Of a stretch of 64,000 bases of DNA, positions 1 through 64,000 are shown piece by piece. The DNA comes from Phycisphaerales bacterium (GTDB lineage: Bacteria > Planctomycetota > Phycisphaerae > Phycisphaerales > SM1A02), in NCBI GenBank assembly GCA_009692045.1, contig SIAA01000004.1:1-64000 (forward strand), written 5' to 3'. The notes beneath the pieces were generated by a model. That model had not been told where the DNA came from and searched no databases. It worked only from the letters and a program-made list of their open reading frames with translations. Within the stretch, counting starts at the first letter, position 1. Every line of letters starts with the position of its first letter. Both the position numbers and the translations under genes were made by a program.

Positions 1-234
1 ATAGTTATGGTGCTGCTGGGCTATCTGGGATTACTTGCAGCCAAGAAGTTGAGGCGGGCGCTTCCACCATCTCCGGGGTTTGAACTCTCGGAACTCGAGC
101 GCATGAAAGTTGAGGGGTTCATCAGCACCGATGAAGCCAAGCAGATCAAAAAGGCGATCGTCACCAGGATTCATCCGCAAGCATCGCCTGAATCGCCCAA
201 ATCCCCAGAGGAACCCGACGATTCGAGTCGATAG
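1..234 (+). CDS. SHOCT-like small protein, possibly 5'-truncated
   Basis: The frame is open from the window edge; the first ATG is at 7, which would give 75 residues. The N-terminus is short and hydrophobic (about residues 1-12), so part of a membrane segment may lie upstream of the window. Residues about 29-52 have the pattern of a SHOCT domain (short C-terminal oligomerisation helix: a basic/acidic helix, a Gly-Phe-Ile-Ser turn, Asp-Glu, then Lys-rich helix). The tail is rich in Pro, Ser and Glu. The gene ends 12 bases before clpX. Function is unknown; a membrane-anchored protein with a cytoplasmic SHOCT helix is the most that can be said. Confidence 0.5.
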   Translation: MVMVLLGYLGLLAAKKLRRALPPSPGFELSELERMKVEGFISTDEAKQIKKAIVTRIHPQASPESPKSPEEPDDSSR

Positions 235-246
235 ACTTCTTGATCC

Positions 247-1647
247 ATGGGACACGACCCTCCTCGCACTCGCGGCACCCCACCCCACCCTGCCTCTGCA
301 GCTCGGCGCGGACCCACCGCTACTGGTGGATCTGGTGGCGGCTCCGGTGGCGGTCCTGGCGGTGGCGACTCCGGTGATGGTGTTGGCTTCAAGGGAAAGA
401 GAGTTACCACTTGCAGTTTCTGCGGCAAGACGAGCCGGGAAGTTGGACCGATGGTCGAAGGTCCCAACGATGTGTACATCTGCACCAACTGTACTGATCT
501 CTGCCAGAACATCTTCAAGCAGGAGAAACGGCGCAGTGCTACGGCCGGACCACTCTTTCAGCAGATCCCCGCTCCGCGCCAGATCAAGGATTACCTCGAC
601 CAATACATCATCGGTCAGGAGCAGGCCAAGCGGTCGCTCGCCGTTGCTGTGCACAATCACTACAAGCGGCTGAGTCAGGTCGATGTGGTTGATGCACCCG
701 TCGAACTGGAGAAGAGCAATGTGTTGCTCGCTGGCCCGACCGGTACCGGCAAGACTCTGCTGGCTCGTACCCTTGCCCGCATCCTTAATGTCCCCTTCGC
801 TATCGGTGATGCCACAACGCTGACCGAGGCTGGCTATGTGGGCGAGGATGTAGAGAACCTCTTGCTGAAGCTGCTGCAGGCCGCGGACTTTGATCTGGAG
901 AGTGCCCAGCGCGGCATCATCTACATCGATGAAATCGACAAGATTGGCAAGACCAGCCAGAATGTCTCGATCACGCGAGATGTCTCCGGCGAAGGCGTAC
1001 AGCAGTCGCTCCTCAAGTTGCTTGAGGGCACTATCGCCAATGTTCCTCCCCAAGGGGGGCGAAAGCATCCAGAGCAGCAGTACATCCAAATGGACACGAC
1101 GCACATCCTGTTCATTTGTGGAGGCGCTTTCTACGGTCTGGAGGAGATCATTCGTCGCAGGATTGGCCAGCGCCGTATCGGATTCGGACATGCCTCAGAC
1201 GCTGCTACCGACACCGGCAAGGAGTCCTCCGAGATATTGGCGCAGCTCACGCCGGAAGACATTCTGGAGTTTGGGATGATCCCGGAACTCGTTGGGCGCA
1301 TGCCAGTGCTATGCCCGCTCATGCCGCTTACGCATGAGGCGATGATCCAAATCCTCACGGAGCCCAAGAATGCAATTGTGAAGCAGTATCAGCACCTTTT
1401 CCGGCTTGAGGGCGCGGACTTGGAGTTCACCGAGGGAGCGCTTCATGCCATTGCGGATAAGGCCCTGAAGCGAAAGACCGGAGCGCGCGCGCTGCGGGGC
1501 GTCATGGATGACATGATGCTCGACTTGATGTACCACCTGCCTGAGGCGGACAACGCCAACACCGTCTACTACATAGATGAGGCGGCAGTTGAATCTGGAC
1601 GCGCCCTGCCTGAGTCGGTGAGACGCAGGACCAAAGAATCGGCTTAG
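247..1647 (+). CDS. clpX: ATP-dependent Clp protease ATP-binding subunit ClpX
   Basis: ClpX is the AAA+ unfoldase that recognises tagged or damaged proteins and feeds them to ClpP in the cytoplasm. The 466-aa product has a Gly/Pro-rich N-terminal linker (residues 1-50), the ClpX zinc-binding domain with Cys56, Cys59, Cys79 and Cys82, then the AAA+ module: Walker A GPTGTGKT at 163-170, Walker B with Asp228-Glu229, and the family C-terminal small domain. The low-complexity N-terminal linker is longer than in Escherichia coli ClpX (424 aa). ATG 247 has no clear ribosome-binding site. No clpP gene lies in this window. Identity is secure. Confidence 0.97.
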
Positions 1648-1675
1648 CCCCGCCGACCCTCAGGGAGTTCTAAGA

Positions 1676-2176
1676 ATGGGTGTTGTGAGGGACAGCCAAT
1701 CACTGCTCGCTGGTGCGGCGCGAATCTCACTAATCAGCAAGACCCCGGCAGACCAGATGGCGAACCTTGTTGATTTGGTGTGGGAGCAGTGCGCTGGCAA
1801 CGGTCTCTCTTGGGTAGGGTTTTACCTGCCACAGCGAACCAGCGGACCAGACTGTGATTCACAACCAACTCTGGCATCATTGGTGCTCGGCCCTCGCCGT
1901 GACAAAGCAGCGTGCAGCCCCATCGGCTTGCATGGCGCCTGCGGCCGCTGTTTGTTGACTGCTCAGATCATTCTTATTCCTGATGTCTCCGCTCTTGCCG
2001 ATCAGTACATCGCCTGTGACCCACTCGATCGCTCTGAGTTGGTGCTGCCCTGCCGTGATCGTTTCGGTGCGGTTACGGCGGTGTTGGATTTGGACAGCCA
2101 TTCTCTGGGAGCCTTCGATCAATCCGACTCGGTCCACCTGGCGGCGGCACTTCGAGTTGTCGGCTTGGACGCCTGA
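1676..2176 (+). CDS. GAF-domain protein, probable free methionine-(R)-sulfoxide reductase
   Basis: The 166-aa protein is a single GAF domain, the usual length for fRMsr (MsrC/YebR), which reduces free methionine-R-sulfoxide in the cytoplasm. Three cysteines fall where the fRMsr family has its redox cysteines: Cys80, Cys89 in a Gly-Ala-Cys-Gly context, and Cys114 in Ile-Ala-Cys-Asp, followed by the family Arg-Ser-Glu-Leu-Val-Leu-Pro block at 119-125. The spacing between the first two is one residue shorter than in YebR, so activity is likely but not certain. ATG 1676 has a good ribosome-binding site GGGAG at 1663-1667. It lies 28 bases after clpX and may be co-transcribed with it. A GAF sensor without enzymatic activity is the alternative. 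Confidence 0.72.
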   Translation: MGVVRDSQSLLAGAARISLISKTPADQMANLVDLVWEQCAGNGLSWVGFYLPQRTSGPDCDSQPTLASLVLGPRRDKAACSPIGLHGACGRCLLTAQIILIPDVSALADQYIACDPLDRSELVLPCRDRFGAVTAVLDLDSHSLGAFDQSDSVHLAAALRVVGLDA

Positions 2177-2232
2177 ATGAGGAGCGCAACCCCGGGCAGA
2201 AGGCTTGCTTGGCCCGCTGGATTCGGCTAACC

Positions 2233-2253
2233 TTCGGGACTCTCCCGAAAGGA
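2233..2253 (+). promoter_or_regulatory. hairpin abutting the rpmB ribosome-binding site
   Basis: A perfect 6-bp stem (TTCGGG 2233-2238 with CCCGAA 2244-2249, loop ACTCT) runs directly into the Shine-Dalgarno AAAGGA (2248-2253) of rpmB. Folding would hide the first bases of the ribosome-binding site. Ribosomal protein mRNAs are often translationally controlled, so a regulatory role is plausible; this is inference from position only. Confidence 0.35.
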
Positions 2254-2260
2254 CTGAATT

Positions 2261-2542
2261 ATGCCGCGCGTTTGCAAAATGACTGGAGCTCGAACAAAGA
2301 GTGGTAACAGCCTCACCCGCCGCGGCAAGGCAAAGTATTTAGGGGGCATCGGCATCAAGACCACCTCCATCAACAAGCGCACCTTCAAACCCAATATTCA
2401 GCGGGTTAGCGCGGTAATTGACGGGGTTGAGGAGCGAATCCTCATCACAGCCCGCGCCATTCGCACAGGCCTACTGGTCAAGCCGGTAAGGCGCGCCTAC
2501 ACCTACACACGCGCGGCCAAAGCTGCCGCCGCCAAGGGCTAG
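2261..2542 (+). CDS. rpmB: 50S ribosomal protein L28
   Basis: L28 is a small basic protein of the large ribosomal subunit. The 93-aa product begins with the family signature Pro-Arg-Val-Cys-x-x-Thr-Gly, continues with the basic loop rich in Lys and Arg, and carries the central Asn-Ile-Gln segment followed by Ile-Thr-Ala-Arg-Ala-Ile-Arg-Thr typical of L28 (Leu-Arg-Val-Ser-Ala-Lys-Gly-Ile-Arg-Thr in other bacteria). It has an Ala-rich C-terminal tail. ATG 2261 is preceded by AAAGGA at good spacing. It stands as a single gene between the GAF protein and the dnaG leader. Confidence 0.93.
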   Translation: MPRVCKMTGARTKSGNSLTRRGKAKYLGGIGIKTTSINKRTFKPNIQRVSAVIDGVEERILITARAIRTGLLVKPVRRAYTYTRAAKAAAAKG

Positions 2543-2625
2543 GAAACCCCATGACAAACCGGGGTCAGTGAGGTGCACCCGCTGCGTGCTCCTAAGCGGC
2601 TGTCCTATGCGCTGTCAAGAGTCAG

Positions 2626-2677
2626 AAACATAATTATTGTTTTTTGCTGTTGACACCTGAGGCAACATCGCTAGAAT
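2626..2677 (+). promoter_or_regulatory. strong sigma70-type promoter with AT-rich upstream element
   Basis: A perfect -35 hexamer TTGACA (2650-2655), a 16-base spacer and the -10 hexamer TAGAAT (2672-2677) are preceded by an AT-rich stretch (about 2626-2645) that looks like an UP element. Transcription would start near 2684. It is the closest match to the consensus that I found in the window. It lies about 340 bases upstream of the dnaG start, so it drives either a long leader for dnaG-rpoD or a separate small RNA. Confidence 0.7.
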
Positions 2678-2683
2678 AGGGAC

Positions 2684-2830
2684 ATCGCAGCGGAAACCAA
2701 GGCTCAAATAAGTCCACACCATTGCGGCCTCGGCCGTAGGACCTGAGCAACCCCCTCTCCCTGCGAAACCAGCCCCCAACGGCTGGCACAACCACTGGAA
2801 TCAGCTCGATGAGTGCTGATTTGCTCTCGC
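2684..2830 (+). ncRNA. candidate structured RNA or dnaG-rpoD leader
   Basis: The 2543-3026 gap holds no convincing reading frame. Just downstream of the strong promoter there are three successive predicted stem-loops. The first is a branched stem (GCTC 2702-2705 with GAGC 2745-2748; GTCC 2712-2715 with GGAC 2739-2742; inner hairpin 2723-2738). The second is a perfect 6-bp hairpin CCAGCC/GGCTGG (2769-2786). The third is a perfect 7-bp hairpin AATCAGC/GCTGATT (2799-2821). I see none of the conserved cores of tmRNA, RNase P RNA or SRP RNA. It could be a small regulatory RNA (6S-like or new) or an untranslated leader. From 2830 to 3026 the sequence is T-rich and shows nothing recognisable. Confidence 0.4.
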
Positions 2831-3026
2831 GATCGACACTCCGGAAACATCCTGCAGTTTTGCGGTTGGTTTCGGTTTGGACATGCGGCGAGGCGGATCG
2901 TCATTCGATTGTTAGAAGCGCATTTTCGGCGCATGTCTGTGTCTTTTGCGAACACCAGTTTCTACTCCAGCGTTCTCACTACTGCGATTCGCTCCCCTCC
3001 CCTCCCCTTCCCCCTCGACGAAAAGC

Positions 3027-4970
3027 ATGACGTCCTCAGACCAGTCTTCCGACCGCGACCGAATCCTCGAGACCACCGATTTGGTGAGCCTCATAGGGGA
3101 GTCAGTATCCCTGCGCCCCAAGGGTAGAGAGCATGTAGGACTGTGCCCCTTCCATAACGACTCGTCGCCATCGATGGCTGTGGTCACCCACAAGGGGAAT
3201 GCGTTTTACAACTGCTTTGCGTGTGGAGCCAGTGGTAATGCCATCGACTTCATGATGCGGTATCACCGTATGGACTTTCCCGACGCTCTCAGGTTTCTAG
3301 CAATGCGGGCTGGAATCGAGCTCACCCCCCGAGGCCCCGCAGTCGCCAAGGGAGATCCTGCGTCACCAGACATGCTGCGCCGAGCTAACGATGCTGCTCT
3401 GCGCTTCTTCCGCCGCACTCTCATGGATGCGACGCTCGGTGGGGCCAGCCGTTCCCTATTCACTGCTCGCGGCATTTCCGATCCAGTCTCCGAGCAGTTC
3501 TGCCTGGGGGCCGCACCTTCAGGGGGCACCCACTTGGTGAATCATGTCGACCGGCTAGTTCAACATGCCTCGGAGGGATCGGACCAGCACGGTTCGCCTC
3601 AAGCGATCCGCCAGAGTTTCGAGACCGCCGGTCTACTTAGACGCGGTCGCTCGGGCCTTCAAGACTCCTTTCGCAATCGCGCGATGTTCCCTATCCTCGA
3701 TGAACTCGGGCGATGCATCGCGTTCGGCGCTCGCAAGATCGATCCCGAAGATGAACCCAAGTACCTGAACAGCCCGGAGAGCAACCTGTTTCACAAGTCG
3801 CGCTCCCTCTACGCCATCAACTTGGCCAAGCGCAGCATCATGCAATCCCGGACGGCTATCGTCGTCGAGGGATACACCGATGCGATCGCTTGCCACCAGG
3901 CGGGACTGACCAATGTGGTGGCAACGCTTGGCACCGCACTCACCCGCGACCATGCCCGCGTTCTTGCTCGCTTGTGCGACCGCGTGGTACTGCTCTTTGA
4001 CGGTGACGAGGCCGGCCGCCGTGCCGCCGACCGGGCGCTCGATATGGTGTTCGCTGAACCGCTTGATGTCTCTATCGCTTCGATTCCGGGCGGCCTTGAT
4101 CCCGATGAACTGCTCGCGCAATCCGATGGAAAAGCGCAGTTCGATGCGGTGATCGAGAGTGCAGTCGACTCGCTCTCCCACCTTGCCGCCTCCTTCAAGA
4201 CTCAGATTCATGCGGCCCCAGGCGCGGGCGCTCGGCAGCGCGTGATCGAGGCCTTGATGGCTCGCCTCAGTCAGATCGGACTGTCACAACTGCCCCCGCT
4301 GCGGCGTGCGCTATTGCTCACGAGCATCTCCAAGGCGGCTCAGGTTCCCGTGGCAACGCTGGAGGCGACGCTACCCAAGTCTCAGTCTCGCACGGCGGCG
4401 CCATCCGAAGACCAGATGCAGGCTCCACTATCCGCAGCGGAACCTCTTCGTCCGACCATCGCGTCGACTGCTGTAGAGCGAGCGCGCTTGATGGCCGAGC
4501 ACTCGTTCCTTGCTCTATTGCTGGGAGATCCCTCGATTGCTGGCCTGCGCGTCACGAGCAAGGAGGGCGATTCTCAGCCGCTTTCCGAGGCATTCCCTCC
4601 CCATCGCTTTCTGGGAGTTTGCGAACGAGCCGCCTACGCCGCCATTCACGACCGCCTTGAGAGCGGCCAATCGTGGAGTGTTCAGTCACTCCTTGCCGAC
4701 ATCTCTGACGGAGCAACCAGAACCCTTCTCATATCCCTCTTCGACTCGGGTACGCGCCGCCTGGAGCAGGGCTCAGCAGCCGAACTATTGGCGGTGGCAG
4801 CGAGCGATCTCGAGTCTTTGTGGAGTCAGACAGATCAATCAACTAACAGTTCCTTAGGACTTGGCGCCGAAGCCGCTCAAGCCCGTCTCGATTCGATTCG
4901 TGCGCGTGGACCGCGCCCAACCGCAGTGCCACGCGGCACGGCGATTGCCTCTGACCTGCATCGTGCCTAG
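3027..4970 (+). CDS. dnaG: DNA primase DnaG
   Basis: DnaG makes RNA primers at the replication fork. From ATG 3027 the product is 647 aa. It has the N-terminal CHC2 zinc ribbon with Cys40, His43, Cys63 and Cys66. A central Toprim catalytic core follows, with the Val-Val-Glu-Gly-Tyr-Thr-Asp acidic motif and the Leu-Phe-Asp-Gly-Asp-Glu-Ala-Gly motif. A divergent C-terminal helicase-interaction region completes it. The frame is open 27 codons further upstream (to 2946), but that extension is not family-like, and the canonical N-terminus starts at 3027. No strong ribosome-binding site is seen. rpoD follows 28 bases downstream, the classic dnaG-rpoD macromolecular-synthesis arrangement, here without rpsU in front. 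Confidence 0.95.
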
Positions 4971-4998
4971 AATATTGACCCCTTTTTCGGAGCACCCC

Positions 4999-6849
4999 TT
5001 GAGCCTGAACCTTAGCGATCTTCAACCTGTATTGCGCGGCCTTGTCGAGTTCGGATCGAAGCGTGGGTGGATTTCCTACGAGGAACTCAACACCTGCCTT
5101 CCAGATGAGTTCGTAGATGCCGATCGGCTAGACGAGGTATTGGACCTCGCCCGTAGAAGCGGCATCGAGATGATCGATCAGATCGAGTTTCGCAAGGCGG
5201 GACATGCGCCCTTCGTCGCCGAGTTGCAGACGAATCTGAAGTTCGTCCGTGATGACCCCAAGAAGTTGGCTCGCTCAGGCTCAGGCGCTGCGGCGGGGCA
5301 CGCTCATCACAAGCACCACAAGACCGGCAAGCCCGCTGAAGTTCGCCTTCCCGATGGCGGCACGCTTGATGATGACGAGATTCTCGATGACGCTGAGGCT
5401 CAGGCCGCAGTTGAGCAAGCGCTGGCTGAACAGGGTGCCAAGCGGATCGATGATCCCATCCGTATGTACCTCACGCAGATGGGCACCATCCCCCTTCTCA
5501 CACGGGAGGAGGAGATTCGTCTGGCCAAGAAGATTGAAACGACCCGCATGATCTTCCGCCGCCGAGTTCTCGAAAGCGACTACTCCGCCACTCAGGCCAT
5601 TGAAATTCTGCAGCAGGTGCATGAGGGGCATCTCCCCTTCGATCGAACGATGCGCATCTCCACAGCCGAGAGCAATGCCAAGGACAAGGTTGCGGCGCGC
5701 ATCGCCGGCAACCCCATCACGGTGCGTGCGCTGTTGCAAGCCAACCGTAACGGCTGGGAGGAGATTGAGAGCACGAATGTCAGCCAGGCACGCCGCCGCG
5801 AACTGCAGGCGCAGTTTCTGGATCGTCGTCGCAAGGTGGCTACGCTTCTGGAAGAGTGCTGTCTGCGCACCGGGCGCATTCAACCTCTCCTGCGCAAGCT
5901 TCAGGCCATCGATCGCAAGGTCTCGGAGCTGCAGTTAAGGCTGAGCAAGGCGGAGCGTCACCCGGAGAGGTTTGACCCTGAGGATGTTCAGGTTGTCCGT
6001 GATGCCCTCGACGGACTCCGTTCTCTTACTCTGGAAGACCCTGCAGACCTCTCTCGGCGAGTCAGGGCGATCAGCCATGTGTTCGGCGAGTACGAGCAGG
6101 CAAAGCGCGATTTGTCGGGGGGAAACCTGCGACTGGTGGTCTCGATTGCCAAGAAGTATCGCAACCGTGGTCTCCCCTTCCTCGACATCATTCAGGAGGG
6201 CAACACCGGGCTGATGCGTGCCGTCGACAAGTACGAATACAAGCGCGGGTACAAGTTCTCCACCTACGCCACTTGGTGGATTCGCCAGGCCATCACCCGG
6301 GCCATAGCCGATCATGCCCGAACCATTCGTGTTCCTGTACACATGATCGAGACCATGTCCAAGCTGCGCAACATCCAGAAGCACCTGCTTCAGGAACTCG
6401 GTCGCGAGCCGACGGTCGAAGAAATCGCCATGCGCGCCAAGATGCCCGTGGATGAGACTCGTCGCGTCATGAAGATTTCCCGACATCCGATTTCCCTGGA
6501 TCGCCCTGTGGGCGAGAGTGAAGACAGCCACTTCGGAGATTTCATCGAGGACAGTCGCCAAGAGGCACCGAGCCAGACGGCCAGCAACGACATGCTGCGC
6601 AGTCGCATCAATGATGTTCTCAAGACCCTCACCTACCGCGAGCGCGAGATTCTCAAGTTACGCTACGGAATCGGCGACGGATACACCTATACCCTCGAGG
6701 AAGTGGGCCGCATCTTCAAGGTGACCCGTGAACGCGTGCGCCAGGTCGAGAGCAAAGCCCTTCGCAAGCTGCAACACCCAGTGCGGCGGCAGCGTCTGGC
6801 CAGCTTCCTCACCGGCGAGGAGTCGGAAACAGCTGAGGCGGTCGAGTAG
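4999..6849 (+). CDS. rpoD: primary RNA polymerase sigma factor RpoD
   Basis: The housekeeping sigma70 factor directs RNA polymerase to most promoters. I take TTG 4999 as the start: it has GGAG at 4989-4992, six bases away, and lies just after the dnaG stop; the frame runs on upstream through dnaG without a better start. The 616-aa product shows region 1.1 (about 1-75), a His/Gly-rich linker, region 1.2 (Asp-Pro-Ile-Arg-Met-Tyr-Leu), a non-conserved spacer, regions 2.1-2.4 (including Tyr-Ala-Thr-Trp-Trp-Ile-Arg-Gln), region 3 and the region 4.2 helix-turn-helix (Val-Thr-Arg-Glu-Arg-Val-Arg-Gln). Length and domain order fit a group 1 sigma factor. Confidence 0.96.
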
Positions 6850-6882
6850 CGATCGGCCGCTTGCTGGGCGTAGACTTCTGCC

Positions 6883-7155
6883 ATGGCTAAGGCAGTTGCA
6901 GATCCACAGGAGCTCCGGCGGTTTGCCCATGACCTAAAGAAGTTCAACACCGAGTTGCAGGCCGGCATGGCCTCACTCTCAGGTCGCATGGGTTCGCTCG
7001 CTCAAACATGGCGTGATCAGGAGCAGGCGAAGTTCTCCGGGGAGTTTGAGGCCACCATCAAGGTGCTGTCGCGCTTTGTGCTCGCCTCAGATGTGCACAT
7101 TCCCTTCCTGCTCCGCAAGGCAGAGAGACTCGACGAGTACCTCCGACAGAAGTGA
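6883..7155 (+). CDS. WXG100-like small helical protein
   Basis: The 90-aa protein is predicted to be two long helices joined at Trp43-Arg-Asp45, with Phe51 eight residues after the Trp. This is the spacing of the WXG100/ESAT-6 hairpin (Trp-x-Gly, then a hydrophobic residue at +8), but with Asp in place of Gly. WXG100 proteins are substrates and partners of type VII secretion ATPases. It begins 33 bases after rpoD and opens the cassette that ends with the FtsK/SpoIIIE ATPase at 8091, which supports the assignment. There is no signal peptide or membrane segment. A generic helical hairpin protein is the alternative. Confidence 0.6.
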   Translation: MAKAVADPQELRRFAHDLKKFNTELQAGMASLSGRMGSLAQTWRDQEQAKFSGEFEATIKVLSRFVLASDVHIPFLLRKAERLDEYLRQK

Positions 7156-7161
7156 GTTACC

Positions 7162-7821
7162 GTGGAAGGCGCGAATGTCAAAGCGGTAGACGCCGTTGTG
7201 CGCTTCAAGGCGCGACTGGTGAAGGTCCTTCAGGAGCTGGGGGCGTCGGCATCCGAAGCCAACTCGGAGGTTGAGCGTTCCAAGGTATGGCTGGAGCGGG
7301 AGATTCCCATTTACTGGCAGTCGGAGAGGCGCAAACGGTCGGAGGCAGTCGCCTCGTGTAAGAGCGCCCTGTATCGCAAGGGCATGGTTACCAGTTCGAA
7401 AGATCAGAAGCCTTCTGTCATAGATGAGAAAAAAGCGTTGCAGAGGGCGATAGCCAGTCTGGAAGAGGCCGAGACCAAGCTTGCCAACATCAAGCGATGG
7501 CGCGTCGCGTTTGAGCGTGAGGCGATTCTGTACCGAGCCGCGATGAGCCCCTTCACTCAGGCAATCGACTTTGATCTTCCCACCGCTGTTGCCGTTCTAA
7601 ATCGAATGGCCGAGGCGCTGGAGCGATATCTCCAGACGGCACTACCTGATCTGACTAGTCTGATTCCCCCCCCGGCGCTGCCGGGTTCGGAGCGCGGATC
7701 CGCTGCAGGTGCACCGCCTGCAGTTGAGACAACCCGCCGCACCGGCGGCGGCGCTGACTCGCTTGAACCACCCCCAGAGCAGAATGACCCAACAGCAACC
7801 TCGCCGGAGAGTTCCTCATGA
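7162..7821 (+). CDS. coiled-coil protein with Pro/Gly-rich tail, in FtsK/WXG cassette
   Basis: I do not recognise this family. The 219-aa product starts at GTG 7162, six bases after the WXG-like gene. Residues about 8-155 are charged and helical, with heptad-like spacing and few prolines, suggesting an elongated coiled coil. From about 165 onward the chain is low-complexity (Pro, Gly, Ala, Ser, Thr, Glu) and probably disordered. No signal peptide or membrane segment is seen. Its stop overlaps the ATG of the next small gene (ATGA at 7818-7821). Its place between two WXG-like genes suggests an accessory or substrate protein of the same system; this is inference from context. Confidence 0.75.
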   Translation: MEGANVKAVDAVVRFKARLVKVLQELGASASEANSEVERSKVWLEREIPIYWQSERRKRSEAVASCKSALYRKGMVTSSKDQKPSVIDEKKALQRAIASLEEAETKLANIKRWRVAFEREAILYRAAMSPFTQAIDFDLPTAVAVLNRMAEALERYLQTALPDLTSLIPPPALPGSERGSAAGAPPAVETTRRTGGGADSLEPPPEQNDPTATSPESSS

Positions 7822-8042
7822 GCGTTATGTCGGCCCGTGCCAAGATCCAGTTGGTTGTGAAGGAGTTGAATGAGTCATGGGCTCGCCTCCACGATGAGTG
7901 GGACGACCCAGCGTCACGGGCAATCAACACTCGCTACCTCGAGCCACTGGCGCTGCAATCGAAGGCAGCCCTCGGAGCCATGGACAAGATTCTTCAGACT
8001 CTTCATGCCATGCGGCGCGACTGTGGGCCGAGTTCCTCATGA
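7818..8042 (+). CDS. second WXG100-like small protein in the cassette
   Basis: This 74-aa protein overlaps the preceding stop by four bases (ATGA), a sign of translational coupling. It is predicted as a helix-turn-helix hairpin: helix one to about residue 27, a turn at Trp28-Asp-Asp30-Pro-Ala32, and a second helix to about residue 66. Relative to the WXG100 pattern, Trp is at 0, Asp replaces Gly at +2, Ala is at +4 and Ile is at +8. It is shorter than typical WXG100 proteins (about 100 aa). A Cys near the end (Cys69) is unpaired. The homology is suggested by pattern and context, not proven. Confidence 0.6.
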   Translation: MSVMSARAKIQLVVKELNESWARLHDEWDDPASRAINTRYLEPLALQSKAALGAMDKILQTLHAMRRDCGPSSS

Positions 8043-8090
8043 GAGATTTGCATGAGCGGGCGTTTTGATCTGCATTGGTAGGATCGCGTG

Positions 8091-11000
8091 ATGCCCGAGG
8101 ATGAACAGGTGCATTCCGCTCGGGGATTCTGCGGTGAAGCCGAGTTGCTGGTCTCATGCCTGCAGCAGGCTGGTGCGGCACTGGATGCAGCCCGTAGCGC
8201 CCACGAAGCGGTGGAGATAGCGACGCGAAGTGCCGAAGTTCAGCGACACTCGGCTGAACTTGTACGCATCGAGCAAGAGTGGACCGATAGCACGAGCTCG
8301 GCACGGGAGGATCAAGAGGCCACCTTGAAATCGGCCGAGGCGAAGTACCTCCGCAACACTCAGAAGATAGAGAAAAGTGGTAGTGCCGCCCTGTCTCGAG
8401 TGGAGGAGGCCGCGGCATCTGACGAGGAGACCATCGGCAAGACCTTTGACGAAGTCGTGTGGATGGCTGAAACCGTCTTTGAGGCGGGTGAGGAGGCGCC
8501 TCGAATCGACTTTGAACGGGAGCGCGACGAACTGAAGGCTCGGCTCAAGGACATTCACTCGTGCCTCTGCGAGGCAGATGCTTATCTTCGCACCTGCCGC
8601 ATGCATCTGCCTGCCGTGCCTCATTCCGAGTCAACCCCCCTTCGAGATGTTCGACCGGCAGCCGTGATTGCCATGCAGCTGACCGTTGTTCGAACCCATG
8701 TGGCCGTCCTGAAGCAGCTGCGGGGCATTCGCCTCTTTCGCGGCCCGATCCTGCTTCCACCTCTGTTGATCGCCGTGGCACTGGGCGCTGGTATCGGACT
8801 CATCGCCGACCCAGGCTCTGCCGCAAGTGCCGGCTACGGAGCCGCGGCAGGACTGGGTTTTTGCGCAGTCACCATCGCCGCTCTTTACCGCCGAGCTCGC
8901 CTTGCCATGGCGCATGCCATTCAACCGGCCCTTGATGCAGCAGCGATTGCTACCTCCTCGATCGATGCCGCCATCGAAGCGGCGCAACTTCTGCGCACAC
9001 AGCGCGAAGTGGAACGCGAGGCCACCAGAACGCAAGAGATCGACTCCGCCAATCGCAAGTTCCCCCCACTGCTTGTCAAACTAGAGGAGCATCGCAAGGG
9101 AAGCATGACACGCCTGCAGGAGAAGATTCAGACGGCGCTAACTAAAGAAGTGGACGCTCGGTGCCAATCAATCAAGGACGCGGAGTTGACCTTCGCGGTT
9201 CGAACCTCACTGGCTCGACGCAATCGGGAGGAGGCAGCCGAAAGAGAGTCGGCGCGCGGCAAGGTCGAGTTGGTCGCCCTCAGTGCCGCCGAATCAGCAC
9301 GGGTGAAGGACTACAGCGACTCATGGATTTCCGTCAGAAACAACGCGCAGACTCGAGTGGACTCACTTGCTGCGGATGATCGCCGACTCTTCCCTGATTG
9401 GAGCAATGGCCTCTTTGGCAGTGCTCTGCCGGCATCCGGCCTCTCGCCCGGCAATGCCCGATTTGGTTCGGTGACTTTTGCAGTAGCCAAGGTCAGCGGA
9501 TGCACCCCATCTGAGCCCGATCTCGCTTGGCCTACTGGGGCGCCGGTCGCTCTCATTCCCATGGCGCTGACTCTTCCCGCTCATGGCTCCCTACTTGTTG
9601 AGTGCGGGCACGACGGCCGCGAAGCAGGACTGGCACTACTTCAGTCCACCATGATGCGACTGCTGGTTGGTCTGCCCCCGGGAAAGGTCAGGTTCACTAT
9701 CGTCGATCCGGTGGGGCTGGGTCAGGGATTCGCGGCGTTCATGCATCTCGCCGACGAAATGGAGCAGTTGGTAGGAGAGCGCATCTGGACGGAACCGCGG
9801 ATGATCGAGCAGAAACTCTCCGACCTGTGCTCGCACATGGAGAATGTGATTCAGAAGTATCTCCGCAATGAGTTTGCCTCCATCGATGAGTACAACGCTC
9901 GGGCGGGCGAGATCGCCGAGCCCTATCGATTCCTTGTGCTCTGCGACTTTCCGGCCAACATCTCGGAGCAATCCGCCAAGCGACTGGCCAGCATCGTCAA
10001 CAGCGGCGCTCGCTGCGGAGTGTGGACCCTCATCCTTCGTGATGACAGACTGGAGATGCCGCCCGGCATCGACTTGACTGAGGTTCGCGACCGTGCCCTG
10101 CGGGTGCAGTGGCGAGACGGAGCATTCGTCCTATCGCACGGTCCGCTCGCTGACCTTCCCTTCACGGCAGATTCCCCTCCAGACTCAGCGGCCATGATCG
10201 GCATGCTCAAGCGCATCGGAGCCGCCGCGCGGCTGGCAGGCCGAGTAGAGGTGCCCTTTCAGACCATCGCGCCGCCCGAAGGCAAGTTCTGGACCGAGTC
10301 GAGTTCACAAGTCATTCGCGTTCCTCTCGGCCGCGCCGGAGCCGTGAAGCTGCAGTTCATGACACTGGGTGAAGGCACCTGCCAACACGCCCTCATTGCG
10401 GGCAAGACTGGTTCAGGCAAGTCCACTTTGCTGCACGCTCTTATCACCAATCTGTCACTTTGGTACAGCCCCGATGAAGTCGAGTTCTATCTGGTTGACT
10501 TCAAGAAAGGCGTGGAGTTCAAGACCTATGCCACCCACGCCCTTCCTCATGCCCGTGCCGTTGCGGTAGAGAGCGATCGCGAGTTCGGACTGAGCGTCCT
10601 GCAGGGGCTGGACAATGAGCTGAAACGCCGGGGCGAAATCTACCGCGATCTTGGGGTGCAGGACCTCGCGGGGTATCGCCGCAGCAAGAGCGAAGAGGTG
10701 ATGCCGCGCATCCTCCTGATCATTGACGAGTTCCAGGAGTTGTTCACCGAGGATGATCGCATTGGTCAGGATTCATCGCTCCTGCTCGATCGATTGGTTA
10801 GACAGGGCCGGGCCTTCGGCATGCATGTTGTGCTCGGCTCCCAGACTCTCGGCGGTGCCTACTCTCTGGCCCGAACCACTATGGGGCAAATGGGGATTCG
10901 CATCGCTCTGCAATGCAACGAGGCCGATTCGCAACTAATCCTCTCCGATGAGAATGTTGCGGCTCGACTGCTCTCTAGGCCTGGTGAGGCCATCTATAAC

Positions 11001-12032
11001 GATGCGGGCGGCTTGGTTGAGGGCAACAGTCCCTTCCAGGTTGTGTGGCTGCCGGAAGCAACGCGAGAGCAGTGGTTGGAGAAAGCGGCAGCGCATGCCC
11101 GCTCTCATCCGCCAAGGCGTAAGCCCGGGTGCATTGTTTTCGAGGGGAATGCGCCGGCGGATCTGCGGCTCAACAAACCTCTTTCTGAAGCACGGCCCCA
11201 GTCCAAGGTCGCACTGGCAAGACTCTGGTTGGGTGACGCCATCTCCATCAAGGATCCCACCGCAGCGATGATGAGGCGTCAAAGCGGGGCGAATGTGGTG
11301 GTGGTTGGTCAGCGCGATGAGGCGGCGCTGGCCCTTTCCGCAACAGCACTCGTTTCGATTGCAGCGCAGCATGAAGTAGGGAGAGCACGGGTTGTGCTGC
11401 TCGACAGTACGCCCCCCGATGATCCGGGATTCGGGAACCTGGCCGCTACTGCGGCTGCCTTGGGCTTGGAATGCGAGACTCCCAGCACACGCGAACTGGC
11501 TGACGCCATGACTCGACTTGGTGAGGAAGTGGGACGGCGAGCGGCGGCCGGCGACACGGAGTCTCCCTCGATCTACCTGCTAGTACACGGCTCGCACCGG
11601 CTCCGACCTCTGAAACGAAATGAGGATGACTTCTCCTTCAGCGCTTCAACTGGACCACCGGCCCCCGACAAACTTCTAGCCGCCATAGTGCGCGATGGAC
11701 CGGCACTGGGAGTTCACACCTTCATTTGGGTGGACACCGCAGCCAACCTGGCTCGCAATCTGGACCGAGGTTCGCTCAAGGAGTTTGATCAACGGGTGCT
11801 GTTCCAGGTGAGTGCCACCGACTCCAGCACATTGATCGACTCGCCCCTCGCAGCGCGTCTGGGCTTCCACCGGGCCCTGCTTCACAATGAGGAGCATGGG
11901 ACTCAGGAGAAGTTCCGCCCCTATGCCTATCCACCAGCAGAGATGATCGCAGCCGTAAGCAGCCGACGGAGACTCAGTAGTGGTACCTCACTGCCGCCGC
12001 CGCAAAGCAACGCTCCAACTTCTGCGCACTGA
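8091..12032 (+). CDS. membrane-anchored FtsK/SpoIIIE (EccC/EssC-like) ATPase
   Basis: The 1313-aa product (ATG 8091 with AGGA at 8080-8083; GTG 8088 is a possible alternative) has a charged coiled-coil N-terminus (about 20-160) and two adjacent hydrophobic segments (about 220-270) forming a membrane hairpin. A second coiled coil (about 280-440) leads to three tandem RecA-like FtsK domains. The first (about 495-690) has lost its P-loop. The second (about 730-1000) is intact, with GKTGSGKS at 771-778 and Asp879-Glu880 in Walker B. The third (about 1035-1290) again lacks a P-loop. Three tandem domains plus two membrane spans are the design of type VII secretion ATPases, and the two WXG-like genes upstream fit. 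No FHA domain, DNA-reading gamma domain or other T7SS component is seen. The 3' end overlaps hrpA by 59 bases tail-to-tail. Confidence 0.85.
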   Translation: MPEDEQVHSARGFCGEAELLVSCLQQAGAALDAARSAHEAVEIATRSAEVQRHSAELVRIEQEWTDSTSSAREDQEATLKSAEAKYLRNTQKIEKSGSAALSRVEEAAASDEETIGKTFDEVVWMAETVFEAGEEAPRIDFERERDELKARLKDIHSCLCEADAYLRTCRMHLPAVPHSESTPLRDVRPAAVIAMQLTVVRTHVAVLKQLRGIRLFRGPILLPPLLIAVALGAGIGLIADPGSAASAGYGAAAGLGFCAVTIAALYRRARLAMAHAIQPALDAAAIATSSIDAAIEAAQLLRTQREVEREATRTQEIDSANRKFPPLLVKLEEHRKGSMTRLQEKIQTALTKEVDARCQSIKDAELTFAVRTSLARRNREEAAERESARGKVELVALSAAESARVKDYSDSWISVRNNAQTRVDSLAADDRRLFPDWSNGLFGSALPASGLSPGNARFGSVTFAVAKVSGCTPSEPDLAWPTGAPVALIPMALTLPAHGSLLVECGHDGREAGLALLQSTMMRLLVGLPPGKVRFTIVDPVGLGQGFAAFMHLADEMEQLVGERIWTEPRMIEQKLSDLCSHMENVIQKYLRNEFASIDEYNARAGEIAEPYRFLVLCDFPANISEQSAKRLASIVNSGARCGVWTLILRDDRLEMPPGIDLTEVRDRALRVQWRDGAFVLSHGPLADLPFTADSPPDSAAMIGMLKRIGAAARLAGRVEVPFQTIAPPEGKFWTESSSQVIRVPLGRAGAVKLQFMTLGEGTCQHALIAGKTGSGKSTLLHALITNLSLWYSPDEVEFYLVDFKKGVEFKTYATHALPHARAVAVESDREFGLSVLQGLDNELKRRGEIYRDLGVQDLAGYRRSKSEEVMPRILLIIDEFQELFTEDDRIGQDSSLLLDRLVRQGRAFGMHVVLGSQTLGGAYSLARTTMGQMGIRIALQCNEADSQLILSDENVAARLLSRPGEAIYNDAGGLVEGNSPFQVVWLPEATREQWLEKAAAHARSHPPRRKPGCIVFEGNAPADLRLNKPLSEARPQSKVALARLWLGDAISIKDPTAAMMRRQSGANVVVVGQRDEAALALSATALVSIAAQHEVGRARVVLLDSTPPDDPGFGNLAATAAALGLECETPSTRELADAMTRLGEEVGRRAAAGDTESPSIYLLVHGSHRLRPLKRNEDDFSFSASTGPPAPDKLLAAIVRDGPALGVHTFIWVDTAANLARNLDRGSLKEFDQRVLFQVSATDSSTLIDSPLAARLGFHRALLHNEEHGTQEKFRPYAYPPAEMIAAVSSRRRLSSGTSLPPPQSNAPTSAH

Positions 12033-15000
12033 CCGTGGTGCGCGTGCCCAGATCCTGGGCGTACAGCCACACCGAATACTCCTCCAGCATCCGTTGCAGA
12101 ACATCGAGTTCTTGCAGTCGCGCCGGGCCCGCTGCGGTCGTTGTCATCTCGCTGAGGGCGATCTCAAATGAGGCACGAACCTGGGAATGCTCCATGTCCC
12201 ACTCCCCACCTCTCTCCGCCGCCTTGCGGAGTCTGGCTGCCAGAGCCGCGGTCCACCGCCCGATCGAACTCAGAGTCAGGTCAACATCATGAACAAATCG
12301 CGGTGGAGCCCACAACTGATCGAGATGCGCCCGCACAGCTGCCCATGTTGGTGCCAGCGCCGGGGAGACCGGTTCTTCCAGTTTGCTGATCACTCGCAAT
12401 CGCCCCGCTAACGCACCATGCAGATGTTGCACCGATTCGTGGATCATCTGCCAGAGGCGAGAGCTGGCATCGGCGCTGCGGGCGTCAAACTCCCCGCGCG
12501 TGCGCAGAGGCCCCTGACCGCGCATGGCTGCGGTACCGATGGCGCGCTTGATGACTGCCAGGGCATGTCTGCTGCCACCCAGATCAGCCCCCAGCAATCC
12601 ACACTCGGGCCAGTGGGGGTGATTTTCAACTTGAAGCCGAATCGCGTCGTGGTGCGCCCTTACAAATAGCACTGCCGCCGCCTCTTCGGTGAGCGGGGCG
12701 ACATCCGCGCTCCGAGCCACCACAACCCTGTCCACCGATTCCCCTCGAGCCGCGAGTGCGGGGAACACTATGCCTGGTGCTATCGACTCACTCCCTAGTG
12801 AGGAACTGATCCCCTCCGAAGGAAACTCGAGCACAGATTCCGCCAACCATGTTGGAGCAAATGCGCGTCTGCACTCAAGGGCAAATGCCGCCTCCCCCTC
12901 CTTCGTTACTGCTGCCGCGACTGCGGCCCAGTCACGCCCGCATGCGAGCACCTCTTGGTCAGGTCCGATGATTTCGATGCGCATGCGCAAGTGAGCGGGC
13001 AGTCCCGCGAGTTGGAAGTCGCTCCTCGCAATCTCGATCTCACCAACTCGCGACAGGTACTCCGCCAACCGATTCAGCAGGTCACCCTCGGTGTCTCCCA
13101 GAGACTCAGCAGCACCAGCAGCAAACTCGAGAGCTGGCTGGAACCGCACCCTCGCTCGCTTGGGGAGGGCTCGGATAAGTGCCTCCAACTTCTCCGGCAG
13201 AAGCCCCGGGACCAGCCACTCCAGCGCACGGCCGTCGAAGACTGGCACGGCCCAGATTGGCACCTGAATACTGGGGCCGTCCATTTCATCACCGGGCTGA
13301 TGCCGATACTGGAGCGCAAGTGTGGTACCTCGCGCCCGGAGTGAACTGGGAAACCGCGCGTGATCCACTAAAGAGACACCCTCGGCTCGAAGATCATGTT
13401 CCTGCATGCGCAGTCTTGACTCGTGAGTGGGATCGCTCCGTATCCATGAAAGCAGACTTGGCCACGAGTGGATTTCCTGCGGCACTCTGCCATCGTAGAA
13501 CCGCTGGATCGCCTCGACTCCCATGGCGCAGTCGCGGCGCAGAATCGCCGACTCATCTGCGAGTCGATGGCGAAGGGCGCGATTGTCAAGCATGAATGAC
13601 GCGGGCTCAACAACGCGCTCCTCCACCAGCGCCCCCTGAATGAACAGATCGCGCGCACCTGCGGGATCGCTTGGCCCATAGGGGCACAGCCTCCTCGGGA
13701 TCAATGTCAGAGCGCCGCATGAGATCCGCTCCCAAGCGGCGACCTGACCCGATCGCTCCACCCAGTGCGGCTCACTCACCGATCGCGTGATCATGTGGCT
13801 GGCAACGCGCTCAATCCATGCCGGAGAGATTCGCGTTACGAATCGAGCGAATCGCCGGGTGGTCTCTACAATTTCCGCAGCCACGAGCCAGTGACCGCAA
13901 GCAGAGGCGAGGGCACTGGAGGGATGAATGACAAACTCGGCGCCCGAGACACTCTTGTATGTCCCCTTCTCCGTGCGCATCGCTGCATTGCAGATGAAGG
14001 AGGCCAGTAGCGCCCGGTGCAGCCCATCGCTCGCCAACAGAGACTCATTCGTTTCTATACCAGCACCAGCGCTGCCGGACCGCTCGCGCGTGGCTCGCGC
14101 GAGTTGAGAGTAGACATCGGCCCACTCTCGGAGCAATCGATGGGAAAGAAACCGCTCCCGGCACCAACGGCGCAAAACACTGGAGCCCAGCGTTTCTCCT
14201 GCCGTTTTCCAGGCCTCCCACAGACGAAGTACACCACCGGCATCGGACTTGGCGTCGCGGAACTGCGCGTGGGCAAAGTCGGCAGCTGCGGAATCGGCCG
14301 CGGGTCGCTCCCGAGGATCCTGAACTGAGAGGAATGATGCCACTACCAGTCCGGCCTGGGGGCAGCCCTCCTGCTGGGAAGCGTCTACCAGTTTCGCCAA
14401 GCGCGGATCTAGATTCAATCCCGCCAGTCGATGCCCGCAGGGAGTGAGCCGCCCGTTTTGAGCAGTAGCTCCAATCTCAAACAGGGTCTGCTCAGCTTCG
14501 GCGATGGCCCGAGACGAAGGCGCATCAATGAACGGGAACTTTTCCGGCTCCCCGAGATGCAACGACTTCATTTGCATCAGAGCGCCGGCGAGGCTGGTGC
14601 GGCGGATCTCGGGAAGTACGAACTCCGGTCGTGCTGCCAGATCGGCTTCACTGTAGAGGCGCAGGCAGATGCCGGGCCCGAGGCGACCGCATCTACCTGC
14701 CCTCTGCCTGGCTGATGCTTGCGCGACGGGCTCGATGGGCAGGCGTTGAATCCGCGATTTAGTGCTGTACCGAGCGATGCGGGCCAGACCGCTATCGACG
14801 ACGAATCGAACGCGCGGCACGGTGAGACTGGTCTCAGCAATGTTGGTGGCGAGCACAACACGCCGCAGGGGCGAACTTGCGAACAGCCGATCCTGCGCGG
14901 CTGCGGGAAGCCGAGAGTGCAGGGGCAGGATTTCCAGAGACTGTCCGAATCGCCCGGTCAGAACTTCAGCCGTTTCCATGATCTCTCGCTCCCCGGGGAG

Positions 15001-15753
15001 GAACACCAAGACATCTTCACCTGGCGCAGAGGAGGTCCCCTCGCCCTCCCCATGCGCTTGCACCATGACCAGAGGGCAGTCAGGTTCGGTCACACACTCC
15101 TCCACAGCTCGGCACACCTGATCTGCCAGCGCCGGCGACTCGCCTGCGTCCTCGGTGGCTGGGCGGTAGCGAATATCAACTTGATGAGTCCGGCCGGCAA
15201 CTTCAAGGACCGGACAGCCACCGAGAAAGTCGCTGAACTTTCCTGCCTCGATAGTGGCGCTTGAAACCACGATGCGCAGATCATCACGACGCTCGAGGAG
15301 TCGGCGCAGACATCCCAGAAGAAAGTCGATATTGAGGGAACGCTCGTGAGCCTCGTCGACAATGACGGTGGATGTCCCTCGCAACAGCGGATCATCACGC
15401 ATCCGCGCGAGCAGCAATCCATCTGTCACCACTTCGATGAGACACTGGCGGCTGATGCAGCGATCGAAGCGAGTTCGGTAACCCACAAGTGTCCCCAGCG
15501 CCGTGCCCGACTCCTCGGCAATTCTTGTAGCGATGCTGCGAGCGGCGATGCGTCTCGGTTGTGTCTGCAGCACCTTCGCCCCGGCCACTGCTAGGCAAAT
15601 GCGCGGCAACTGGGTGCTCTTGCCCGAACCCGTTTCCCCCACCACTATCAGCGCTCGATTGCGGCGCAGAGACTCGGTGATTTCGCGGGCACGGGCGCCG
15701 ACCGGCAGGTCGGCCCGCACGGCTCCAGGTAGTTGCTGACTCTCCAGTGTCAC
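11974..15753 (-). CDS. hrpA: ATP-dependent DEAH-box RNA helicase HrpA
   Basis: HrpA-type helicases unwind RNA; in Escherichia coli HrpA acts on mRNA processing and stalled ribosomes. The 1259-aa product has GETGSGKS at 39-46, DEAH at 133-136, a Ser-Ala-Thr motif III, the helicase C-terminal motif with Gln-Arg-x-Gly-Arg, the HA2/OB regions, and a long C-terminal region of the DUF3418 type found in full-length HrpA (about 1300 aa). The start is GTG 15753, with no clear ribosome-binding site. It converges on, and overlaps, the FtsK-like gene. A fragment-length HrpB is excluded by the C-terminal domain. Confidence 0.93.
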   Translation of the reverse strand: MTLESQQLPGAVRADLPVGARAREITESLRRNRALIVVGETGSGKSTQLPRICLAVAGAKVLQTQPRRIAARSIATRIAEESGTALGTLVGYRTRFDRCISRQCLIEVVTDGLLLARMRDDPLLRGTSTVIVDEAHERSLNIDFLLGCLRRLLERRDDLRIVVSSATIEAGKFSDFLGGCPVLEVAGRTHQVDIRYRPATEDAGESPALADQVCRAVEECVTEPDCPLVMVQAHGEGEGTSSAPGEDVLVFLPGEREIMETAEVLTGRFGQSLEILPLHSRLPAAAQDRLFASSPLRRVVLATNIAETSLTVPRVRFVVDSGLARIARYSTKSRIQRLPIEPVAQASARQRAGRCGRLGPGICLRLYSEADLAARPEFVLPEIRRTSLAGALMQMKSLHLGEPEKFPFIDAPSSRAIAEAEQTLFEIGATAQNGRLTPCGHRLAGLNLDPRLAKLVDASQQEGCPQAGLVVASFLSVQDPRERPAADSAAADFAHAQFRDAKSDAGGVLRLWEAWKTAGETLGSSVLRRWCRERFLSHRLLREWADVYSQLARATRERSGSAGAGIETNESLLASDGLHRALLASFICNAAMRTEKGTYKSVSGAEFVIHPSSALASACGHWLVAAEIVETTRRFARFVTRISPAWIERVASHMITRSVSEPHWVERSGQVAAWERISCGALTLIPRRLCPYGPSDPAGARDLFIQGALVEERVVEPASFMLDNRALRHRLADESAILRRDCAMGVEAIQRFYDGRVPQEIHSWPSLLSWIRSDPTHESRLRMQEHDLRAEGVSLVDHARFPSSLRARGTTLALQYRHQPGDEMDGPSIQVPIWAVPVFDGRALEWLVPGLLPEKLEALIRALPKRARVRFQPALEFAAGAAESLGDTEGDLLNRLAEYLSRVGEIEIARSDFQLAGLPAHLRMRIEIIGPDQEVLACGRDWAAVAAAVTKEGEAAFALECRRAFAPTWLAESVLEFPSEGISSSLGSESIAPGIVFPALAARGESVDRVVVARSADVAPLTEEAAAVLFVRAHHDAIRLQVENHPHWPECGLLGADLGGSRHALAVIKRAIGTAAMRGQGPLRTRGEFDARSADASSRLWQMIHESVQHLHGALAGRLRVISKLEEPVSPALAPTWAAVRAHLDQLWAPPRFVHDVDLTLSSIGRWTAALAARLRKAAERGGEWDMEHSQVRASFEIALSEMTTTAAGPARLQELDVLQRMLEEYSVWLYAQDLGTRTTVSAQKLERCFAAAAVRYHY

Positions 15754-15800
15754 GGAGCAACAATCTTAGGCTGCGACCTCGACCGGACCGATTGAGCGCC

Positions 15801-15831
15801 TTGGGCAACGGCTAGGCTCAGACCCTAGAAT
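15801..15831 (+). promoter_or_regulatory. possible promoter for tRNA-Val
   Basis: A good -10 hexamer TAGAAT (15826-15831) lies 27 bases before the tRNA. The best upstream partner is TTGGGC (15801-15806) with a long 19-base spacer, so the -35 element is weak. The position fits transcription of the tRNA and possibly the FlgI-like and smc genes behind it. Confidence 0.4.
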
Positions 15832-15858
15832 GGGGAGTCTGCATGCGGCATGCATTCG

Positions 15859-15931
15859 GGCGCTTAGCTCAGCTGGCTAGAGCACCGCCTTTACACGGCG
15901 GGTGTCACAGGTTCGAATCCTGTAGCGCTCA
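15859..15931 (+). tRNA. tRNA-Val (anticodon UAC)
   Basis: A full cloverleaf is present: acceptor stem GGGCGCT (15859-15865) with AGCGCTC (15924-15930), one G-T wobble, and discriminator A. The D arm begins AGCTCAG. The anticodon stem is CCGCC/GGCGG around the loop TTTACAC, giving anticodon TAC, and the T arm has GTTCGAATC. The CCA end is not encoded. The next gene starts 12 bases downstream. Confidence 0.96.
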
Positions 15932-15942
15932 TTGGTGATCGA

Positions 15943-17772
15943 TTGACTCACAAACACTCCTCCATCATCGTCCTCGTTCTTTGCGCCTGCGGAGTACCCG
16001 CCTGCGAAAACTTGGAACGGGCAGACGCGCGCAACCGGCTCTCCAAGAGTTCCGCGTCGACTCTCGACATGGATGTGGACCCAATCATGAGGGGGACGAT
16101 CGCCAGTGAGACCATCCTGATCGGCTTTCAACCAACGGTGGTCCGCGGGTACGGATTTGTGGTCGGGCTCAAGGGCACGGGGAGTCGCATCGCCCCGGCG
16201 GAGATTCGCGCCTGGATGTTGCGCGAGATGACCAAGCGCGGCATCGGCAATCCTGTCACTAGTCCGGGAAGCCCCTCGCCCGAGGAACTCCTGAACTCCG
16301 AAGACTGCGCCATAGTGATTGTTGAGGGTGTGATTCCTGCTGGCGCACCCAGGGGTGCGCCCTTCGATCTGCGGGTGTTTGCCGCGCCAGGAACAGCATC
16401 CTCGAGTCTGGAGGGTGGACGCCTCTACACCACCGAACTTCGTCCCGGCATGCTTACCCCAGCTTCAAGAGAAGCGAAGGCGCTGGGCGAGGGTAAAGGC
16501 CCGATCATCATCAACCCCTTCGCTGATCCAACTGGAACTTCCATTGACACCGTCAACCGCATGAGCGGTCGAGTTCTTGGCGGCGGACTTGTTCGTGATG
16601 ACATGACGATCCGCCTTCGCCTCGCCACTCCTAGCCATGTGCGCGCTCACCTTCTCGCGAATGCCATCAACTCCGCCTTTCCGCGCGAGCTCGGTCAGAG
16701 TGAGCCCACTGCAGTCGGCAGAACCTCCGAGGCAGTGGATGTGACCGTGCCGCCATCTTGGCGAACTAGGACGGATCGGTTTGTGGAGTTGCTCCGGCAC
16801 ACGCCTCTTGATCCCAGTACCCCTGAAGCCACGGCGCTCGCCATCAACCGCAGCGTTACCAACAATCCAGGAGCATCGGGTGCGGCTAGTTGGCGCTGGC
16901 AGGCCATCGGCAAGAAGTCGCTGCCCATGGTGCAGCAGCTCTACTCCTTTCCCGAGGAGCAGCCCCGCATGGCCGCTCTCAATGCGGGCGCGCGCCTCGA
17001 TGATCCCCGTGCCGTCGATCCACTCATTGAGATCGCCCAAACCGGATCGGGGCGCATCCGCAGTGATGCCGTGACTCTGCTCGGTGACATGGGCCACAAT
17101 CCCAAGATCGATGCGGCGCTGCATCCGCTGCTCGACGATGGCGATATGGATGTACGGCTCGCAGCCTATGAGGCTCTGCGAAAGAGGGCGCATCCTGTCA
17201 TTCAGGTGACCGATGTCGATGGCAAGTTTGAACTGGATTTCATAGACAGCGGGTCGCCACTCATTTATGTGACCCAGAGCGGCCACCCGCGCATCGCCGT
17301 GTTCGGTAAAGGTCTTGAGATCACCCGCCCCATGACATTGCGAACTTGGGGCGGCCGCCTTCTCTTCAAGGGTGAGGAGGGGAAACCACTGGAAGTGCTT
17401 TACCGAACCTCGGCCTCGGCAACCGCCGTGATGGATGAAATCGATCCCTCTGTCTGGAAAGTGGCGCGGTTCTTGGGGCATACCCCCAGTCCTGAGCGGC
17501 CCTCCCCCGGGCTGGGTCTCACCTATAGCGAGACGATTTCGGCGCTGCACGAGATTTGGCGCGCCAACTATCTCCGGGCTGATTTCAAGGCAGAACAGGA
17601 TCGATTGTTGGCAGACATCAACCGAGTAGAGCCGGAATCTAAGGTACCTCGCCCTGACTTTGACCCGGAGCCGGGGACAGAGCTGACCGAGACAGCCCCC
17701 GACCAATCTCCCGAACTGGCCCATCCGACGCTTGATGCCAGCAAGCCGAGCGGCGATACTGTCCCTAGATGA
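15943..17772 (+). CDS. FlgI-like lipoprotein with HEAT-like repeats
   Basis: The 609-aa product starts at TTG 15943 and has a short hydrophobic signal ending in a lipobox-like Val-Pro-Ala-Cys (Cys21). Residues 69-80 (Gly-Tyr-Gly-Phe-Val-Val-Gly-Leu-x-Gly-Thr-Gly) and the following blocks (a Val-Ile-Pro-Ala-Gly-Ala segment, Leu-Glu-Gly-Gly-x-Leu) match the flagellar P-ring protein FlgI. The similarity covers roughly residues 50-260. After that come helical HEAT-like repeats (about 320-410), then a region without recognisable domains and an acidic, Pro-rich tail. No flagellar genes are nearby, so a non-flagellar envelope role is likely. Its stop overlaps an upstream in-frame ATG of smc (ATGA, 17769-17772), suggesting coupling. 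Confidence 0.65.
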
Positions 17773-17849
17773 ATGCGCCAGCGGACGATGTTCTGTCCGC
17801 TGGGAATGTCCATGGTCGGACCCGCATCAACATGGAGGTTGGTTCCCGT

Positions 17850-20800
17850 ATGCGTCTAGCCAAACTTACACTCAGCGGATTCAAGAGTTTCGCCGACACC
17901 ACCGAGTTCCGCTTCGATAGTGGGATCACCGGCATCGTCGGCCCCAATGGCTGCGGCAAGTCGAATGTAGTGGACGCCATCAAGTGGGTCTTGGGCGAGA
18001 GAAGTGCCAAGAGTCTCCGAGGCGGCGCCATGATTGATGTCATCTTCGCGGGAAGCGCCACACGCAAGCCGATGGGTTGCGCCTCGGTGACGCTCAGCTT
18101 TGAAAACCCATTGCTGGCTCAACCGCGCGTGCCCGCGTCAGGAATCGCCGAGGCGCCTCCGGTGGAGATCGAGGTCGACTCCCTCGACGATGAGGGTGCT
18201 GTTGGTCCTAGCGTGGTCGATCGGCACGCCAATAGCAATCGCTCCCTTCCCGTCGATTCGGATGTAGTTGATGTAACACGCAGGCTCGACGCCGAAGGCC
18301 GCTCTGGTTACCTAATCAATGGTCGCAAGGTTCGCCTCCGCGACATCAAGGAACTGTTTCTGGATACCGGCATCGGTAACGACGCCTACGCCATCATCGA
18401 GCAGGGTCGGGTGGCAGCACTTCTTGAAGCCAACCCAGCCCAGCGCCGCTCCATTCTGGAAGAGGCGGCGGGCATCGCCAAGTTCCGCGCTCGTAAGGAG
18501 GAAGCCGCCCGCAAACTCGAGCATGCTGAGACGAATCTGATCCTGACGCGCGATCAGCTCTCCGGATCGGAACGCCGCCTGCGTATTGTGCGCTCTCAGG
18601 CGGAGAAAGCCCGCAAGTTTCAGGAGTTGGATGCGCGGCGCCGAGCCCTGCGCTCTGCCGTGGCTTTCGATCAATACCACGAACTCCGTACCAAGCTCGA
18701 TACTGCCTCAGCGCAAGCACAGTCCCTGCGCGGCACTCGGGAATCCATCTCGACGGAGTTAAGTCTTCTCGAGGACGAGCGCCGACTGCTTGAGTCGCAG
18801 CGCGACTCGCTGCTGCAGCGACAACAGGCACTCGAGCGCGAGCGCATGGAGGCGGAGGCAGGGTTTCGCCAGGCTCAGCACCGGCGCGAGTTGGCGTTGC
18901 AAGGTCGAGTGGAGGCCGAAGAGGCATGGCAGGCTGACAATGCCCTGATTGCCGCCGCTGACATAAAGAACAGTGAGTCGGCATCCCGCCTCGCCAACGC
19001 CGTGGCAGCATCACAGCGAGCACAGTCCAATCTTGAGTCGGCTCAGCTGAGAGCGGACGCATGCGGACGAGAGCGCGAAGAATCTCTCGAGGCGGCAGCG
19101 GCGGCGCGAGGCGAGTTTGAAACTCTGCGTGAAGCGGCGGCGTCTCACGAGCGGGAGCGAAGTCGACTCAGTGGTCGGCTGGCGAGCGTAGAGGATCGAT
19201 TGCGTGACTCGGCACTGCAAGTTCGTCGCATCGGGGGCCGGCTGCAGACCTCTATGAGCGTGGCCGATGAAGCACGGTGCCACCGCATACTGGCTCTGGT
19301 GCAACGCGATGTTGCCTCTGATCAAGAACGGTGCCTCCACGACGCGCTCGTGGCGGAAGCCACGGCAGCAGAGTCGATCGGAGATCGCGGCGCTGAACTG
19401 GCAGCTCGCCTGGCGCTGCTACGCGATGAGCGGACTCACCTCGAGGGTCGACGCCGAGTCTTGGAAGAAATGCACAGCGCTCGCGAAGGGCTGGGGCGAG
19501 CCGTAAAACTAGTCCTCGCCGATCTGACCAGATTCACGGGAGTACGCGGAGTTCTAGGCGACTTCGTAGAGGCCGACCGGGTGCATGCTGCTGCCGCGGA
19601 AGCGGCGCTTGACGGCCGGCTGGAACTTCTCATCGTTGCCCCGACTGGAGCGATCGCGGCTCAGGCAATGCAGGCTCGCGAGTTGGGTGGCCGGGTGGGG
19701 TTCATCCCCATGGAGCCGCCGCGGACCGAGCCAAGAGTTCGAGAACAAATAGCCGGTGCCCAGTTGATCCGCCCCTTGCTGAGGGTGCATGCCAGCGCCT
19801 CGGTAGTCGTGGACTCACTACTAGCGGACACTTGGATGACGGACACGCTAGAGAGCGCTCTGGAACTGTCACAGGGTTCGCTCGCGGGCGCACGCATCGT
19901 GACCAGATCTGGAGATGTGATTGAAGCCGGCGGTGTGGTCGCCGTGGGCCGAAGCGAGCGCTTCTCTGCCGGCGTTCTGGAGCGACGAGCAGAGTTGGGC
20001 GAGTTGCTCGACACCATTGGAAACCTCGGCGCTCAGGTTCTCTCTCTCGAATCTGAAGCGAGCCAGATCTCCACTGAGGGCGAGTTGTCTAGGGAGCGGC
20101 ACCGAGCCATTGATCTTGACCTACAGCGGGCACGGCGTGCGGCCATCGAGTCGCAGTTCCGCTGCGAGCGATTGGAACACGAACTGGAGAGAAGTGATCG
20201 TGACTTGGCAGCTCTGCGTGAAGAAGAGCGGGATATGAGTCTCCGAGTCGCAACCCTTGATAGTGAACGAAGTGCTCTCGTCACCAGAGCTGGCGACGAG
20301 TCGCGATTGGCCAATGACACTGCGATTGGTGCCGACAGATCACGAGAACACCTGACAGCGGCGGAGCAGATGGCTGGGCAATCCTCTGACCTCGCCTCGG
20401 CGGCCCGATTGGCGGCCAGCGAAGCCTCGGCAGCCTCCGACTCAAGCAAGCGGGAGTGTCGCTTCCTGGAGCAGGCTCAGGATGAAGCCCGACTACAAAG
20501 ACAAGTCGCCGAGGACCAACTGGCCAAGCGACAGGGGCAGATCGCAGCGCTCACCGCCATAATCGAAGATGCCACGGTTCATGCCTCCACGGCAGCGACT
20601 CGCCGCGATGCCCAGTCAGAAGCAATCTCGCTGACCGAGGCGTCACTGGCGGATTCCGTCCGCAATGGAGAGTCCTCCAGCCTGAGACTGCGCGAAGCTC
20701 GAGAGCATGCCACCAGCATCGAGCGACAATACTCCGATGCCGAGTTGGAACGGCGCGAGTGTGAACTCAAGATTGACTCCTTGGTTGAGTCATCTCGCAG

Positions 20801-21659
20801 CGATCTGGAAATCGATCTGGTTGCCAACTACGACTCGCATGTCACTAGCAGAAGCACAGACGGCTTCGCCTCTCCCGATCGGAATGCCGCCGCGGAAGAG
20901 GCTGAGACTCTGCGCGAGGCCATCCGCAGTCTTGGCAATGTCAACTTGGATGCGCTGACTGAACTAGATGAACTCGAATCCCGCTGCGTCGCCCTCGCCA
21001 GCCAGTTGACGGACATCGATGCCAGCAAGGCGGCCCTGGCAACTCTGGTGGCGAAACTCGATGATGCCAGTCGAGTTCGCTTTGAGAGCACATTCAACTC
21101 GGTGCGCGAGCACTTCGGTGGCGTAAATGGCATGTTCCGCCGCCTCTTTGGTGGGGGCAGTGCTGACATCTATCTCCTTCCCAACGAGGACGGGCAGGTC
21201 GACATCCTCACCAGCGGCATCGAGATCCGAGCCAAGCCGCCCGGCAAGGAACCGCGCCTGGTTGCCCAACTCTCCGGCGGAGAGAAGTCGATGACAACGG
21301 TAGCGCTGCTGATGGCCATCTTCGAGAGCAAGCCTGCGCCATTCTGCGTACTCGATGAGGTGGATGCCGCGCTGGACGAGTCCAATGTGGAACGCTTCTG
21401 TGGGGCACTGGCTCCCTTCCTGGATCGAAGCCACTTCATCGTGATCACCCACCACAAGCGCACCATGCAGGCCTGCCACCAACTCTATGGGGTGACGATG
21501 CCGCAGCGCGGAGTGAGCAAGCGAGTCGCGGTTCGATTCGAGCAGGTTAGCGCGGGTGGGCACATCTCTCAGGAGGCACTGGAGTCCGCGGAGCATCTTG
21601 AGCAGGGTGCGGGCGCAGCCCCGGTTGCCGCCAGCCCGGGCATCGATCTAGCACCGTGA
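17850..21659 (+). CDS. smc: chromosome segregation ATPase SMC
   Basis: SMC is the core of bacterial condensin, which organises and segregates the chromosome. From ATG 17850 (GGAGG at 17834-17838) the protein is 1269 aa and begins with the canonical N-terminus. Walker A GPNGCGKS is at 31-38. Two long coiled-coil arms flank a hinge at about 530-680, and the C-terminal head has the ABC signature LSGGEK at 1141-1146 and Walker B Asp1169-Glu1170. An in-frame ATG at 17769 overlaps the previous stop and would add 27 residues; the coupling pattern makes it a real alternative. No scpA or scpB gene is in the window. Confidence 0.95.
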
Positions 21660-21722
21660 CAACCCGCGCGGGCTTCCTCAGCACTTTCCGCAGTCGGGGG
21701 GCTTGCGGGTACTAATACTCAC

Positions 21723-22793
21723 ATGGCAACTCACATGGCAACTCCCATTCGCGATTTCGTTGGCAAGCACTACCGCCACTTCAACGCCGCGACCGTCGTC
21801 GACGCGTCGGAGGGTTACATCAAGCACATTGACTCGGGCGGACGCATGTTGGTGACTCTCGCAGGTGCGATGAGTACGGCGGAACTGGGGATCTCTCTGG
21901 CCGAGATGATCCGCCGGGGGCTGGTCCATGCCATCAGCTGCACTGGTGCCAATCTGGAAGAGGATGTCTACAACCTAGTTGCTCACGATCACTATCAGCG
22001 CATTCCCAACTGGCGCGAGTTGACTCCGGCTGACGAAGTGAAACTCTACAACCGCCATCTCAATCGGGTCACCGACACCTGCATCCCCGAGGAGGAGGCG
22101 ATTCGCCGAATCGAAGGGGCTATCGTGGCCGAGTGGCGCGCCGCCGATCGAGCTGGGGAGAGGAGATTCCCCCATGAGTTCTTCTACCGCATCCTCCTGT
22201 CAGGTGCTCTGAAGAAGCACTACCAGATCGACCCCAAACACTCCTGGCTGCTGGCGGCAGCGGAGCGCAACTTACCCATGGTTGTTCCCGGATGGGAGGA
22301 CTCCACTACCGGCAATATCTTTGCGGCTCACTGCATGGAGGGGGATGTCCGAAATGTGCATACCGTTCGCACCGGCATCGAATACATGATGTTCCTCGCC
22401 GACTGGTACACCAAGACTGCTCCGCGCAACTCCATTGGTTTCTTCCAGATCGCGGGCGGCATCGCCGGCGACTTCCCTATCTGCGTAGTACCCATGCTGC
22501 ATCAGGACCTCAAGCGAACCAGCGTTCCGCTCTGGGGCTACTTCTGCCAGATCAGCGACTCGACCACCAGCTATGGTTCCTACTCGGGTGCGACTCCTAA
22601 CGAGAAGATCACCTGGGGCAAACTCAGCCCCCGCACCCCCCGCTTCATCATCGAGTCGGATGCAACCATCGTGGCACCCCTGATTTTTCAGTATGTGATG
22701 GAGTCGATCGGCACACGCAAGAGCAGCAAAGCCTCGGGAGCAAAGACACGCAAGAAGATGGGTACTGCGCGCAGCCGCCTTACCGCGACTTGA
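21723..22793 (+). CDS. deoxyhypusine synthase family protein
   Basis: Deoxyhypusine synthase (DHS) uses NAD and spermidine to modify eIF5A in eukaryotes and archaea. Bacterial members of the fold have no eIF5A substrate and are thought to act on polyamines, for example as homospermidine-synthase-like enzymes. The 356-aa product shows the family blocks Ser-Cys-Thr-Gly-Ala-Asn (NAD region), a Pro-Gly-Trp-Glu-Asp-Ser segment, and the C-terminal Trp-Gly-Lys motif whose Lys300 matches the DHS active-site lysine. A Lys/Arg-rich tail follows. The start is doubled: two ATGGCAACTC copies lie at 21723 and 21735, so ATG 21735 is an alternative. It converges with the asparaginase gene (14-base overlap). 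Confidence 0.85.
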   Translation: MATHMATPIRDFVGKHYRHFNAATVVDASEGYIKHIDSGGRMLVTLAGAMSTAELGISLAEMIRRGLVHAISCTGANLEEDVYNLVAHDHYQRIPNWRELTPADEVKLYNRHLNRVTDTCIPEEEAIRRIEGAIVAEWRAADRAGERRFPHEFFYRILLSGALKKHYQIDPKHSWLLAAAERNLPMVVPGWEDSTTGNIFAAHCMEGDVRNVHTVRTGIEYMMFLADWYTKTAPRNSIGFFQIAGGIAGDFPICVVPMLHQDLKRTSVPLWGYFCQISDSTTSYGSYSGATPNEKITWGKLSPRTPRFIIESDATIVAPLIFQYVMESIGTRKSSKASGAKTRKKMGTARSRLTAT

Positions 22794-23295
22794 CGAAAGT
22801 GCCTTGCTCCGAGTCTTTGTGCACTCCGGGGAAGGCGAGCACCCGATTGTGCATCGACACATAGACGCCCGGTTCCAGCAACTGCACGGCGATGAGTGCC
22901 TCGATCAGGTTCTGCGGGGCATCTGATCGCCGCATTTCATAGGGCCGCATGGCTCCGGTCAGCACTACCGGTTTGCCGATTCCCCCCCTAGCGCTGCTGC
23001 TGGCAAGTATGGCCTCGCCACTGGCGGCGAGGCGATCAGTTCCGTGAACCACGACCACGCCGTCATGGCTTTCACACTGCTTGACCACGCTGTCAGCGAT
23101 CAACTCGTGATCTGCTGGTGTCATCTCCAGGCTGTCCTTGTTCATGAGTGAGAGGCGATCAATCTTGACACCGCGAAGCTCCAGCCCCGAGAGCATCACA
23201 TCAAGCACGCTCACCCGATTGGCAAGAACCCCCGAAGACTCGTCGTAGGTCTTCTCAATCGTGCCGCCTGTGGAAATCAAAGAAAGTCTAAACAC
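22780..23295 (-). CDS. single-domain asparaginase-like protein
   Basis: The 171-aa product starts at GTG 23295, with AAGGAG nine bases upstream overlapping the pheA stop region. It matches only the N-terminal catalytic domain of L-asparaginases: Ser-Thr-Gly-Gly-Thr-Ile (Thr12), His84-Gly-Thr86-Asp87 and Leu-Thr-Gly-Ala-Met-Arg-Pro, with a Lys near the C-terminus in a position like that of the catalytic lysine. Full-length asparaginases are about 330 aa, so the C-terminal domain is missing; similar short forms exist in other bacteria. It is the second gene of an operon with pheA (13-base gap). The substrate is uncertain. Confidence 0.82.
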   Translation of the reverse strand: MFRLSLISTGGTIEKTYDESSGVLANRVSVLDVMLSGLELRGVKIDRLSLMNKDSLEMTPADHELIADSVVKQCESHDGVVVVHGTDRLAASGEAILASSSARGGIGKPVVLTGAMRPYEMRRSDAPQNLIEALIAVQLLEPGVYVSMHNRVLAFPGVHKDSEQGTFVKSR

Positions 23296-23308
23296 CTGAG
23301 TCCACTCC

Positions 23309-24412
23309 TTACATGATGCGCTGGGCGCGCGGAAATGATCCCAGAACTTCGAGACTGTCGCAGTGCGTCCGCGCTTCGGCGATGGCGGTAGCCATGGCCG
23401 GCTCCGTCGCATGGTGATCGCAGTCGATGAAGAATGCATAACTCCAGTTGCTGCGATCGGAGGGTCGCTTCTCAATGTGGGAGAGATTCACCCCGCCGCG
23501 GCGGAAGCAATCGAGAACATCCACCAGCGCTCCAGCCTGATGCCGAGCATGGAACATGATCACGGTCTTGTCAGACCCCGTGGCAGCAACTTGCTGCTTG
23601 CCGATTACCAGAAAGCGGGTGATATTGCCGGGGCGATCCTGAATGCGCTCGAAGAGGAGGTGGACTCCGAAGATCTCGCCTGCCAGCGACGAACCAATGG
23701 CAGCAGTCCCTATTTCGCCCTCCCCTGCTGCGCGCTGCACCCCAGCTGAAGTTGAAGTCACAGGCACGAGCTCGACGCCGGGGAACCTCGCGGAAATCCA
23801 CTTGCGGCACTGGGCGAATACCTCGGGACGGGAGCAGATGCGCTTTACCTCGCCCGGGGCGCAGTTGGCGAGAAAGCACTGACTCACATCGATGAGCGCC
23901 TCCGCGCACACCTGCACTGAATGCTCCTGAAACGAGTCGAGAGTGTCGACAATTGATCCACCGATGGAGTTCTCATAGGGCACAAGACCGAAGTTCAAGC
24001 GCCCCGCCGCAACTTCACCGAACACGGCATCAATGCTCTCAAGCGGACTCGGTTCCACTGTCGACCCAAAGTGTCGCACCGAAGCCAGATGACTGAATGT
24101 CCCGACTGGCCCAAGAAACCCCACGCGCAGCGGAACCTCCAGTTGGAACGACCCCGACATGATCTCGCGAAACACCCCCTCAATAGTGCGGTTGGAGAGG
24201 GGCCCCGCATTGCGAGCTACCGCGCGGTCGATTACGGCGCGTTCTCGATCGGGCGCATACACCGGCAGCGACTCAGCGCGCTTCACCTCGCCGATTCGAC
24301 TCACTAAGTCGCCCCGCTCACACAGTGCCTCCACGATTCGGCGATCAACCTCGTCGATGCGGCTCCGGCACTCGTCGAGCGATAATGGATTGTCCTTCTT
24401 TTCATCTGTCAT
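23309..24412 (-). CDS. pheA: bifunctional chorismate mutase / prephenate dehydratase
   Basis: The P-protein converts chorismate to prephenate and then to phenylpyruvate, the committed route to phenylalanine. The 367-aa product has an AroQ-type chorismate mutase helix domain (about 10-95), a prephenate dehydratase domain starting at Gly-Pro-x-Gly-Thr-Phe-Ser and containing the catalytic Thr-Arg-Phe motif, and a C-terminal ACT domain (about 280-360) for phenylalanine feedback, with a Glu-Lys-Arg-Pro variant of the Glu-Ser-Arg-Pro motif. ATG 24412 is preceded by an AAGAGAA box. The divergent membrane-protein gene starts only 40 bases away, so the promoters must overlap coding sequence. Confidence 0.95.
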   Translation of the reverse strand: MTDEKKDNPLSLDECRSRIDEVDRRIVEALCERGDLVSRIGEVKRAESLPVYAPDRERAVIDRAVARNAGPLSNRTIEGVFREIMSGSFQLEVPLRVGFLGPVGTFSHLASVRHFGSTVEPSPLESIDAVFGEVAAGRLNFGLVPYENSIGGSIVDTLDSFQEHSVQVCAEALIDVSQCFLANCAPGEVKRICSRPEVFAQCRKWISARFPGVELVPVTSTSAGVQRAAGEGEIGTAAIGSSLAGEIFGVHLLFERIQDRPGNITRFLVIGKQQVAATGSDKTVIMFHARHQAGALVDVLDCFRRGGVNLSHIEKRPSDRSNWSYAFFIDCDHHATEPAMATAIAEARTHCDSLEVLGSFPRAQRIM

Positions 24413-24452
24413 GACATTCTCTTCATAGTGACGGTCAACGAGCCACTAGTCT

Positions 24453-25277
24453 ATGGCCGCAGTGGATGCCGCTTCAGCCAACAACTCAGTAGTGCTTTCA
24501 AGCGCGGCGCAGCTAGGAGCGCTCGCGGCTGGCGTTCTGCTCCTAGTAGCCGGACAACGCCTGCTGCCCCTGATATCCGCAGCCTGCGGTGCGTTAGCGG
24601 GATGGGCGCTGGCCCGATCGCTCAGCATGACCTTTGTTCCCGAATGGTCGCTGCTGGCGGCGGGGCTGGTCGGTGCAACAGGCGGAGCCCTGGTGGGAGC
24701 CGCAGCATTGCGGCTGATGCTCGCGGCTATCGTGGGAACTGGTGGTGCCCTGATCTTCGCGGTTGGAGCCCTGATCCTTGTCGAATCCGGATTCGTTCCG
24801 CTTTCCGCGCCGGGTGCAGAGAGCGCCTTGGATGGCAACACTGAATCCACTGTGGTAGACCTCCCCTCCCAATCCCGAGCGCTGCGGCTCGCCGGAGCGA
24901 GTTGGGCCCGCAGATCAGTCTCTTCCGGCGTTTCAGCGCAGACAACTTGGACCGAGGCAACGACTGCCTGGGATGCCACCGAGCCAACACTTCACACCTA
25001 CCTCCTGGCTTGCACTGTTGCTGGCGGCGGCATCTGCCTGGCGGCCGCGCTGATCTTTCACCGGCAGGCGTGTGCGGCCTTTAGTGCCGCGCTTGGGGCG
25101 ATCATCACTCTTGGTGCTGGACTTCCACTCTTGCAAACTCTTTCGGGCGGAGCGCTGCCCCTTCCCCAGCGCGTTGCCGCGTGGCTCCTCCTCGGGATTG
25201 CTCTGGCCTGTGGTGGGTGGGCTATCCAATCAGTTTCCCACCACAGAGTTCAGGCAAGAAAGTCGCAGGAGCACTGA
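24453..25277 (+). CDS. hypothetical multi-pass membrane protein
   Basis: I do not recognise this 274-aa protein. It has about four to five hydrophobic, Gly/Ala-rich segments between residues 15 and 115, then a soluble loop rich in Ser, Thr and Ala (about 118-180), then two to three more segments (about 183-265) and a short basic tail. The two halves resemble the DUF4203-type arrangement of Gly-rich membrane hairpins, but I cannot confirm this. It is divergent from pheA and ends 42 bases before lysA, with which it may be co-transcribed. Confidence 0.75.
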   Translation: MAAVDAASANNSVVLSSAAQLGALAAGVLLLVAGQRLLPLISAACGALAGWALARSLSMTFVPEWSLLAAGLVGATGGALVGAAALRLMLAAIVGTGGALIFAVGALILVESGFVPLSAPGAESALDGNTESTVVDLPSQSRALRLAGASWARRSVSSGVSAQTTWTEATTAWDATEPTLHTYLLACTVAGGGICLAAALIFHRQACAAFSAALGAIITLGAGLPLLQTLSGGALPLPQRVAAWLLLGIALACGGWAIQSVSHHRVQARKSQEH

Positions 25278-25319
25278 TCGACTCGCGCAATCATGGGGCA
25301 GTATCCTCACCATCTGCAC

Positions 25320-26624
25320 ATGGACCACTTCGAATACCGTTCAGGACTGCTGCATTGCGAGGGACTCGATCTGGAGTCGATTGCCAGCCGATGTGGCACG
25401 CCCTCCTATATCTACAGCAGCAGAACCGCGCTCGATCACCTGAAGCGGATTCGCGAGGCGTTCGTCGAGATCGACCCCTTGATCTGCTTCAGCATCAAGA
25501 GTTGCAGCAATCTGGCGATCTGCCGGCTGCTGGCAACAGCGGGCTCGGGGATGGATGTGGTAAGCGGCGGCGAGTTGTTCCGAGCACTAGCTGCGGGTTG
25601 CGAAGCGGCAAAGATCGTCTACGCCGGTGTGGGAAAGACTGAGCCAGAGATTGAGCAGGCGCTCCGTGCTGGAATCGCCCTGCTCAACATTGAGAGCGAA
25701 GAGGAATTTGTCGCCGTAGCGTCGGTCGCCAAGCGGCTGGGCATCGGCTGCGCCTGCGCGCTTCGAGTGAATCCTGATGTCGATCCTCACACCCACCGCT
25801 ACACCACTACGGGCAAACGCGAGAGCAAGTTTGGTGTGGACATTGAGAGGGCCAAGTCCTTCTTCGCCCGATTCGGCAAGGATCCACTCTGCCGACTTGA
25901 GGGCTTGCACCTGCACATTGGCTCGCCGGTAGGCACGACTGAGCCTTACGCCATCGGTGTGCGCAAAGCGCTGGAACTCTGCGACTCGCTTGCAGCCGAG
26001 GGCCACCTGATCAAGTGGCTGGACATAGGTGGTGGATTCGCCGCTGACTATGAGACTGGCAACAGCCCTTGCGCCGCCGACTATGCGGCGGTGATCGTGC
26101 CCCTTCTTCGAGAGCGCGTTCGTCAAGGGCTTCGCGTGGTGCTGGAACCCGGGCGATCCATCATTGCCAATGCGGGTGTGCTCCTGACGCGGGTGCTCTA
26201 CAGAAAGCAATCGGGCGACAAGTGCTTCGCCATCTGTGATGCGGGCATGAACACCCTGCTGCGACCGAGTCACTATGAAGCCTTCCATTTTGCCTGGCCG
26301 GTGCGCCCCGCTGGCGGAATGGTGCCACCCATGAGGTCCAAGACCATCAACCTTCCCAATCTGGAACGGGTGGATGTAGTCGGCCCCCTCTGCGAGACCG
26401 GAGATTTTTTGGCTCTCGACCGGCGACTTCCCCCGATGAAGCAGGGTGATCTCTTGGCCATTTTTGCTGCCGGCGCCTACGGCATGAGCATGGCCAGTCG
26501 CTACAACAGCGTTCCCCTGCCTGCGGAAGTTCTGGTGCATGAGAACGAACTGCGGATCATCCGCACCCGTGAGACCAACGAAGACCTTGTCCGTCATGAG
26601 TCGCTGGAAGGACTCTTGGTGTAG
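25320..26624 (+). CDS. lysA: diaminopimelate decarboxylase
   Basis: LysA removes CO2 from meso-diaminopimelate to make lysine, using pyridoxal phosphate. From ATG 25320 the product is 434 aa and starts with the family N-terminus (Asp-His-Phe-x-Tyr-Arg-x-Gly). Lys60 in Phe-Ser-Ile-Lys is the PLP lysine. Further motifs are Gly-Gly-Gly-Phe for phosphate binding, Glu-Pro-Gly-Arg-Ser, Cys-Asp-Ala-Gly-Met-Asn, and the substrate-binding Gly-Pro-Leu-Cys-Glu-Thr-Gly-Asp. An in-frame ATG at 25293 would add nine residues. The fold-III barrel and beta-sandwich order is complete. Confidence 0.94.
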   Translation: MDHFEYRSGLLHCEGLDLESIASRCGTPSYIYSSRTALDHLKRIREAFVEIDPLICFSIKSCSNLAICRLLATAGSGMDVVSGGELFRALAAGCEAAKIVYAGVGKTEPEIEQALRAGIALLNIESEEEFVAVASVAKRLGIGCACALRVNPDVDPHTHRYTTTGKRESKFGVDIERAKSFFARFGKDPLCRLEGLHLHIGSPVGTTEPYAIGVRKALELCDSLAAEGHLIKWLDIGGGFAADYETGNSPCAADYAAVIVPLLRERVRQGLRVVLEPGRSIIANAGVLLTRVLYRKQSGDKCFAICDAGMNTLLRPSHYEAFHFAWPVRPAGGMVPPMRSKTINLPNLERVDVVGPLCETGDFLALDRRLPPMKQGDLLAIFAAGAYGMSMASRYNSVPLPAEVLVHENELRIIRTRETNEDLVRHESLEGLLV

Positions 26625-26635
26625 GCGCCGCTGCC

Positions 26636-27097
26636 ATGGTCAGACGAGAAGAGACCGGCATCTGGGTTACCCTGCGGGAGACGATCACCGCCCACCACGA
26701 GGAGGTGTTTTCCTGCTTCACTACCGCAGCGGGATTGACGCGCTGGTTCCCCGTGGCTGCCGAGATTGATTTGCGTGTAGAAGGCGGCATTGTTCTGGGA
26801 TGGGACGCCAAGTTTTTCCGGCGCATGACCGTTCGAATCGTTGACTTCGACGCCGGTGGACGCATCGCTTGGCGTTGGCCCATTGGTCACGAGGGCGAAG
26901 AGACAAAGGTCACCTGGAGCATCGACCCTGATGTGGAACGGGGAGCGCAGGTCGTGATGCGCATGGGTCCATTCGGCGACGACCCCAACACGCTCATTGC
27001 CATGGCCGACGACCTTGAGAGCTGGCGCTGGTATCTGTGCAATCTGCGGACGGTTCTGGATGCGCGCGTGGATATGCGCGCGATTCGGCCCCTGTAG
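26636..27097 (+). CDS. SRPBCC / AHSA1-like domain protein
   Basis: The 153-aa product has the START-like pattern of the AHSA1 subfamily: an initial strand, a helix containing Val-Phe-x-Cys-Phe-Thr, the Leu-Thr-Arg-Trp-Phe motif, several strands with Trp residues, and a long C-terminal helix with Trp-Trp-like aromatic spacing. Such proteins bind hydrophobic ligands or act as co-chaperones or sensors; the ligand cannot be told from sequence. It follows lysA by 11 bases, so it is probably in the same transcript, and it converges with pgpA (34-base gap). Confidence 0.75.
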   Translation: MVRREETGIWVTLRETITAHHEEVFSCFTTAAGLTRWFPVAAEIDLRVEGGIVLGWDAKFFRRMTVRIVDFDAGGRIAWRWPIGHEGEETKVTWSIDPDVERGAQVVMRMGPFGDDPNTLIAMADDLESWRWYLCNLRTVLDARVDMRAIRPL

Positions 27098-27131
27098 TGC
27101 GGGCGTGCAGCCCATGAGGGTGCATCAATCC

Positions 27132-27671
27132 TCAGCGCAGCAAGATCAGCGTAATCTGCAGGCATCCGGCCGCGTATGCCGCAGCGGCGATGTCATCGAG
27201 AAGGATTCCTGTGCCTCCCCGCAGATCCTGAAGCCAGCGCGCCGGCTGAGGCTTGATCACATCAAAGATTCGGAATAGTACGAACGCGACCACACCCCAG
27301 ATGACTGCCTCCGAGCCGAGTCCTCCGAAGATTGGCCTACCACCCAGCGAGTACCAAGGCACGCATAGCAGCACCAAGGCCTGCCCCGCTGTTTCATCGG
27401 CAACGACACTAGAGGGATCCTTCCCTGCGAATCCAACTTCACTTGCTCCTCCCCACACCAGACAAGCCAGCGAGGAGATCACCGCGATTGCTAGCAGCAC
27501 TGCCGAAATGCAGGAACCGTTGCACTTCAGGGCCAGTAGCACAAATACCGCAAGGAGTGGGGGCAGACTTCCCCATGTTCCACTGGCGGGACGAAGAAGT
27601 CCCACGCCGAATGAGGTGACCCCCAGCACCGCAACCAAGGGCATCCCCCGAGGGTAGCGCCTTCCGCTCAC
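27132..27671 (-). CDS. pgpA: phosphatidylglycerophosphatase A
   Basis: PgpA removes phosphate from phosphatidylglycerol phosphate to make phosphatidylglycerol at the membrane. The 179-aa product has the family motifs Gly-Thr-Trp-Gly-Ser near the N-terminus, Lys-Asp-Pro-Ser-Ser-Val-Val-Ala-Asp-Glu in the catalytic block, Phe-Asp-x-Ile-Lys-Pro, and Leu-Asp-Asp near the end, with four hydrophobic segments. GTG 27671 is the best start: it overlaps the pgsA stop as GTGA and has AGGTGG at six bases. ATG 27644 is an alternative. The pairing with pgsA puts two consecutive steps of phosphatidylglycerol synthesis in one operon. Confidence 0.9.
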   Translation of the reverse strand: MSGRRYPRGMPLVAVLGVTSFGVGLLRPASGTWGSLPPLLAVFVLLALKCNGSCISAVLLAIAVISSLACLVWGGASEVGFAGKDPSSVVADETAGQALVLLCVPWYSLGGRPIFGGLGSEAVIWGVVAFVLFRIFDVIKPQPARWLQDLRGGTGILLDDIAAAAYAAGCLQITLILLR

Positions 27672-28303
27672 CGAGGACCACCTACCGACTTGAGAACCGT
27701 TGCCGAGCGGATCACATAGGGCACGAGACTGAACACAGTGCCAGCCACCATGGCCCAGATGGTGCCATCCCGCCACGCTTGCCAAACTGGACTCTTGGCG
27801 GCTTCAGGGTGGGTACCCACGAATATCGCGAAGGGTATCGCCACACACTGAAGAAACATCTTGATCTTCCCCCAGCGGTCTGCCGGAAACGCCAGCCCCT
27901 GCGACTCGGCAACTGCGCGCACACTCGTCACATAGAGCTCACGGCCGAGGATTAGCACCACCATCCATGCCCGTATCCCGCTATGCACACAATAGGGTGG
28001 CGTCGCAAGCATCACGAGGGCACCGAGGACCAGCAGCTTGTCGCAAAACGGATCCATCACTCGACCGAAGACGCTCACCACATTCCAGCGCCGTGCCAAG
28101 TACCCATCCAGAATGTCAGTGAGTGCGGCGATGATAAAGACCACTACCGCCAGCGTGCCCAGAGCTTCTTCGCGGGCAAACGAGCAACTCGGCAGCAGAA
28201 AGAGAACCGAAAAGAATGCAGCGGACAGCACCAATCGCCCCACTGTGATTGCGTTTGGAAGTTGACGCCTTAGGTTTTCCCTCACGTGTTCGATGCTAAC
28301 CAA
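27668..28303 (-). CDS. pgsA: CDP-diacylglycerol--glycerol-3-phosphate 3-phosphatidyltransferase
   Basis: PgsA joins CDP-diacylglycerol and glycerol-3-phosphate to give phosphatidylglycerol phosphate. The 211-aa integral membrane protein carries the CDP-alcohol phosphotransferase motif Asp-Gly-x2-Ala-Arg-x8-Gly-x3-Asp-x3-Asp (beginning Asp-Gly-Tyr-Leu-Ala-Arg at about residue 65) and an Asn-Ala-Ile-Thr N-terminal motif typical of PgsA. Several transmembrane helices follow. It is the first gene of the pgsA-pgpA pair and diverges from nuoJ, with 66 bases between the starts. Confidence 0.93.
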   Translation of the reverse strand: MVSIEHVRENLRRQLPNAITVGRLVLSAAFFSVLFLLPSCSFAREEALGTLAVVVFIIAALTDILDGYLARRWNVVSVFGRVMDPFCDKLLVLGALVMLATPPYCVHSGIRAWMVVLILGRELYVTSVRAVAESQGLAFPADRWGKIKMFLQCVAIPFAIFVGTHPEAAKSPVWQAWRDGTIWAMVAGTVFSLVPYVIRSATVLKSVGGPR

Positions 28304-28369
28304 ACCACAGCACTTTGACGCGCTTTACCCGACTCGCCCCCACGAGGGCAATGCTTGCGATAGGCTCGC

Positions 28370-29431
28370 GTGACGCATATCCTTCCGCCCCTTGAGGGTA
28401 CGGATGAACTTCGAGACTGCCCCTTAGACGCCACTTGTACGACCATGGTTCCCACCGACTTTTATGCCGCCTGTGCCGTGTGCGCTCTCGGGTTCATCAT
28501 GCTCATGCGGGCCTCCAGCGGGGAGTCCATCCAAGCCCGCAGTCGGCTCAAGACCGCGGCCGTAGTAGTGATACTCGGAGGTGTGGGCTGGCTATTCGCC
28601 ACCTGCATGAGGAACGATGACCTTGATGCTTCAGCGATTCTGCTCGCCGCCAGTGGCTTTGTTTCCGTGTGTGGCGCGGCCCAGGTTTTGAGCCACCCCC
28701 GACCCCTCTTTGCCGCGCTCTTTTTTATCCTCATCATCGTCAGTGGGGCCGCGGCCTACATTCTGCTCGATGCCTCCTTCATGGCCTTTGCACTGGTGAT
28801 CGTCTATGCCGGGGCGATTCTCATCACCTACATGTTCGTGCTGATGCTGGCCGAGCATCGGACTCCAGGAAGTGAAGAGGCCTATGACCGATTCCCGCGA
28901 GAGCCCATCATTGCCGTCTTGATCGGCTCGGCGCTGCTTGCCGTCTTGGGTAGTGCCATCTTTGGATCTGCCGAGACCTCTCGTGACGCCAGCGTGCAGT
29001 CCGCTTTGGCAAGTCGCGATGATTGGATGAGCCTGAACAGAATGCCGAGGCTGTTGCAGGCCGAGGTGAGCTTGGCCGCTCCCGGTGCCCGGTTGGTCGC
29101 TGGCGAAACATATGCCAAATCGGATGCGTCCCACCTACACGTGATCAATGGGCAGCCAGTTGTCCGCGTGTTGTTGCCGGGAGCTACGCAACCGAGCGAA
29201 GTAATCCTTCCCGCAGGAGCGATGATCAGCAATCCGCGCGCCGTTGGCTTGGCACTGGTGGAGGATTTCCCCGTGAGCTTGGAACTGGCGGGCGTGATAC
29301 TGATGATGGCGCTATTCGGTGCTGTGCTACTCGCTCGGCGGCAGGTGGAACACGCGGAAGATGAGCGAAGGGAAGCTGCCCGATCCGGCGCAACCGTGGA
29401 CGCGGGGAACGGCTCCGGGGGCACTATCTGA
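28370..29431 (+). CDS. nuoJ: NADH-quinone oxidoreductase subunit J
   Basis: NuoJ (ND6-like) is a membrane subunit of respiratory complex I. The 353-aa product (GTG 28370; ATG 28445 is possible) contains the ND6 core at about 85-165, with the Tyr-Ala-Gly-Ala-Ile motif in helix 3. It is unusual in having two extra hydrophobic segments in front of this core (about 31-45 and 62-80). A long extramembrane region follows, then a last helix near 305-325. Typical NuoJ is about 170-200 aa. It opens the nuoJKLMN run and overlaps nuoK by one base (TGATG). Confidence 0.9.
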   Translation: MTHILPPLEGTDELRDCPLDATCTTMVPTDFYAACAVCALGFIMLMRASSGESIQARSRLKTAAVVVILGGVGWLFATCMRNDDLDASAILLAASGFVSVCGAAQVLSHPRPLFAALFFILIIVSGAAAYILLDASFMAFALVIVYAGAILITYMFVLMLAEHRTPGSEEAYDRFPREPIIAVLIGSALLAVLGSAIFGSAETSRDASVQSALASRDDWMSLNRMPRLLQAEVSLAAPGARLVAGETYAKSDASHLHVINGQPVVRVLLPGATQPSEVILPAGAMISNPRAVGLALVEDFPVSLELAGVILMMALFGAVLLARRQVEHAEDERREAARSGATVDAGNGSGGTI

Positions 29432-29814
29432 TGTTGCCACTGATCTCCACCAATATGACCGCTGCTGCCGCCTGCGCCTCCAGTTGCCTCGCGCAGATCA
29501 TGCCCGCAGGACAAGCGCAGATTCAAGTGGCGCTCACCATTAGTGCCCTCCTGTTCACCTGCGGTCTCGTCGGGTTCATGTCGCGCCGCAACATGATCGT
29601 GATGTTCCTCTGCACGGAACTGATGTTCCAGGGTGCCGCACTCGCGTTCATCGCCTTCGGCCGACAGCACATGGACACTTCAGGGCAGGTGTTCGTGATC
29701 TTCATTCTGACGGTTGCGGCGGCGGAAGCGGCTTTGGCCCTGGGTCTCGTGGTGCTGCTCTACCGGCGTCGAGCGACTCTGAGTGCTGAAGCATGGGGAG
29801 AGTTGGGCGAATGA
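29431..29814 (+). CDS. nuoK: NADH-quinone oxidoreductase subunit K
   Basis: NuoK (ND4L-like) is a three-helix complex I subunit in the proton path. The 127-aa product keeps the two essential membrane glutamates, Glu63 in Thr-Glu-Leu-Met and Glu99 in Ala-Ala-Ala-Glu-Ala-Ala, and the Gly-Gln-Val-Phe-Val turn between helices 2 and 3. It has about 28 extra N-terminal residues compared with the usual 100-aa form. ATG 29431 overlaps the nuoJ stop, and its own stop overlaps nuoL (ATGA). Confidence 0.94.
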   Translation: MLPLISTNMTAAAACASSCLAQIMPAGQAQIQVALTISALLFTCGLVGFMSRRNMIVMFLCTELMFQGAALAFIAFGRQHMDTSGQVFVIFILTVAAAEAALALGLVVLLYRRRATLSAEAWGELGE

Positions 29815-31946
29815 TCGCTTCTCTCGCCTATGTCGTGACTCCCGCTATCGATGCTCCCGAGCTGCGCTGGGCCGGCCTCCTTCTCCTGCTTCCCGCCACC
29901 GCGGTACTCCTAGCCGGAGGCTGCGCCATGGCGCGGGTTCGCAGCAAACTCGCGGGCTGGACGACTGTCCTCCTGCTCCTTGCCTCATTCATCATCACGC
30001 TGATGCTGTACGGGCAGGTGCAACACCCGGTAACTGTCGAGTTGTTTGACTGGATCGACTTCACCTGGGGCGATGGCTCAAAGTTCCATGGTTTCTCTGC
30101 CAACTTCTCGCTCTATGTTGATTCGTTGACTCTGTTCTGGATGCTGTTTGTCACCGGGCTCGGCACCCTCATCGCGCTGTACGCGACTGAGTACATGGAG
30201 GTAGATGTCGGCCAGGGTTACACTCGGTTTTTCGCCGGGGTGTCCATCTTTCTTCTGGCGATGAGCATCTTGGTGATGGCTGGCAACCTGCTCATGCTCT
30301 ACCTGGGATGGGAAGGAGTGGGGCTCGCTTCCTATCTCTTGATTGGCTACTACTACACCCGCCCGAGCGCGGTGGCGGCGGCGAAGAAAGCATTCATCGT
30401 CAATCGCATCGGTGACCTGGGTCTAGCGCTGGCGCTGTTTCTGATCTGGGACAACTACGGCACACTCGACTTCGACGGACTGTTCCAAGCACTAGCCCAT
30501 CAGCCGACTACCTGGCCGGATTGGGATGTGGCGGCCATCCCCTACCTCATCATGCTGGGGGCGTTTGGAAAGAGCGCGCAAATCCCGCTCTACATCTGGT
30601 TGCCGGATGCCATGGAAGGCCCGACCCCCGTCAGCGCCCTCATCCACGCAGCCACCATGGTCACAGCGGGTGTCTACCTGATCGCCCGCACCATGCCCCT
30701 CTTTGCTCTGCACGAGATGGCGCTGCCCACCGTGGCTTGGGTCGGCGGAAGCACAGCACTACTAGGGGCGACGATCGCTGTGGCGCAGTACGACATCAAG
30801 CGCATCTTCGCCTACTCCACCATCTCGCAGCTGGGATACATGTTCCTAGGGCTAGGCGTGGGCACCAGTTTCGGCGCCTGCTATCACGTATTCACACACG
30901 CCTTCTTCAAGGCGCTTCTCTTCCTGACCGCGGGTGCGGTCATGCACGGATTCGCTGGCCAACTTGATTTGCGGAAGCTCTCGGGGATTCGGCGCATTCC
31001 TGGCTTCGGTCTGATCTCCTGGACCATGCTGGTGGGCTGCCTATGGCTCTCGGCCTTCCCCTACACCGCTGCCTTTTTCAGCAAGGATGAGATTCTTGCC
31101 CAGTGCTTCATCGGTCATGGACCAGGGTTCGAGTTCTTGGGTTGGATGGGATTGGCAACAGCATTGCTCACCGCGTACTACACCTTCCGAGTGTGGTTCC
31201 GAGTCTGCGCCGGGCCAGTTCACTTCGAACCCGGCACTGAAGATCATCAGGCTGATGCCCATTCTGATCAACATGAAATCGTTCACACCGCGCACGGGCA
31301 CTCACCAGTCGCCGGTGCCACAAGTCATGCATTCCATCCTCACGGCCCCCGCTGGGCCATGAGTTCAGTGCTGCTGATTCTGGCGATCGGGGCTGTGGGC
31401 GCCGGTATCCCCGGATATATGGCGCTCTCGGGGAAACCCAACTGGGTTTCGCAAATGGTGGCGCACTCATCCGCAGTAGACGCGGCGGGCGTAACCCAGT
31501 CCCACGATCACCCCACTCTCATTGGTTTTGATGTTCACACCGGGCTCACCATCGTCGGATCGTGTGCCGCCATCGGCGGAATCCTTCTGGCCTGGTACCT
31601 GCACCTCCACCGGCGGAAGTCAGCCGACGCTCTCCGCTTGGCGCTAATGAGCCATCCGATTACACGATGGGTGACGATCGCCGCTGAGAACAAGTGGTAT
31701 GTCGACGAGGTCTATCACGCCATCTTCCGGCTTCCACTTTGGGCAGGTGCTCACATTCTCGCCTTCGGCGATCATCACTTCCTCGATGGTGTGCTGGTGG
31801 ATGGACTGGCCAAGCTTCCTGCCGCTGCTGGCCGAGTGTTCCGCCCGCTCTACGGCGGTGTGATGCAGGGCTATTCCATTTCTATGCTCGGCGGCATCGG
31901 GTTGATTCTGGCGTGGTTTGTTTGGGTCTGGACTAGCAGAGGGTGA
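29811..31946 (+). CDS. nuoL: NADH-quinone oxidoreductase subunit L
   Basis: NuoL (ND5-like) is the distal antiporter-like proton-pumping subunit of complex I. From ATG 29811 (overlapping the nuoK stop, GGGGAGAG upstream) the protein is 711 aa, with about 16 helices and the conserved core Lys-Ala-Phe-x-Val-Asn-Arg-x-Gly-Asp. It has the Trp-Leu-Pro-Asp-Ala-Met-Glu-Gly-Pro-Thr-Pro-Val-Ser-Ala-Leu-Ile-His-Ala block, and a His-rich loop before the last helices. The in-frame ATG 29793 would add six residues. Confidence 0.96.
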   Translation: MIASLAYVVTPAIDAPELRWAGLLLLLPATAVLLAGGCAMARVRSKLAGWTTVLLLLASFIITLMLYGQVQHPVTVELFDWIDFTWGDGSKFHGFSANFSLYVDSLTLFWMLFVTGLGTLIALYATEYMEVDVGQGYTRFFAGVSIFLLAMSILVMAGNLLMLYLGWEGVGLASYLLIGYYYTRPSAVAAAKKAFIVNRIGDLGLALALFLIWDNYGTLDFDGLFQALAHQPTTWPDWDVAAIPYLIMLGAFGKSAQIPLYIWLPDAMEGPTPVSALIHAATMVTAGVYLIARTMPLFALHEMALPTVAWVGGSTALLGATIAVAQYDIKRIFAYSTISQLGYMFLGLGVGTSFGACYHVFTHAFFKALLFLTAGAVMHGFAGQLDLRKLSGIRRIPGFGLISWTMLVGCLWLSAFPYTAAFFSKDEILAQCFIGHGPGFEFLGWMGLATALLTAYYTFRVWFRVCAGPVHFEPGTEDHQADAHSDQHEIVHTAHGHSPVAGATSHAFHPHGPRWAMSSVLLILAIGAVGAGIPGYMALSGKPNWVSQMVAHSSAVDAAGVTQSHDHPTLIGFDVHTGLTIVGSCAAIGGILLAWYLHLHRRKSADALRLALMSHPITRWVTIAAENKWYVDEVYHAIFRLPLWAGAHILAFGDHHFLDGVLVDGLAKLPAAAGRVFRPLYGGVMQGYSISMLGGIGLILAWFVWVWTSRG

Positions 31947-31953
31947 TGAAGTG

Positions 31954-33579
31954 ATGCTCATCTGGACAAGTTTGCTCGCTCCTCTGGCCGCTGCGGTCGC
32001 CATCGCCTTTGCACCCAAGTATGCGGCCAAGTGGATTGCCCTTGTGGGAACTTTGGCCTCGGCCGCAGTCACGATTGTTCTGGCTCTTGAGTTCCCCGAC
32101 TGGATTTCCGGCAAGTTCTGGCCGAGCGAGCCCGGTCCGATTTGGATGGAAGAACTCGGAATCAGCCTGAGTGTGGGCTACGACTCCGTGTCGCTGCTCT
32201 TGGCTCTCCTCACAGTATTCCTGATGCCTCTGTGCATCCTGGGTTCCTTCTCTGCCATCAATGAGCGAGTTCGGGAGTACTACGGCTACTTCATGCTCCT
32301 GCATGCCTCGATGCTTCTGGCGTTCGCCGCGAAGGACGCGATCCTCTTCTATGTCGGTTACGAGTTCACTCTTGTTCCGATGCTTCTGCTCATTGCCATC
32401 TGGGGCGGAGCCGAGCGCCGACCGGCCGCCATCAAGTTCTTCCTCTACACATTCTTCGCCTCGCTCTTTATGCTCGCGGCAATCCTTTATGTGGCGTGGG
32501 AGCGGCGCGTGGAGTTCGGCGCGTGGAGTTTCGACATTGACCTGCTGATTTCGTTCTCATCGAGTCGGCTTCCCCAGTCCATCCAGTTCTGGGTCTTCGC
32601 GGCCCTCATCGCCGGGTTCGCCGTAAAGATTCCGCTATTCCCGGTGCACACATGGCTGCCGCTGGCCCACGATCAAGCTCCAACTGCCGGATCGGTCATC
32701 CTTGCGGGAACGCTGCTGAAGCTCGGCACCTATGGCGCTTACCGACTGGCGATTCCCCTGGTACCTGCCGGCGGAGTTGAGTTGATCAATGTCTGCGCCG
32801 TTCTCTGCATCATCGCCATTCTCTATGCCGCCCTCATTTGCTGGGTGCAACATGATGCCAAGAAACTGGTCGCCTATTCGTCGGTTAGCCATCTAGGCGT
32901 GTGCATGCTCGGTCTGTTCGCCCTCAACCCCATTGGTGCCGAAGGCGCGGTCTTCATGATGATCAGCCACGGACTGAGCACGGGCGCCATCTTCCTCTGC
33001 ATCGGCATGGTGTATGAGCGGTACCACACCAAGGACATGGATCTGCTGGGCGGTCTTTCGCGGCGCATGCCCGTGTGGTCGTTCTTCATGGTGTTCTTCA
33101 CACTCGCCAGTCTTGGACTCCCCGGTCTGAACGGCTTCGTTGGGGAGTTCCTTTGCCTGATGGGGACATTCATCGCCGAGCATGACGCTCCCACCGGATA
33201 CATGGGAGTGCTCGGGCCTGGGTACGCCGTGGTAGCAGCGCTGGGATTGATCTTCGCCGCCATGTACCTCTTGATCATGCTGGGCAAACTGGTATGGGGA
33301 CCTCTTCGCGAACCACCACATGGTCATGGCGGACATTCGGATGGACGCTCCGCGTTGCCTACGGATCTGAACCTGCGGGAGATCATCACCCTCGCGCCGA
33401 TAGCCATCGTGTGCTTGTGGATGGGTCTGCAGCCCAAGCCAATACTGGAGGCAGTCTCTCCCAGCGTTGAGCGGGTGTTGGCTGATTACCCCGCGTTAGT
33501 CGAGAGAATGTACGCCGATCACTCGCAGCCTGTAGTTGTCGCTCCGGCAGTTGTCGCTCCAGCGGAGACTCAACCATGA
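31954..33579 (+). CDS. nuoM: NADH-quinone oxidoreductase subunit M
   Basis: NuoM (ND4-like) is an antiporter-like membrane subunit of complex I. The product is 541 aa from ATG 31954 (GTG 31951 is adjacent). It shows the Glu of Tyr-Glu-Phe-Thr-Leu in helix 5, the Ala-Val-Lys-Ile-Pro-Leu-Phe-Pro-x-His-Thr-Trp-Leu-Pro block and the Ala-His-x-x-Ala-Pro-Thr motif. The C-terminal region carries a His/Gly-rich loop and Pro/Ala/Val repeats. The start lies seven bases after the nuoL stop, and its stop overlaps nuoN (ATGA). Confidence 0.96.
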   Translation: MLIWTSLLAPLAAAVAIAFAPKYAAKWIALVGTLASAAVTIVLALEFPDWISGKFWPSEPGPIWMEELGISLSVGYDSVSLLLALLTVFLMPLCILGSFSAINERVREYYGYFMLLHASMLLAFAAKDAILFYVGYEFTLVPMLLLIAIWGGAERRPAAIKFFLYTFFASLFMLAAILYVAWERRVEFGAWSFDIDLLISFSSSRLPQSIQFWVFAALIAGFAVKIPLFPVHTWLPLAHDQAPTAGSVILAGTLLKLGTYGAYRLAIPLVPAGGVELINVCAVLCIIAILYAALICWVQHDAKKLVAYSSVSHLGVCMLGLFALNPIGAEGAVFMMISHGLSTGAIFLCIGMVYERYHTKDMDLLGGLSRRMPVWSFFMVFFTLASLGLPGLNGFVGEFLCLMGTFIAEHDAPTGYMGVLGPGYAVVAALGLIFAAMYLLIMLGKLVWGPLREPPHGHGGHSDGRSALPTDLNLREIITLAPIAIVCLWMGLQPKPILEAVSPSVERVLADYPALVERMYADHSQPVVVAPAVVAPAETQP

Positions 33580-35225
33580 CCGCAATGGCGCAGCGCATCG
33601 ATCAACTGTGGCCGGAACTGATGGTGCTGACTGGCGCGGTTATCTGCGCGCTGATCGGGCTGTCACGACAGCGATCCATGCGAGCGGCGGTCCCCATCGT
33701 TGCCATGGTGACTCTCGCGGCCGCCGTCTTGATCGAGTGGATGCGTCCCAACAGCGGTTCGGAGAGCGGGCTGCTCTTCCCATCACTTGGGCACTATGTA
33801 AAGATCGCGATTGGCATCCTCGGCATTGGTCTGGCTGCCATCGGCGCGGGGCATATGGACCGCAAGTTCGAGGCACAGATCGCCCTGGGTCGGGTCTCTT
33901 TCGATCCCCTTCGCGTCGTGCGCGGTGAATATCACGCCTTCTTCCTGTTCAGCATTGCTGGCGTGATGCTGGTGTGCGGAGCGAGTGATCTCATTTGGCT
34001 TTTCCTGGCGCTCGAGCTGGTTTCCTTACCGACATACATAATGGTGGCCCTGGGCCGATCTAACCGGGCAGCCCAGGAAGCGGGCATCAAGTACTTCTTT
34101 CTTGGCGCCTTGGCGACGGCGATCTTCCTCTATGGATTTGCCCTGCTGTATGGAGCAACTGGTTCCCTCGACCTCATCGTGATCCGTGACTGGCTCTCAG
34201 TTCAAAGTGCCCTCGGCGGTCTCTCCTCCATGGCAGTCTTGGGCCTGCTCTTGAGCACCCTCGGCATTTGCTTCAAGATCACAGCGGTACCGATGCACTT
34301 CTATGCCCCCGATGTTTACGAGGGCGCGTCCACGCCGGTGACGGCATTCCTGTCCATCGTGCCCAAGTTTGCCGGCATGTGCGCTCTCATAATGTTGTTG
34401 GGGACAGTGGGCTGGAACGGCCATTCCATTACGGCGAGCGATGGTGTTCGCATCGCTTATTCCGGGCTCCCTCAGCCGGTGACGGCAGTCCTGTGGATGG
34501 TGGCCGTACTCACCATGACTCTGGGCAACCTCGGGGGCATTCTGCAGAAGTCGATAAAGCGCACACTGGCATACTCCTCCATCTCGCACTCGGGCTACAT
34601 GCTCATCGGGGTGTTGGCAGGACCGGGCGCGGGCTTTGATGCGCTCTTCTTCTACCTCTTCGCTTATGGCTTGATGAACTGCGCGGCATTCAGCGCCCTC
34701 GCTTCGGTGGAGCGACGAGGAAACGATGTTGATTCCTTCGATGACATCTCAGGACTGCGCGCCAAGCAGCCCTTGGCGGCAGGCGTTCTTGCCATCTCGG
34801 CAGGATCACTGCTCGGGCTTCCCCCCTTCTTAGGATTCTTCGCCAAGGCATACCTGTTCATGGCAGCGCTCGAAGCGGGGCATGTTGGCCTCGTGGTAAT
34901 CGCCTGTGTGAACAGCGCCATCAGCGCCTTCTATTATCTGCGATTCGTGTTGGTGCCTCTGGTAGCTCCACCCTCTGCGCGAGCTGACGAGTTGGCGGCG
35001 TCCAACAGTGCCTTTCCGCGAATCGCTGCCGCAGTCTGCGGCGCACTCCTGCTACTTCTGTCGGCGTTCGTCACGCAAATGCTGGGTGCGGCCAGTCGTG
35101 CCAGTAGTGGCTACACCCCAGTTGCGGTCGGTGACTCTGCGCAGGATTCCGTTCAATCGGCGCGAGCTCCCGCTGGGGGCGATGCCAACCAAGTCGTGGT
35201 AGACTCGTCCACTCGGCATCCGTAG
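33576..35225 (+). CDS. nuoN: NADH-quinone oxidoreductase subunit N
   Basis: NuoN (ND2-like) is the third antiporter-like subunit of complex I. The 549-aa product has about 14 helices, with the conserved Glu of Leu-Glu-Leu-Val-Ser-Leu-Pro and the Lys-x-x-x-Val-Pro-x-His-x-Tyr-Ala-Pro-Asp block. The Lys-Arg-x-Leu-Ala-Tyr-Ser-Ser-Ile-Ser motif is also present. It starts at ATG 33576 in an ATGA overlap with nuoM. Its last ten bases, including the stop TAG, are also the first ten bases of tRNA-Arg. This ends the nuoJ-N run; nuoA-I are not in the window. Confidence 0.96.
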   Translation: MTAMAQRIDQLWPELMVLTGAVICALIGLSRQRSMRAAVPIVAMVTLAAAVLIEWMRPNSGSESGLLFPSLGHYVKIAIGILGIGLAAIGAGHMDRKFEAQIALGRVSFDPLRVVRGEYHAFFLFSIAGVMLVCGASDLIWLFLALELVSLPTYIMVALGRSNRAAQEAGIKYFFLGALATAIFLYGFALLYGATGSLDLIVIRDWLSVQSALGGLSSMAVLGLLLSTLGICFKITAVPMHFYAPDVYEGASTPVTAFLSIVPKFAGMCALIMLLGTVGWNGHSITASDGVRIAYSGLPQPVTAVLWMVAVLTMTLGNLGGILQKSIKRTLAYSSISHSGYMLIGVLAGPGAGFDALFFYLFAYGLMNCAAFSALASVERRGNDVDSFDDISGLRAKQPLAAGVLAISAGSLLGLPPFLGFFAKAYLFMAALEAGHVGLVVIACVNSAISAFYYLRFVLVPLVAPPSARADELAASNSAFPRIAAAVCGALLLLLSAFVTQMLGAASRASSGYTPVAVGDSAQDSVQSARAPAGGDANQVVVDSSTRHP

Positions 35226-35289
35226 CTCAACTGGATAGAGCACGAGCCTACGAAGCTCGGGGTTGCAGGTTCGACTCCTGCCGGATGCG
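35216..35289 (+). tRNA. tRNA-Arg (anticodon ACG)
   Basis: Cloverleaf: acceptor stem GCATCCG (35216-35222) with CGGATGC (35282-35288), discriminator G. The D arm is AGCTCAACTGGATAGAGCA. The anticodon stem is CGAGC/GCTCG with loop CTACGAA, giving anticodon ACG (read as ICG for CGN codons). The T arm is GCAGG TTCGACT CCTGC. CCA is not encoded. The 5' end overlaps the nuoN coding sequence by ten bases, so it is probably processed from the nuo transcript or made from a promoter within nuoN. Confidence 0.95.
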
Positions 35290-35297
35290 TTTCTCCA

Positions 35298-37046
35298 GTG
35301 TCTGCTAACGAAGAGATTTCCAACCGCTTCGAAGAGATGGCCGCACTCTTGGAGTTGAGCGGCGCCAATGCCTTCAAAGTCAACGCCTATCGTCGCGCCG
35401 CCCGGGCATGCGCCGATCATCCCGCCGATCTTGGTCGCCTCGCTGCGGAGAGCCCTGCCGCCATTGGCGCGATCGAGGGAGTGGGCGCCAGCACTTCCAA
35501 GAAGATCTGCGAGTTCGTAGAGAGTGGGAAGATGAGCGAGTTGGAGCTTCTTCGAGAGAGCATCCCCCTGGGGCTGCCGGCGCTTCTCTCACTGCAAGGG
35601 CTTGGCCCCAAGACGGTGCGCATCCTCTGGCAAGAGGCCCAGGTGACGGATCTCGCCAGCCTGAAGGCTGCACTCGAGGATGGCCGATTGGCAAATCTGG
35701 CAGGCATGGGCAGCAAGAAACTGCAGAACCTTCGCGATGCCATCAGCTTCGCCGAGGAGGCCGGCAAGCGCTGGCGCATAGATGAAGCGCTGAACTCTGC
35801 CGAACTGGTGATGAGTCATCTGCGCCGGTCATCCACGGAGTTGAGAATTGAGTATGCGGGCAGCCTGCGTCGCGGTCGCGAGACTATCGGTGATGTTGAC
35901 TTGCTCGCCTGTACAAACTCACCCACCGCAATCGCCGATTCCTTTTGCACCATGCCCGGCGTCGAGCGCGTACTCGCCCGAGGAGACAACCGCTGCAGTG
36001 TGCGTTTGAACAACGGATTGCAGATCGATCTGCGAACCCTGCCCGACTCCTGCTTCGGTGCGGCTCTCCTCTACTTCACCGGGAGCAAGGAGCACAACAT
36101 CAAACTGAGAGAGCGGGCACTCGCGATGGGGATGCGCCTAAATGAGTATGGTTTGTTCAAAGATGACGGGGAGCGCGCTCCCCAAGATCGGGGCGAGATT
36201 CCCGTGGCGGCGCTCACAGAGGTGGACATCTATCGCGCTCTCGGCCTCCCCTTCATTCAACCCGAACTGCGAGAGTCGCAGGGCGAACTTGCTCTCGATT
36301 CCACCCCGGGTCTGCTGGAGGATTCCGACATTCGCTCTGAGCTGCACTCCCACACCCAGGAGAGCGATGGACACCTGACTCTACTCGAGTTGGTGCAGGC
36401 GGCGAAGGCTCGAGGGTTTCACACCATCGCCGTGACGGACCACAGCCGTTCCAGCGTTCAGGCCAACGGCTTGAACCCAGAGAGACTTCTCCGCCACATC
36501 GATGCCATCCACGAAACTGAGGCGAAGGTAGGCGGAATCCGCGTTCTTGCTGGAAGCGAGGTGGATATCCACGCCGATGGCTCCCTCGACTACGAGGACG
36601 AACTGCTCAGCAAACTTGATTGGGTTGTTGCCAGTCCTCACGCCTCGCTTAGGCAGGACCCAGCTCTAGCGACCAAGCGTTTGCTGGCAGCGGTGCGCCA
36701 CCCCCTTGTCCATGTTCTCGGCCATCCCACTGGTCGAATCATCAACGGCCGCGCGGGGCTCGACCCAGACATGGAGGCGATCTGCGGGGCTGCGGCCGAA
36801 CATCAAACCGCTTTGGAGATCAACTCCCATCCCCAGCGATTGGACTTGCGTGATCGTCACATTCGCATCGCCCTGGCTGCTGGGGCCAACATCGCCATCA
36901 ACTGCGATGTGCACCGCGCCAGCGACTTCGACCTGCTGCGCTACGGCGTAATCACGGGCCGCCGCGCCTTGCTGACACCTCAGCGCTGCATCAACTGCTG
37001 GTCAGTTGAGAAACTCGAAGCCTTTCGTCGCGCCAAGCGACTGTGA
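35298..37046 (+). CDS. polX: family X DNA polymerase with PHP domain
   Basis: PolX fills short gaps in base-excision repair, and its PHP domain supplies 3'-5' exonuclease or AP-endonuclease activity. The 582-aa product (GTG 35298, nine bases after tRNA-Arg) has the N-terminal helix-hairpin-helix 8-kDa region (about 1-90). The polymerase domain follows, with the Gly-Asp-Val-Asp-Leu-Leu metal motif and a third Asp in Leu-Gln-Ile-Asp-Leu-Arg. The C-terminal PHP domain (about 345-570) starts with Glu-Leu-His-Ser-His-Thr and has Thr-Asp-His-Ser and Glu-Ile-Asn-Ser motifs. Length and order match bacterial PolX. Confidence 0.94.
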   Translation: MSANEEISNRFEEMAALLELSGANAFKVNAYRRAARACADHPADLGRLAAESPAAIGAIEGVGASTSKKICEFVESGKMSELELLRESIPLGLPALLSLQGLGPKTVRILWQEAQVTDLASLKAALEDGRLANLAGMGSKKLQNLRDAISFAEEAGKRWRIDEALNSAELVMSHLRRSSTELRIEYAGSLRRGRETIGDVDLLACTNSPTAIADSFCTMPGVERVLARGDNRCSVRLNNGLQIDLRTLPDSCFGAALLYFTGSKEHNIKLRERALAMGMRLNEYGLFKDDGERAPQDRGEIPVAALTEVDIYRALGLPFIQPELRESQGELALDSTPGLLEDSDIRSELHSHTQESDGHLTLLELVQAAKARGFHTIAVTDHSRSSVQANGLNPERLLRHIDAIHETEAKVGGIRVLAGSEVDIHADGSLDYEDELLSKLDWVVASPHASLRQDPALATKRLLAAVRHPLVHVLGHPTGRIINGRAGLDPDMEAICGAAAEHQTALEINSHPQRLDLRDRHIRIALAAGANIAINCDVHRASDFDLLRYGVITGRRALLTPQRCINCWSVEKLEAFRRAKRL

Positions 37047-37116
37047 TGCACTCGCCTAGTCGCAGAACTTGCGAAGTCGGCACACCCATCTCATTTGATT
37101 AGGATGGGTGTCCCTT

Positions 37117-38571
37117 ATGTTCGCCGCACTCACAGATCGGTTTAGCGAGGCCTTCCGCCGCCTCAGCGGCCGGGGCACGATCACGGAAACCAATGTGCGA
37201 GAGGTGATGGAGGAGGTGCGTACCGCCCTTCTCGAGGCCGATGTTCATCAGGAGGTGGTCAACACTCTCTGTGAGGAGATTTTGCAGGATGCCCTGGGAA
37301 CAGCGGTCATCCGCAGCCTGAAGCCCGCTGCGGAGATGATTGGGATAGTTCACAAGCGCTTGGTCGAAGTGATGGGTGCACCGAGCCCGGGCATCTCGCT
37401 GGTTGAGCCGGGACCGACCGTTGTAATGATGTGCGGTCTGCAGGGCTCGGGCAAGACGACAACTTGTGGCAAGCTCGCGGCATACCTGCGCAAGCGGGGA
37501 CAGTCGGTATTGGTGTGCGCCGCCGACCTGCAACGCCCGGCGGCAGTCGAGCAGCTGCGGATTGTGGTGGAGTCAGTAGCGCAGGATGGCACTGGGTCTG
37601 GTCGCGTCGCATTTCACGGGGAGCCTGACAAGTGCGCCGAACATGGTCGCGCCACCGGTGCCGCAGTTGGTGTGTGTCAGCGAGCGCTGCGCCGCGCCCG
37701 TGATGAACGATTCGATGTCTTGATTATTGATACTGCCGGACGGCTGCACATTGACGAACCCCTCATGGGAGAACTCGCGGCCATCGATAGAGCGGTAGAG
37801 CCGCACCAGATTCTTCTGGTTGTCGATGCCATGAGTGGGCAAGATGCGGTTGCCAGTGCTAGCAGCTTCCACGCCCGGCTTGCTGTCGATGGCGTCATCC
37901 TCACCAAGTTTGACTCGGACACGCGCGGCGGCGCTGCTCTCTCGGTGCGGCGGATCACCGGTGCGCCCATCAAGTTCGTGGGGGTAGGCGAGCGATCAAC
38001 GGCACTGGAGGAGTTTCATCCCGAGCGCATCGCCGGCCGCATCCTCGGCATGGGAGATGTGGTCTCCCTGGCAGAAAAGGCTCACGAGGCGGTTGATGAA
38101 GCCGAAGCCGCCCGCATGGCCGAAAAGATGGCTCAGGGGAAGCTCTCCCTTGATGATCTGGTCTCGCAGATGCGCATGCTTCGCAAGCTTGGCCCCATAA
38201 AGCAGCTACTGGGAATGCTGCCAGGTGTCGGCTCCGCCCTCAAGGGTCTCGAGTTCGACGAGACGCAACTGGACAGACTGCAGGGAATAGTTCACAGCAT
38301 GACTCCCTCAGAGCGCACAAATGTGAGCTCGCTGGACAAGAGCCGTATCCGCCGCGTTGCTGCGGGCAGCGGGGTCCCCACGGCGGATGTGACCAAGTTG
38401 ACACGACAGTTTGAGTCGATGCAGAAACTTGGCATGCAGCTGGGTGGCATGGGCGCGCTCGGCCGCGCTGGAGCGATGCGCGAAATGGCACGCAGTGGCC
38501 CCGGCGGGTTGTCGAGTAAGGGTTCCTCTCGCACCGAGAGCATCAAGGCCAAGTTCAAGAAGCGCCGCTAG
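37117..38571 (+). CDS. ffh: signal recognition particle GTPase Ffh
   Basis: Ffh binds signal sequences on nascent membrane proteins and, with SRP RNA and FtsY, targets them to the translocon. From ATG 37117 the product is 484 aa: N domain, G domain with GLQGSGKT at 107-114, the Asp-Thr-Ala-Gly-Arg motif and Thr-Lys-Phe-Asp. The C-terminal M domain is Met-rich, with a Lys/Arg tail. GTG 37108 is in frame upstream and would add three residues; the canonical N-terminus (Met-Phe-x-x-Leu-x-Asp-Arg) favours 37117. No SRP RNA gene was seen nearby. Confidence 0.96.
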   Translation: MFAALTDRFSEAFRRLSGRGTITETNVREVMEEVRTALLEADVHQEVVNTLCEEILQDALGTAVIRSLKPAAEMIGIVHKRLVEVMGAPSPGISLVEPGPTVVMMCGLQGSGKTTTCGKLAAYLRKRGQSVLVCAADLQRPAAVEQLRIVVESVAQDGTGSGRVAFHGEPDKCAEHGRATGAAVGVCQRALRRARDERFDVLIIDTAGRLHIDEPLMGELAAIDRAVEPHQILLVVDAMSGQDAVASASSFHARLAVDGVILTKFDSDTRGGAALSVRRITGAPIKFVGVGERSTALEEFHPERIAGRILGMGDVVSLAEKAHEAVDEAEAARMAEKMAQGKLSLDDLVSQMRMLRKLGPIKQLLGMLPGVGSALKGLEFDETQLDRLQGIVHSMTPSERTNVSSLDKSRIRRVAAGSGVPTADVTKLTRQFESMQKLGMQLGGMGALGRAGAMREMARSGPGGLSSKGSSRTESIKAKFKKRR

Positions 38572-38578
38572 ATAGCGA

Positions 38579-39928
38579 TCACTCTAGGGGCAGCGGATCG
38601 GCTCGACGACCCTCAACCCACTCCCGCAATCTGGGCAGCCACAGTTCCATGAGCAAGATGCGAATGCATGCCGCTGCCGGAATCGCCAGGAGCATCCCGT
38701 ACACGCCCGCGAGAGAGGCTCCGGCAAGAATGGCAACAAAGACTGTGACTGGTCCCAGTTTGGTTGTCCGAGCGGCGAAGTAGGGAGTAAGCAGGTAGCC
38801 CTCGATGGATTGCACGGCTACGAACACCGTGAGCGGGCCTAGGGGAATCCACCACCAGACAATCCTTTGAGCCTCGGGCAAACCCAACTGCGCCGTCGCC
38901 AGCAGCATCACGGCAAGAGGCACAATTATGAAGCCGAGGTAAGGCACAACGGAGAGAATGCCGGCGAACAGTCCCAACGTAACAGCAAAGGGAACACCGC
39001 AGATCCACCAGCCGATCGCGAACATGATTCCCATGGCAAAGGCGATGAGAATGCGCACGCGCACAAACCCCGCAACGGCACTGTCCATCGATGCCACCAG
39101 TCGCAGCACTGACGGCCGACTCGCCTTGGGAATCATTTCCTCCATCGACTTGATGGCAGTGGGGAAGGAGACGCTCAAGAACCAGAAGTAGAAGGGCACC
39201 AGCAGAGCTGCGAATAGAAGCTCGAATACTGTGCGCAGTGTGACGAGTGCCGCCTTTGCGCCAGTTCCCAAAAACTCTTCAATGCCCCAGGCGGTGTCGT
39301 CAGTTGCGACAACTGCGAGGGCTGGGCCGGCACGCTCCGTCGATGCCCCCGCCTCGGGGGTGACTGCGGGGATTGAGCCTCCTTCGACAAGAGGAACGAC
39401 CCTAGGCGCATCCTTACTGGCAGCAGCACCGGGAACAACAACGGCGCCGGTTGCTTCTCCACCTTTCGCGGGAGTATCGGCTTCGGATTCTCCAAGCACA
39501 TTGATCGAAAACCATTGTCGCCCCTTGCTGATCTCGGCGCCATAGGCACTGGGGACCAGATTCTGAACCTTGTCCACCAAACCGCTGAACCGCCCCTGCT
39601 TGGCGCTATCCATGATGGCACGCGACTGACTCGCTACCAAGGGAACGATCAGAGAACCCGCGCCCACCAGAGCAAGCATGGATGCGATCAAAATCACGCT
39701 CACGGCGGCGGCGCGAGAGAGATGGAGCACGCGCACGCACAGCGCCACCAATGGTTCCATCAGGTAAGCGAGTCCGAAGGCTAGCAGCAGAGGAATCGTG
39801 ACATAGCTGATGGCGTACCCGAGCGAGAGCACACCAATGACTGAGAACACCACCAGCAAGTCGCGCACCCACTGGAACTCCCAGAGATGCAGTTTTGCTA
39901 GCCGAGGCTGATGGTCGGCGTTGGACAT
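38579..39928 (-). CDS. AI-2E family transporter (PerM-like)
   Basis: The 449-aa integral membrane protein has the eight-helix pattern of the AI-2E/PerM family (PF01594). Two N-terminal helices precede a large loop, and the C-terminal helices include the Pro-Tyr-Leu-Gly-Phe-Ile-Ile-Val-Pro block. The long loop (about residues 125-230) is low-complexity (Ala, Gly, Val, Pro, Glu) and much longer than usual. Family members export varied small molecules or act as Na+/H+ antiporters, so the substrate cannot be named. It converges with ffh (seven-base gap). Confidence 0.88.
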   Translation of the reverse strand: MSNADHQPRLAKLHLWEFQWVRDLLVVFSVIGVLSLGYAISYVTIPLLLAFGLAYLMEPLVALCVRVLHLSRAAAVSVILIASMLALVGAGSLIVPLVASQSRAIMDSAKQGRFSGLVDKVQNLVPSAYGAEISKGRQWFSINVLGESEADTPAKGGEATGAVVVPGAAASKDAPRVVPLVEGGSIPAVTPEAGASTERAGPALAVVATDDTAWGIEEFLGTGAKAALVTLRTVFELLFAALLVPFYFWFLSVSFPTAIKSMEEMIPKASRPSVLRLVASMDSAVAGFVRVRILIAFAMGIMFAIGWWICGVPFAVTLGLFAGILSVVPYLGFIIVPLAVMLLATAQLGLPEAQRIVWWWIPLGPLTVFVAVQSIEGYLLTPYFAARTTKLGPVTVFVAILAGASLAGVYGMLLAIPAAACIRILLMELWLPRLREWVEGRRADPLPLE

Positions 39929-39998
39929 TGGCGCAGATTACCCATGATCCCAGCTGCCTGAACTCACCCAGAGCGCAGGGCCGCCAAGCGCGCAGTCA

Positions 39999-40448
39999 CT
40001 ACTGCTTGGACTGCGGTTCCAGAGTTCGGTGCCGCCGCAACCTGTCCCTCAGGTGCGAGGCGTCAAACACCTCAGAGAAGTCGTATACCGCCCGAAAGTC
40101 CTCCGGCGAGTCGCCCTTGCTGGTCCGCAGCGCGCCGGCTTTCACCAGGGCGAACACCATCTTCCCGAAGTCGTCGGTCCTAAAGACACTCCAACTGTTT
40201 AGCACCAGGGGTGCTAGAGCCCCCCAACGCTCCAAAGCCAAGTCTCGGAGCCCGAAGCAGAGCTGCTGTCCGCTGACATGGTTCTCATCAGCCTCCGGGG
40301 ACTCAGTCTGGACCCGCTCAGATGTGTAGGTCAGACCATCGCGCACGAACTCAAACGCCACCACAGGGTAGGGGGAGTTGCGACGCGCTTCAGTGAGGTC
40401 CCCTTGGATCAGTTTGGTGCCAGAAGCCTCTGGTTTCTTGCCGCTCAT
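39999..40448 (-). CDS. Minf_1886 family protein (PVC-restricted)
   Basis: The 149-aa product (ATG 40448, with AAAGG upstream) matches the conserved pattern I know from the Minf_1886 / TIGR04138 family, restricted to Planctomycetes and Verrucomicrobia. It has Tyr-Pro-x-x-Ala-Phe-Glu-Phe-Val-Arg-x-Gly-Leu, then His-Val-Ser-Gly-Gln-x-Leu-Cys-x-Gly-Leu-Arg, a Trp-x-x-x-Arg-Thr-x-Asp-Phe-Gly block and Glu-Asp-Phe-Arg-x-Val-Tyr-Asp-Phe. Function is unknown. The open frame extends 43 codons upstream without family-like sequence. It is divergent from the OmpA-like gene. Confidence 0.85.
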   Translation of the reverse strand: MSGKKPEASGTKLIQGDLTEARRNSPYPVVAFEFVRDGLTYTSERVQTESPEADENHVSGQQLCFGLRDLALERWGALAPLVLNSWSVFRTDDFGKMVFALVKAGALRTSKGDSPEDFRAVYDFSEVFDASHLRDRLRRHRTLEPQSKQ

Positions 40449-40528
40449 GGTCGGAGCCTTTCCACGCCCAATCCTATCGGCGCAACTGCCGCCAAGGCTA
40501 GATCTATGCAAAAATATTCTTGCTCCCA

Positions 40529-40558
40529 TTGTCGATTGCACCGGTGATTCGGTACACT
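40529..40558 (+). promoter_or_regulatory. possible promoter of the OmpA-like gene
   Basis: TTGTCG (40529-40534) and TACACT (40553-40558) are 18 bases apart, each with four of six consensus bases. The site lies 44 bases before the ATG of the OmpA-like gene, in the 153-base divergent region. Confidence 0.4.
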
Positions 40559-40569
40559 CACCCCCAAGC

Positions 40570-40593
40570 GAGAGCAAAGACGCTCTCAGGGAG
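40570..40593 (+). promoter_or_regulatory. 5'-UTR hairpin next to the OmpA-like gene's ribosome-binding site
   Basis: A perfect 6-bp stem GAGAGC/GCTCTC (40570-40575 with 40582-40587, loop AAAGAC) ends two bases before the Shine-Dalgarno GGGAG (40589-40593). Envelope-protein mRNAs often carry such stabilising or regulatory stems; the role is not known here. Confidence 0.35.
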
Positions 40594-40601
40594 ACAAACG
40601 C

Positions 40602-41462
40602 ATGGTCGCTATTCGTCCAATCAAACTCATTTCGGTTCTAACACTCCTCGTCGCTGGGTGCATTCCCCAGCAGAAGTATGACGACTTGGTAACCGCCTAC
40701 CGGAGCCAGGAGCAGCAGCTTCTGGGTACTCAGGGTGAACTGGAGACCATCAAGGCCAATGAGAGTCGGCTGCGAAATCAGCTGGCACAGGCTGCTGCTG
40801 ATCTCGAGGGAATACGAGGCATGCGCGACGGCCAGGGGGCTGATGTCGACAAGCTTCTTGCTGACTATGAATCCTTGCTGCGTCAGGTTGCCAATCTTGA
40901 TGTTGGCGTACTTCCGGCTGCAGTCAACGAAGCATTGAAGAGCTTGGCATCGCAATATCCTGACATGCTTCAGTTCGATGAGCGCCGCGGCATGCTTCGG
41001 TTCGCTGCCGACTTCACCTTTGATCTGGGCTCGGCCAACCTGAAGTCGGGTACGAGCGAAGTTCTGGGACGCCTCGCGCAGATCATCAACTCGCCCGATG
41101 TCGTCGCCTACGAAGTGGTGGTTGTTGGTCACACCGACAATGTGCCCATTCGCAAGTCAAGCACTGCCGCCCTGCATCCCACCAATGTCTATCTCTCTGC
41201 TCACCGCGCCATCACTGTGCGCGATGCGCTTGTTCATGATGGAGTCGCTGCCAACCGTTTTGAGGTTGCCGGCTACGGCGAGTTCCGACCGATCGTGGCC
41301 AACGGAGCCCGAGGGGCGGCCGAGAATCGGCGGGTGGAAATTTTCCTAAGCCCCATGCTGATACCTCTCGCCGACATGCGTCCGTCGAGCGATGGCGGGG
41401 CGCCAAGATCCGCTCCAATGGTCGCGCCGGCATCTGCGGTCGATGATGAACCGACCAAGTAA
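40602..41462 (+). CDS. OmpA-family lipoprotein with coiled coil
   Basis: The 286-aa product has a lipoprotein signal ending Leu-Leu-Val-Ala-Gly-Cys (Cys20), a coiled-coil segment (about 25-95) and a C-terminal OmpA domain (about 130-250). Its peptidoglycan-binding motifs are Val-Gly-His-Thr-Asp-Asn and Asn-Arg-Arg-Val-Glu-Ile. A Pro/Ala/Ser-rich tail follows. It probably links an envelope layer to the cell wall. ATG 40602 is preceded by GGGAGA. It resembles MotB-like/Pal-like lipoproteins, but no MotA partner is present. Confidence 0.88.
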   Translation: MVAIRPIKLISVLTLLVAGCIPQQKYDDLVTAYRSQEQQLLGTQGELETIKANESRLRNQLAQAAADLEGIRGMRDGQGADVDKLLADYESLLRQVANLDVGVLPAAVNEALKSLASQYPDMLQFDERRGMLRFAADFTFDLGSANLKSGTSEVLGRLAQIINSPDVVAYEVVVVGHTDNVPIRKSSTAALHPTNVYLSAHRAITVRDALVHDGVAANRFEVAGYGEFRPIVANGARGAAENRRVEIFLSPMLIPLADMRPSSDGGAPRSAPMVAPASAVDDEPTK

Positions 41463-41595
41463 TCGCGTCGGAGACAGACACTCAGGATTCGCGAACTTTT
41501 GAGGCAATCGCTCCATTTCCCTAGGATTGTTTGGGAGATATTGGGGCTGGTGTTATCCTCCTAACCGTCTAGTCCTCAGGTTTTGGGAGAAACTA

Positions 41596-43812
41596 ATGAC
41601 CCAGCGTGCTCTATCGGTCTTCATCTGCTCGTTCCTAAGTCTCTCGGCAGCGGGACAAACTGCCCCGAGCATCGTCGAGGTTCGTGTCGACCAACCGGGC
41701 ATTGACTTCGATGAGTACATCGAAATCTCTGGCGCCCCCGGCGCATCGCTGGCGGGGTTCACTTACATCGTGATCGGCGACGATGACATGCAGTCGGCAC
41801 CCTTTCAAAATGGTTCCATTGAAACGGTCCTTGATCTCTCCGGCTTGGTAATCCCCGCCGATGGATCACTGCTGATCGCCGAAAAGACCTTTACCCTAGG
41901 TACACCCGACGCGCTGGGAAGCTTCAACTTTGAGAGTGCCGACAACACCACGCACATGATCGTCGCCGGCTTCAGCGGCTTCGACGGTCAGGACCTGGAT
42001 ACCAACGACGATGGTGTTTTGGAAGCGACCCCGTGGACCTCGGTCGCGAGTTCCGTTGCTCTGCTCCTGAATGCCGCGCCAGATGGTGTGAACGCCGACT
42101 TCTTCTACTCGCTGAACACCGTTGGTCCTGATGCCGGTGTTAGCCCCTCCCACGCTTGGATGTGCAGTGACTCGTTAGCGTGGCGTGTTGGCGCCATCGA
42201 TCCAGCCTCGGGCGCCGACTCGCCGGGCATGGCCAATGCCGCCTGCGGCGCTGGTGGCGCCGTCATCCGTATCAACGAGATCCGACTTTCCCAGTCCGGA
42301 AACGAAAACGATGAATACTTTGAACTCACGGGCGATGCCGGAGCCAGCCTGAACGGTTATGCCTACCTCGTCATTGGCGACGGTACCGCACCGAATCTGA
42401 ACGGCGTGGTTGAGTGCGCCATCGTCCTTGATGGCTACAGCATCGGAGCTGATGGCAACTTTGTTGCTGGCGAACAGACTCTGACGCTTGCGACTCCTGA
42501 CCTCGTTCTCAACGGCCTGCTGAACGAGCTGAACTTCGAGGACAGCGACAATGTGAACCACATGCTGGTAAAGGGCTGGAGTGGCGCCATTCTTGCCGAT
42601 GTCGACGCCGACAACAACTGCGCCATCGAGACCCCGCTCTGGACTGAAATCGTGGATTCGGTGTCCATCGTCGGTGGCGCCTTGGAGCTGGGCTGCCGCT
42701 ATTCCTTGGTTGTCGTGGGCCCCGATGTTTCTTTCGTTCCTGGTCACGTCTATCGCTGCGAGCCAGATGGCGAATGGCGGATCGGCGCCTTCTCCGCCTC
42801 TGCGGGCGGCGATACCCCGGGCGCTGCCAACCACTCTTGCAGCATCGCCTACATCCCCGAGTGCGGTCAGGCGGAGACGGGTCTGTGCACCACACCTCAC
42901 ACCTCGCCCTTCTGTGCCGATTCCAACTGCTGTAATGCAGTGTGTGCAGTTTCTCCAACTTGCTGCTCGGTGACTTGGGATGCAGCCTGCGTAGCAGTCG
43001 CTGCCATTCAATGTGGCTCTGGCAGTTCGAGTTGTGATCTCGCCTCCTTCAGCCTCAATGAAATCCGCCTGGATCACCTAGGAACGGATGTGAATGAATA
43101 CGTTGAGATCAAGGGTGCGCCCGGAGCTAATGCCTCTGCCCTCACATTCGTCATCATCGGTGACGGTACTGCGCTCAGTGGTACGGTTGAATACATCAAG
43201 TCTCTGGCGGGAGTGATCATTCCTTCGGATGGTTCACTGCTTCTGGGAAACAGTGCCATGACCATCGGTGTCCCCGATGTGGTATTGACGACATCCGCCG
43301 CTGGCATCTTCGAGAACAGCGACAATGTCACCTACCTCCTTGTTCAAGGATTCACTGGGGTCGCCGCACAGGACTTGGATACCAATGACGATGGCGTGCT
43401 TGATGTGACGCCGTGGACGCTGATAGTCGATCATGTCGCATTGATCGAGAGTTCCGCGACTCCGCCCATCGGAACAGAGTGGTCATACTCCACCAACCGC
43501 GTCGGCCCCGATGGGGTGAATGTTCCAGGCCACATATGGCGCTGCGAGGATTCGGGATGCTGGAACATCGGCATCTTTGATGTCGCCTTGGGCAATGACA
43601 CTGCCGGCGTAACCAATGCAAACTGCGAGCCCTTGCCACCCAACTGCCCTGCCGACCTTGATGGCGACACCTTGATCGCCGGCGGCGACCTGGCCATGAT
43701 GCTGGGAATGTGGGGTAGTGCTGGTGGCGCAGCCGACCTTGATGCCGACGGAATCGTAGCGGGTGGCGATCTCTCGCTGATGCTTGCCGCCTGGGGTCCG
43801 TGCCCTCCGTGA
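41596..43812 (+). CDS. secreted repeat protein with lamin-tail-like modules and C-terminal Asp-rich repeat
   Basis: The 738-aa product (ATG 41596, GGGAGA six bases upstream) has a Sec signal peptide (about 1-21). Three related modules begin with a Glu-(Val/Ile)-Arg-(Val/Leu) strand followed by Asp-Glu-Tyr-x-Glu-(Ile/Leu) and Gly-Ala; they start near residues 28, 230 and 498 and resemble lamin-tail domains. Between modules 2 and 3 is a Cys-rich segment. The C-terminus has two Asp-Leu-Asp-(Gly/Ala)-Asp repeats with Trp-Gly, the dockerin-like/surface tail common in Phycisphaerae. Each module ends with a Trp-x-x-Gly block before the next. It is probably a surface or exported protein. The open frame starts further upstream (41527), but that part is not signal-like. 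Confidence 0.8.
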   Translation: MTQRALSVFICSFLSLSAAGQTAPSIVEVRVDQPGIDFDEYIEISGAPGASLAGFTYIVIGDDDMQSAPFQNGSIETVLDLSGLVIPADGSLLIAEKTFTLGTPDALGSFNFESADNTTHMIVAGFSGFDGQDLDTNDDGVLEATPWTSVASSVALLLNAAPDGVNADFFYSLNTVGPDAGVSPSHAWMCSDSLAWRVGAIDPASGADSPGMANAACGAGGAVIRINEIRLSQSGNENDEYFELTGDAGASLNGYAYLVIGDGTAPNLNGVVECAIVLDGYSIGADGNFVAGEQTLTLATPDLVLNGLLNELNFEDSDNVNHMLVKGWSGAILADVDADNNCAIETPLWTEIVDSVSIVGGALELGCRYSLVVVGPDVSFVPGHVYRCEPDGEWRIGAFSASAGGDTPGAANHSCSIAYIPECGQAETGLCTTPHTSPFCADSNCCNAVCAVSPTCCSVTWDAACVAVAAIQCGSGSSSCDLASFSLNEIRLDHLGTDVNEYVEIKGAPGANASALTFVIIGDGTALSGTVEYIKSLAGVIIPSDGSLLLGNSAMTIGVPDVVLTTSAAGIFENSDNVTYLLVQGFTGVAAQDLDTNDDGVLDVTPWTLIVDHVALIESSATPPIGTEWSYSTNRVGPDGVNVPGHIWRCEDSGCWNIGIFDVALGNDTAGVTNANCEPLPPNCPADLDGDTLIAGGDLAMMLGMWGSAGGAADLDADGIVAGGDLSLMLAAWGPCPP

Positions 43813-43882
43813 GTTCTGCTTGACATGATCGGACACGGACGCCCCGCTGCGTGAGATCACCCGACCCTGCTAGGCTTCAGGT

Positions 43883-44716
43883 ATGTATGTAGCAACAGGT
43901 GCCGTCGGGCACATGGGATTGCTCTGCTACGACGCCATCTGGCATTTCGGCAGATTCGTCTCATTCTGTCTGGCAGTAGCCCGTCAACTATTCCTCCATC
44001 CTGCCCGTTCCCTGCGCTGGAGCCTGCTGTGTCCGCAGCTGTTGAGTATCGGTACTGCCAGCGTCCCCGTGGTAGCTCTCACCGGAGCGTTCATTGGAAT
44101 GATTCTGGCTCTGGAGGGATATGGGCAGTTTGCGGCGATTGGTCAAGAAGCCTCTTTGGGTGGGGTAATCAATGTGTCAGTGGTCAAGCAGATCGGCCCC
44201 GTCCTAGCGGCCATGATGGTGGCTGGCCGCGTTGGCGGTGCTCTCGCCGCGGAGCTTGGCACTATGAATATCACGGAGCAACTGGATGCGATGCGAGTGA
44301 TGGCGGCTGATCCCATCCGTACTCTGGTAGTGCCCCGCGTCGTTGCTTGCGTGCTGATGACTCCGATCCTCACCATCTACTCCGATGTGCTGGGGTCGAT
44401 CGGCGCTTGGTTCATCATCGTGAACATCTACGGAGTCGGAGAGTCGGACTACTGGCACTTCACCGCGAACTTCATTGATGCTTGGGATCCGCTCGGTGGT
44501 CTAGCCAAGAGCATCTTCTTCGGAGCAGCCATCGGGCTCATTTCCTGCTACAAGGGATTCCACTGCACCGCAGGGGCAACCGGTGTAGGGCGAGCTGCCA
44601 CCAGTGCCTTCGTCGCGGGATTCCTAGCCATCATCATGATCAACTTGGTCCTGGCGGAGTTCATCAACACTCTCTACATCCTGTTCCACGGCAACTCAGC
44701 CGGAATGTTGTCATGA
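43883..44716 (+). CDS. MlaE-family ABC transporter permease
   Basis: The 277-aa membrane protein matches the MlaE/YrbE permease family, which works with an ATPase (MlaF) and an MCE protein (MlaD) to move phospholipids across the envelope. Visible features are the N-terminal amphipathic helix, the Val-Ala-Leu-Thr-Gly-Ala-Phe-x-Gly-Met block, and the cytoplasmic Glu-Leu-Gly-Thr-Met-x-x-Thr-Glu-Gln-x-Asp-Ala coupling motif, with Thr replaced by Asn-Ile in part. The Cys-Tyr-x-Gly motif near residue 225 is also there. mlaF and mlaD are not in the window. Its stop overlaps the next gene (ATGA). Confidence 0.88.
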   Translation: MYVATGAVGHMGLLCYDAIWHFGRFVSFCLAVARQLFLHPARSLRWSLLCPQLLSIGTASVPVVALTGAFIGMILALEGYGQFAAIGQEASLGGVINVSVVKQIGPVLAAMMVAGRVGGALAAELGTMNITEQLDAMRVMAADPIRTLVVPRVVACVLMTPILTIYSDVLGSIGAWFIIVNIYGVGESDYWHFTANFIDAWDPLGGLAKSIFFGAAIGLISCYKGFHCTAGATGVGRAATSAFVAGFLAIIMINLVLAEFINTLYILFHGNSAGMLS

Positions 44717-45954
44717 GCCGTGAGCCCCTCGCTGCTGCGCGGAGACGATCATCGCCAATCCTGGCGGTTGGACTATTTACTGCTCTGGCAACTCTGTGCG
44801 GAGTATCGGCGCCGATCGGTGCCCAGGGGGCAAAGCCGACCTCTCCGGTGGCGGAGCCTCCCGCGCCTCCACCGCAGCTGCCCACCGATGGGCCCGCTGG
44901 TCGTCCGCCTCGGGGTGCGCTCTCTCGAAACGAACCCCGCATATGGGATGTGTCATTCACCTGCTGGCTACTGGCCTATAGCGCCACCAAGGGTGAGAAC
45001 AAGCCGCTGCGCCTTGCGGAGAACGCGCTGCTGTTGCCAGTTGCGATCCTCGACACCTTTGGACAGGTGGATCAGTCATCCATTCGCACCAGAGTGGCAC
45101 TGAATGGGCAGGAGCTGGGAGTTGTCCCCCACGAGCTGAAGCAGGTGCCCGGTGGTATGTCCAACATCGAGGTTGACACGCACGGACACACCGGCCAGCA
45201 CATGTCGTGCCAGTTTTTCTGGCGGGCCCAGTCGTGGAACAGCGCGCTCGATGAGGTACTTGCGTCGAGAACTCCGTGGCCGAGAGAGTGGCCGGCCGAC
45301 GCAACTCCCTGGCTGGCGCCGCAGCCATACATCGAGAGTGACGATCCCATTTTTGCCCAGTTTGTCAAAGAGCAGGCGGGTGATCAACTTCATTCCGTCG
45401 GCGTCCACATTGCCGCGAAAGAACTGGTGAAGGCTGCACTCAAACAGCCCCGCTCGGTGCGCAGCTCAGGGCTGGTGCGTTCCAGTGGCGGCAAGATTTG
45501 CGGGCTCGAACTGCAGGGAGCCAAGGGGATGGCGCTCACCGGACAAGGGAGCAGCCATGATCTTGCCTGTCTGTGCGTTGCCGTATTGCGCGCCGCCGGC
45601 ATTCCTTCGCGCGTCACCGTGGGGGCATTTGACCGACCCGATGGCGACTCTGTACTCGTCTCATGGTGCGAGTATTACCTCCCCGATTCTGGATGGGTTC
45701 CTTTCCTGCCTGACGACTTGCGCGGCAAGGCCTCTTCTCTGGATTCATCGCGGGCTTGGTCTAACTTTGGCACGCTCAAAGAGCTGAACATGGTGGTGCC
45801 AATCGCTCACGGGTATCTGCCCAGTGGGATTGCTGCTCCACCAGTGAAGCTGCCCGCTCTCTGGGGATGGCGCTCTGCCGGGGAGATTGTCAATGGCGCG
45901 CTCGAGGAGTACATCGCGATCACTGTTACCTCGCGCGGCCGCGGACAGCCGTGA
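44713..45954 (+). CDS. transglutaminase-like protein with degenerate active site
   Basis: The 413-aa product starts in an ATGA overlap with the MlaE permease. It has an N-terminal signal peptide (hydrophobic core about 16-33) and a Pro-rich stretch (about 40-65). A C-terminal transglutaminase-like core is recognisable from the Leu-Arg-Ala-Ala-Gly-Ile-Pro-Ser-Arg block and the Trp-x-Glu-x-Tyr-Leu-Pro-x-x-Gly-Trp-Val-Pro block. By alignment, the catalytic Cys is replaced by Ser281, the His by Val316 and the Asp by Leu332, so it is probably not a working protease or crosslinker. It may bind protein or peptidoglycan in the periplasm. Coupling to an MlaE permease is unusual. Confidence 0.72.
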   Translation: MSREPLAAARRRSSPILAVGLFTALATLCGVSAPIGAQGAKPTSPVAEPPAPPPQLPTDGPAGRPPRGALSRNEPRIWDVSFTCWLLAYSATKGENKPLRLAENALLLPVAILDTFGQVDQSSIRTRVALNGQELGVVPHELKQVPGGMSNIEVDTHGHTGQHMSCQFFWRAQSWNSALDEVLASRTPWPREWPADATPWLAPQPYIESDDPIFAQFVKEQAGDQLHSVGVHIAAKELVKAALKQPRSVRSSGLVRSSGGKICGLELQGAKGMALTGQGSSHDLACLCVAVLRAAGIPSRVTVGAFDRPDGDSVLVSWCEYYLPDSGWVPFLPDDLRGKASSLDSSRAWSNFGTLKELNMVVPIAHGYLPSGIAAPPVKLPALWGWRSAGEIVNGALEEYIAITVTSRGRGQP

Positions 45955-45977
45955 GGCGCTCGCCGAGGGAGTTTCTG

Positions 45978-48900
45978 CTAGTGAAAGTTACGAGCACTGT
46001 TGGCGGCCTCGGCGACCGGGCCATCAATGCAGACGATCCGCCGCGCCAGAAGATGGCACACCCCTTCATGACGCTCAACTCGGCCCTGAACTCTTAGCAC
46101 AACCCCGTGCCGAGCCGCCGCGCGAAAGCGTTGATATACGCGTGGGCGCACTATGAGATTGGCAGAGCCTGATTCATCTTCGATCGTGATGAACACCACG
46201 CCTTTGGCTGTCATGGGACGCTGACGAACCAACACGATTCCCGCAATCATGGCTGACGCCCCATCGGGAATGGCCTCTCGATCACGGATGGAGGCGCAGG
46301 GCTTCACCCCACCTCTCGCCAGTTGCGTTCGCACAAATGACATGGGGTGACCCTTGATCGAAAGACCGGTGGCGCGGTAATCAAAGAGCACCTTTTCCAT
46401 GGGCGCGAATGGCGGCAACGGCACAGGGGCATTCTTCTCCGCCTGAGTACCGACACGGCTGATTTCAGCACCCTCATCCCTGCATGGCGGCTCGGTGTGC
46501 CAAAGACTGCCCTGTTCATCATCAAGAGCGCGGGCTCGCCACAGGGACTGCTGCCTATCCAAACTCATCGATTGCATGCAATCGGCCTGAGCCAACCGGC
46601 GCATCACTGCTCGAGACATGCCGCACACTTGGGCGAGGTGCTCCACATCTGTGAACCGGCCATGCTCGCGCCGCGCTGCCTCTATGGACAAAGCATCATC
46701 CCGCCGCAGGCCACGAACTAAACGCAGACCCAGGCGTACTGCGGCTTTACTCCCATCATCCGCCGAGCTTCCCTGCTTCGGCTCCAGCGTGCAATCCCAG
46801 TCGCTGTGATTGACATCTGGAGCGAGCACCACCACCCCATGCTCTTGGGCATCACGCACCAACTGCGCCGGAGCATAAAAGCCCATGGGCTGGCTGTTGA
46901 GCAGAGCCGCACAAAACTCGGCCGGCTTGTGACGCTTGAGCCACGCCGACGAATACACGATCAAGGCAAAGCTAGCCGCGTGACTCTCAGGGAATCCGTA
47001 CCCAGAAAACCCCTGTATCTGGGTGAACACTTGATCGGCGAACTGGCGTGAATACCCGCGTGCTGCCATACCCGCAATAAGTCGCTCGCCAAACCGCGCG
47101 ATCTGACTGCCGCTGCGTTTCCATGAGGCGATGGCGCGCCGCAGCTCATCCGCTTCGCCCGCAGTAAATCCTGCGGCGATGATCGCCAACTGCATCGCCT
47201 GCTCCTGAAACAAGGGCACCCCCAAAGTCTTGGCCAGCACGCGCGCCACCCTCTCGTCAGGGAATGTCACGCTCTCCTCGCCGCGGCGACGGCGCAAATA
47301 AGGATGCACCATGTCTCCTTGAATGGGACCGGGGCGCACGATGGCAACTTCAATCACCAGGTCATAGAAGCAACGCGGGCGCAAGCGAGGCAGCATGGAC
47401 ATCTGAGCACGGCTCTCGATTTGAAACACCCCCACCGTGTCCGCTTGGCACAACATGTCATAAACCTGCGGGTCCTCCGGAGGAATGGTGTGCAGGGCAA
47501 GTTGCTGGCTGCCGCCCCTTTGGTTAGCCAGATCAATCGCTTTGCGCACGGCCGTGAGCATGCCCAGCGCCAAGACATCTACTTTCAGCATGCCCATGGC
47601 CTCGATGTCATCCTTGTCCCACTCGATGATGGATCGTCCCTCCATGGATGCATCGCGCACAGGAACAATCTCGCACAGCGGGTCTTCACTGATGACGAAT
47701 CCACCCACATGTTGGGAGAGATGTCGAGGGAATCCCATGAGTTGCCCCGCGAGATCGGCGAGAGTTCGGATAGTGGAGTTGTCGGAGTCGAAGCCCGCCT
47801 CACAGATCCGCTCTAGCAGGGTTGCTTGGGAGTTCACGGGATCAGGCATGTCCATGGTGTCCGGTGTGGTGGCAACGAGCGCATCGACTCCATACCAGTG
47901 CCCCACATGATTAGCGATCCTCTCCACGGCATCCAGTGACATGCCCAGAGCTTTGCCGACTTCGCGAACCGCAAGACGGCCGCGGAAACACACAACTTCA
48001 GCTGTGAGCGCCGCTCTTTCCCGTCCATAGCGACGGTAGATGTACTGGATCACCTCCTCGCGGCGTTCGTGCTCGAAATCGATGTCGATGTCTGGAGGTT
48101 CGTTGCGCTCGCGACTGATGAAACGCTCGAACAGCATGTCCACGCGAGTTGGGTCTACCGCGGTAACTCCGAGGCAGAAGCAAATCGCGCTGTTGGCAGC
48201 CGCGCCCCGACCCTGGCAGAGAATGCCGCGCGTGCGCGCGAACCGCACAATGTCGTGCACTGTCAGAAAGTACGGTTCGTAGGCCAGATCGGCGATTATG
48301 GAGAACTCGTGCTCGCACTGCGCCCTGACCTTGGCGTTCATTCCCCCGGCAAACCGCAGACTCGCACCCTCTTCGACAAGGGCTCGCAAATGCTGCATGG
48401 GAGTGCACCCAGCAGGAACCACCTCGTGCGGATATTTCCAGCGCAGTTCACTAAGAGAGAATGCGGAACACTCGCGCGCGATATGACACGCCCGCTCTAG
48501 GCAACTCTCCCTGTTGCCTGCGCCGTGGCCACTTCCTATTCTGCCCAGAAGCGCCTCCATCTGCGCGCTTCCCTTCAAATGGCATTCGGCATTGGCTCTC
48601 AGCACCAGACCGCACTGGGCCACAGTGCAGCGATGACGCGCTGCCGTGAGCACATCCTGAAGACGGCGGCGGCTGACATCGTGGTAACGCACCGAGTTTG
48701 TTGCCACCAGGGGTATATCCACCTGCTGGCCCAGCATCATCAGGCGGCGCACGCGCAACTCCTCATCGGGTTCGTACAACCGAGCCACGGCAAGAGAGAG
48801 ATGATCGCGCCCCACCATGCGCCGCAGTCCCTCGAGTGTTTCCTGAAACCTGCTGGAGAACATGGCAAACCCCGCAGGCGGAATCACAATGAGTTGCAGG

Positions 48901-49370
48901 TCCTGTGCTAGGGCCAGAAGCTGATGCAGGCTCAAATGCCACTGACCGCGGTCAAGACTGTGGGCATGGCTGGCAGAAGGCTCGGGGGTAGTTCGCCCCT
49001 GCGTGATCAGACGGGAGAGGCGTCCGTATGAGGCACGGTTGGTTGCATAGGCGAGAATTTCCAGAGTCGAGAACCATGATGAATGCTCTTGAGATTCCCC
49101 TCCCGGCTCGGCGGCACCCGCCACGCCCGATGCTCCCGCCCATGTGTCACCCAATGAGATGTCCAAACGCGCCCCGACCGCCAAGGGGATGCCCTGCTCG
49201 CGCGCCGCCACATGGGCACGCACTACTCCAGAGAGGGTGCCACGATCGGCAATACCGATAGCGATGTGCTTCAGAGCGGCGGCCCGAGCCACGAGTTCCT
49301 CAGGATGACTTGCTCCCTCGAGAAACGAGAAGTTGCTCATGCAATCAAGCTCGGCATACTCGCCACTCAC
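45978..49370 (-). CDS. dnaE2: error-prone DNA polymerase III alpha subunit DnaE2 (ImuC)
   Basis: DnaE2 is the mutagenic translesion polymerase of the ImuA-ImuB-DnaE2 mutasome. GTG 49370, with AGGGAGA just upstream, gives 1130 aa starting Ser-Gly-Glu-Tyr-Ala-Glu-Leu, the normal N-terminus; the frame is open further upstream into imuB but not conserved. The PHP domain starts with Asn-Phe-Ser-Phe-Leu-x-Gly-Ala-Ser. The polymerase active site Asp-Ile-Asp-Ile-Asp-Phe lies near residues 426-431. The C-terminus has helix-hairpin-helix and OB-fold regions. It follows imuB by 31 bases. Confidence 0.94.
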   Translation of the reverse strand: MSGEYAELDCMSNFSFLEGASHPEELVARAAALKHIAIGIADRGTLSGVVRAHVAAREQGIPLAVGARLDISLGDTWAGASGVAGAAEPGGESQEHSSWFSTLEILAYATNRASYGRLSRLITQGRTTPEPSASHAHSLDRGQWHLSLHQLLALAQDLQLIVIPPAGFAMFSSRFQETLEGLRRMVGRDHLSLAVARLYEPDEELRVRRLMMLGQQVDIPLVATNSVRYHDVSRRRLQDVLTAARHRCTVAQCGLVLRANAECHLKGSAQMEALLGRIGSGHGAGNRESCLERACHIARECSAFSLSELRWKYPHEVVPAGCTPMQHLRALVEEGASLRFAGGMNAKVRAQCEHEFSIIADLAYEPYFLTVHDIVRFARTRGILCQGRGAAANSAICFCLGVTAVDPTRVDMLFERFISRERNEPPDIDIDFEHERREEVIQYIYRRYGRERAALTAEVVCFRGRLAVREVGKALGMSLDAVERIANHVGHWYGVDALVATTPDTMDMPDPVNSQATLLERICEAGFDSDNSTIRTLADLAGQLMGFPRHLSQHVGGFVISEDPLCEIVPVRDASMEGRSIIEWDKDDIEAMGMLKVDVLALGMLTAVRKAIDLANQRGGSQQLALHTIPPEDPQVYDMLCQADTVGVFQIESRAQMSMLPRLRPRCFYDLVIEVAIVRPGPIQGDMVHPYLRRRRGEESVTFPDERVARVLAKTLGVPLFQEQAMQLAIIAAGFTAGEADELRRAIASWKRSGSQIARFGERLIAGMAARGYSRQFADQVFTQIQGFSGYGFPESHAASFALIVYSSAWLKRHKPAEFCAALLNSQPMGFYAPAQLVRDAQEHGVVVLAPDVNHSDWDCTLEPKQGSSADDGSKAAVRLGLRLVRGLRRDDALSIEAARREHGRFTDVEHLAQVCGMSRAVMRRLAQADCMQSMSLDRQQSLWRARALDDEQGSLWHTEPPCRDEGAEISRVGTQAEKNAPVPLPPFAPMEKVLFDYRATGLSIKGHPMSFVRTQLARGGVKPCASIRDREAIPDGASAMIAGIVLVRQRPMTAKGVVFITIEDESGSANLIVRPRVYQRFRAAARHGVVLRVQGRVERHEGVCHLLARRIVCIDGPVAEAANSARNFH

Positions 49371-49401
49371 GCGCCCATCTCCCTGGCCATGCCATAGCGC
49401 C

Positions 49402-51075
49402 TCACGCCCAAATCCCCTGCACGAACCAGTTGGAGCCGCCGCGCCATATCCACAGCCATGTTCCTGATTCCGTCTGCACGCGCCAATAATCGCGCACGCC
49501 GGATTTCTTGACTCCCTCCTCTTCCCACCACCTGCCCTCGATGCGCTCGGGGCCAACTGCGCCCAACACTCGATGAACCTGCCCGCCTCGCTGCATCGAT
49601 TGCGGTCGTCCATGTTCATCGCGAGAGACTCGCACTGGCTCACTCTGATGCACGACCGTGGGGCGCAGTGCCGCGAGTGGTCCGACCTTGGTACGAGCAC
49701 GGCTCGGATAGATCACCAGACGGAATGCGTTCTCCCCATCACGCCCATGCGCCACCTGCGCCTGCAACAAAGCATCTCTGCCCAGGCGCGAAGCCAGTAC
49801 ATCTAGGCACTCGGAACGCAGACGCGCCGCTTGTGCATCTGAGACCGAATCACCTGCGGTACTGCAATAAGTCTGACTATGGGGAATGCGCCCGCACCGC
49901 GGAGCGCAAATGGAGATTTCTTCGATGCCAAACCCCATCTGCAGCCGCTCCACATGGGGACGGAACAACACCCATAGGTGTGAGGCACTGGCACTGGGCG
50001 CGCCGAGGCGCAGACGAATGCGCTCGGGTGATCGACCCTCAACACCAAGACGAATAAACACCGCCTCGACCTCACGCGCGCCCTTCTGGATGTGGGAAAG
50101 ATGGGCGCACAGTGAGTCAATAAGCAGACGCAACGCGCGCTCCACAGATTCCAGCCGTGTGGTTGGCCCCTCAAATGCGTGCCCGAAACGCGGGGGAGGA
50201 TCATCAGAGACAGGAACAAGAGGTTGCATCAGCGTTCCGTCGAGCAAGTCCATGCGCACCAGAAGTGCCGTTCCGAAACGCAGCGCCAGATCCGGGCGCG
50301 CCAGTGGCGCCAGATCACCAATGCACTTGATGTTCACCTCGGCCAGAGCAGCGCATACTTCGCCACTAACGCGCAGCGCTCTTACCGGATGCCTCGCCAG
50401 TTCATCACGCTCGTGTCCCGCCCTCACGATGCGCCAGCGCGCGGCGGAAGCAACCGCCCTGTCCGCTCTAGGTGGGCGAATCCCCTGCTCATTGCTGAGC
50501 GCAGTTGGTGCCCAAATCATGGGATCGCAGCAGGCGGCCAGAGCCGCCGCGGGCGTGCTCGCCACTGCCACTCGCGCCCTTATCCCCCGCTGCGCGATTT
50601 CTTTGCTCACCCGCTGCAGCAGCATCTCTTCGCTGCCGTGCAGACGCTCGCATCCTGTGATCTCCACTATCACTGACTCTGGACCATTAGACGACTCCAT
50701 GCAAGCGATGGGCGAGTAGCGCATGCACCAGAGGGCAATGCGGGCATGAGCCGCTGCATATGCGGGTGGGTTCCAATCGGCTTCATGGGCGCACGGTCCG
50801 CACAAGGCCCGCGCTTGCGCTAGTGACATACCCACGGACACGCCCGCCGCCTGAGCATCGGCGCAACAACCAGCGATTACTTTGGCTCCGCGCACTATCT
50901 CCACCAGAAGAAGAACCTGTCCGGCTTGGGCGCGCTGGCGTTCATCGGGGTTGGCCCTGCTGCGATACAGGCGCCGCCTTTCCACATCGATGGGCAGAGC
51001 TGTCATCATGATGGCGAGCATTCGCCGCGCCAGCACCGCGGATACCAACGAAGTTGCAACGGCAGACGCGCCCAT
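49402..51075 (-). CDS. imuB: ImuB, Y-family polymerase-like mutasome protein
   Basis: ImuB is an inactive Y-family polymerase homologue that links DnaE2 to the sliding clamp. The 557-aa product has the N-terminal Leu-Pro-Ile-Asp-x-x-x-Arg-Arg motif, the Gly-Met-Ser-Leu-Ala-Gln-Ala-Arg-Ala-Leu block and a Thr-Gly-Cys-Glu-Arg-Leu-His-Gly segment where active enzymes have their acidic residues. The C-terminus is the family's Trp/Arg-rich tail. I chose ATG 51075, four bases after the imuA stop with GGTGAG close by; the ORF also has ATGs at 51117 and 51021. Confidence 0.9.
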   Translation of the reverse strand: MGASAVATSLVSAVLARRMLAIMMTALPIDVERRRLYRSRANPDERQRAQAGQVLLLVEIVRGAKVIAGCCADAQAAGVSVGMSLAQARALCGPCAHEADWNPPAYAAAHARIALWCMRYSPIACMESSNGPESVIVEITGCERLHGSEEMLLQRVSKEIAQRGIRARVAVASTPAAALAACCDPMIWAPTALSNEQGIRPPRADRAVASAARWRIVRAGHERDELARHPVRALRVSGEVCAALAEVNIKCIGDLAPLARPDLALRFGTALLVRMDLLDGTLMQPLVPVSDDPPPRFGHAFEGPTTRLESVERALRLLIDSLCAHLSHIQKGAREVEAVFIRLGVEGRSPERIRLRLGAPSASASHLWVLFRPHVERLQMGFGIEEISICAPRCGRIPHSQTYCSTAGDSVSDAQAARLRSECLDVLASRLGRDALLQAQVAHGRDGENAFRLVIYPSRARTKVGPLAALRPTVVHQSEPVRVSRDEHGRPQSMQRGGQVHRVLGAVGPERIEGRWWEEEGVKKSGVRDYWRVQTESGTWLWIWRGGSNWFVQGIWA

Positions 51076-51079
51076 CAGC

Positions 51080-51742
51080 TCACCCTGCTCCCCACTCCCA
51101 CGATGGCTCGGCTTCACTGATGCATTTGCCCTCGAGCGATCCGCCCTTCAGACGAATGAGCTCCACTTCCCAGCGCGGAGATTGCCCAGCGCAGGACGGG
51201 GATGCACTCCGCACCGACCAGCGCGTTGTTGCTGCGGAAAGCATGGTGCGCTCACGCCACGGTCGCGCCGCCAGCGCGAGAATGCCCGGCTCATCACTGG
51301 CGCGCGCGGCAGCCAGTTGCAAGCGCCGCGTCGCTGCCATGTCGAATCCAGTTGCATCAATGACCACGCACACACAACCACGACATCGAACACACTGTTC
51401 TGCTGACCACAATCTGTCCGAGGCCGAGGATGCACTTATGAAGATTGATGCCTCAAGAAGTGAGGTGTCACACCCAGAAATACCCCCACGCAGCGGACCG
51501 CGCAATCCCCCCACAAGAGCTCGGGGATAAGGCCACACCGCGCGCCCAATCCATGCCACAAGTCCGCCATGCGCCTGTGAACGCCATGCAAGTTGGATAA
51601 GCGCACCCAAAGGCGGATAGCGGCTGTCAACGGCAAACCATTCATGAAGACCTGACATGGGAATACCTCCGCCAAGCGCCTCATCGATTTCGCGCCATCC
51701 CGTGGCAATGCGCCGAAGTTTGTGATCGTTGAATGGCGTCAA
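51080..51742 (-). CDS. imuA: ImuA, RecA-like mutasome protein
   Basis: ImuA is a RecA/SulA-related accessory protein of SOS mutagenesis. The 220-aa product (TTG 51742) has the family N-terminal motif Thr-Gly-x-x-x-Ile-Asp-x-x-Leu-Gly-Gly-Gly followed by Gly-Leu-His-Glu-Trp-Phe and an Ala-Ala-(Ala/Thr)-Arg-Arg-Leu-Gln-Leu-Ala helix. It is the first gene of the imuA-imuB-dnaE2 operon and lies behind a clear promoter at 51776-51803 with a direct repeat across its -10 region. Confidence 0.85.
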   Translation of the reverse strand: MTPFNDHKLRRIATGWREIDEALGGGIPMSGLHEWFAVDSRYPPLGALIQLAWRSQAHGGLVAWIGRAVWPYPRALVGGLRGPLRGGISGCDTSLLEASIFISASSASDRLWSAEQCVRCRGCVCVVIDATGFDMAATRRLQLAAARASDEPGILALAARPWRERTMLSAATTRWSVRSASPSCAGQSPRWEVELIRLKGGSLEGKCISEAEPSWEWGAG

Positions 51743-51761
51743 GCTGGTGCTCGCAGATATC

Positions 51762-51803
51762 GTTAGGTTTCTGTTAGGGTATCTGATTGGCTGGTTATGT
51801 CAA
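51762..51803 (-). promoter_or_regulatory. imuA promoter with direct-repeat operator (candidate SOS box)
   Basis: On the minus strand a perfect -35 TTGACA (51803-51798), a 16-base spacer and a weaker -10 TACCCT (51781-51776) precede imuA. Two identical hexamers (GTTAGG on the plus strand, 51762-51767 and 51773-51778) lie 11 bases apart, the upstream one on the -10 element. The 11-base period equals that of the alphaproteobacterial LexA direct repeat GTTC-N7-GTTC. The imu operon is SOS-controlled in many bacteria, so a LexA-type operator is a reasonable guess. Confidence 0.55.
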
Positions 51804-51845
51804 TAGACTTAGCGCACCTCCCTCGCATTCAGTGGAAAACGCCCG

Positions 51846-52895
51846 TTGATCAAATACATCGGCTCCAAACGAACATTGATCCCGGTCATCCTGGAAGCTG
51901 TCCGCCGCAACTCCGAAACGCGCTGCGTCATCGATCTCTTCTCGGGCACTTCACGAATCGGCCATGCCCTCAAGGGAGCGGGATACCGGGTGTTCAGCAA
52001 CGACCACAACGAGTATGCCGCCACCCTAGCGCGCTGCTATGTGCAAGCCGATGCCGAGGATGTTCTCAAGGATGCCACAACACTGGTAGAGGAGTGCAAC
52101 GGGATCAAAGGTGAAGCGGGCTACTTCACTGACACCTTCTGCGTCAAGTCTCGATTCTTTCATCCCAAGAATGGCGCGCGCATCGATGCCATCCGCGAGG
52201 AGATTTCTCGCAAGTGCCTAGAGCCGGAACTCGAAGCGGTGATGCTTGTCTCCCTCATGGAGGCCGCTGACCGAGTTGACTCGACCACGGGCGTGCAGAT
52301 GGCATATCTGAAGAGTTGGGCGCCCCGAGCTCACAACGACTTGGCACTGCGCGTGCCTAATGTTCTGCCGCGCTCCAAGTTCGGCAAGGGGAGCGCAACT
52401 TGCGCCGATGCTCTCGATGCGGCGCGCTCACTCGAGGCGGATGTGGCCTACATCGATCCCCCCTACAACCAGCACTCTTATCTGGGCAACTATCACGCCT
52501 GGGAGTCGTTGATCCGCTGGGACAAGCCCGAGGTATACGGCATCGCCTGCAAGCGCATTGATGTGCGCGAGCGCCAAAGCATCTTCAACTCGCGCCCCCG
52601 CTTCGCTGCGGCATTCCAGCAACTTCTGGCGGCCGTGCGCGCCCCGGTTCTGATTGTGTCTTTCAACAACGAGGGCTACCTAGCAAGAGAGGAAGTCGAG
52701 TCGATGCTGGCACAACTCTGGGACGGTCAGGGCCAAGTCACAACGATTGAGAACGACTTCAAGCGCTATGTGGGCGCCCAGATCGGTATCTACAACCCGC
52801 AGGGAGAGAAGGTAGGCAGCGTGAGCCACCTGACAAACAAGGAGTTCCTCTATGTGGTTGCCCACCCCTGCGCGGCCGGGCAACTTGCGCTCTAG
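51846..52895 (+). CDS. D12-class adenine-specific DNA methyltransferase
   Basis: The 349-aa product (TTG 51846, GGAAAA upstream) has the D12/Dam-like pattern: Tyr-Ile-Gly-Ser-Lys-Arg at the N-terminus, the AdoMet motif Asp-Leu-Phe-Ser-Gly at 30-34, and the catalytic Asp-Pro-Pro-Tyr at 204-207. Such enzymes methylate the N6 of adenine. No restriction endonuclease gene is adjacent, so it looks like an orphan methylase. It diverges from imuA, and the imu promoter with its repeats lies in the gap. It converges with the methyltransferase fusion gene (four-base overlap). Confidence 0.88.
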   Translation: MIKYIGSKRTLIPVILEAVRRNSETRCVIDLFSGTSRIGHALKGAGYRVFSNDHNEYAATLARCYVQADAEDVLKDATTLVEECNGIKGEAGYFTDTFCVKSRFFHPKNGARIDAIREEISRKCLEPELEAVMLVSLMEAADRVDSTTGVQMAYLKSWAPRAHNDLALRVPNVLPRSKFGKGSATCADALDAARSLEADVAYIDPPYNQHSYLGNYHAWESLIRWDKPEVYGIACKRIDVRERQSIFNSRPRFAAAFQQLLAAVRAPVLIVSFNNEGYLAREEVESMLAQLWDGQGQVTTIENDFKRYVGAQIGIYNPQGEKVGSVSHLTNKEFLYVVAHPCAAGQLAL

Positions 52896-54208
52896 GGGCT
52901 CGGCCGCGACTTGCCAAACACCATCACATGCTGCCAAGGCATATCACTTCGCAGCTCAATGAGCTCAAGACCCACGCATCGGAGTTCCTTCTTCGCTTGC
53001 GCTACCGACATCTTGTGCAGCGGTTTGATCGGTACGGCATCATCCTCAGCGCGGTACTCCACCAACACCAACACACCGTCCGGCTTGAGCGCGTTGGCGA
53101 TCGATCGCAACATCTCGAACGGGTGGCTGAACTCGTGATACGAATCCACTAACAGCGCTAGGTCAAACGCGTTGGCGGGAAGGCGCGAGTCATCGACTGC
53201 CCCGAGCCATGGCACAATGTTGGGAACGCGCTCATCAGCGGATCGCGCCGCGATGATGTCGAGCATCTCCTGCTGAATGTCGACGGCATACACCGCTCCG
53301 CCGGGGACAAGTTTCGCAATGGGGAATGAGTAGTAGCCGCCCCCCGCACCGATATCAGCGACCAAGTCGTTGCTCTGCAGTTTCAGCATGGGGAGTAGGA
53401 GTCGCGTCCCCTCCTCGCCCGCGCGTTCGGGCCGCTCCAGCCACTCAGCCGCCTCGTGTCCCATGACTTGGGCGATTTCCCGGCCGCAGAAGAACTTGCC
53501 GATTCCATCCGCGCTTGGTTCACGCAGGGAATAGTTGGGATCGGCCCCTGCGGCGGGTACAGGCTCAGATGCGGGAGCAGGTGACGGCAATGGCGCAGAT
53601 ACAGGCGCGGCATCATTGCAAGCAGTAGCGAGAACAACCATCAAGAGGCAGATGGCCACCGCTGATCCGCTTCTAGTGAGAGCCATCCTTGCTTGCCGCC
53701 GTCGCAGTGCCGATTCGCGCCAGATGAGAAGGGCGAGCATTGGGAGTACCGGCAGCACCCAAGGAAGATAGTGAATCCACGGAGCCGCCGCGGGAAGAAC
53801 CGGCAGGCTCATGTTTGCGGCACCTGCTACGCCATCCCCCTCTACTCGTATGGCGAAGTTCCAGTTGCCCTCGCGCGGACAATCGATCAGGGCCGTCTGC
53901 AGAAGCGAGTTGCGCGATTGATCGGGACTGGCGGCGACCGACTGCGAGGCGAATCCGTCATCCATGCTGGCAGAGACCTGCACAGAGACATGGGGGAACG
54001 GCTTGCCGCTGCCATCAATCACGAGGACCGATACCTCGACCTCTCCTACACGAACCGGCATCGGAGAAACGAGAACTGTTACACGCGCACCCTCGATCTC
54101 TCTCACGGCGACTACTGATCCGCCGTCGCCATGAACGGGCTCGCTGCCCCAGAGCAAGCAGAGCGCTGCGAAAGTGAGCGCTGGGGTCACTCTCAGGGTG
54201 CCCATCAT
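52892..54208 (-). CDS. FixH-like domain fused to SAM-dependent methyltransferase
   Basis: ATG 54208 overlaps the stop of the CtaG fusion (ATGA), giving 438 aa. Residues 1-27 are signal-like. Residues about 30-135 form a FixH/YtkA-like extracytoplasmic beta domain, followed by a membrane helix (about 140-165). A second signal-like segment starts at Met175 (ATG 53686) and ends Leu-Ala-Thr-Ala-Cys, a lipobox. The C-terminal half is a class I methyltransferase with Asp285-Ile-Gly-Ala-Gly-Gly-Gly. The frame is unbroken, so it is either a true fusion or two reading-through genes, the second starting at 53686. The substrate is unknown; the operon points to respiratory complex maturation. Confidence 0.65.
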   Translation of the reverse strand: MMGTLRVTPALTFAALCLLWGSEPVHGDGGSVVAVREIEGARVTVLVSPMPVRVGEVEVSVLVIDGSGKPFPHVSVQVSASMDDGFASQSVAASPDQSRNSLLQTALIDCPREGNWNFAIRVEGDGVAGAANMSLPVLPAAAPWIHYLPWVLPVLPMLALLIWRESALRRRQARMALTRSGSAVAICLLMVVLATACNDAAPVSAPLPSPAPASEPVPAAGADPNYSLREPSADGIGKFFCGREIAQVMGHEAAEWLERPERAGEEGTRLLLPMLKLQSNDLVADIGAGGGYYSFPIAKLVPGGAVYAVDIQQEMLDIIAARSADERVPNIVPWLGAVDDSRLPANAFDLALLVDSYHEFSHPFEMLRSIANALKPDGVLVLVEYRAEDDAVPIKPLHKMSVAQAKKELRCVGLELIELRSDMPWQHVMVFGKSRPSP

Positions 54209-56517
54209 GGCATCAGGTTCCCTCGCATTTGCATAGGTTGTAACACGATCCACAGGCCGATGAGAAACCATGCAGCCGCCATCAGCAGCCAGGGCGCGGC
54301 CAGAGGCAGCACCGAACCAATCGTTGCGCGTGACTCCCGACTCTGATTTGACGGGCCTGCATCCGAAACGGCTCGCTGCGACTGCGCCATGCACGAGTTC
54401 ATTGTCCTCCACACCAGGTACGCAGTCGCCACAAATCCGAGGTCGAGAATCACGATCTCTAGGGGTTTCAGCCACAGCGGAACTTCGGCGCAGCACGAGG
54501 CGATCCAGTCTGGTTCGCCGATGAGACTGGCACTGAATCCCACATCCAGCGCGCATCGCTGTATCACAGCCCACGCCGTGCTCCACGCTGTGACCAGGTG
54601 GAATCCAAAGTGCACCACCCACATTGCAGCACCCAGCGGCACTAGTGCCAGTGCTCCGCGAACTAGCACTTCGCTGGGAGTAACACCCTGCCCCACGCGC
54701 CGAGATGTCCATTCGCTGACCAGCCAGATGAGAGCAACCGAAGCGGAGATCGCCAGTGCCACTGCTACAAACTCCGAGACTTCGCTGCCATCACTACCCC
54801 ACAGCGGCCGCATGAACTGGCTGCTTCGGAGACTCTCCACCGCCTCGATCCAGGGTGGCGTCATTGCTGCCGCGTTGACAAATGCTCCGACAATCAACAG
54901 CAGCAGGAGCAACCCGATGTCGCGGCGCTGGGCGAGAAACCCAATCCCCGAGCGGAGAGAAACATCAAGCAGGTTGCTCGCTCGGCTCTGCACCAGCACC
55001 CCGACATTGTCATGAGGACAGGCGTCGGCGCAGTCAAGACAGGAAGTGCAATCGAGGCTGCCCAGTTTTTGCGGCACAAACAGGTCAAGCCCGCATCCGG
55101 GCACGCCTCGTGAAGCGTTGCCGCGAAGACAATCATGAGTTGTGCAACTAACACACACCATGGGGTCGCGCGCGGCAACCTGTGTAGGGGATACCAGCGA
55201 GAGCATCATCTGATACTGACCCAAAGGGCAAACGCTGCGGCAGAAAGTGGCGCCTGCAAACAGGGAGTCGACGGCGAAGGCGATAGCGAAGTAGGCGATG
55301 ATCAGCCAGGCCGTTGCCAGAGGACTGTCCCAGAGGTCGAGCGACTCGTAGGTTGCAAGCCATAGCACCACGAGGGCGCAGGCGAGGTACTTGCTGCGCA
55401 TCCACTTGGGCGCGGCGCGCGTTGACCCAAACATCCACTTTCCCAGTGACCTTGGAGCCATGAACGGACAAGCCATGCAGGCGACATTCCCTACTGCGAT
55501 CAAGGCGATGGCGGTGATTCCCCGCCAGTGGGTCCACGGCAGCACCCCTGCCAGATTCTCGGGCGCAACTTGGGGGCCGAGGAATCCGTCAAGCACAATC
55601 GCACATGCCACGGCCGTCAGAATCCACCTCAAGGCGCTGCGGCACCGCCGCGAGGAGAGAACAACCCCGATAAGAGGCAGGCGCAGAAGATCCCAGACCG
55701 CACGCTTCTTGCCCGCTCTCGCCGCCACCAGCAGCGGCAGTGGCACGGTTCGTCGTTTGGATTTCTTTACGCGCAGCAACAGCCATAGTGCCGCTGGCAG
55801 CAGCACCAGCTGACCGCTCAACCACATGAGTCCTGCCGCCAGTTTCTGATCTCGCAGTGGATCCCATCCAAGTCCCCATGCAGTAGCGGCATAGCTCGGG
55901 TAGAGCGATGCTCCCGCAAAGGCGAGGAGGGCGCAGAAGAGTGTGTTCTGCACATCAGCCGCCAGCACATAGACGATGCGCTTACCCGTTGACCAACTGC
56001 TCTTCCACGGCCACGGCTCAATCACTTGCCACCAGAACAGTACGGCACCGCCGAGAAAGCAGGCATGTTCAACTCGATGCCAGAAGGGACTGCCGATCGC
56101 GAGTTGGTAAAGACTCGGCATGTGCCAAGCCCAGGTACTTAGCGTGAAGGCGACCCATGCCGTCACCGGATGAAGCAGAAACCTCCAGATCGCTCGCCCA
56201 CTCGGGTCGCCCAGCAGCGGGCCGAGAAAGTCGCGGCGCACTGAGTTCGGCAGCCCGCGGAAGCAGGCTAGGCCCGCGCCTCCCAGCACCAAGAGCGGCG
56301 CTGCCACAAAGATCAGCAGCACATGCTGAGCCATGTGTACCCAAAGCAGCAGGTGCGCCATCGAATCGATCGGACTCTGCAGTGCCGCAATCAGCACTGC
56401 CACACCAGACCAGAAACACCAACGATTACCTCGGCTTCCCCGCCAGCCCCGGATGTATAGAACACCCATCACTCCGAGGAACACCCAGAGCCACGGATCG
56501 AATACGAACCAAGTCAT
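54205..56517 (-). CDS. CtaG-like oxidase assembly domain fused to polyferredoxin
   Basis: The 770-aa product (ATG 56517, GGGAGCGGGGGG upstream) joins two known modules. Residues 1 to about 290 are a caa3-type cytochrome oxidase assembly factor (CtaG family, copper delivery) with the conserved His-rich helices (Trp-Val-His-Met-Ala-Gln-His). Residues about 300-610 resemble the NosR/FixG polyferredoxin family: Cys-Met-Ala-Cys-Pro at 347, Cys-x-x-x-Cys-Pro near 424-430, and a ferredoxin cluster Cys-Thr-Ser-Cys-Leu-Asp-Cys-Ala-Asp-Ala-Cys-Pro at 490-501. Further helices follow, ending in a membrane tail. It lies between the cytochrome b/c gene and the FixH-like fusion, so a role in copper or redox assembly of the oxidase is likely. 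I know of no single family with this order. Confidence 0.7.
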   Translation of the reverse strand: MTWFVFDPWLWVFLGVMGVLYIRGWRGSRGNRWCFWSGVAVLIAALQSPIDSMAHLLLWVHMAQHVLLIFVAAPLLVLGGAGLACFRGLPNSVRRDFLGPLLGDPSGRAIWRFLLHPVTAWVAFTLSTWAWHMPSLYQLAIGSPFWHRVEHACFLGGAVLFWWQVIEPWPWKSSWSTGKRIVYVLAADVQNTLFCALLAFAGASLYPSYAATAWGLGWDPLRDQKLAAGLMWLSGQLVLLPAALWLLLRVKKSKRRTVPLPLLVAARAGKKRAVWDLLRLPLIGVVLSSRRCRSALRWILTAVACAIVLDGFLGPQVAPENLAGVLPWTHWRGITAIALIAVGNVACMACPFMAPRSLGKWMFGSTRAAPKWMRSKYLACALVVLWLATYESLDLWDSPLATAWLIIAYFAIAFAVDSLFAGATFCRSVCPLGQYQMMLSLVSPTQVAARDPMVCVSCTTHDCLRGNASRGVPGCGLDLFVPQKLGSLDCTSCLDCADACPHDNVGVLVQSRASNLLDVSLRSGIGFLAQRRDIGLLLLLLIVGAFVNAAAMTPPWIEAVESLRSSQFMRPLWGSDGSEVSEFVAVALAISASVALIWLVSEWTSRRVGQGVTPSEVLVRGALALVPLGAAMWVVHFGFHLVTAWSTAWAVIQRCALDVGFSASLIGEPDWIASCCAEVPLWLKPLEIVILDLGFVATAYLVWRTMNSCMAQSQRAVSDAGPSNQSRESRATIGSVLPLAAPWLLMAAAWFLIGLWIVLQPMQMRGNLMP

Positions 56518-56645
56518 CCCCCCGCTCCCTGTTTATAGTTGCGCGGCAGATCAATCACTTCGGCATCGCCTCTCGGCCCTCGGCCCTCATTGCCATCACC
56601 GTACCAAGCGGCGGGATTTTGACGGAGGCAGAAGCGCGCCAGGAG
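56514..56645 (-). other. coding-like frame beyond the cytochrome b/c stop (probable frameshifted C-terminus)
   Basis: A second minus-strand frame is open from 56645 to its stop at 56514-56516, which overlaps the ATG of the CtaG fusion as ATGA, the coupling seen at nearly every other junction in this operon. It has no usual start codon. Its translation (ending Asp-Leu-Pro-Arg-Asn-Tyr-Lys-Gln-Gly-Ala-Gly-Gly) looks more protein-like than the last residues of the annotated cytochrome b/c frame. The two frames differ by one base and overlap across the run AAAA near 56614. A single-base insertion there, real or from sequencing, would explain both. Confidence 0.5.
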
Positions 56646-58068
56646 TCACCGCGCCTTGTTCCCCGTTTGGGCACCTCGTACTCAAGAACGCAACGACAGC
56701 CTCAGTCTGCGCGCTCGAGAGGCTCTTGCCATATGCCGGCATGTTTCCTCCACCCTGCTGTACCTGACGCGTCAGCTGATCGGCCGTCAATCGGGTAGCA
56801 ACATCATCGAGGGACGGTCCTCTTAGCCCACCGGCGCCACCGAGGGTGTGGCAGTTGCGGCACTGGGCATACTGCATGACGATCGCCCCTTGCACCTCGA
56901 TGGGAGTCAGCGCTTGCAGATACTCCGGCGGAGTCGGAGTGGAACTCCACGCATCCATTTCTGGAGACCATGGACTCGTGTATCCCTCCCACGTCAGAAC
57001 GCCGATGCTGGTAACGGTAAGAATCAGCGCCACCATCGCCAAGGGACGCTTGCTCGGCGCGCGCTCCCCGGCGGAAAATATCAGAGGCAGCAAGACCAGC
57101 ACGCCACCGATCACAATCGGCGCAATGAGCATCACTGCCGTCTCTGTCGATGGCGGCAGGAGACTTACGGCACCGAACACCCAGAGGAATGGATAGTCAG
57201 GTCGCGGATTGGTGTCGATCATGGTGGGATCGGGAAATGCCTTGGGCCCGATCGGTCCCATCCACATCGCAATCCCTACGACAACTAGAAGGATTCCGCC
57301 GCAGAACACCATATCGCGACTGGCGGCATTGGGCCAGAACGGCACGCCCGTGCTTTCAACACGCGCGTGATACTCGGTTTGGTAACTGGCCGGTATCACC
57401 GGCTGCCCCGCCACCGGCATTTCAGAAATCCCCTTGCGGAGCACCATCATGAGGTGGCCACCTATGAAGACAATCGTGAGGCCGGGCAGGACAAAGACAT
57501 GAAGCGCGAAGAATCGTGTGAGAGTCTCACCGCCGATGATGGGACCACCGAGCATGGCGTTGCGCATCTCGTTGCCGATAAAGGGCATGCGGTCCACTAT
57601 GGCCGCGCCGATTCCCAATCCCCAGAAGGCATCCTGATCCCAGCGCATTACCTGACCGGTGAACGCCAGCCCCAGAGTGAGTCCCGCCAGCACCACCCCG
57701 AGTATCCACGTCATCTCGCGAGGGAACCGATAGGTCGCGTGGAGAAACACCTGCCCCATGTGCACAACCATCATGAGCACCATGGCATTGCTGCTCCAGC
57801 CATGCAGCGCCCGCATCAACCAACCATAGGGGACCTGCCTGTCGATGTACTCCAAACTCTGCCAAGCCTCAGCGGCGCTGGGCGCGTAGAGAGTCGCCAG
57901 GCAAATGCCCGTCACCACTTGCAGACAAAAGAACATGAGCGTGGCGCTTCCGAACACATACCACCACTTGGCGCTGCGCGGAACTCGGTGCGTCATCGCC
58001 GGCTTGATCAGTCCGCTGATACCCATGCGGTCATCGAGCCATGCCCATGCTTGGCGCAGCAGATTCAC
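56596..58068 (-). CDS. cytochrome b (b6-type) with fused C-terminal cytochrome c domain
   Basis: This is the quinol-oxidising subunit of a bc-type complex. GTG 58068 overlaps the Rieske stop (GTGA), giving 490 aa. Two haem b pairs are seen: His-x13-His in the helix with Leu-His-Gly-Trp-Ser, and His-x14-His in the helix with Ala-Leu-His-Val-Phe, the b6-type spacing. The Qo motif is Pro-Asp-Tyr-Pro instead of Pro-Glu-Trp-Tyr. The C-terminal domain has a haem c site Cys-Arg-Asn-Cys-His near residue 390. Fusion of cytochrome b and a cytochrome c1-like domain replaces a separate c1. The last residues before the stop look out of frame (see 56514-56645). Confidence 0.88.
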   Translation of the reverse strand: MNLLRQAWAWLDDRMGISGLIKPAMTHRVPRSAKWWYVFGSATLMFFCLQVVTGICLATLYAPSAAEAWQSLEYIDRQVPYGWLMRALHGWSSNAMVLMMVVHMGQVFLHATYRFPREMTWILGVVLAGLTLGLAFTGQVMRWDQDAFWGLGIGAAIVDRMPFIGNEMRNAMLGGPIIGGETLTRFFALHVFVLPGLTIVFIGGHLMMVLRKGISEMPVAGQPVIPASYQTEYHARVESTGVPFWPNAASRDMVFCGGILLVVVGIAMWMGPIGPKAFPDPTMIDTNPRPDYPFLWVFGAVSLLPPSTETAVMLIAPIVIGGVLVLLPLIFSAGERAPSKRPLAMVALILTVTSIGVLTWEGYTSPWSPEMDAWSSTPTPPEYLQALTPIEVQGAIVMQYAQCRNCHTLGGAGGLRGPSLDDVATRLTADQLTRQVQQGGGNMPAYGKSLSSAQTEAVVAFLSTRCPNGEQGAVTPGALLPPSKSRRLVR

Positions 58069-58661
58069 GCCGATGCCTCGGGGAAGTAGGCGGTTTCCTG
58101 CAGCCCCGGCAGCATGCCGGCATCGATTGCCAGATGACCATCCGTAACTTTCCACGGATACTCAAACAGGCCGCGCGGCGGCGGTCCGCTAGCGCGCGAT
58201 CCGTCCTGGTAATAGACCCCGCCATGGCATGGGCACAAGAACAACTTGCTCTGCTCGAACCAACGCACGGGGCAACCGAGGTGAGCGCAGTTGATGGCAA
58301 ACACTTGGAACTTGCCCGACTTGATGCAACGAACCCAGCAGGCCGTCTTGGCAGTCGCTCCATCATTCGGGCTTGAAATAGGAGTGATGAAAGTGGCAAA
58401 CCTCGTTTCGCCCGCGGGGAACTGCTCGAGCGGGCCCAGATCAACCCACTCTGTCTTATACCGTCTCGTGGCGCCGCCAAACAGGTAACCCAACACGGGC
58501 ACAGATGCCACCGCACCACCCAAGGTCATCATGACGGCACCGAACGCGAACAAAAATCCCCGCCGCGGAGGCTCGGGAGACTGACAGCACTCTGACCCAG
58601 ACTTGCAGGAACAGTTGCGTGGTGCATCGGAAGCATTGTTGGGTTGGGGTTCGTGGTTCAT
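58065..58661 (-). CDS. Rieske iron-sulfur protein
   Basis: The Rieske subunit takes electrons from quinol at the Qo site and passes them to the haem c subunit. The 198-aa product has an N-terminal Cys-rich tail (Cys17, 19, 25, 26), a Tat-like twin Arg (33-34) followed by one membrane helix, and the 2Fe-2S ligands Cys125-x-His127, with Cys130 as the disulfide partner, and Cys143-x-Cys145-His146. The extra N-terminal cysteines are not part of the usual family. ATG 58661 overlaps the diheme cytochrome stop (ATGA). Confidence 0.93.
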   Translation of the reverse strand: MNHEPQPNNASDAPRNCSCKSGSECCQSPEPPRRGFLFAFGAVMMTLGGAVASVPVLGYLFGGATRRYKTEWVDLGPLEQFPAGETRFATFITPISSPNDGATAKTACWVRCIKSGKFQVFAINCAHLGCPVRWFEQSKLFLCPCHGGVYYQDGSRASGPPPRGLFEYPWKVTDGHLAIDAGMLPGLQETAYFPEASA

Positions 58662-59413
58662 TTGCTGATTCCTGTGTTTGCACCGCGATGGGAGGCCATG
58701 TACGCGACCACATCGAACACTTCTTGGGGGCTAAGCGGCTCTTTGCGGGCGGCAAATGGCCCCTGCCAGTCGGGCATTCCCAAATCCTTCCTACCGAACA
58801 CAGTGGCACTCCACAGAGCCTGATCGGAAACCAAGCGGAGGTATACAGGATCGGTCACCGATGACTTGCCGCTGTGGCATGCGCCGCAAGCTGAAGCGAA
58901 GATCGCCTCGCCGCGCGCCACATCGCCCACAGTGGCAGTTGCTGCATCGCTCGAGGAGACGCCAGCCGGTGTGGTGGATTCTGACCCGGCTCCCAGTGCT
59001 CTTGATTGATAGAGCACGGCGCTCACCGGAGGGGCGACGAGTGAACTCGCGTCTGATCTCGCCCACTCCCGACGCATCCCCGCCACGATCATGTTGACTG
59101 CTGCGTCATCGAGAGGTCCGCCGCGGTGAAGTGCGAAGGCGGGCATCATCGGCATCTGCCCTTCGGCGATCACTGAGCGCAGAAAGGAATCTGGTGCGGC
59201 CGCGAGGTAGGCGGGATCATTGAGGGGCCGCGCCGCGCCACTTGTGCCATTGGCACCGTGGCATCCGGCACACTGCACTGACCAGAGTGCTGCGAAACTT
59301 GGCGCTGGTTTGGCCATCGAGAGCCGGTCGGGCAGCTTTGCGCCCGGGAGTTCATCGCAAGCGGCAAGCAGGCACAGCGCACCCAGAGATAATTTCACGA
59401 ACATACCGCTCAT
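58658..59413 (-). CDS. diheme cytochrome c lipoprotein
   Basis: The 251-aa product starts at ATG 59413, overlapping the previous stop, with GGGGGAGA upstream. It has a lipoprotein signal (Leu-Leu-Ala-Ala-Cys, Cys19) and two haem c sites, Cys-Ala-Gly-Cys-His near residue 52 and Cys-Gly-Ala-Cys-His near 188, each in a cytochrome c fold with a Met ligand candidate. It probably carries electrons between the Rieske/cytochrome b complex and the caa3 oxidase, as suggested by its place between their genes. Confidence 0.88.
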   Translation of the reverse strand: MSGMFVKLSLGALCLLAACDELPGAKLPDRLSMAKPAPSFAALWSVQCAGCHGANGTSGAARPLNDPAYLAAAPDSFLRSVIAEGQMPMMPAFALHRGGPLDDAAVNMIVAGMRREWARSDASSLVAPPVSAVLYQSRALGAGSESTTPAGVSSSDAATATVGDVARGEAIFASACGACHSGKSSVTDPVYLRLVSDQALWSATVFGRKDLGMPDWQGPFAARKEPLSPQEVFDVVAYMASHRGANTGISK

Positions 59414-60225
59414 CGATCTCCCCCTCTGGATCTCTCTACTCCCATGCGCTCGCCAAGTCCGAACGATGCCATGGCCGGAATGCGCGCCGACCTGCTGACC
59501 CACCAACCACACACCATTCCAAATGCCAGCTGACTCGCCCCGAACCACGGCCAGGAAATGAACTGCTCCAGCGCAGGGTTCACAACTCCCATGGTGCTCC
59601 AGGCAATGCCCGTGATGAACACTGGAGTGATGACGCCGCCGAACAGAATGGGACGGCGGGGCATGATGGGCAGACAAACTGCGTAGAGCAACCCGACGAA
59701 GACCGACATAAACAGGTGAATCATCAGCGCCAGCATCAGCCATGCGATCTCGAGCCGCGAAAGATCAGCTTCACTCGCGCCAACAACTGCGGGGGAGACT
59801 GTGCCGGCAAGCAGATTGATGGGCAGCCATATCGACGAGTGCTCAACCAGTCCCCAGGCGCAGGCAACTGCTGCCATGGACACGCCGCCGATGAGTCCAC
59901 CGCTCACACCTGCTCGGTAGGGATGCACCTCCAGCGGGAGCACATGACGCGGCCCCGCCACGGCAACAGCCGATGCCGCTGCACCCAGTGGAAGCGGAAT
60001 CTCACAACCCGCAGGAAGTTGATGAACCGACTCTTCGGGCAGGCAGGTGCGCCACCACACGATCAGACCGAGGAGGAAGACAGTGACCCCTACCACGCTC
60101 ACCGCAATCGTCGTGACCATCCCCGCAAAGAGCAGCGTCAATCCCAGCGCCGCGAACATAGGCCCTGATGTGGGCCGGGGGACGCCGCGAAGGTAGGGAA
60201 CTTCGTGTTGATGCACTTCGTTCAT
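59410..60225 (-). CDS. membrane protein of unknown function in the oxidase operon
   Basis: I do not recognise this 271-aa protein. ATG 60225 follows the coxC stop by two bases. It has two helices near residues 20-60, a loop with His and Pro residues (about 65-105), then about four more helices (105-250) and a short basic tail. A His-Pro-Tyr-Arg-Ala-Gly motif precedes the third helix. Because it is coupled to coxC upstream and the diheme cytochrome downstream, it is probably a subunit or assembly factor of the respiratory complex, perhaps holding the bc and oxidase parts together. Confidence 0.8.
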   Translation of the reverse strand: MNEVHQHEVPYLRGVPRPTSGPMFAALGLTLLFAGMVTTIAVSVVGVTVFLLGLIVWWRTCLPEESVHQLPAGCEIPLPLGAAASAVAVAGPRHVLPLEVHPYRAGVSGGLIGGVSMAAVACAWGLVEHSSIWLPINLLAGTVSPAVVGASEADLSRLEIAWLMLALMIHLFMSVFVGLLYAVCLPIMPRRPILFGGVITPVFITGIAWSTMGVVNPALEQFISWPWFGASQLAFGMVCGWWVSRSARIPAMASFGLGERMGVERSRGGDR

Positions 60226-60227
60226 CG

Positions 60228-60818
60228 TCAGCGCCCCACCAGATAGACAGTTGTGAAGACCACAATCCAAACGCCATCAACGAAGTGCCAATACCAGCTG
60301 ACGAGTTCGACTCGCTCCCCGTCACGCGGTTTCAGCAATCCGCACCCGCTGAATAACCAGATTCCGCTGAGGAGGATTAGCCCCACGATGACATGGAAGC
60401 AGTGGAATCCGATCAGGCTGTAGAAGGTGGTGCCAAAGAGATTGGTGCCGAGGAACAGCCCGTGTTCCTCCATCAACTTTTGCCACTCCAGGCCGGTTCC
60501 CACCACAAAGTAGGCCCCGAGGGCAATCGTCGCTCCTAGCCATGCCAGCACCGCGCCCCGACTCCCGCGAGCCACGGCGCGGACTGCAGGAATGATGGTG
60601 ATGCTGCTTGCGAGCAGGGCTATCGTGTTCCCCACCACCGGTCCCAACTCCAGGACATCCTTGGGCTGCGGTCCGCTGGCGCTTCGCCCGATGTAATAGA
60701 TGTACGCCATTACGAAACTGGCGAAGAAAAAACTCTCGGTCACGAGAAGCATCGCCATTCCAACGCGACCCCGCGTCGGTCGCCACATTTGGGGAGATGG
60801 AGCTGTGAGAGCTGACAC
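60228..60818 (-). CDS. ctaE: cytochrome c oxidase subunit III
   Basis: Subunit III is a membrane subunit that supports the oxidase core. The 196-aa product (GTG 60818, GGAGGG upstream) has the five-helix bacterial form, with the Glu in Leu-Val-Thr-Glu-Ser-Phe-Phe-Phe-Ala-Ser-Phe, the His of Gly-Phe-His-Cys-Phe-His-Val, and the C-terminal Ser-Trp-Tyr-Trp-His-Phe-Val-Asp-Gly-Val-Trp signature. It lies 49 bases after coxA. Confidence 0.93.
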   Translation of the reverse strand: MSALTAPSPQMWRPTRGRVGMAMLLVTESFFFASFVMAYIYYIGRSASGPQPKDVLELGPVVGNTIALLASSITIIPAVRAVARGSRGAVLAWLGATIALGAYFVVGTGLEWQKLMEEHGLFLGTNLFGTTFYSLIGFHCFHVIVGLILLSGIWLFSGCGLLKPRDGERVELVSWYWHFVDGVWIVVFTTVYLVGR

Positions 60819-60867
60819 TAGAACACCCTCCCCGCGGTTGCGTCCAAGACATTCATCGGTGCCAGAG

Positions 60868-62547
60868 TCATTCGTACTTCCAATCCGGATCTTCAGGATG
60901 TTTCTGATCCCAGAGAGGTCGCCTGCTGGTCGCCACCGGAATCCGGTCAAAGTTCCACTCCGGTGGCGGACTGGTAGTAGCCCACTCCAGTGTCCAGGCG
61001 TCCCATGGATCGTCGCCCGCTGGCTTGCCCTTGCGCAGCGAGAGGATCACATTCCAGACAAAGCACAAAACGCCCGCGCATTGCACCAGCACTCCCAGCG
61101 ATGAAATGAGATTCCACAGGTCCAGACCACGATCTGGCGGAAAGGTGTAGACGCGTCTTGGCATTCCCAGGATTCCCATTACGTGCATGGGACCGAAGGT
61201 GAGGTTGAATCCGATGAACAGAAACCAGAATGTCGCTTTCCCGAGTCGCTCATTCAGCATCTTGCCGAACGCCTTGGGGAACCAGAAGTGAATGCCGCCG
61301 AAGATCGCCAGCAGAACTCCGCCGAACAGAACATAGTGAAAGTGGGCCACCACGAAGTAACTGTCCGACAGTTGCCAATCGAATGGCACCACGGCGAGCA
61401 TGACGCCGGTGAGGCCGCCGAGCACGAACATCGCCACGAATCCGGTGCAGAACAGCATGGGTGAGTCAAAGCGAATCCTGCCCCCCACCATCGTCCCCAT
61501 CCAGTTGAACACCTTGATTCCCGTTGGAACAGATATGAGAAATGTGCTGGCAGCGAAAAAGGCATTCAGCTCGGGTCCGAGACCTACCGCAAACATGTGG
61601 TGGGCCCAGACACCAAGAGAGATAAAGCCGATGGCAACCGTGGCTGCGACCATGAGGGGATACCCAAATATGACCTTGCGGGAAAACACCGGAATGATTT
61701 CGCTCACGAACCCGAACGCTGGCAGTACAAGGATGTAGACCTCGGGGTGGCCAAAGAACCAGAAAAGATGCTGCCACAGCACCGCACTGCCAGCCGCTTC
61801 GGTATCGAAGAAGTGAGCTCCCAGTTGGCGGTCGAATAGCAGCATCACCTGCGAGGCAGTGAGAACGGGCAGCGCAGTGATCACCAGCACCCCCACCACC
61901 AACATCATCCACACCATCAGCGGCATGCGCATCAGGGTCATCCCTGGGCAACGCATGCACAAACTTGTGGTGATGAGGTTGATGGCGGTGGTAATGCTGC
62001 CGAAGCCGCTCACCATGATTCCCAGTACCCAGTACTCGGTGGCGTTGCCTCGGGAGAATGTGCGGGAGGTCAGAGGCGCATAGGCAAACCACCCCACATC
62101 GGGAGCCGCCGCAGTACCGTACAGGCCCGTGGCACCTATATAGGAGAAGTAGAGCAATACTGCGCCGAATATGAATAGCCAGAAGCCAAAGGCATTGAGG
62201 CGGGGGAACGCCATGTCCCGGGCACCCACCATCAGAGGTATGAGGTAGTTCCCCATCCCCAGCAGAATCGGCATGCCCACCAGGAACACCATGGTGGTGC
62301 CGTGCATGGTGAACAGTTGATTGAAGGTGGCGGGATCGATAAGGTCATTCCCGGGCTTGGCCAACTGCGCTCGCATGGCTGCGCCTTCCAGCCCCGCCAC
62401 CACAAAGAAGATGATTCCCGCTGCGACATACATGATGCCGAGTTTCTTGTGATCGACAGTCACCACCCAGTCGCATAGTCGGTCCGCCAAAGCGCGGGTC
62501 GGCTCAGGCTTAGCCGCACTCTGTTGATGTTGGTTGGGGGAAGTCAC
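60868..62547 (-). CDS. ctaD: cytochrome c oxidase subunit I
   Basis: Subunit I holds haem a, haem a3 and CuB and reduces oxygen. The 559-aa product (GTG 62547) has 12 helices with the haem a His of Met-His-Gly-Thr, the A1-type His-Pro-Glu-Val-Tyr with Glu and cross-linked Tyr, the His-His pair of Trp-Ala-His-His-Met and the haem a/a3 pair Ala-His-Phe-His-Tyr. It belongs to the A1 haem-copper oxidases. It follows coxB by 28 bases. Confidence 0.96.
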   Translation of the reverse strand: MTSPNQHQQSAAKPEPTRALADRLCDWVVTVDHKKLGIMYVAAGIIFFVVAGLEGAAMRAQLAKPGNDLIDPATFNQLFTMHGTTMVFLVGMPILLGMGNYLIPLMVGARDMAFPRLNAFGFWLFIFGAVLLYFSYIGATGLYGTAAAPDVGWFAYAPLTSRTFSRGNATEYWVLGIMVSGFGSITTAINLITTSLCMRCPGMTLMRMPLMVWMMLVVGVLVITALPVLTASQVMLLFDRQLGAHFFDTEAAGSAVLWQHLFWFFGHPEVYILVLPAFGFVSEIIPVFSRKVIFGYPLMVAATVAIGFISLGVWAHHMFAVGLGPELNAFFAASTFLISVPTGIKVFNWMGTMVGGRIRFDSPMLFCTGFVAMFVLGGLTGVMLAVVPFDWQLSDSYFVVAHFHYVLFGGVLLAIFGGIHFWFPKAFGKMLNERLGKATFWFLFIGFNLTFGPMHVMGILGMPRRVYTFPPDRGLDLWNLISSLGVLVQCAGVLCFVWNVILSLRKGKPAGDDPWDAWTLEWATTSPPPEWNFDRIPVATSRRPLWDQKHPEDPDWKYE

Positions 62548-62575
62548 TTGATGTACCTAATGTCAGCGTGTGCTC

Positions 62576-63598
62576 TCATCGAAGTGTCAACAGATAGCCC
62601 ACCATCGCATCCAACTCCTCATCATTCAGCTTCAGGCTGGGCATGTTGCATCCCGGCTTGAGATTGGACGGATCGGCGATCCACAGTCTTAGAGTGTCGC
62701 GGTCCAATGGCGCGACCCCCGAGCCGATGGTGGAGCGGCTCATCAGATGAGTAAGGGAAGGACCAAAGGTTCCGTCGCTTGTTCCCACCACTTCATGGCA
62801 GTTCATGCACGCGAGTTCGGTGAACAACTGATGACCCTGCTCTGCTGCCATCACAACAGATGCCGGTTGCTTCTGCTCCTCGATCCATGCGGCGAACTCC
62901 GCCGGCGCCCGCGCCTCAACCCGCAAGAACATGCCGCCATGCTGGGTGCCACAATACTCGGCGCACTGCCCCTTATAGATGCCGGCCTGCTCGGCGTTGA
63001 ACCAGGTGTGGTTGGTCCAGTTGGGAACGAGGTCGGTCTTGCCGGTCAGGCGTGGTACCCACCAACTATGAATTACATCCGCGGATAGAAGGGTCAGCCA
63101 CACAGGTCTTCCCACGGGTACGACCAACTCGTTCGCCGTCACCACGCCCTCAGCTTCGTAGCGGTACTCCCACCACCACTGGTGACCGATGGCAATAACC
63201 ATCAGCGCACCCGAGGGTGGCTCTGTCAGTTCGACCTCGCGAATCGTGCGCACCGTAGCGAGGGTGAGGACAAAGACGATCACGCAGGGCACTACAGTCC
63301 AAGCGATTTCTACCGAGTTGCTCCCGTAGACCTGCGACGGCTCGCCCTTCGCTGCATGGGGCCGGGCCCTGAATCGTAAGATGGACCACACCAGAACCGC
63401 CTCAACCACTAGCCCAATGGCGGCGCAGATACCCAGAACCAGCCACGACAGTTCGCGAATCTCTCGCGCCGACTGGCTGACCGGCTCAAACATATTGTTG
63501 GTGGTATCGGGCAAGCAAACTACGAGAGAATCAGTTGCCCCCTGCGAGGAGGAACTGCACATCATCGCCACAATGACTGAGAGCAACGCGAGGCGCAT
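62576..63598 (-). CDS. ctaC: cytochrome c oxidase subunit II with fused cytochrome c (caa3 type)
   Basis: Subunit II accepts electrons at CuA. The 340-aa product has a signal peptide, two membrane helices (about 48-75 and 95-120), the CuA ligands His-Ser-Trp-Trp-Val-Pro and Cys-x3-Cys-x3-His-x2-Met, and a C-terminal cytochrome c domain with Cys-Met-Asn-Cys-His. The fused haem domain marks a caa3 oxidase. It is the first gene of the operon and lies 92 bases from the divergent haem gene at 63691. Confidence 0.95.
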   Translation of the reverse strand: MRLALLSVIVAMMCSSSSQGATDSLVVCLPDTTNNMFEPVSQSAREIRELSWLVLGICAAIGLVVEAVLVWSILRFRARPHAAKGEPSQVYGSNSVEIAWTVVPCVIVFVLTLATVRTIREVELTEPPSGALMVIAIGHQWWWEYRYEAEGVVTANELVVPVGRPVWLTLLSADVIHSWWVPRLTGKTDLVPNWTNHTWFNAEQAGIYKGQCAEYCGTQHGGMFLRVEARAPAEFAAWIEEQKQPASVVMAAEQGHQLFTELACMNCHEVVGTSDGTFGPSLTHLMSRSTIGSGVAPLDRDTLRLWIADPSNLKPGCNMPSLKLNDEELDAMVGYLLTLR

Positions 63599-63615
63599 CG
63601 GCGCGAAGTGTAACG

Positions 63616-63626
63616 CGGAATTTCCG
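63616..63626. promoter_or_regulatory. palindrome in the divergent region upstream of ctaC
   Basis: A perfect 11-base palindrome (CGGAA-N-TTCCG) lies 18 bases upstream of the ctaC ATG. The short arms and position would suit an operator or a start-region hairpin. No clear -35/-10 pair was found in this 92-base gap. Confidence 0.3.
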
Positions 63627-63690
63627 ATTCAATCCTCACAGATCAATCTTCGTCCCGAGTCTCGATAAACTGCCAACTGGTTTCAACACC

Positions 63691-64000
63691 ATGCCAATCG
63701 CAACTGCCTCGGCGAGTCTCACGCTTGTCTTGCTGGCAGCACATTTTTGGGCGCCGACTCCTCCCTCCATCACTTCGCCCACGGTGCATCCTCAGGCCGC
63801 GCCCGCTTCCCGCACTCCCCGGGAGTTAGTCGTGCAGGTCTGCGCCCATTGCCATTGCGACTGGGGAAATGCCCCAATTGTGTTCGACTCTCTGCAGAAA
63901 CTGCGGCGGAGTTCCCCGACGGCAGCAAAACTACTCACCGATGGTGTCATGCCCCCGTGGCTTGCCGGCGACTCGGGCGTTGGCCTGCACAATCCCTTGG
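63691..64000 (+). CDS. secreted haem protein, 3'-truncated by the window
   Basis: The frame from ATG 63691 is open to the window end (103 codons). It starts with a hydrophobic signal-like segment (about 7-21), then a Pro/Ser/Thr-rich stretch, then Cys-Ala-His-Cys-His (a haem c site) at about 52-56. About 35 residues later comes Met-Pro-Pro-Trp. The Cys-x-x-Cys-His, Phe-Asp-Ser-Leu and Met-Pro-Pro-Trp spacing resembles the N-terminal haem domain of planctomycete ascorbate-dependent monooxygenase-like or redoxin proteins. The class cannot be fixed without the C-terminus. It diverges from the oxidase operon. Confidence 0.65.
   Translation, partial: MPIATASASLTLVLLAAHFWAPTPPSITSPTVHPQAAPASRTPRELVVQVCAHCHCDWGNAPIVFDSLQKLRRSSPTAAKLLTDGVMPPWLAGDSGVGLHNPL

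What the first reader, a model, noticed from the sequence alone, without database searches (positions are those of the whole stretch)
6883..12032. Reduced type VII secretion-like cassette in a planctomycete-like genome
Four adjacent genes encode two WXG100-like hairpins, a coiled-coil protein and a two-span, three-ATPase-domain FtsK/SpoIIIE protein. Known type VII systems combine such an ATPase with WXG proteins, but also EccB/D/E and mycosin or EssA/B/EsaA parts, none of which are here. This may be a minimal or divergent export machine, or a DNA-handling machine that shares the parts.
Basis: partly seen in the sequence, partly recalled or inferred. Interest (0 to 1): 0.82.

Follow-up and report, generated by a model that had tools for sequence, protein, structure and literature searches.

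The report
Stripped-down type VII-like planctomycete machine
Four genes make a membrane-anchored molecular motor and three small helical-hairpin proteins that planctomycete bacteria keep as one set even when the genes lie megabases apart; it is a cut-down, apparently toxin-free relative of the type VII protein-secretion machine, a kind noted before only in a table footnote and in mobile defence islands.

Summary
Window 6883-12032 encodes a true WXG100 protein, a long coiled-coil hairpin, a WXG-like mini-hairpin, and an EccC/EssC-type ATPase with two membrane spans and three FtsK-like domains, only the middle one with Walker motifs. It is not a chance cluster: in 392 Planctomycetota genomes the WXG, hairpin and ATPase genes each occur in 60, and 56 hold all three, even where the genes are scattered over one chromosome. 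No known accessory T7SS part was found to travel with them. The kind is not new: Zhang et al. 2012 footnote solo WXG proteins with an ATPase of which only the middle domain is active, planctomycetes included, as 'mobile versions of T7SS'; Bell et al. 2024 describe the same genes in CoCoNuT defence loci, with a nuclease on the coiled coil and no membrane spans. New here: the planctomycete ATPases are membrane-anchored, the hairpin has no recognisable toxin (56 genomes measured, three with an Imm33-like domain), and the ATPase tree largely follows bacterial families, so here the set looks neither mobile nor armed. Export is inferred, not shown. Best reading: a stand-alone, disarmed T7SS-like machine; a new variant of a known kind.

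The parts
6883..7155 (+). WXG100 protein, 90 aa, W43-R-D at the hairpin turn, conserved C-terminus RKAE..EYL.QK/R
   Evidence: PF06013 29.4 bits, over cut-off; 59-63% identity to orthologues, the most conserved of the four; only PF06013 hit over cut-off in the whole genome
7162..7821 (+). 219-aa long coiled-coil hairpin protein (GTG start) with disordered tail; the position that carries a toxin domain in a plasmid relative
   Evidence: AlphaFold model helices 7-75 and 86-158, pLDDT 84; family found in 60 of 392 genomes; no significant domain
7818..8042 (+). 74-aa WXG-like mini-hairpin, invariant W28-x-D30 at the turn; start overlaps the preceding stop (ATGA)
   Evidence: AlphaFold hairpin 3-27/31-69, pLDDT 89; alignment of 21 relatives; one relative scores 18 bits on the WXG100 profile
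8088..12032 (+). EccC/EssC-like FtsK-family ATPase, 1314 aa from GTG 8088 (1313 aa from ATG 8091)
   Evidence: PF01580 114 bits; PDB matches: EccC of T. curvata 8e-37, EccC5 4e-29, YukB 1e-22
8088..8723 (+). N-terminal charged, probably coiled-coil region of the ATPase (residues 1-212)
   Evidence: position before the spans in the sequence and in alignment A2; secondary structure not modelled
8742..8885 (+). two predicted transmembrane spans (residues about 219-241 and 248-266) with a very short loop
   Evidence: hydropathy; a hydrophobic span or pair at residues about 195-335 in nearly all full-length planctomycete orthologues
9450..10247 (+). NBD1, degenerate FtsK-like domain without Walker A (residues 455-720)
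   Evidence: weak PF01580 match at 9639-10016, E 2.4e-4; no P-loop there in relatives
10284..11042 (+). NBD2, the only domain with Walker A (10401-10424, GKTGSGKS) and Walker B (LLIIDEFQE)
11175..11987 (+). NBD3, degenerate domain homologous to NBD2 (residues 1030-1300)
   Evidence: hhalign NBD2/NBD3 over 207 columns, P 2.6e-5

Best explanation
The four genes are a stand-alone, membrane-anchored version of the 'solo WXG plus middle-domain-active EssC-like ATPase' system. The ATPase is anchored in the inner membrane by a span pair between two coiled-coil stretches, probably as a hexamer. Its middle NBD hydrolyses ATP, while the outer two act as docking and gating domains. The WXG100 dimer binds the motor as obligate cofactor or cargo. 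The long hairpin pairs with the mini-hairpin, much as LXG carriers pair with Lap proteins, and is moved by the motor across or into the inner membrane. In planctomycetes the hairpin mostly has no C-terminal toxin, so the machine serves an inherited, non-weapon role. Shown here: the parts, the modelled folds, the Walker pattern, the anchor, co-inheritance, lack of a recognisable warhead, and the relation to an armed relative. Inferred: hexamer, partner pairings, export, direction and biological role.
For: WXG100 membership. EccC/EssC-type ATPases as best structural relatives. One Walker A, in the middle NBD, in every orthologue that covers that domain. Hydrophobic span pair conserved. Co-inheritance of the parts, including chromosome-scale contigs where the genes lie 0.16-2.9 Mb apart. 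No other recurrent neighbour across families. Same gene order with a WHH/colicin-DNase domain on the coiled coil plus a SUKH immunity gene in a Helicobacter plasmid. Imm33-like domain on the hairpin in three planctomycetes. ATPase tree largely follows families. Literature on the kind: PMC3482391, PMC11090510.
Against: No secretion data were found for any member. TM-less relatives cannot by themselves span a membrane (Bell et al. note this), so WXG plus ATPase need not mean export. No outer-membrane or periplasmic component was identified. No cargo gene other than the cassette itself was found. The hairpin's fold matches are generic coiled coils, so the LXG/Lap comparison rests on layout only.
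Confidence: 0.6

Rival explanations
1. A cytoplasm-facing nucleic-acid or conflict machine: the FtsK-family motor moves DNA or RNA, or loads a defence complex at the membrane, and the WXG and hairpin proteins are regulators, not exported cargo.
For: A Caballeronia plasmid relative lies among VWA, CARF, PP2C and kinase genes, and the same genes extend CoCoNuT type IV restriction loci with nuclease-fused coiled coils and TM-less ATPases (PMC11090510). The FtsK superfamily includes DNA translocases. An H. pylori core gene cluster combines FtsK/SpoIIIE with an HNH/EndoVII nuclease.
Against: In planctomycetes no nuclease, kinase, VWA or CARF neighbour recurs. The ATPase carries a membrane anchor in nearly all full-length orthologues. 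The best structural relatives are secretion ATPases rather than DNA translocases (E 8e-37 against 1e-12).
Confidence: 0.27
2. A full type VII secretion system whose remaining parts are unlinked and too divergent to recognise here.
For: The cassette's own genes are often unlinked, so further unlinked parts could exist. YukD-like genes occur in 4 of 35 carrier genomes.
Against: YukC/EssB not found over cut-off in 35 genomes with a working control. YukD absent from 31 of 35. The ATPase itself has fewer NBDs than EccC/EssC and a different pattern of active domains.
Confidence: 0.1
3. A decaying remnant of an armed mobile system that has lost its toxin and now has no function.
For: The hairpin lacks a recognisable toxin domain in the genomes measured; no immunity gene sits in the window cassette.
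Against: All four genes are intact and conserved across families. The WXG protein keeps 39 of 90 positions invariant in 13 sequences. The genes are kept even when separated by megabases.
Confidence: 0.03

Closest known systems
Solo WXG with YueA-like ATPase of which only the middle of three HerA/FtsK domains is active (Zhang et al. 2012, PMC3482391, Table 1 footnote 6)
   Same: Three NBDs, middle one active, single WXG gene; planctomycetes are named among the hosts
   Different: They call it a mobile T7SS. Here it is single-copy and largely follows bacterial families, and it has two further conserved parts and a membrane anchor that the footnote does not mention
[quoted passage not shown] 2024, PMC11090510; compare Caballeronia pSBC2-5, L142)
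   Same: WXG100, coiled coil, second WXG-like small protein and ATPase; three NBDs with the central one active; N-terminal coiled coil
   Different: Their coiled coil carries a nuclease, the ATPase lacks spans, and kinase/phosphatase/VWA partners are present; none of these holds here
H. pylori HP0062/HP0066 and the Helicobacter plasmid cassette L144
   Same: HP0062 is a hairpin dimer with WRD at the turn in a cluster with an FtsK/SpoIIIE gene; the planctomycete profile matches it at 2e-7; L144 has the same gene order
   Different: L144 carries a WHH/colicin-DNase domain and a SUKH immunity gene; its ATPase has no span pair
T7SSa-T7SSj of Actinomycetota and Bacillota (Garrett et al. 2024, PMC11217815)
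   Same: Membrane-bound EccC/EssC-family ATPase plus WXG100 protein
   Different: Those have four NBDs, almost always a ubiquitin-like component, and further parts; here three NBDs and, in nearly all genomes, no ubiquitin-like part
LXG carrier plus Lap partner of T7SSb
   Same: Long helical protein encoded next to a small WXG-fold-like partner; the armed relative has a C-terminal toxin and an immunity gene
   Different: No sequence relation to LXG was found, and planctomycete hairpins mostly end without a further domain; the likeness is one of layout only

Membership tests
WXG100 superfamily (90-aa protein) | Sequence match to PF06013 and a W-x-G type turn between two helices | tested here: met
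   29.4 bits over cut-off 27.3; EsxB/HP0062/EsxA matches. The turn is W-R-D, as in HP0062. Below the NCBIfam TIGR03930 cut-off
WXG100 superfamily (74-aa protein) | Helical hairpin with Trp at the turn and profile-level relation to WXG100 | tested here: inconclusive
   Hairpin model and invariant W-x-D met. Profile relation weak: hhalign P 1.3e-4, probability 54%; one member hits the WXG profile at 4e-4 in a small set. Foldseek best E 2.1
Type VII secretion system (any subtype) | Membrane-anchored EccC/EssC-family ATPase | tested here: met
   but far below the EssC/EccC equivalog cut-offs
Type VII secretion system (any subtype) | Four nucleotide-binding domains after the spans | tested here: not met
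   Three FtsK-like domains, one with Walker A; four is the number in PMC11217815
Type VII secretion system (any subtype) | Ubiquitin-like EsaB/YukD or EccD domain | tested here: not met
   YukD in 4 of 35 carrier genomes, 0 in this one
Type VII secretion system (any subtype) | ATPase-dependent secretion of the WXG100 protein | not testable with these tools
   needs fractionation or secretome data
T7SSb | EssB/YukC membrane pseudokinase | tested here: not met
   No match over cut-off in 35 genomes; B. subtilis control rings. The sub-cut-off matches in G107 lie in very long frames and are probably protein kinases (inference)
T7SSa (ESX) | EccB | tested here: inconclusive
   No match in 35 genomes, but no control genome rang
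T7SSa (ESX) | EccE and mycosin | not tested
   no recurrent neighbour of any kind in the loci read; no genome-wide search made
Solo-WXG / middle-active ATPase system (Zhang 2012) | Three FtsK/HerA domains, only the middle one active, with a WXG gene | tested here: met
CoCoNuT III-A EssC-like extension | Nuclease-fused coiled coil and TerY-P/CoCoNuT core genes nearby | tested here: not met
   No nuclease domain on the window's hairpin; no such recurrent neighbours

The most novel reading that the evidence does not exclude
A vertically inherited, non-weapon type VII-like secretion machine native to a diderm phylum, working with four proteins only, one of them a membrane-anchored motor with a single active NBD. 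It would be the smallest T7SS known and evidence that this family has a housekeeping role outside Gram-positives.
Probability: 0.33. Interest if true: 0.8.

Novelty: new variant of a known kind. Interest (0 to 1): 0.5.

Why it matters
T7SS function is studied almost only in Gram-positive bacteria, where the machine has many parts. A four-protein set that is kept together across Planctomycetota without needing to be linked defines a candidate minimal core of the WXG/EssC mechanism. It also gives a natural comparison of armed, TM-less, mobile versions with an unarmed, membrane-anchored, inherited version. That makes testable what the WXG protein and the single active NBD do on their own, and whether WXG/EssC machines export at all in diderms.

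Tried and rejected
Chance ORFs: rejected by conservation in 16 related contigs and 60 genomes. Gene neighbours as a clue to function: flanks are rpoD, dnaG, clpX, rpmB, HrpA helicase, an OPT transporter or PolX by lineage, and nothing recurs across families. Viral origin: the WXG profile found no relative in viral contigs. Known defence families: only P-loop-region hits to SspH, Mad8 and HerA. WXG effectors elsewhere in the own genome: PF06013 gives one hit over its cut-off, the cassette itself. Fold identity of the long hairpin: generic coiled coils only. Promoter and terminator scan: nothing above chance. Essentiality in Planctopirus limnophila: the main text of PMC10632474 does not mention WXG or ESAT genes and names only the ordinary FtsK; supplements could not be read. 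The TerY-P paper itself (Anantharaman 2012) is not held.

Full report
Observation. The four ORFs are present at the coordinates given, on the + strand, tightly packed: 33 bases after the rpoD-like gene, 6 bases between the first two, an ATGA overlap between the second and third, 45 bases before the fourth. The 90-aa product passes the Pfam WXG100 cut-off. A profile of 13 orthologues matches B. anthracis EsxB (1.1e-9), H. pylori HP0062 (2e-7) and S. aureus EsxA (0.02) in the PDB. The 1314-aa product matches EccC of Thermomonospora, mycobacterial EccC5 and Bacillus YukB far better than FtsK, but stays below the NCBIfam cut-offs for EssC and EccC.

ATPase anatomy. Two hydrophobic stretches at about 219-241 and 248-266 sit between an N-terminal charged region and a second long charged stretch, followed by three FtsK-like domains. 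The middle one has Walker A GKTGSGKS at residue 772 and Walker B LLIIDEFQE. The first is a weak PF01580 match. The third aligns with the middle one over 207 columns. Across the planctomycete orthologues that cover the middle domain, the P-loop pattern occurs exactly once, there, and one or two hydrophobic spans are found at residues about 195-335 in nearly all full-length proteins. G107 lacks the spans in its 1006-aa ATPase; a 983-aa gene whose start overlaps the ATPase stop has a hydrophobic pair at about 321-391 instead.

Small proteins. The 74-aa protein is modelled as a hairpin (pLDDT 89) whose turn falls on W28-D-D30. W21, W28 and D30 are invariant in 21 diverse relatives, and several relatives have Phe eight positions after the second Trp, the spacing seen in the WXG protein (W43, F51). 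Foldseek places ESX proteins in the top seven places, but with E-values above 2, so the fold match alone proves little. Profile comparison gives a weak but consistent signal. The 219-aa protein is a long two-helix hairpin with a disordered tail and only generic fold matches.

Distribution. Sixteen related contigs keep the block in order. Two contigs (L011, L023) have the ATPase next to topA instead, but their genomes carry the hairpin and mini-hairpin elsewhere. In the phylum sample of 392 genomes the WXG protein, the ATPase and the hairpin each occur in 60; 57 share WXG and ATPase, 59 share WXG and hairpin, and 56 have all three. The exceptions are mostly draft genomes (G271, G279, G296 without ATPase; G219, G336, G377 without WXG); G377 is 98% complete, and G107 lacks the hairpin. 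Fisher p is about 5e-61, overstated because genomes share ancestry. The mini-hairpin was searched only in the carriers, where it is found in 61 of 65 at a loose cut-off, a few of them marginal. On chromosome-scale contigs the genes can be far apart: in G105 all four are 0.48-2.4 Mb from each other; in G024, G152, G307 and G356 they fall into two or three separate places. Dispersal with retention is good evidence that the parts work together. The WXG gene is single-copy in every genome apart from one short fragment in G232. The ATPase tree groups members largely by family, pointing to mainly vertical inheritance with many losses; near-complete genomes of the same order lack the set.

Armed relatives. 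tblastn in plasmids finds the same combination in Caballeronia and Rhodococcus, and related ATPases beside small WXG-like genes in Helicobacter and Deinococcus. In Helicobacter sp. NHP19-012 the order is WXG, coiled coil with a WHH/colicin-DNase domain, SUKH immunity gene, 77-aa protein, ATPase. In Caballeronia the cassette is embedded in VWA, CARF, PP2C and kinase genes. The Caballeronia, Rhodococcus and Helicobacter ATPases show no span pair. In 53 of the 56 planctomycete genomes measured the hairpin ends within a short low-complexity tail; G325, G368 and G384 carry an Imm33-like domain. I therefore read the planctomycete hairpin as a carrier without warhead; whether it lost one or never had one is open.

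What is known. Zhang et al. [quoted passage not shown] Bell et al. 2024 describe an EssC-like, D2-active ATPase with two WXG100 proteins and a coiled-coil nuclease in CoCoNuT loci, without membrane spans. An H. pylori pan-genome paper calls WXG plus FtsK a minimal T7SS set. Garrett et al. 2024 describe T7SSa to T7SSj in Gram-positives, with four NBDs and almost always a ubiquitin-like component. The present set fails those two features, so I do not file it as a T7SS; it does meet the definition of the solo-WXG/middle-active system and, as far as the parts tell, works like a reduced T7SS.

Mechanism and uncertainty. The membrane anchor, EccC-type motor and WXG100 cofactor favour transport of folded helical hairpins at the inner membrane; the absence of recurrent nucleases or signalling genes argues against a restriction role in planctomycetes. 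Export itself is not shown by anything here, and the TM-less relatives mean that the WXG/ATPase pair does not by itself imply export. I give the export reading 0.6 and the intracellular or nucleic-acid reading 0.27.

Noticed in passing
window 11974-12032: The ATPase gene and the convergent HrpA-type helicase gene (11974-15753, minus strand) overlap by 59 bases at their 3' ends.
   Followed up: no
L083 1468-2598, L079 1495-2634, L078 1495-2568: In three planctomycetes (G368, G325, G384) the long hairpin protein carries a C-terminal Imm33-like domain (PF24719, over cut-off), a domain class otherwise known as toxin immunity.
   Followed up: partly
L144 9408-13810: A Helicobacter plasmid (from a cat) carries WXG, coiled-coil WHH/colicin-DNase, SUKH immunity, mini-hairpin and FtsK genes in a row: an armed version of the same layout.
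   Followed up: partly
L135 7042-13569: In genome G107 the ATPase lacks spans; a 119-aa gene with hydrophobic stretches lies before it, and a 983-aa gene with a hydrophobic pair overlaps its end. No hairpin or mini-hairpin gene was found there.
   Followed up: partly
L098, L099, L100, L101: YukD-like ubiquitin-fold genes occur in four carrier genomes (G353, G377, G141, G056), on other contigs than the cassette. Role unknown.
   Followed up: no
L145 11180-16419: A Deinococcus plasmid has a 142-aa gene with a C-terminal hydrophobic span directly before the ATPase and several small helical genes after it; its ATPase P-loop reads AMTGAGKS.
   Followed up: no
L012: A record titled 'Chitinophaga pinensis' MAG groups with the Phycisphaerae contigs by gene content and sequence; the title is probably wrong.
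   Followed up: no
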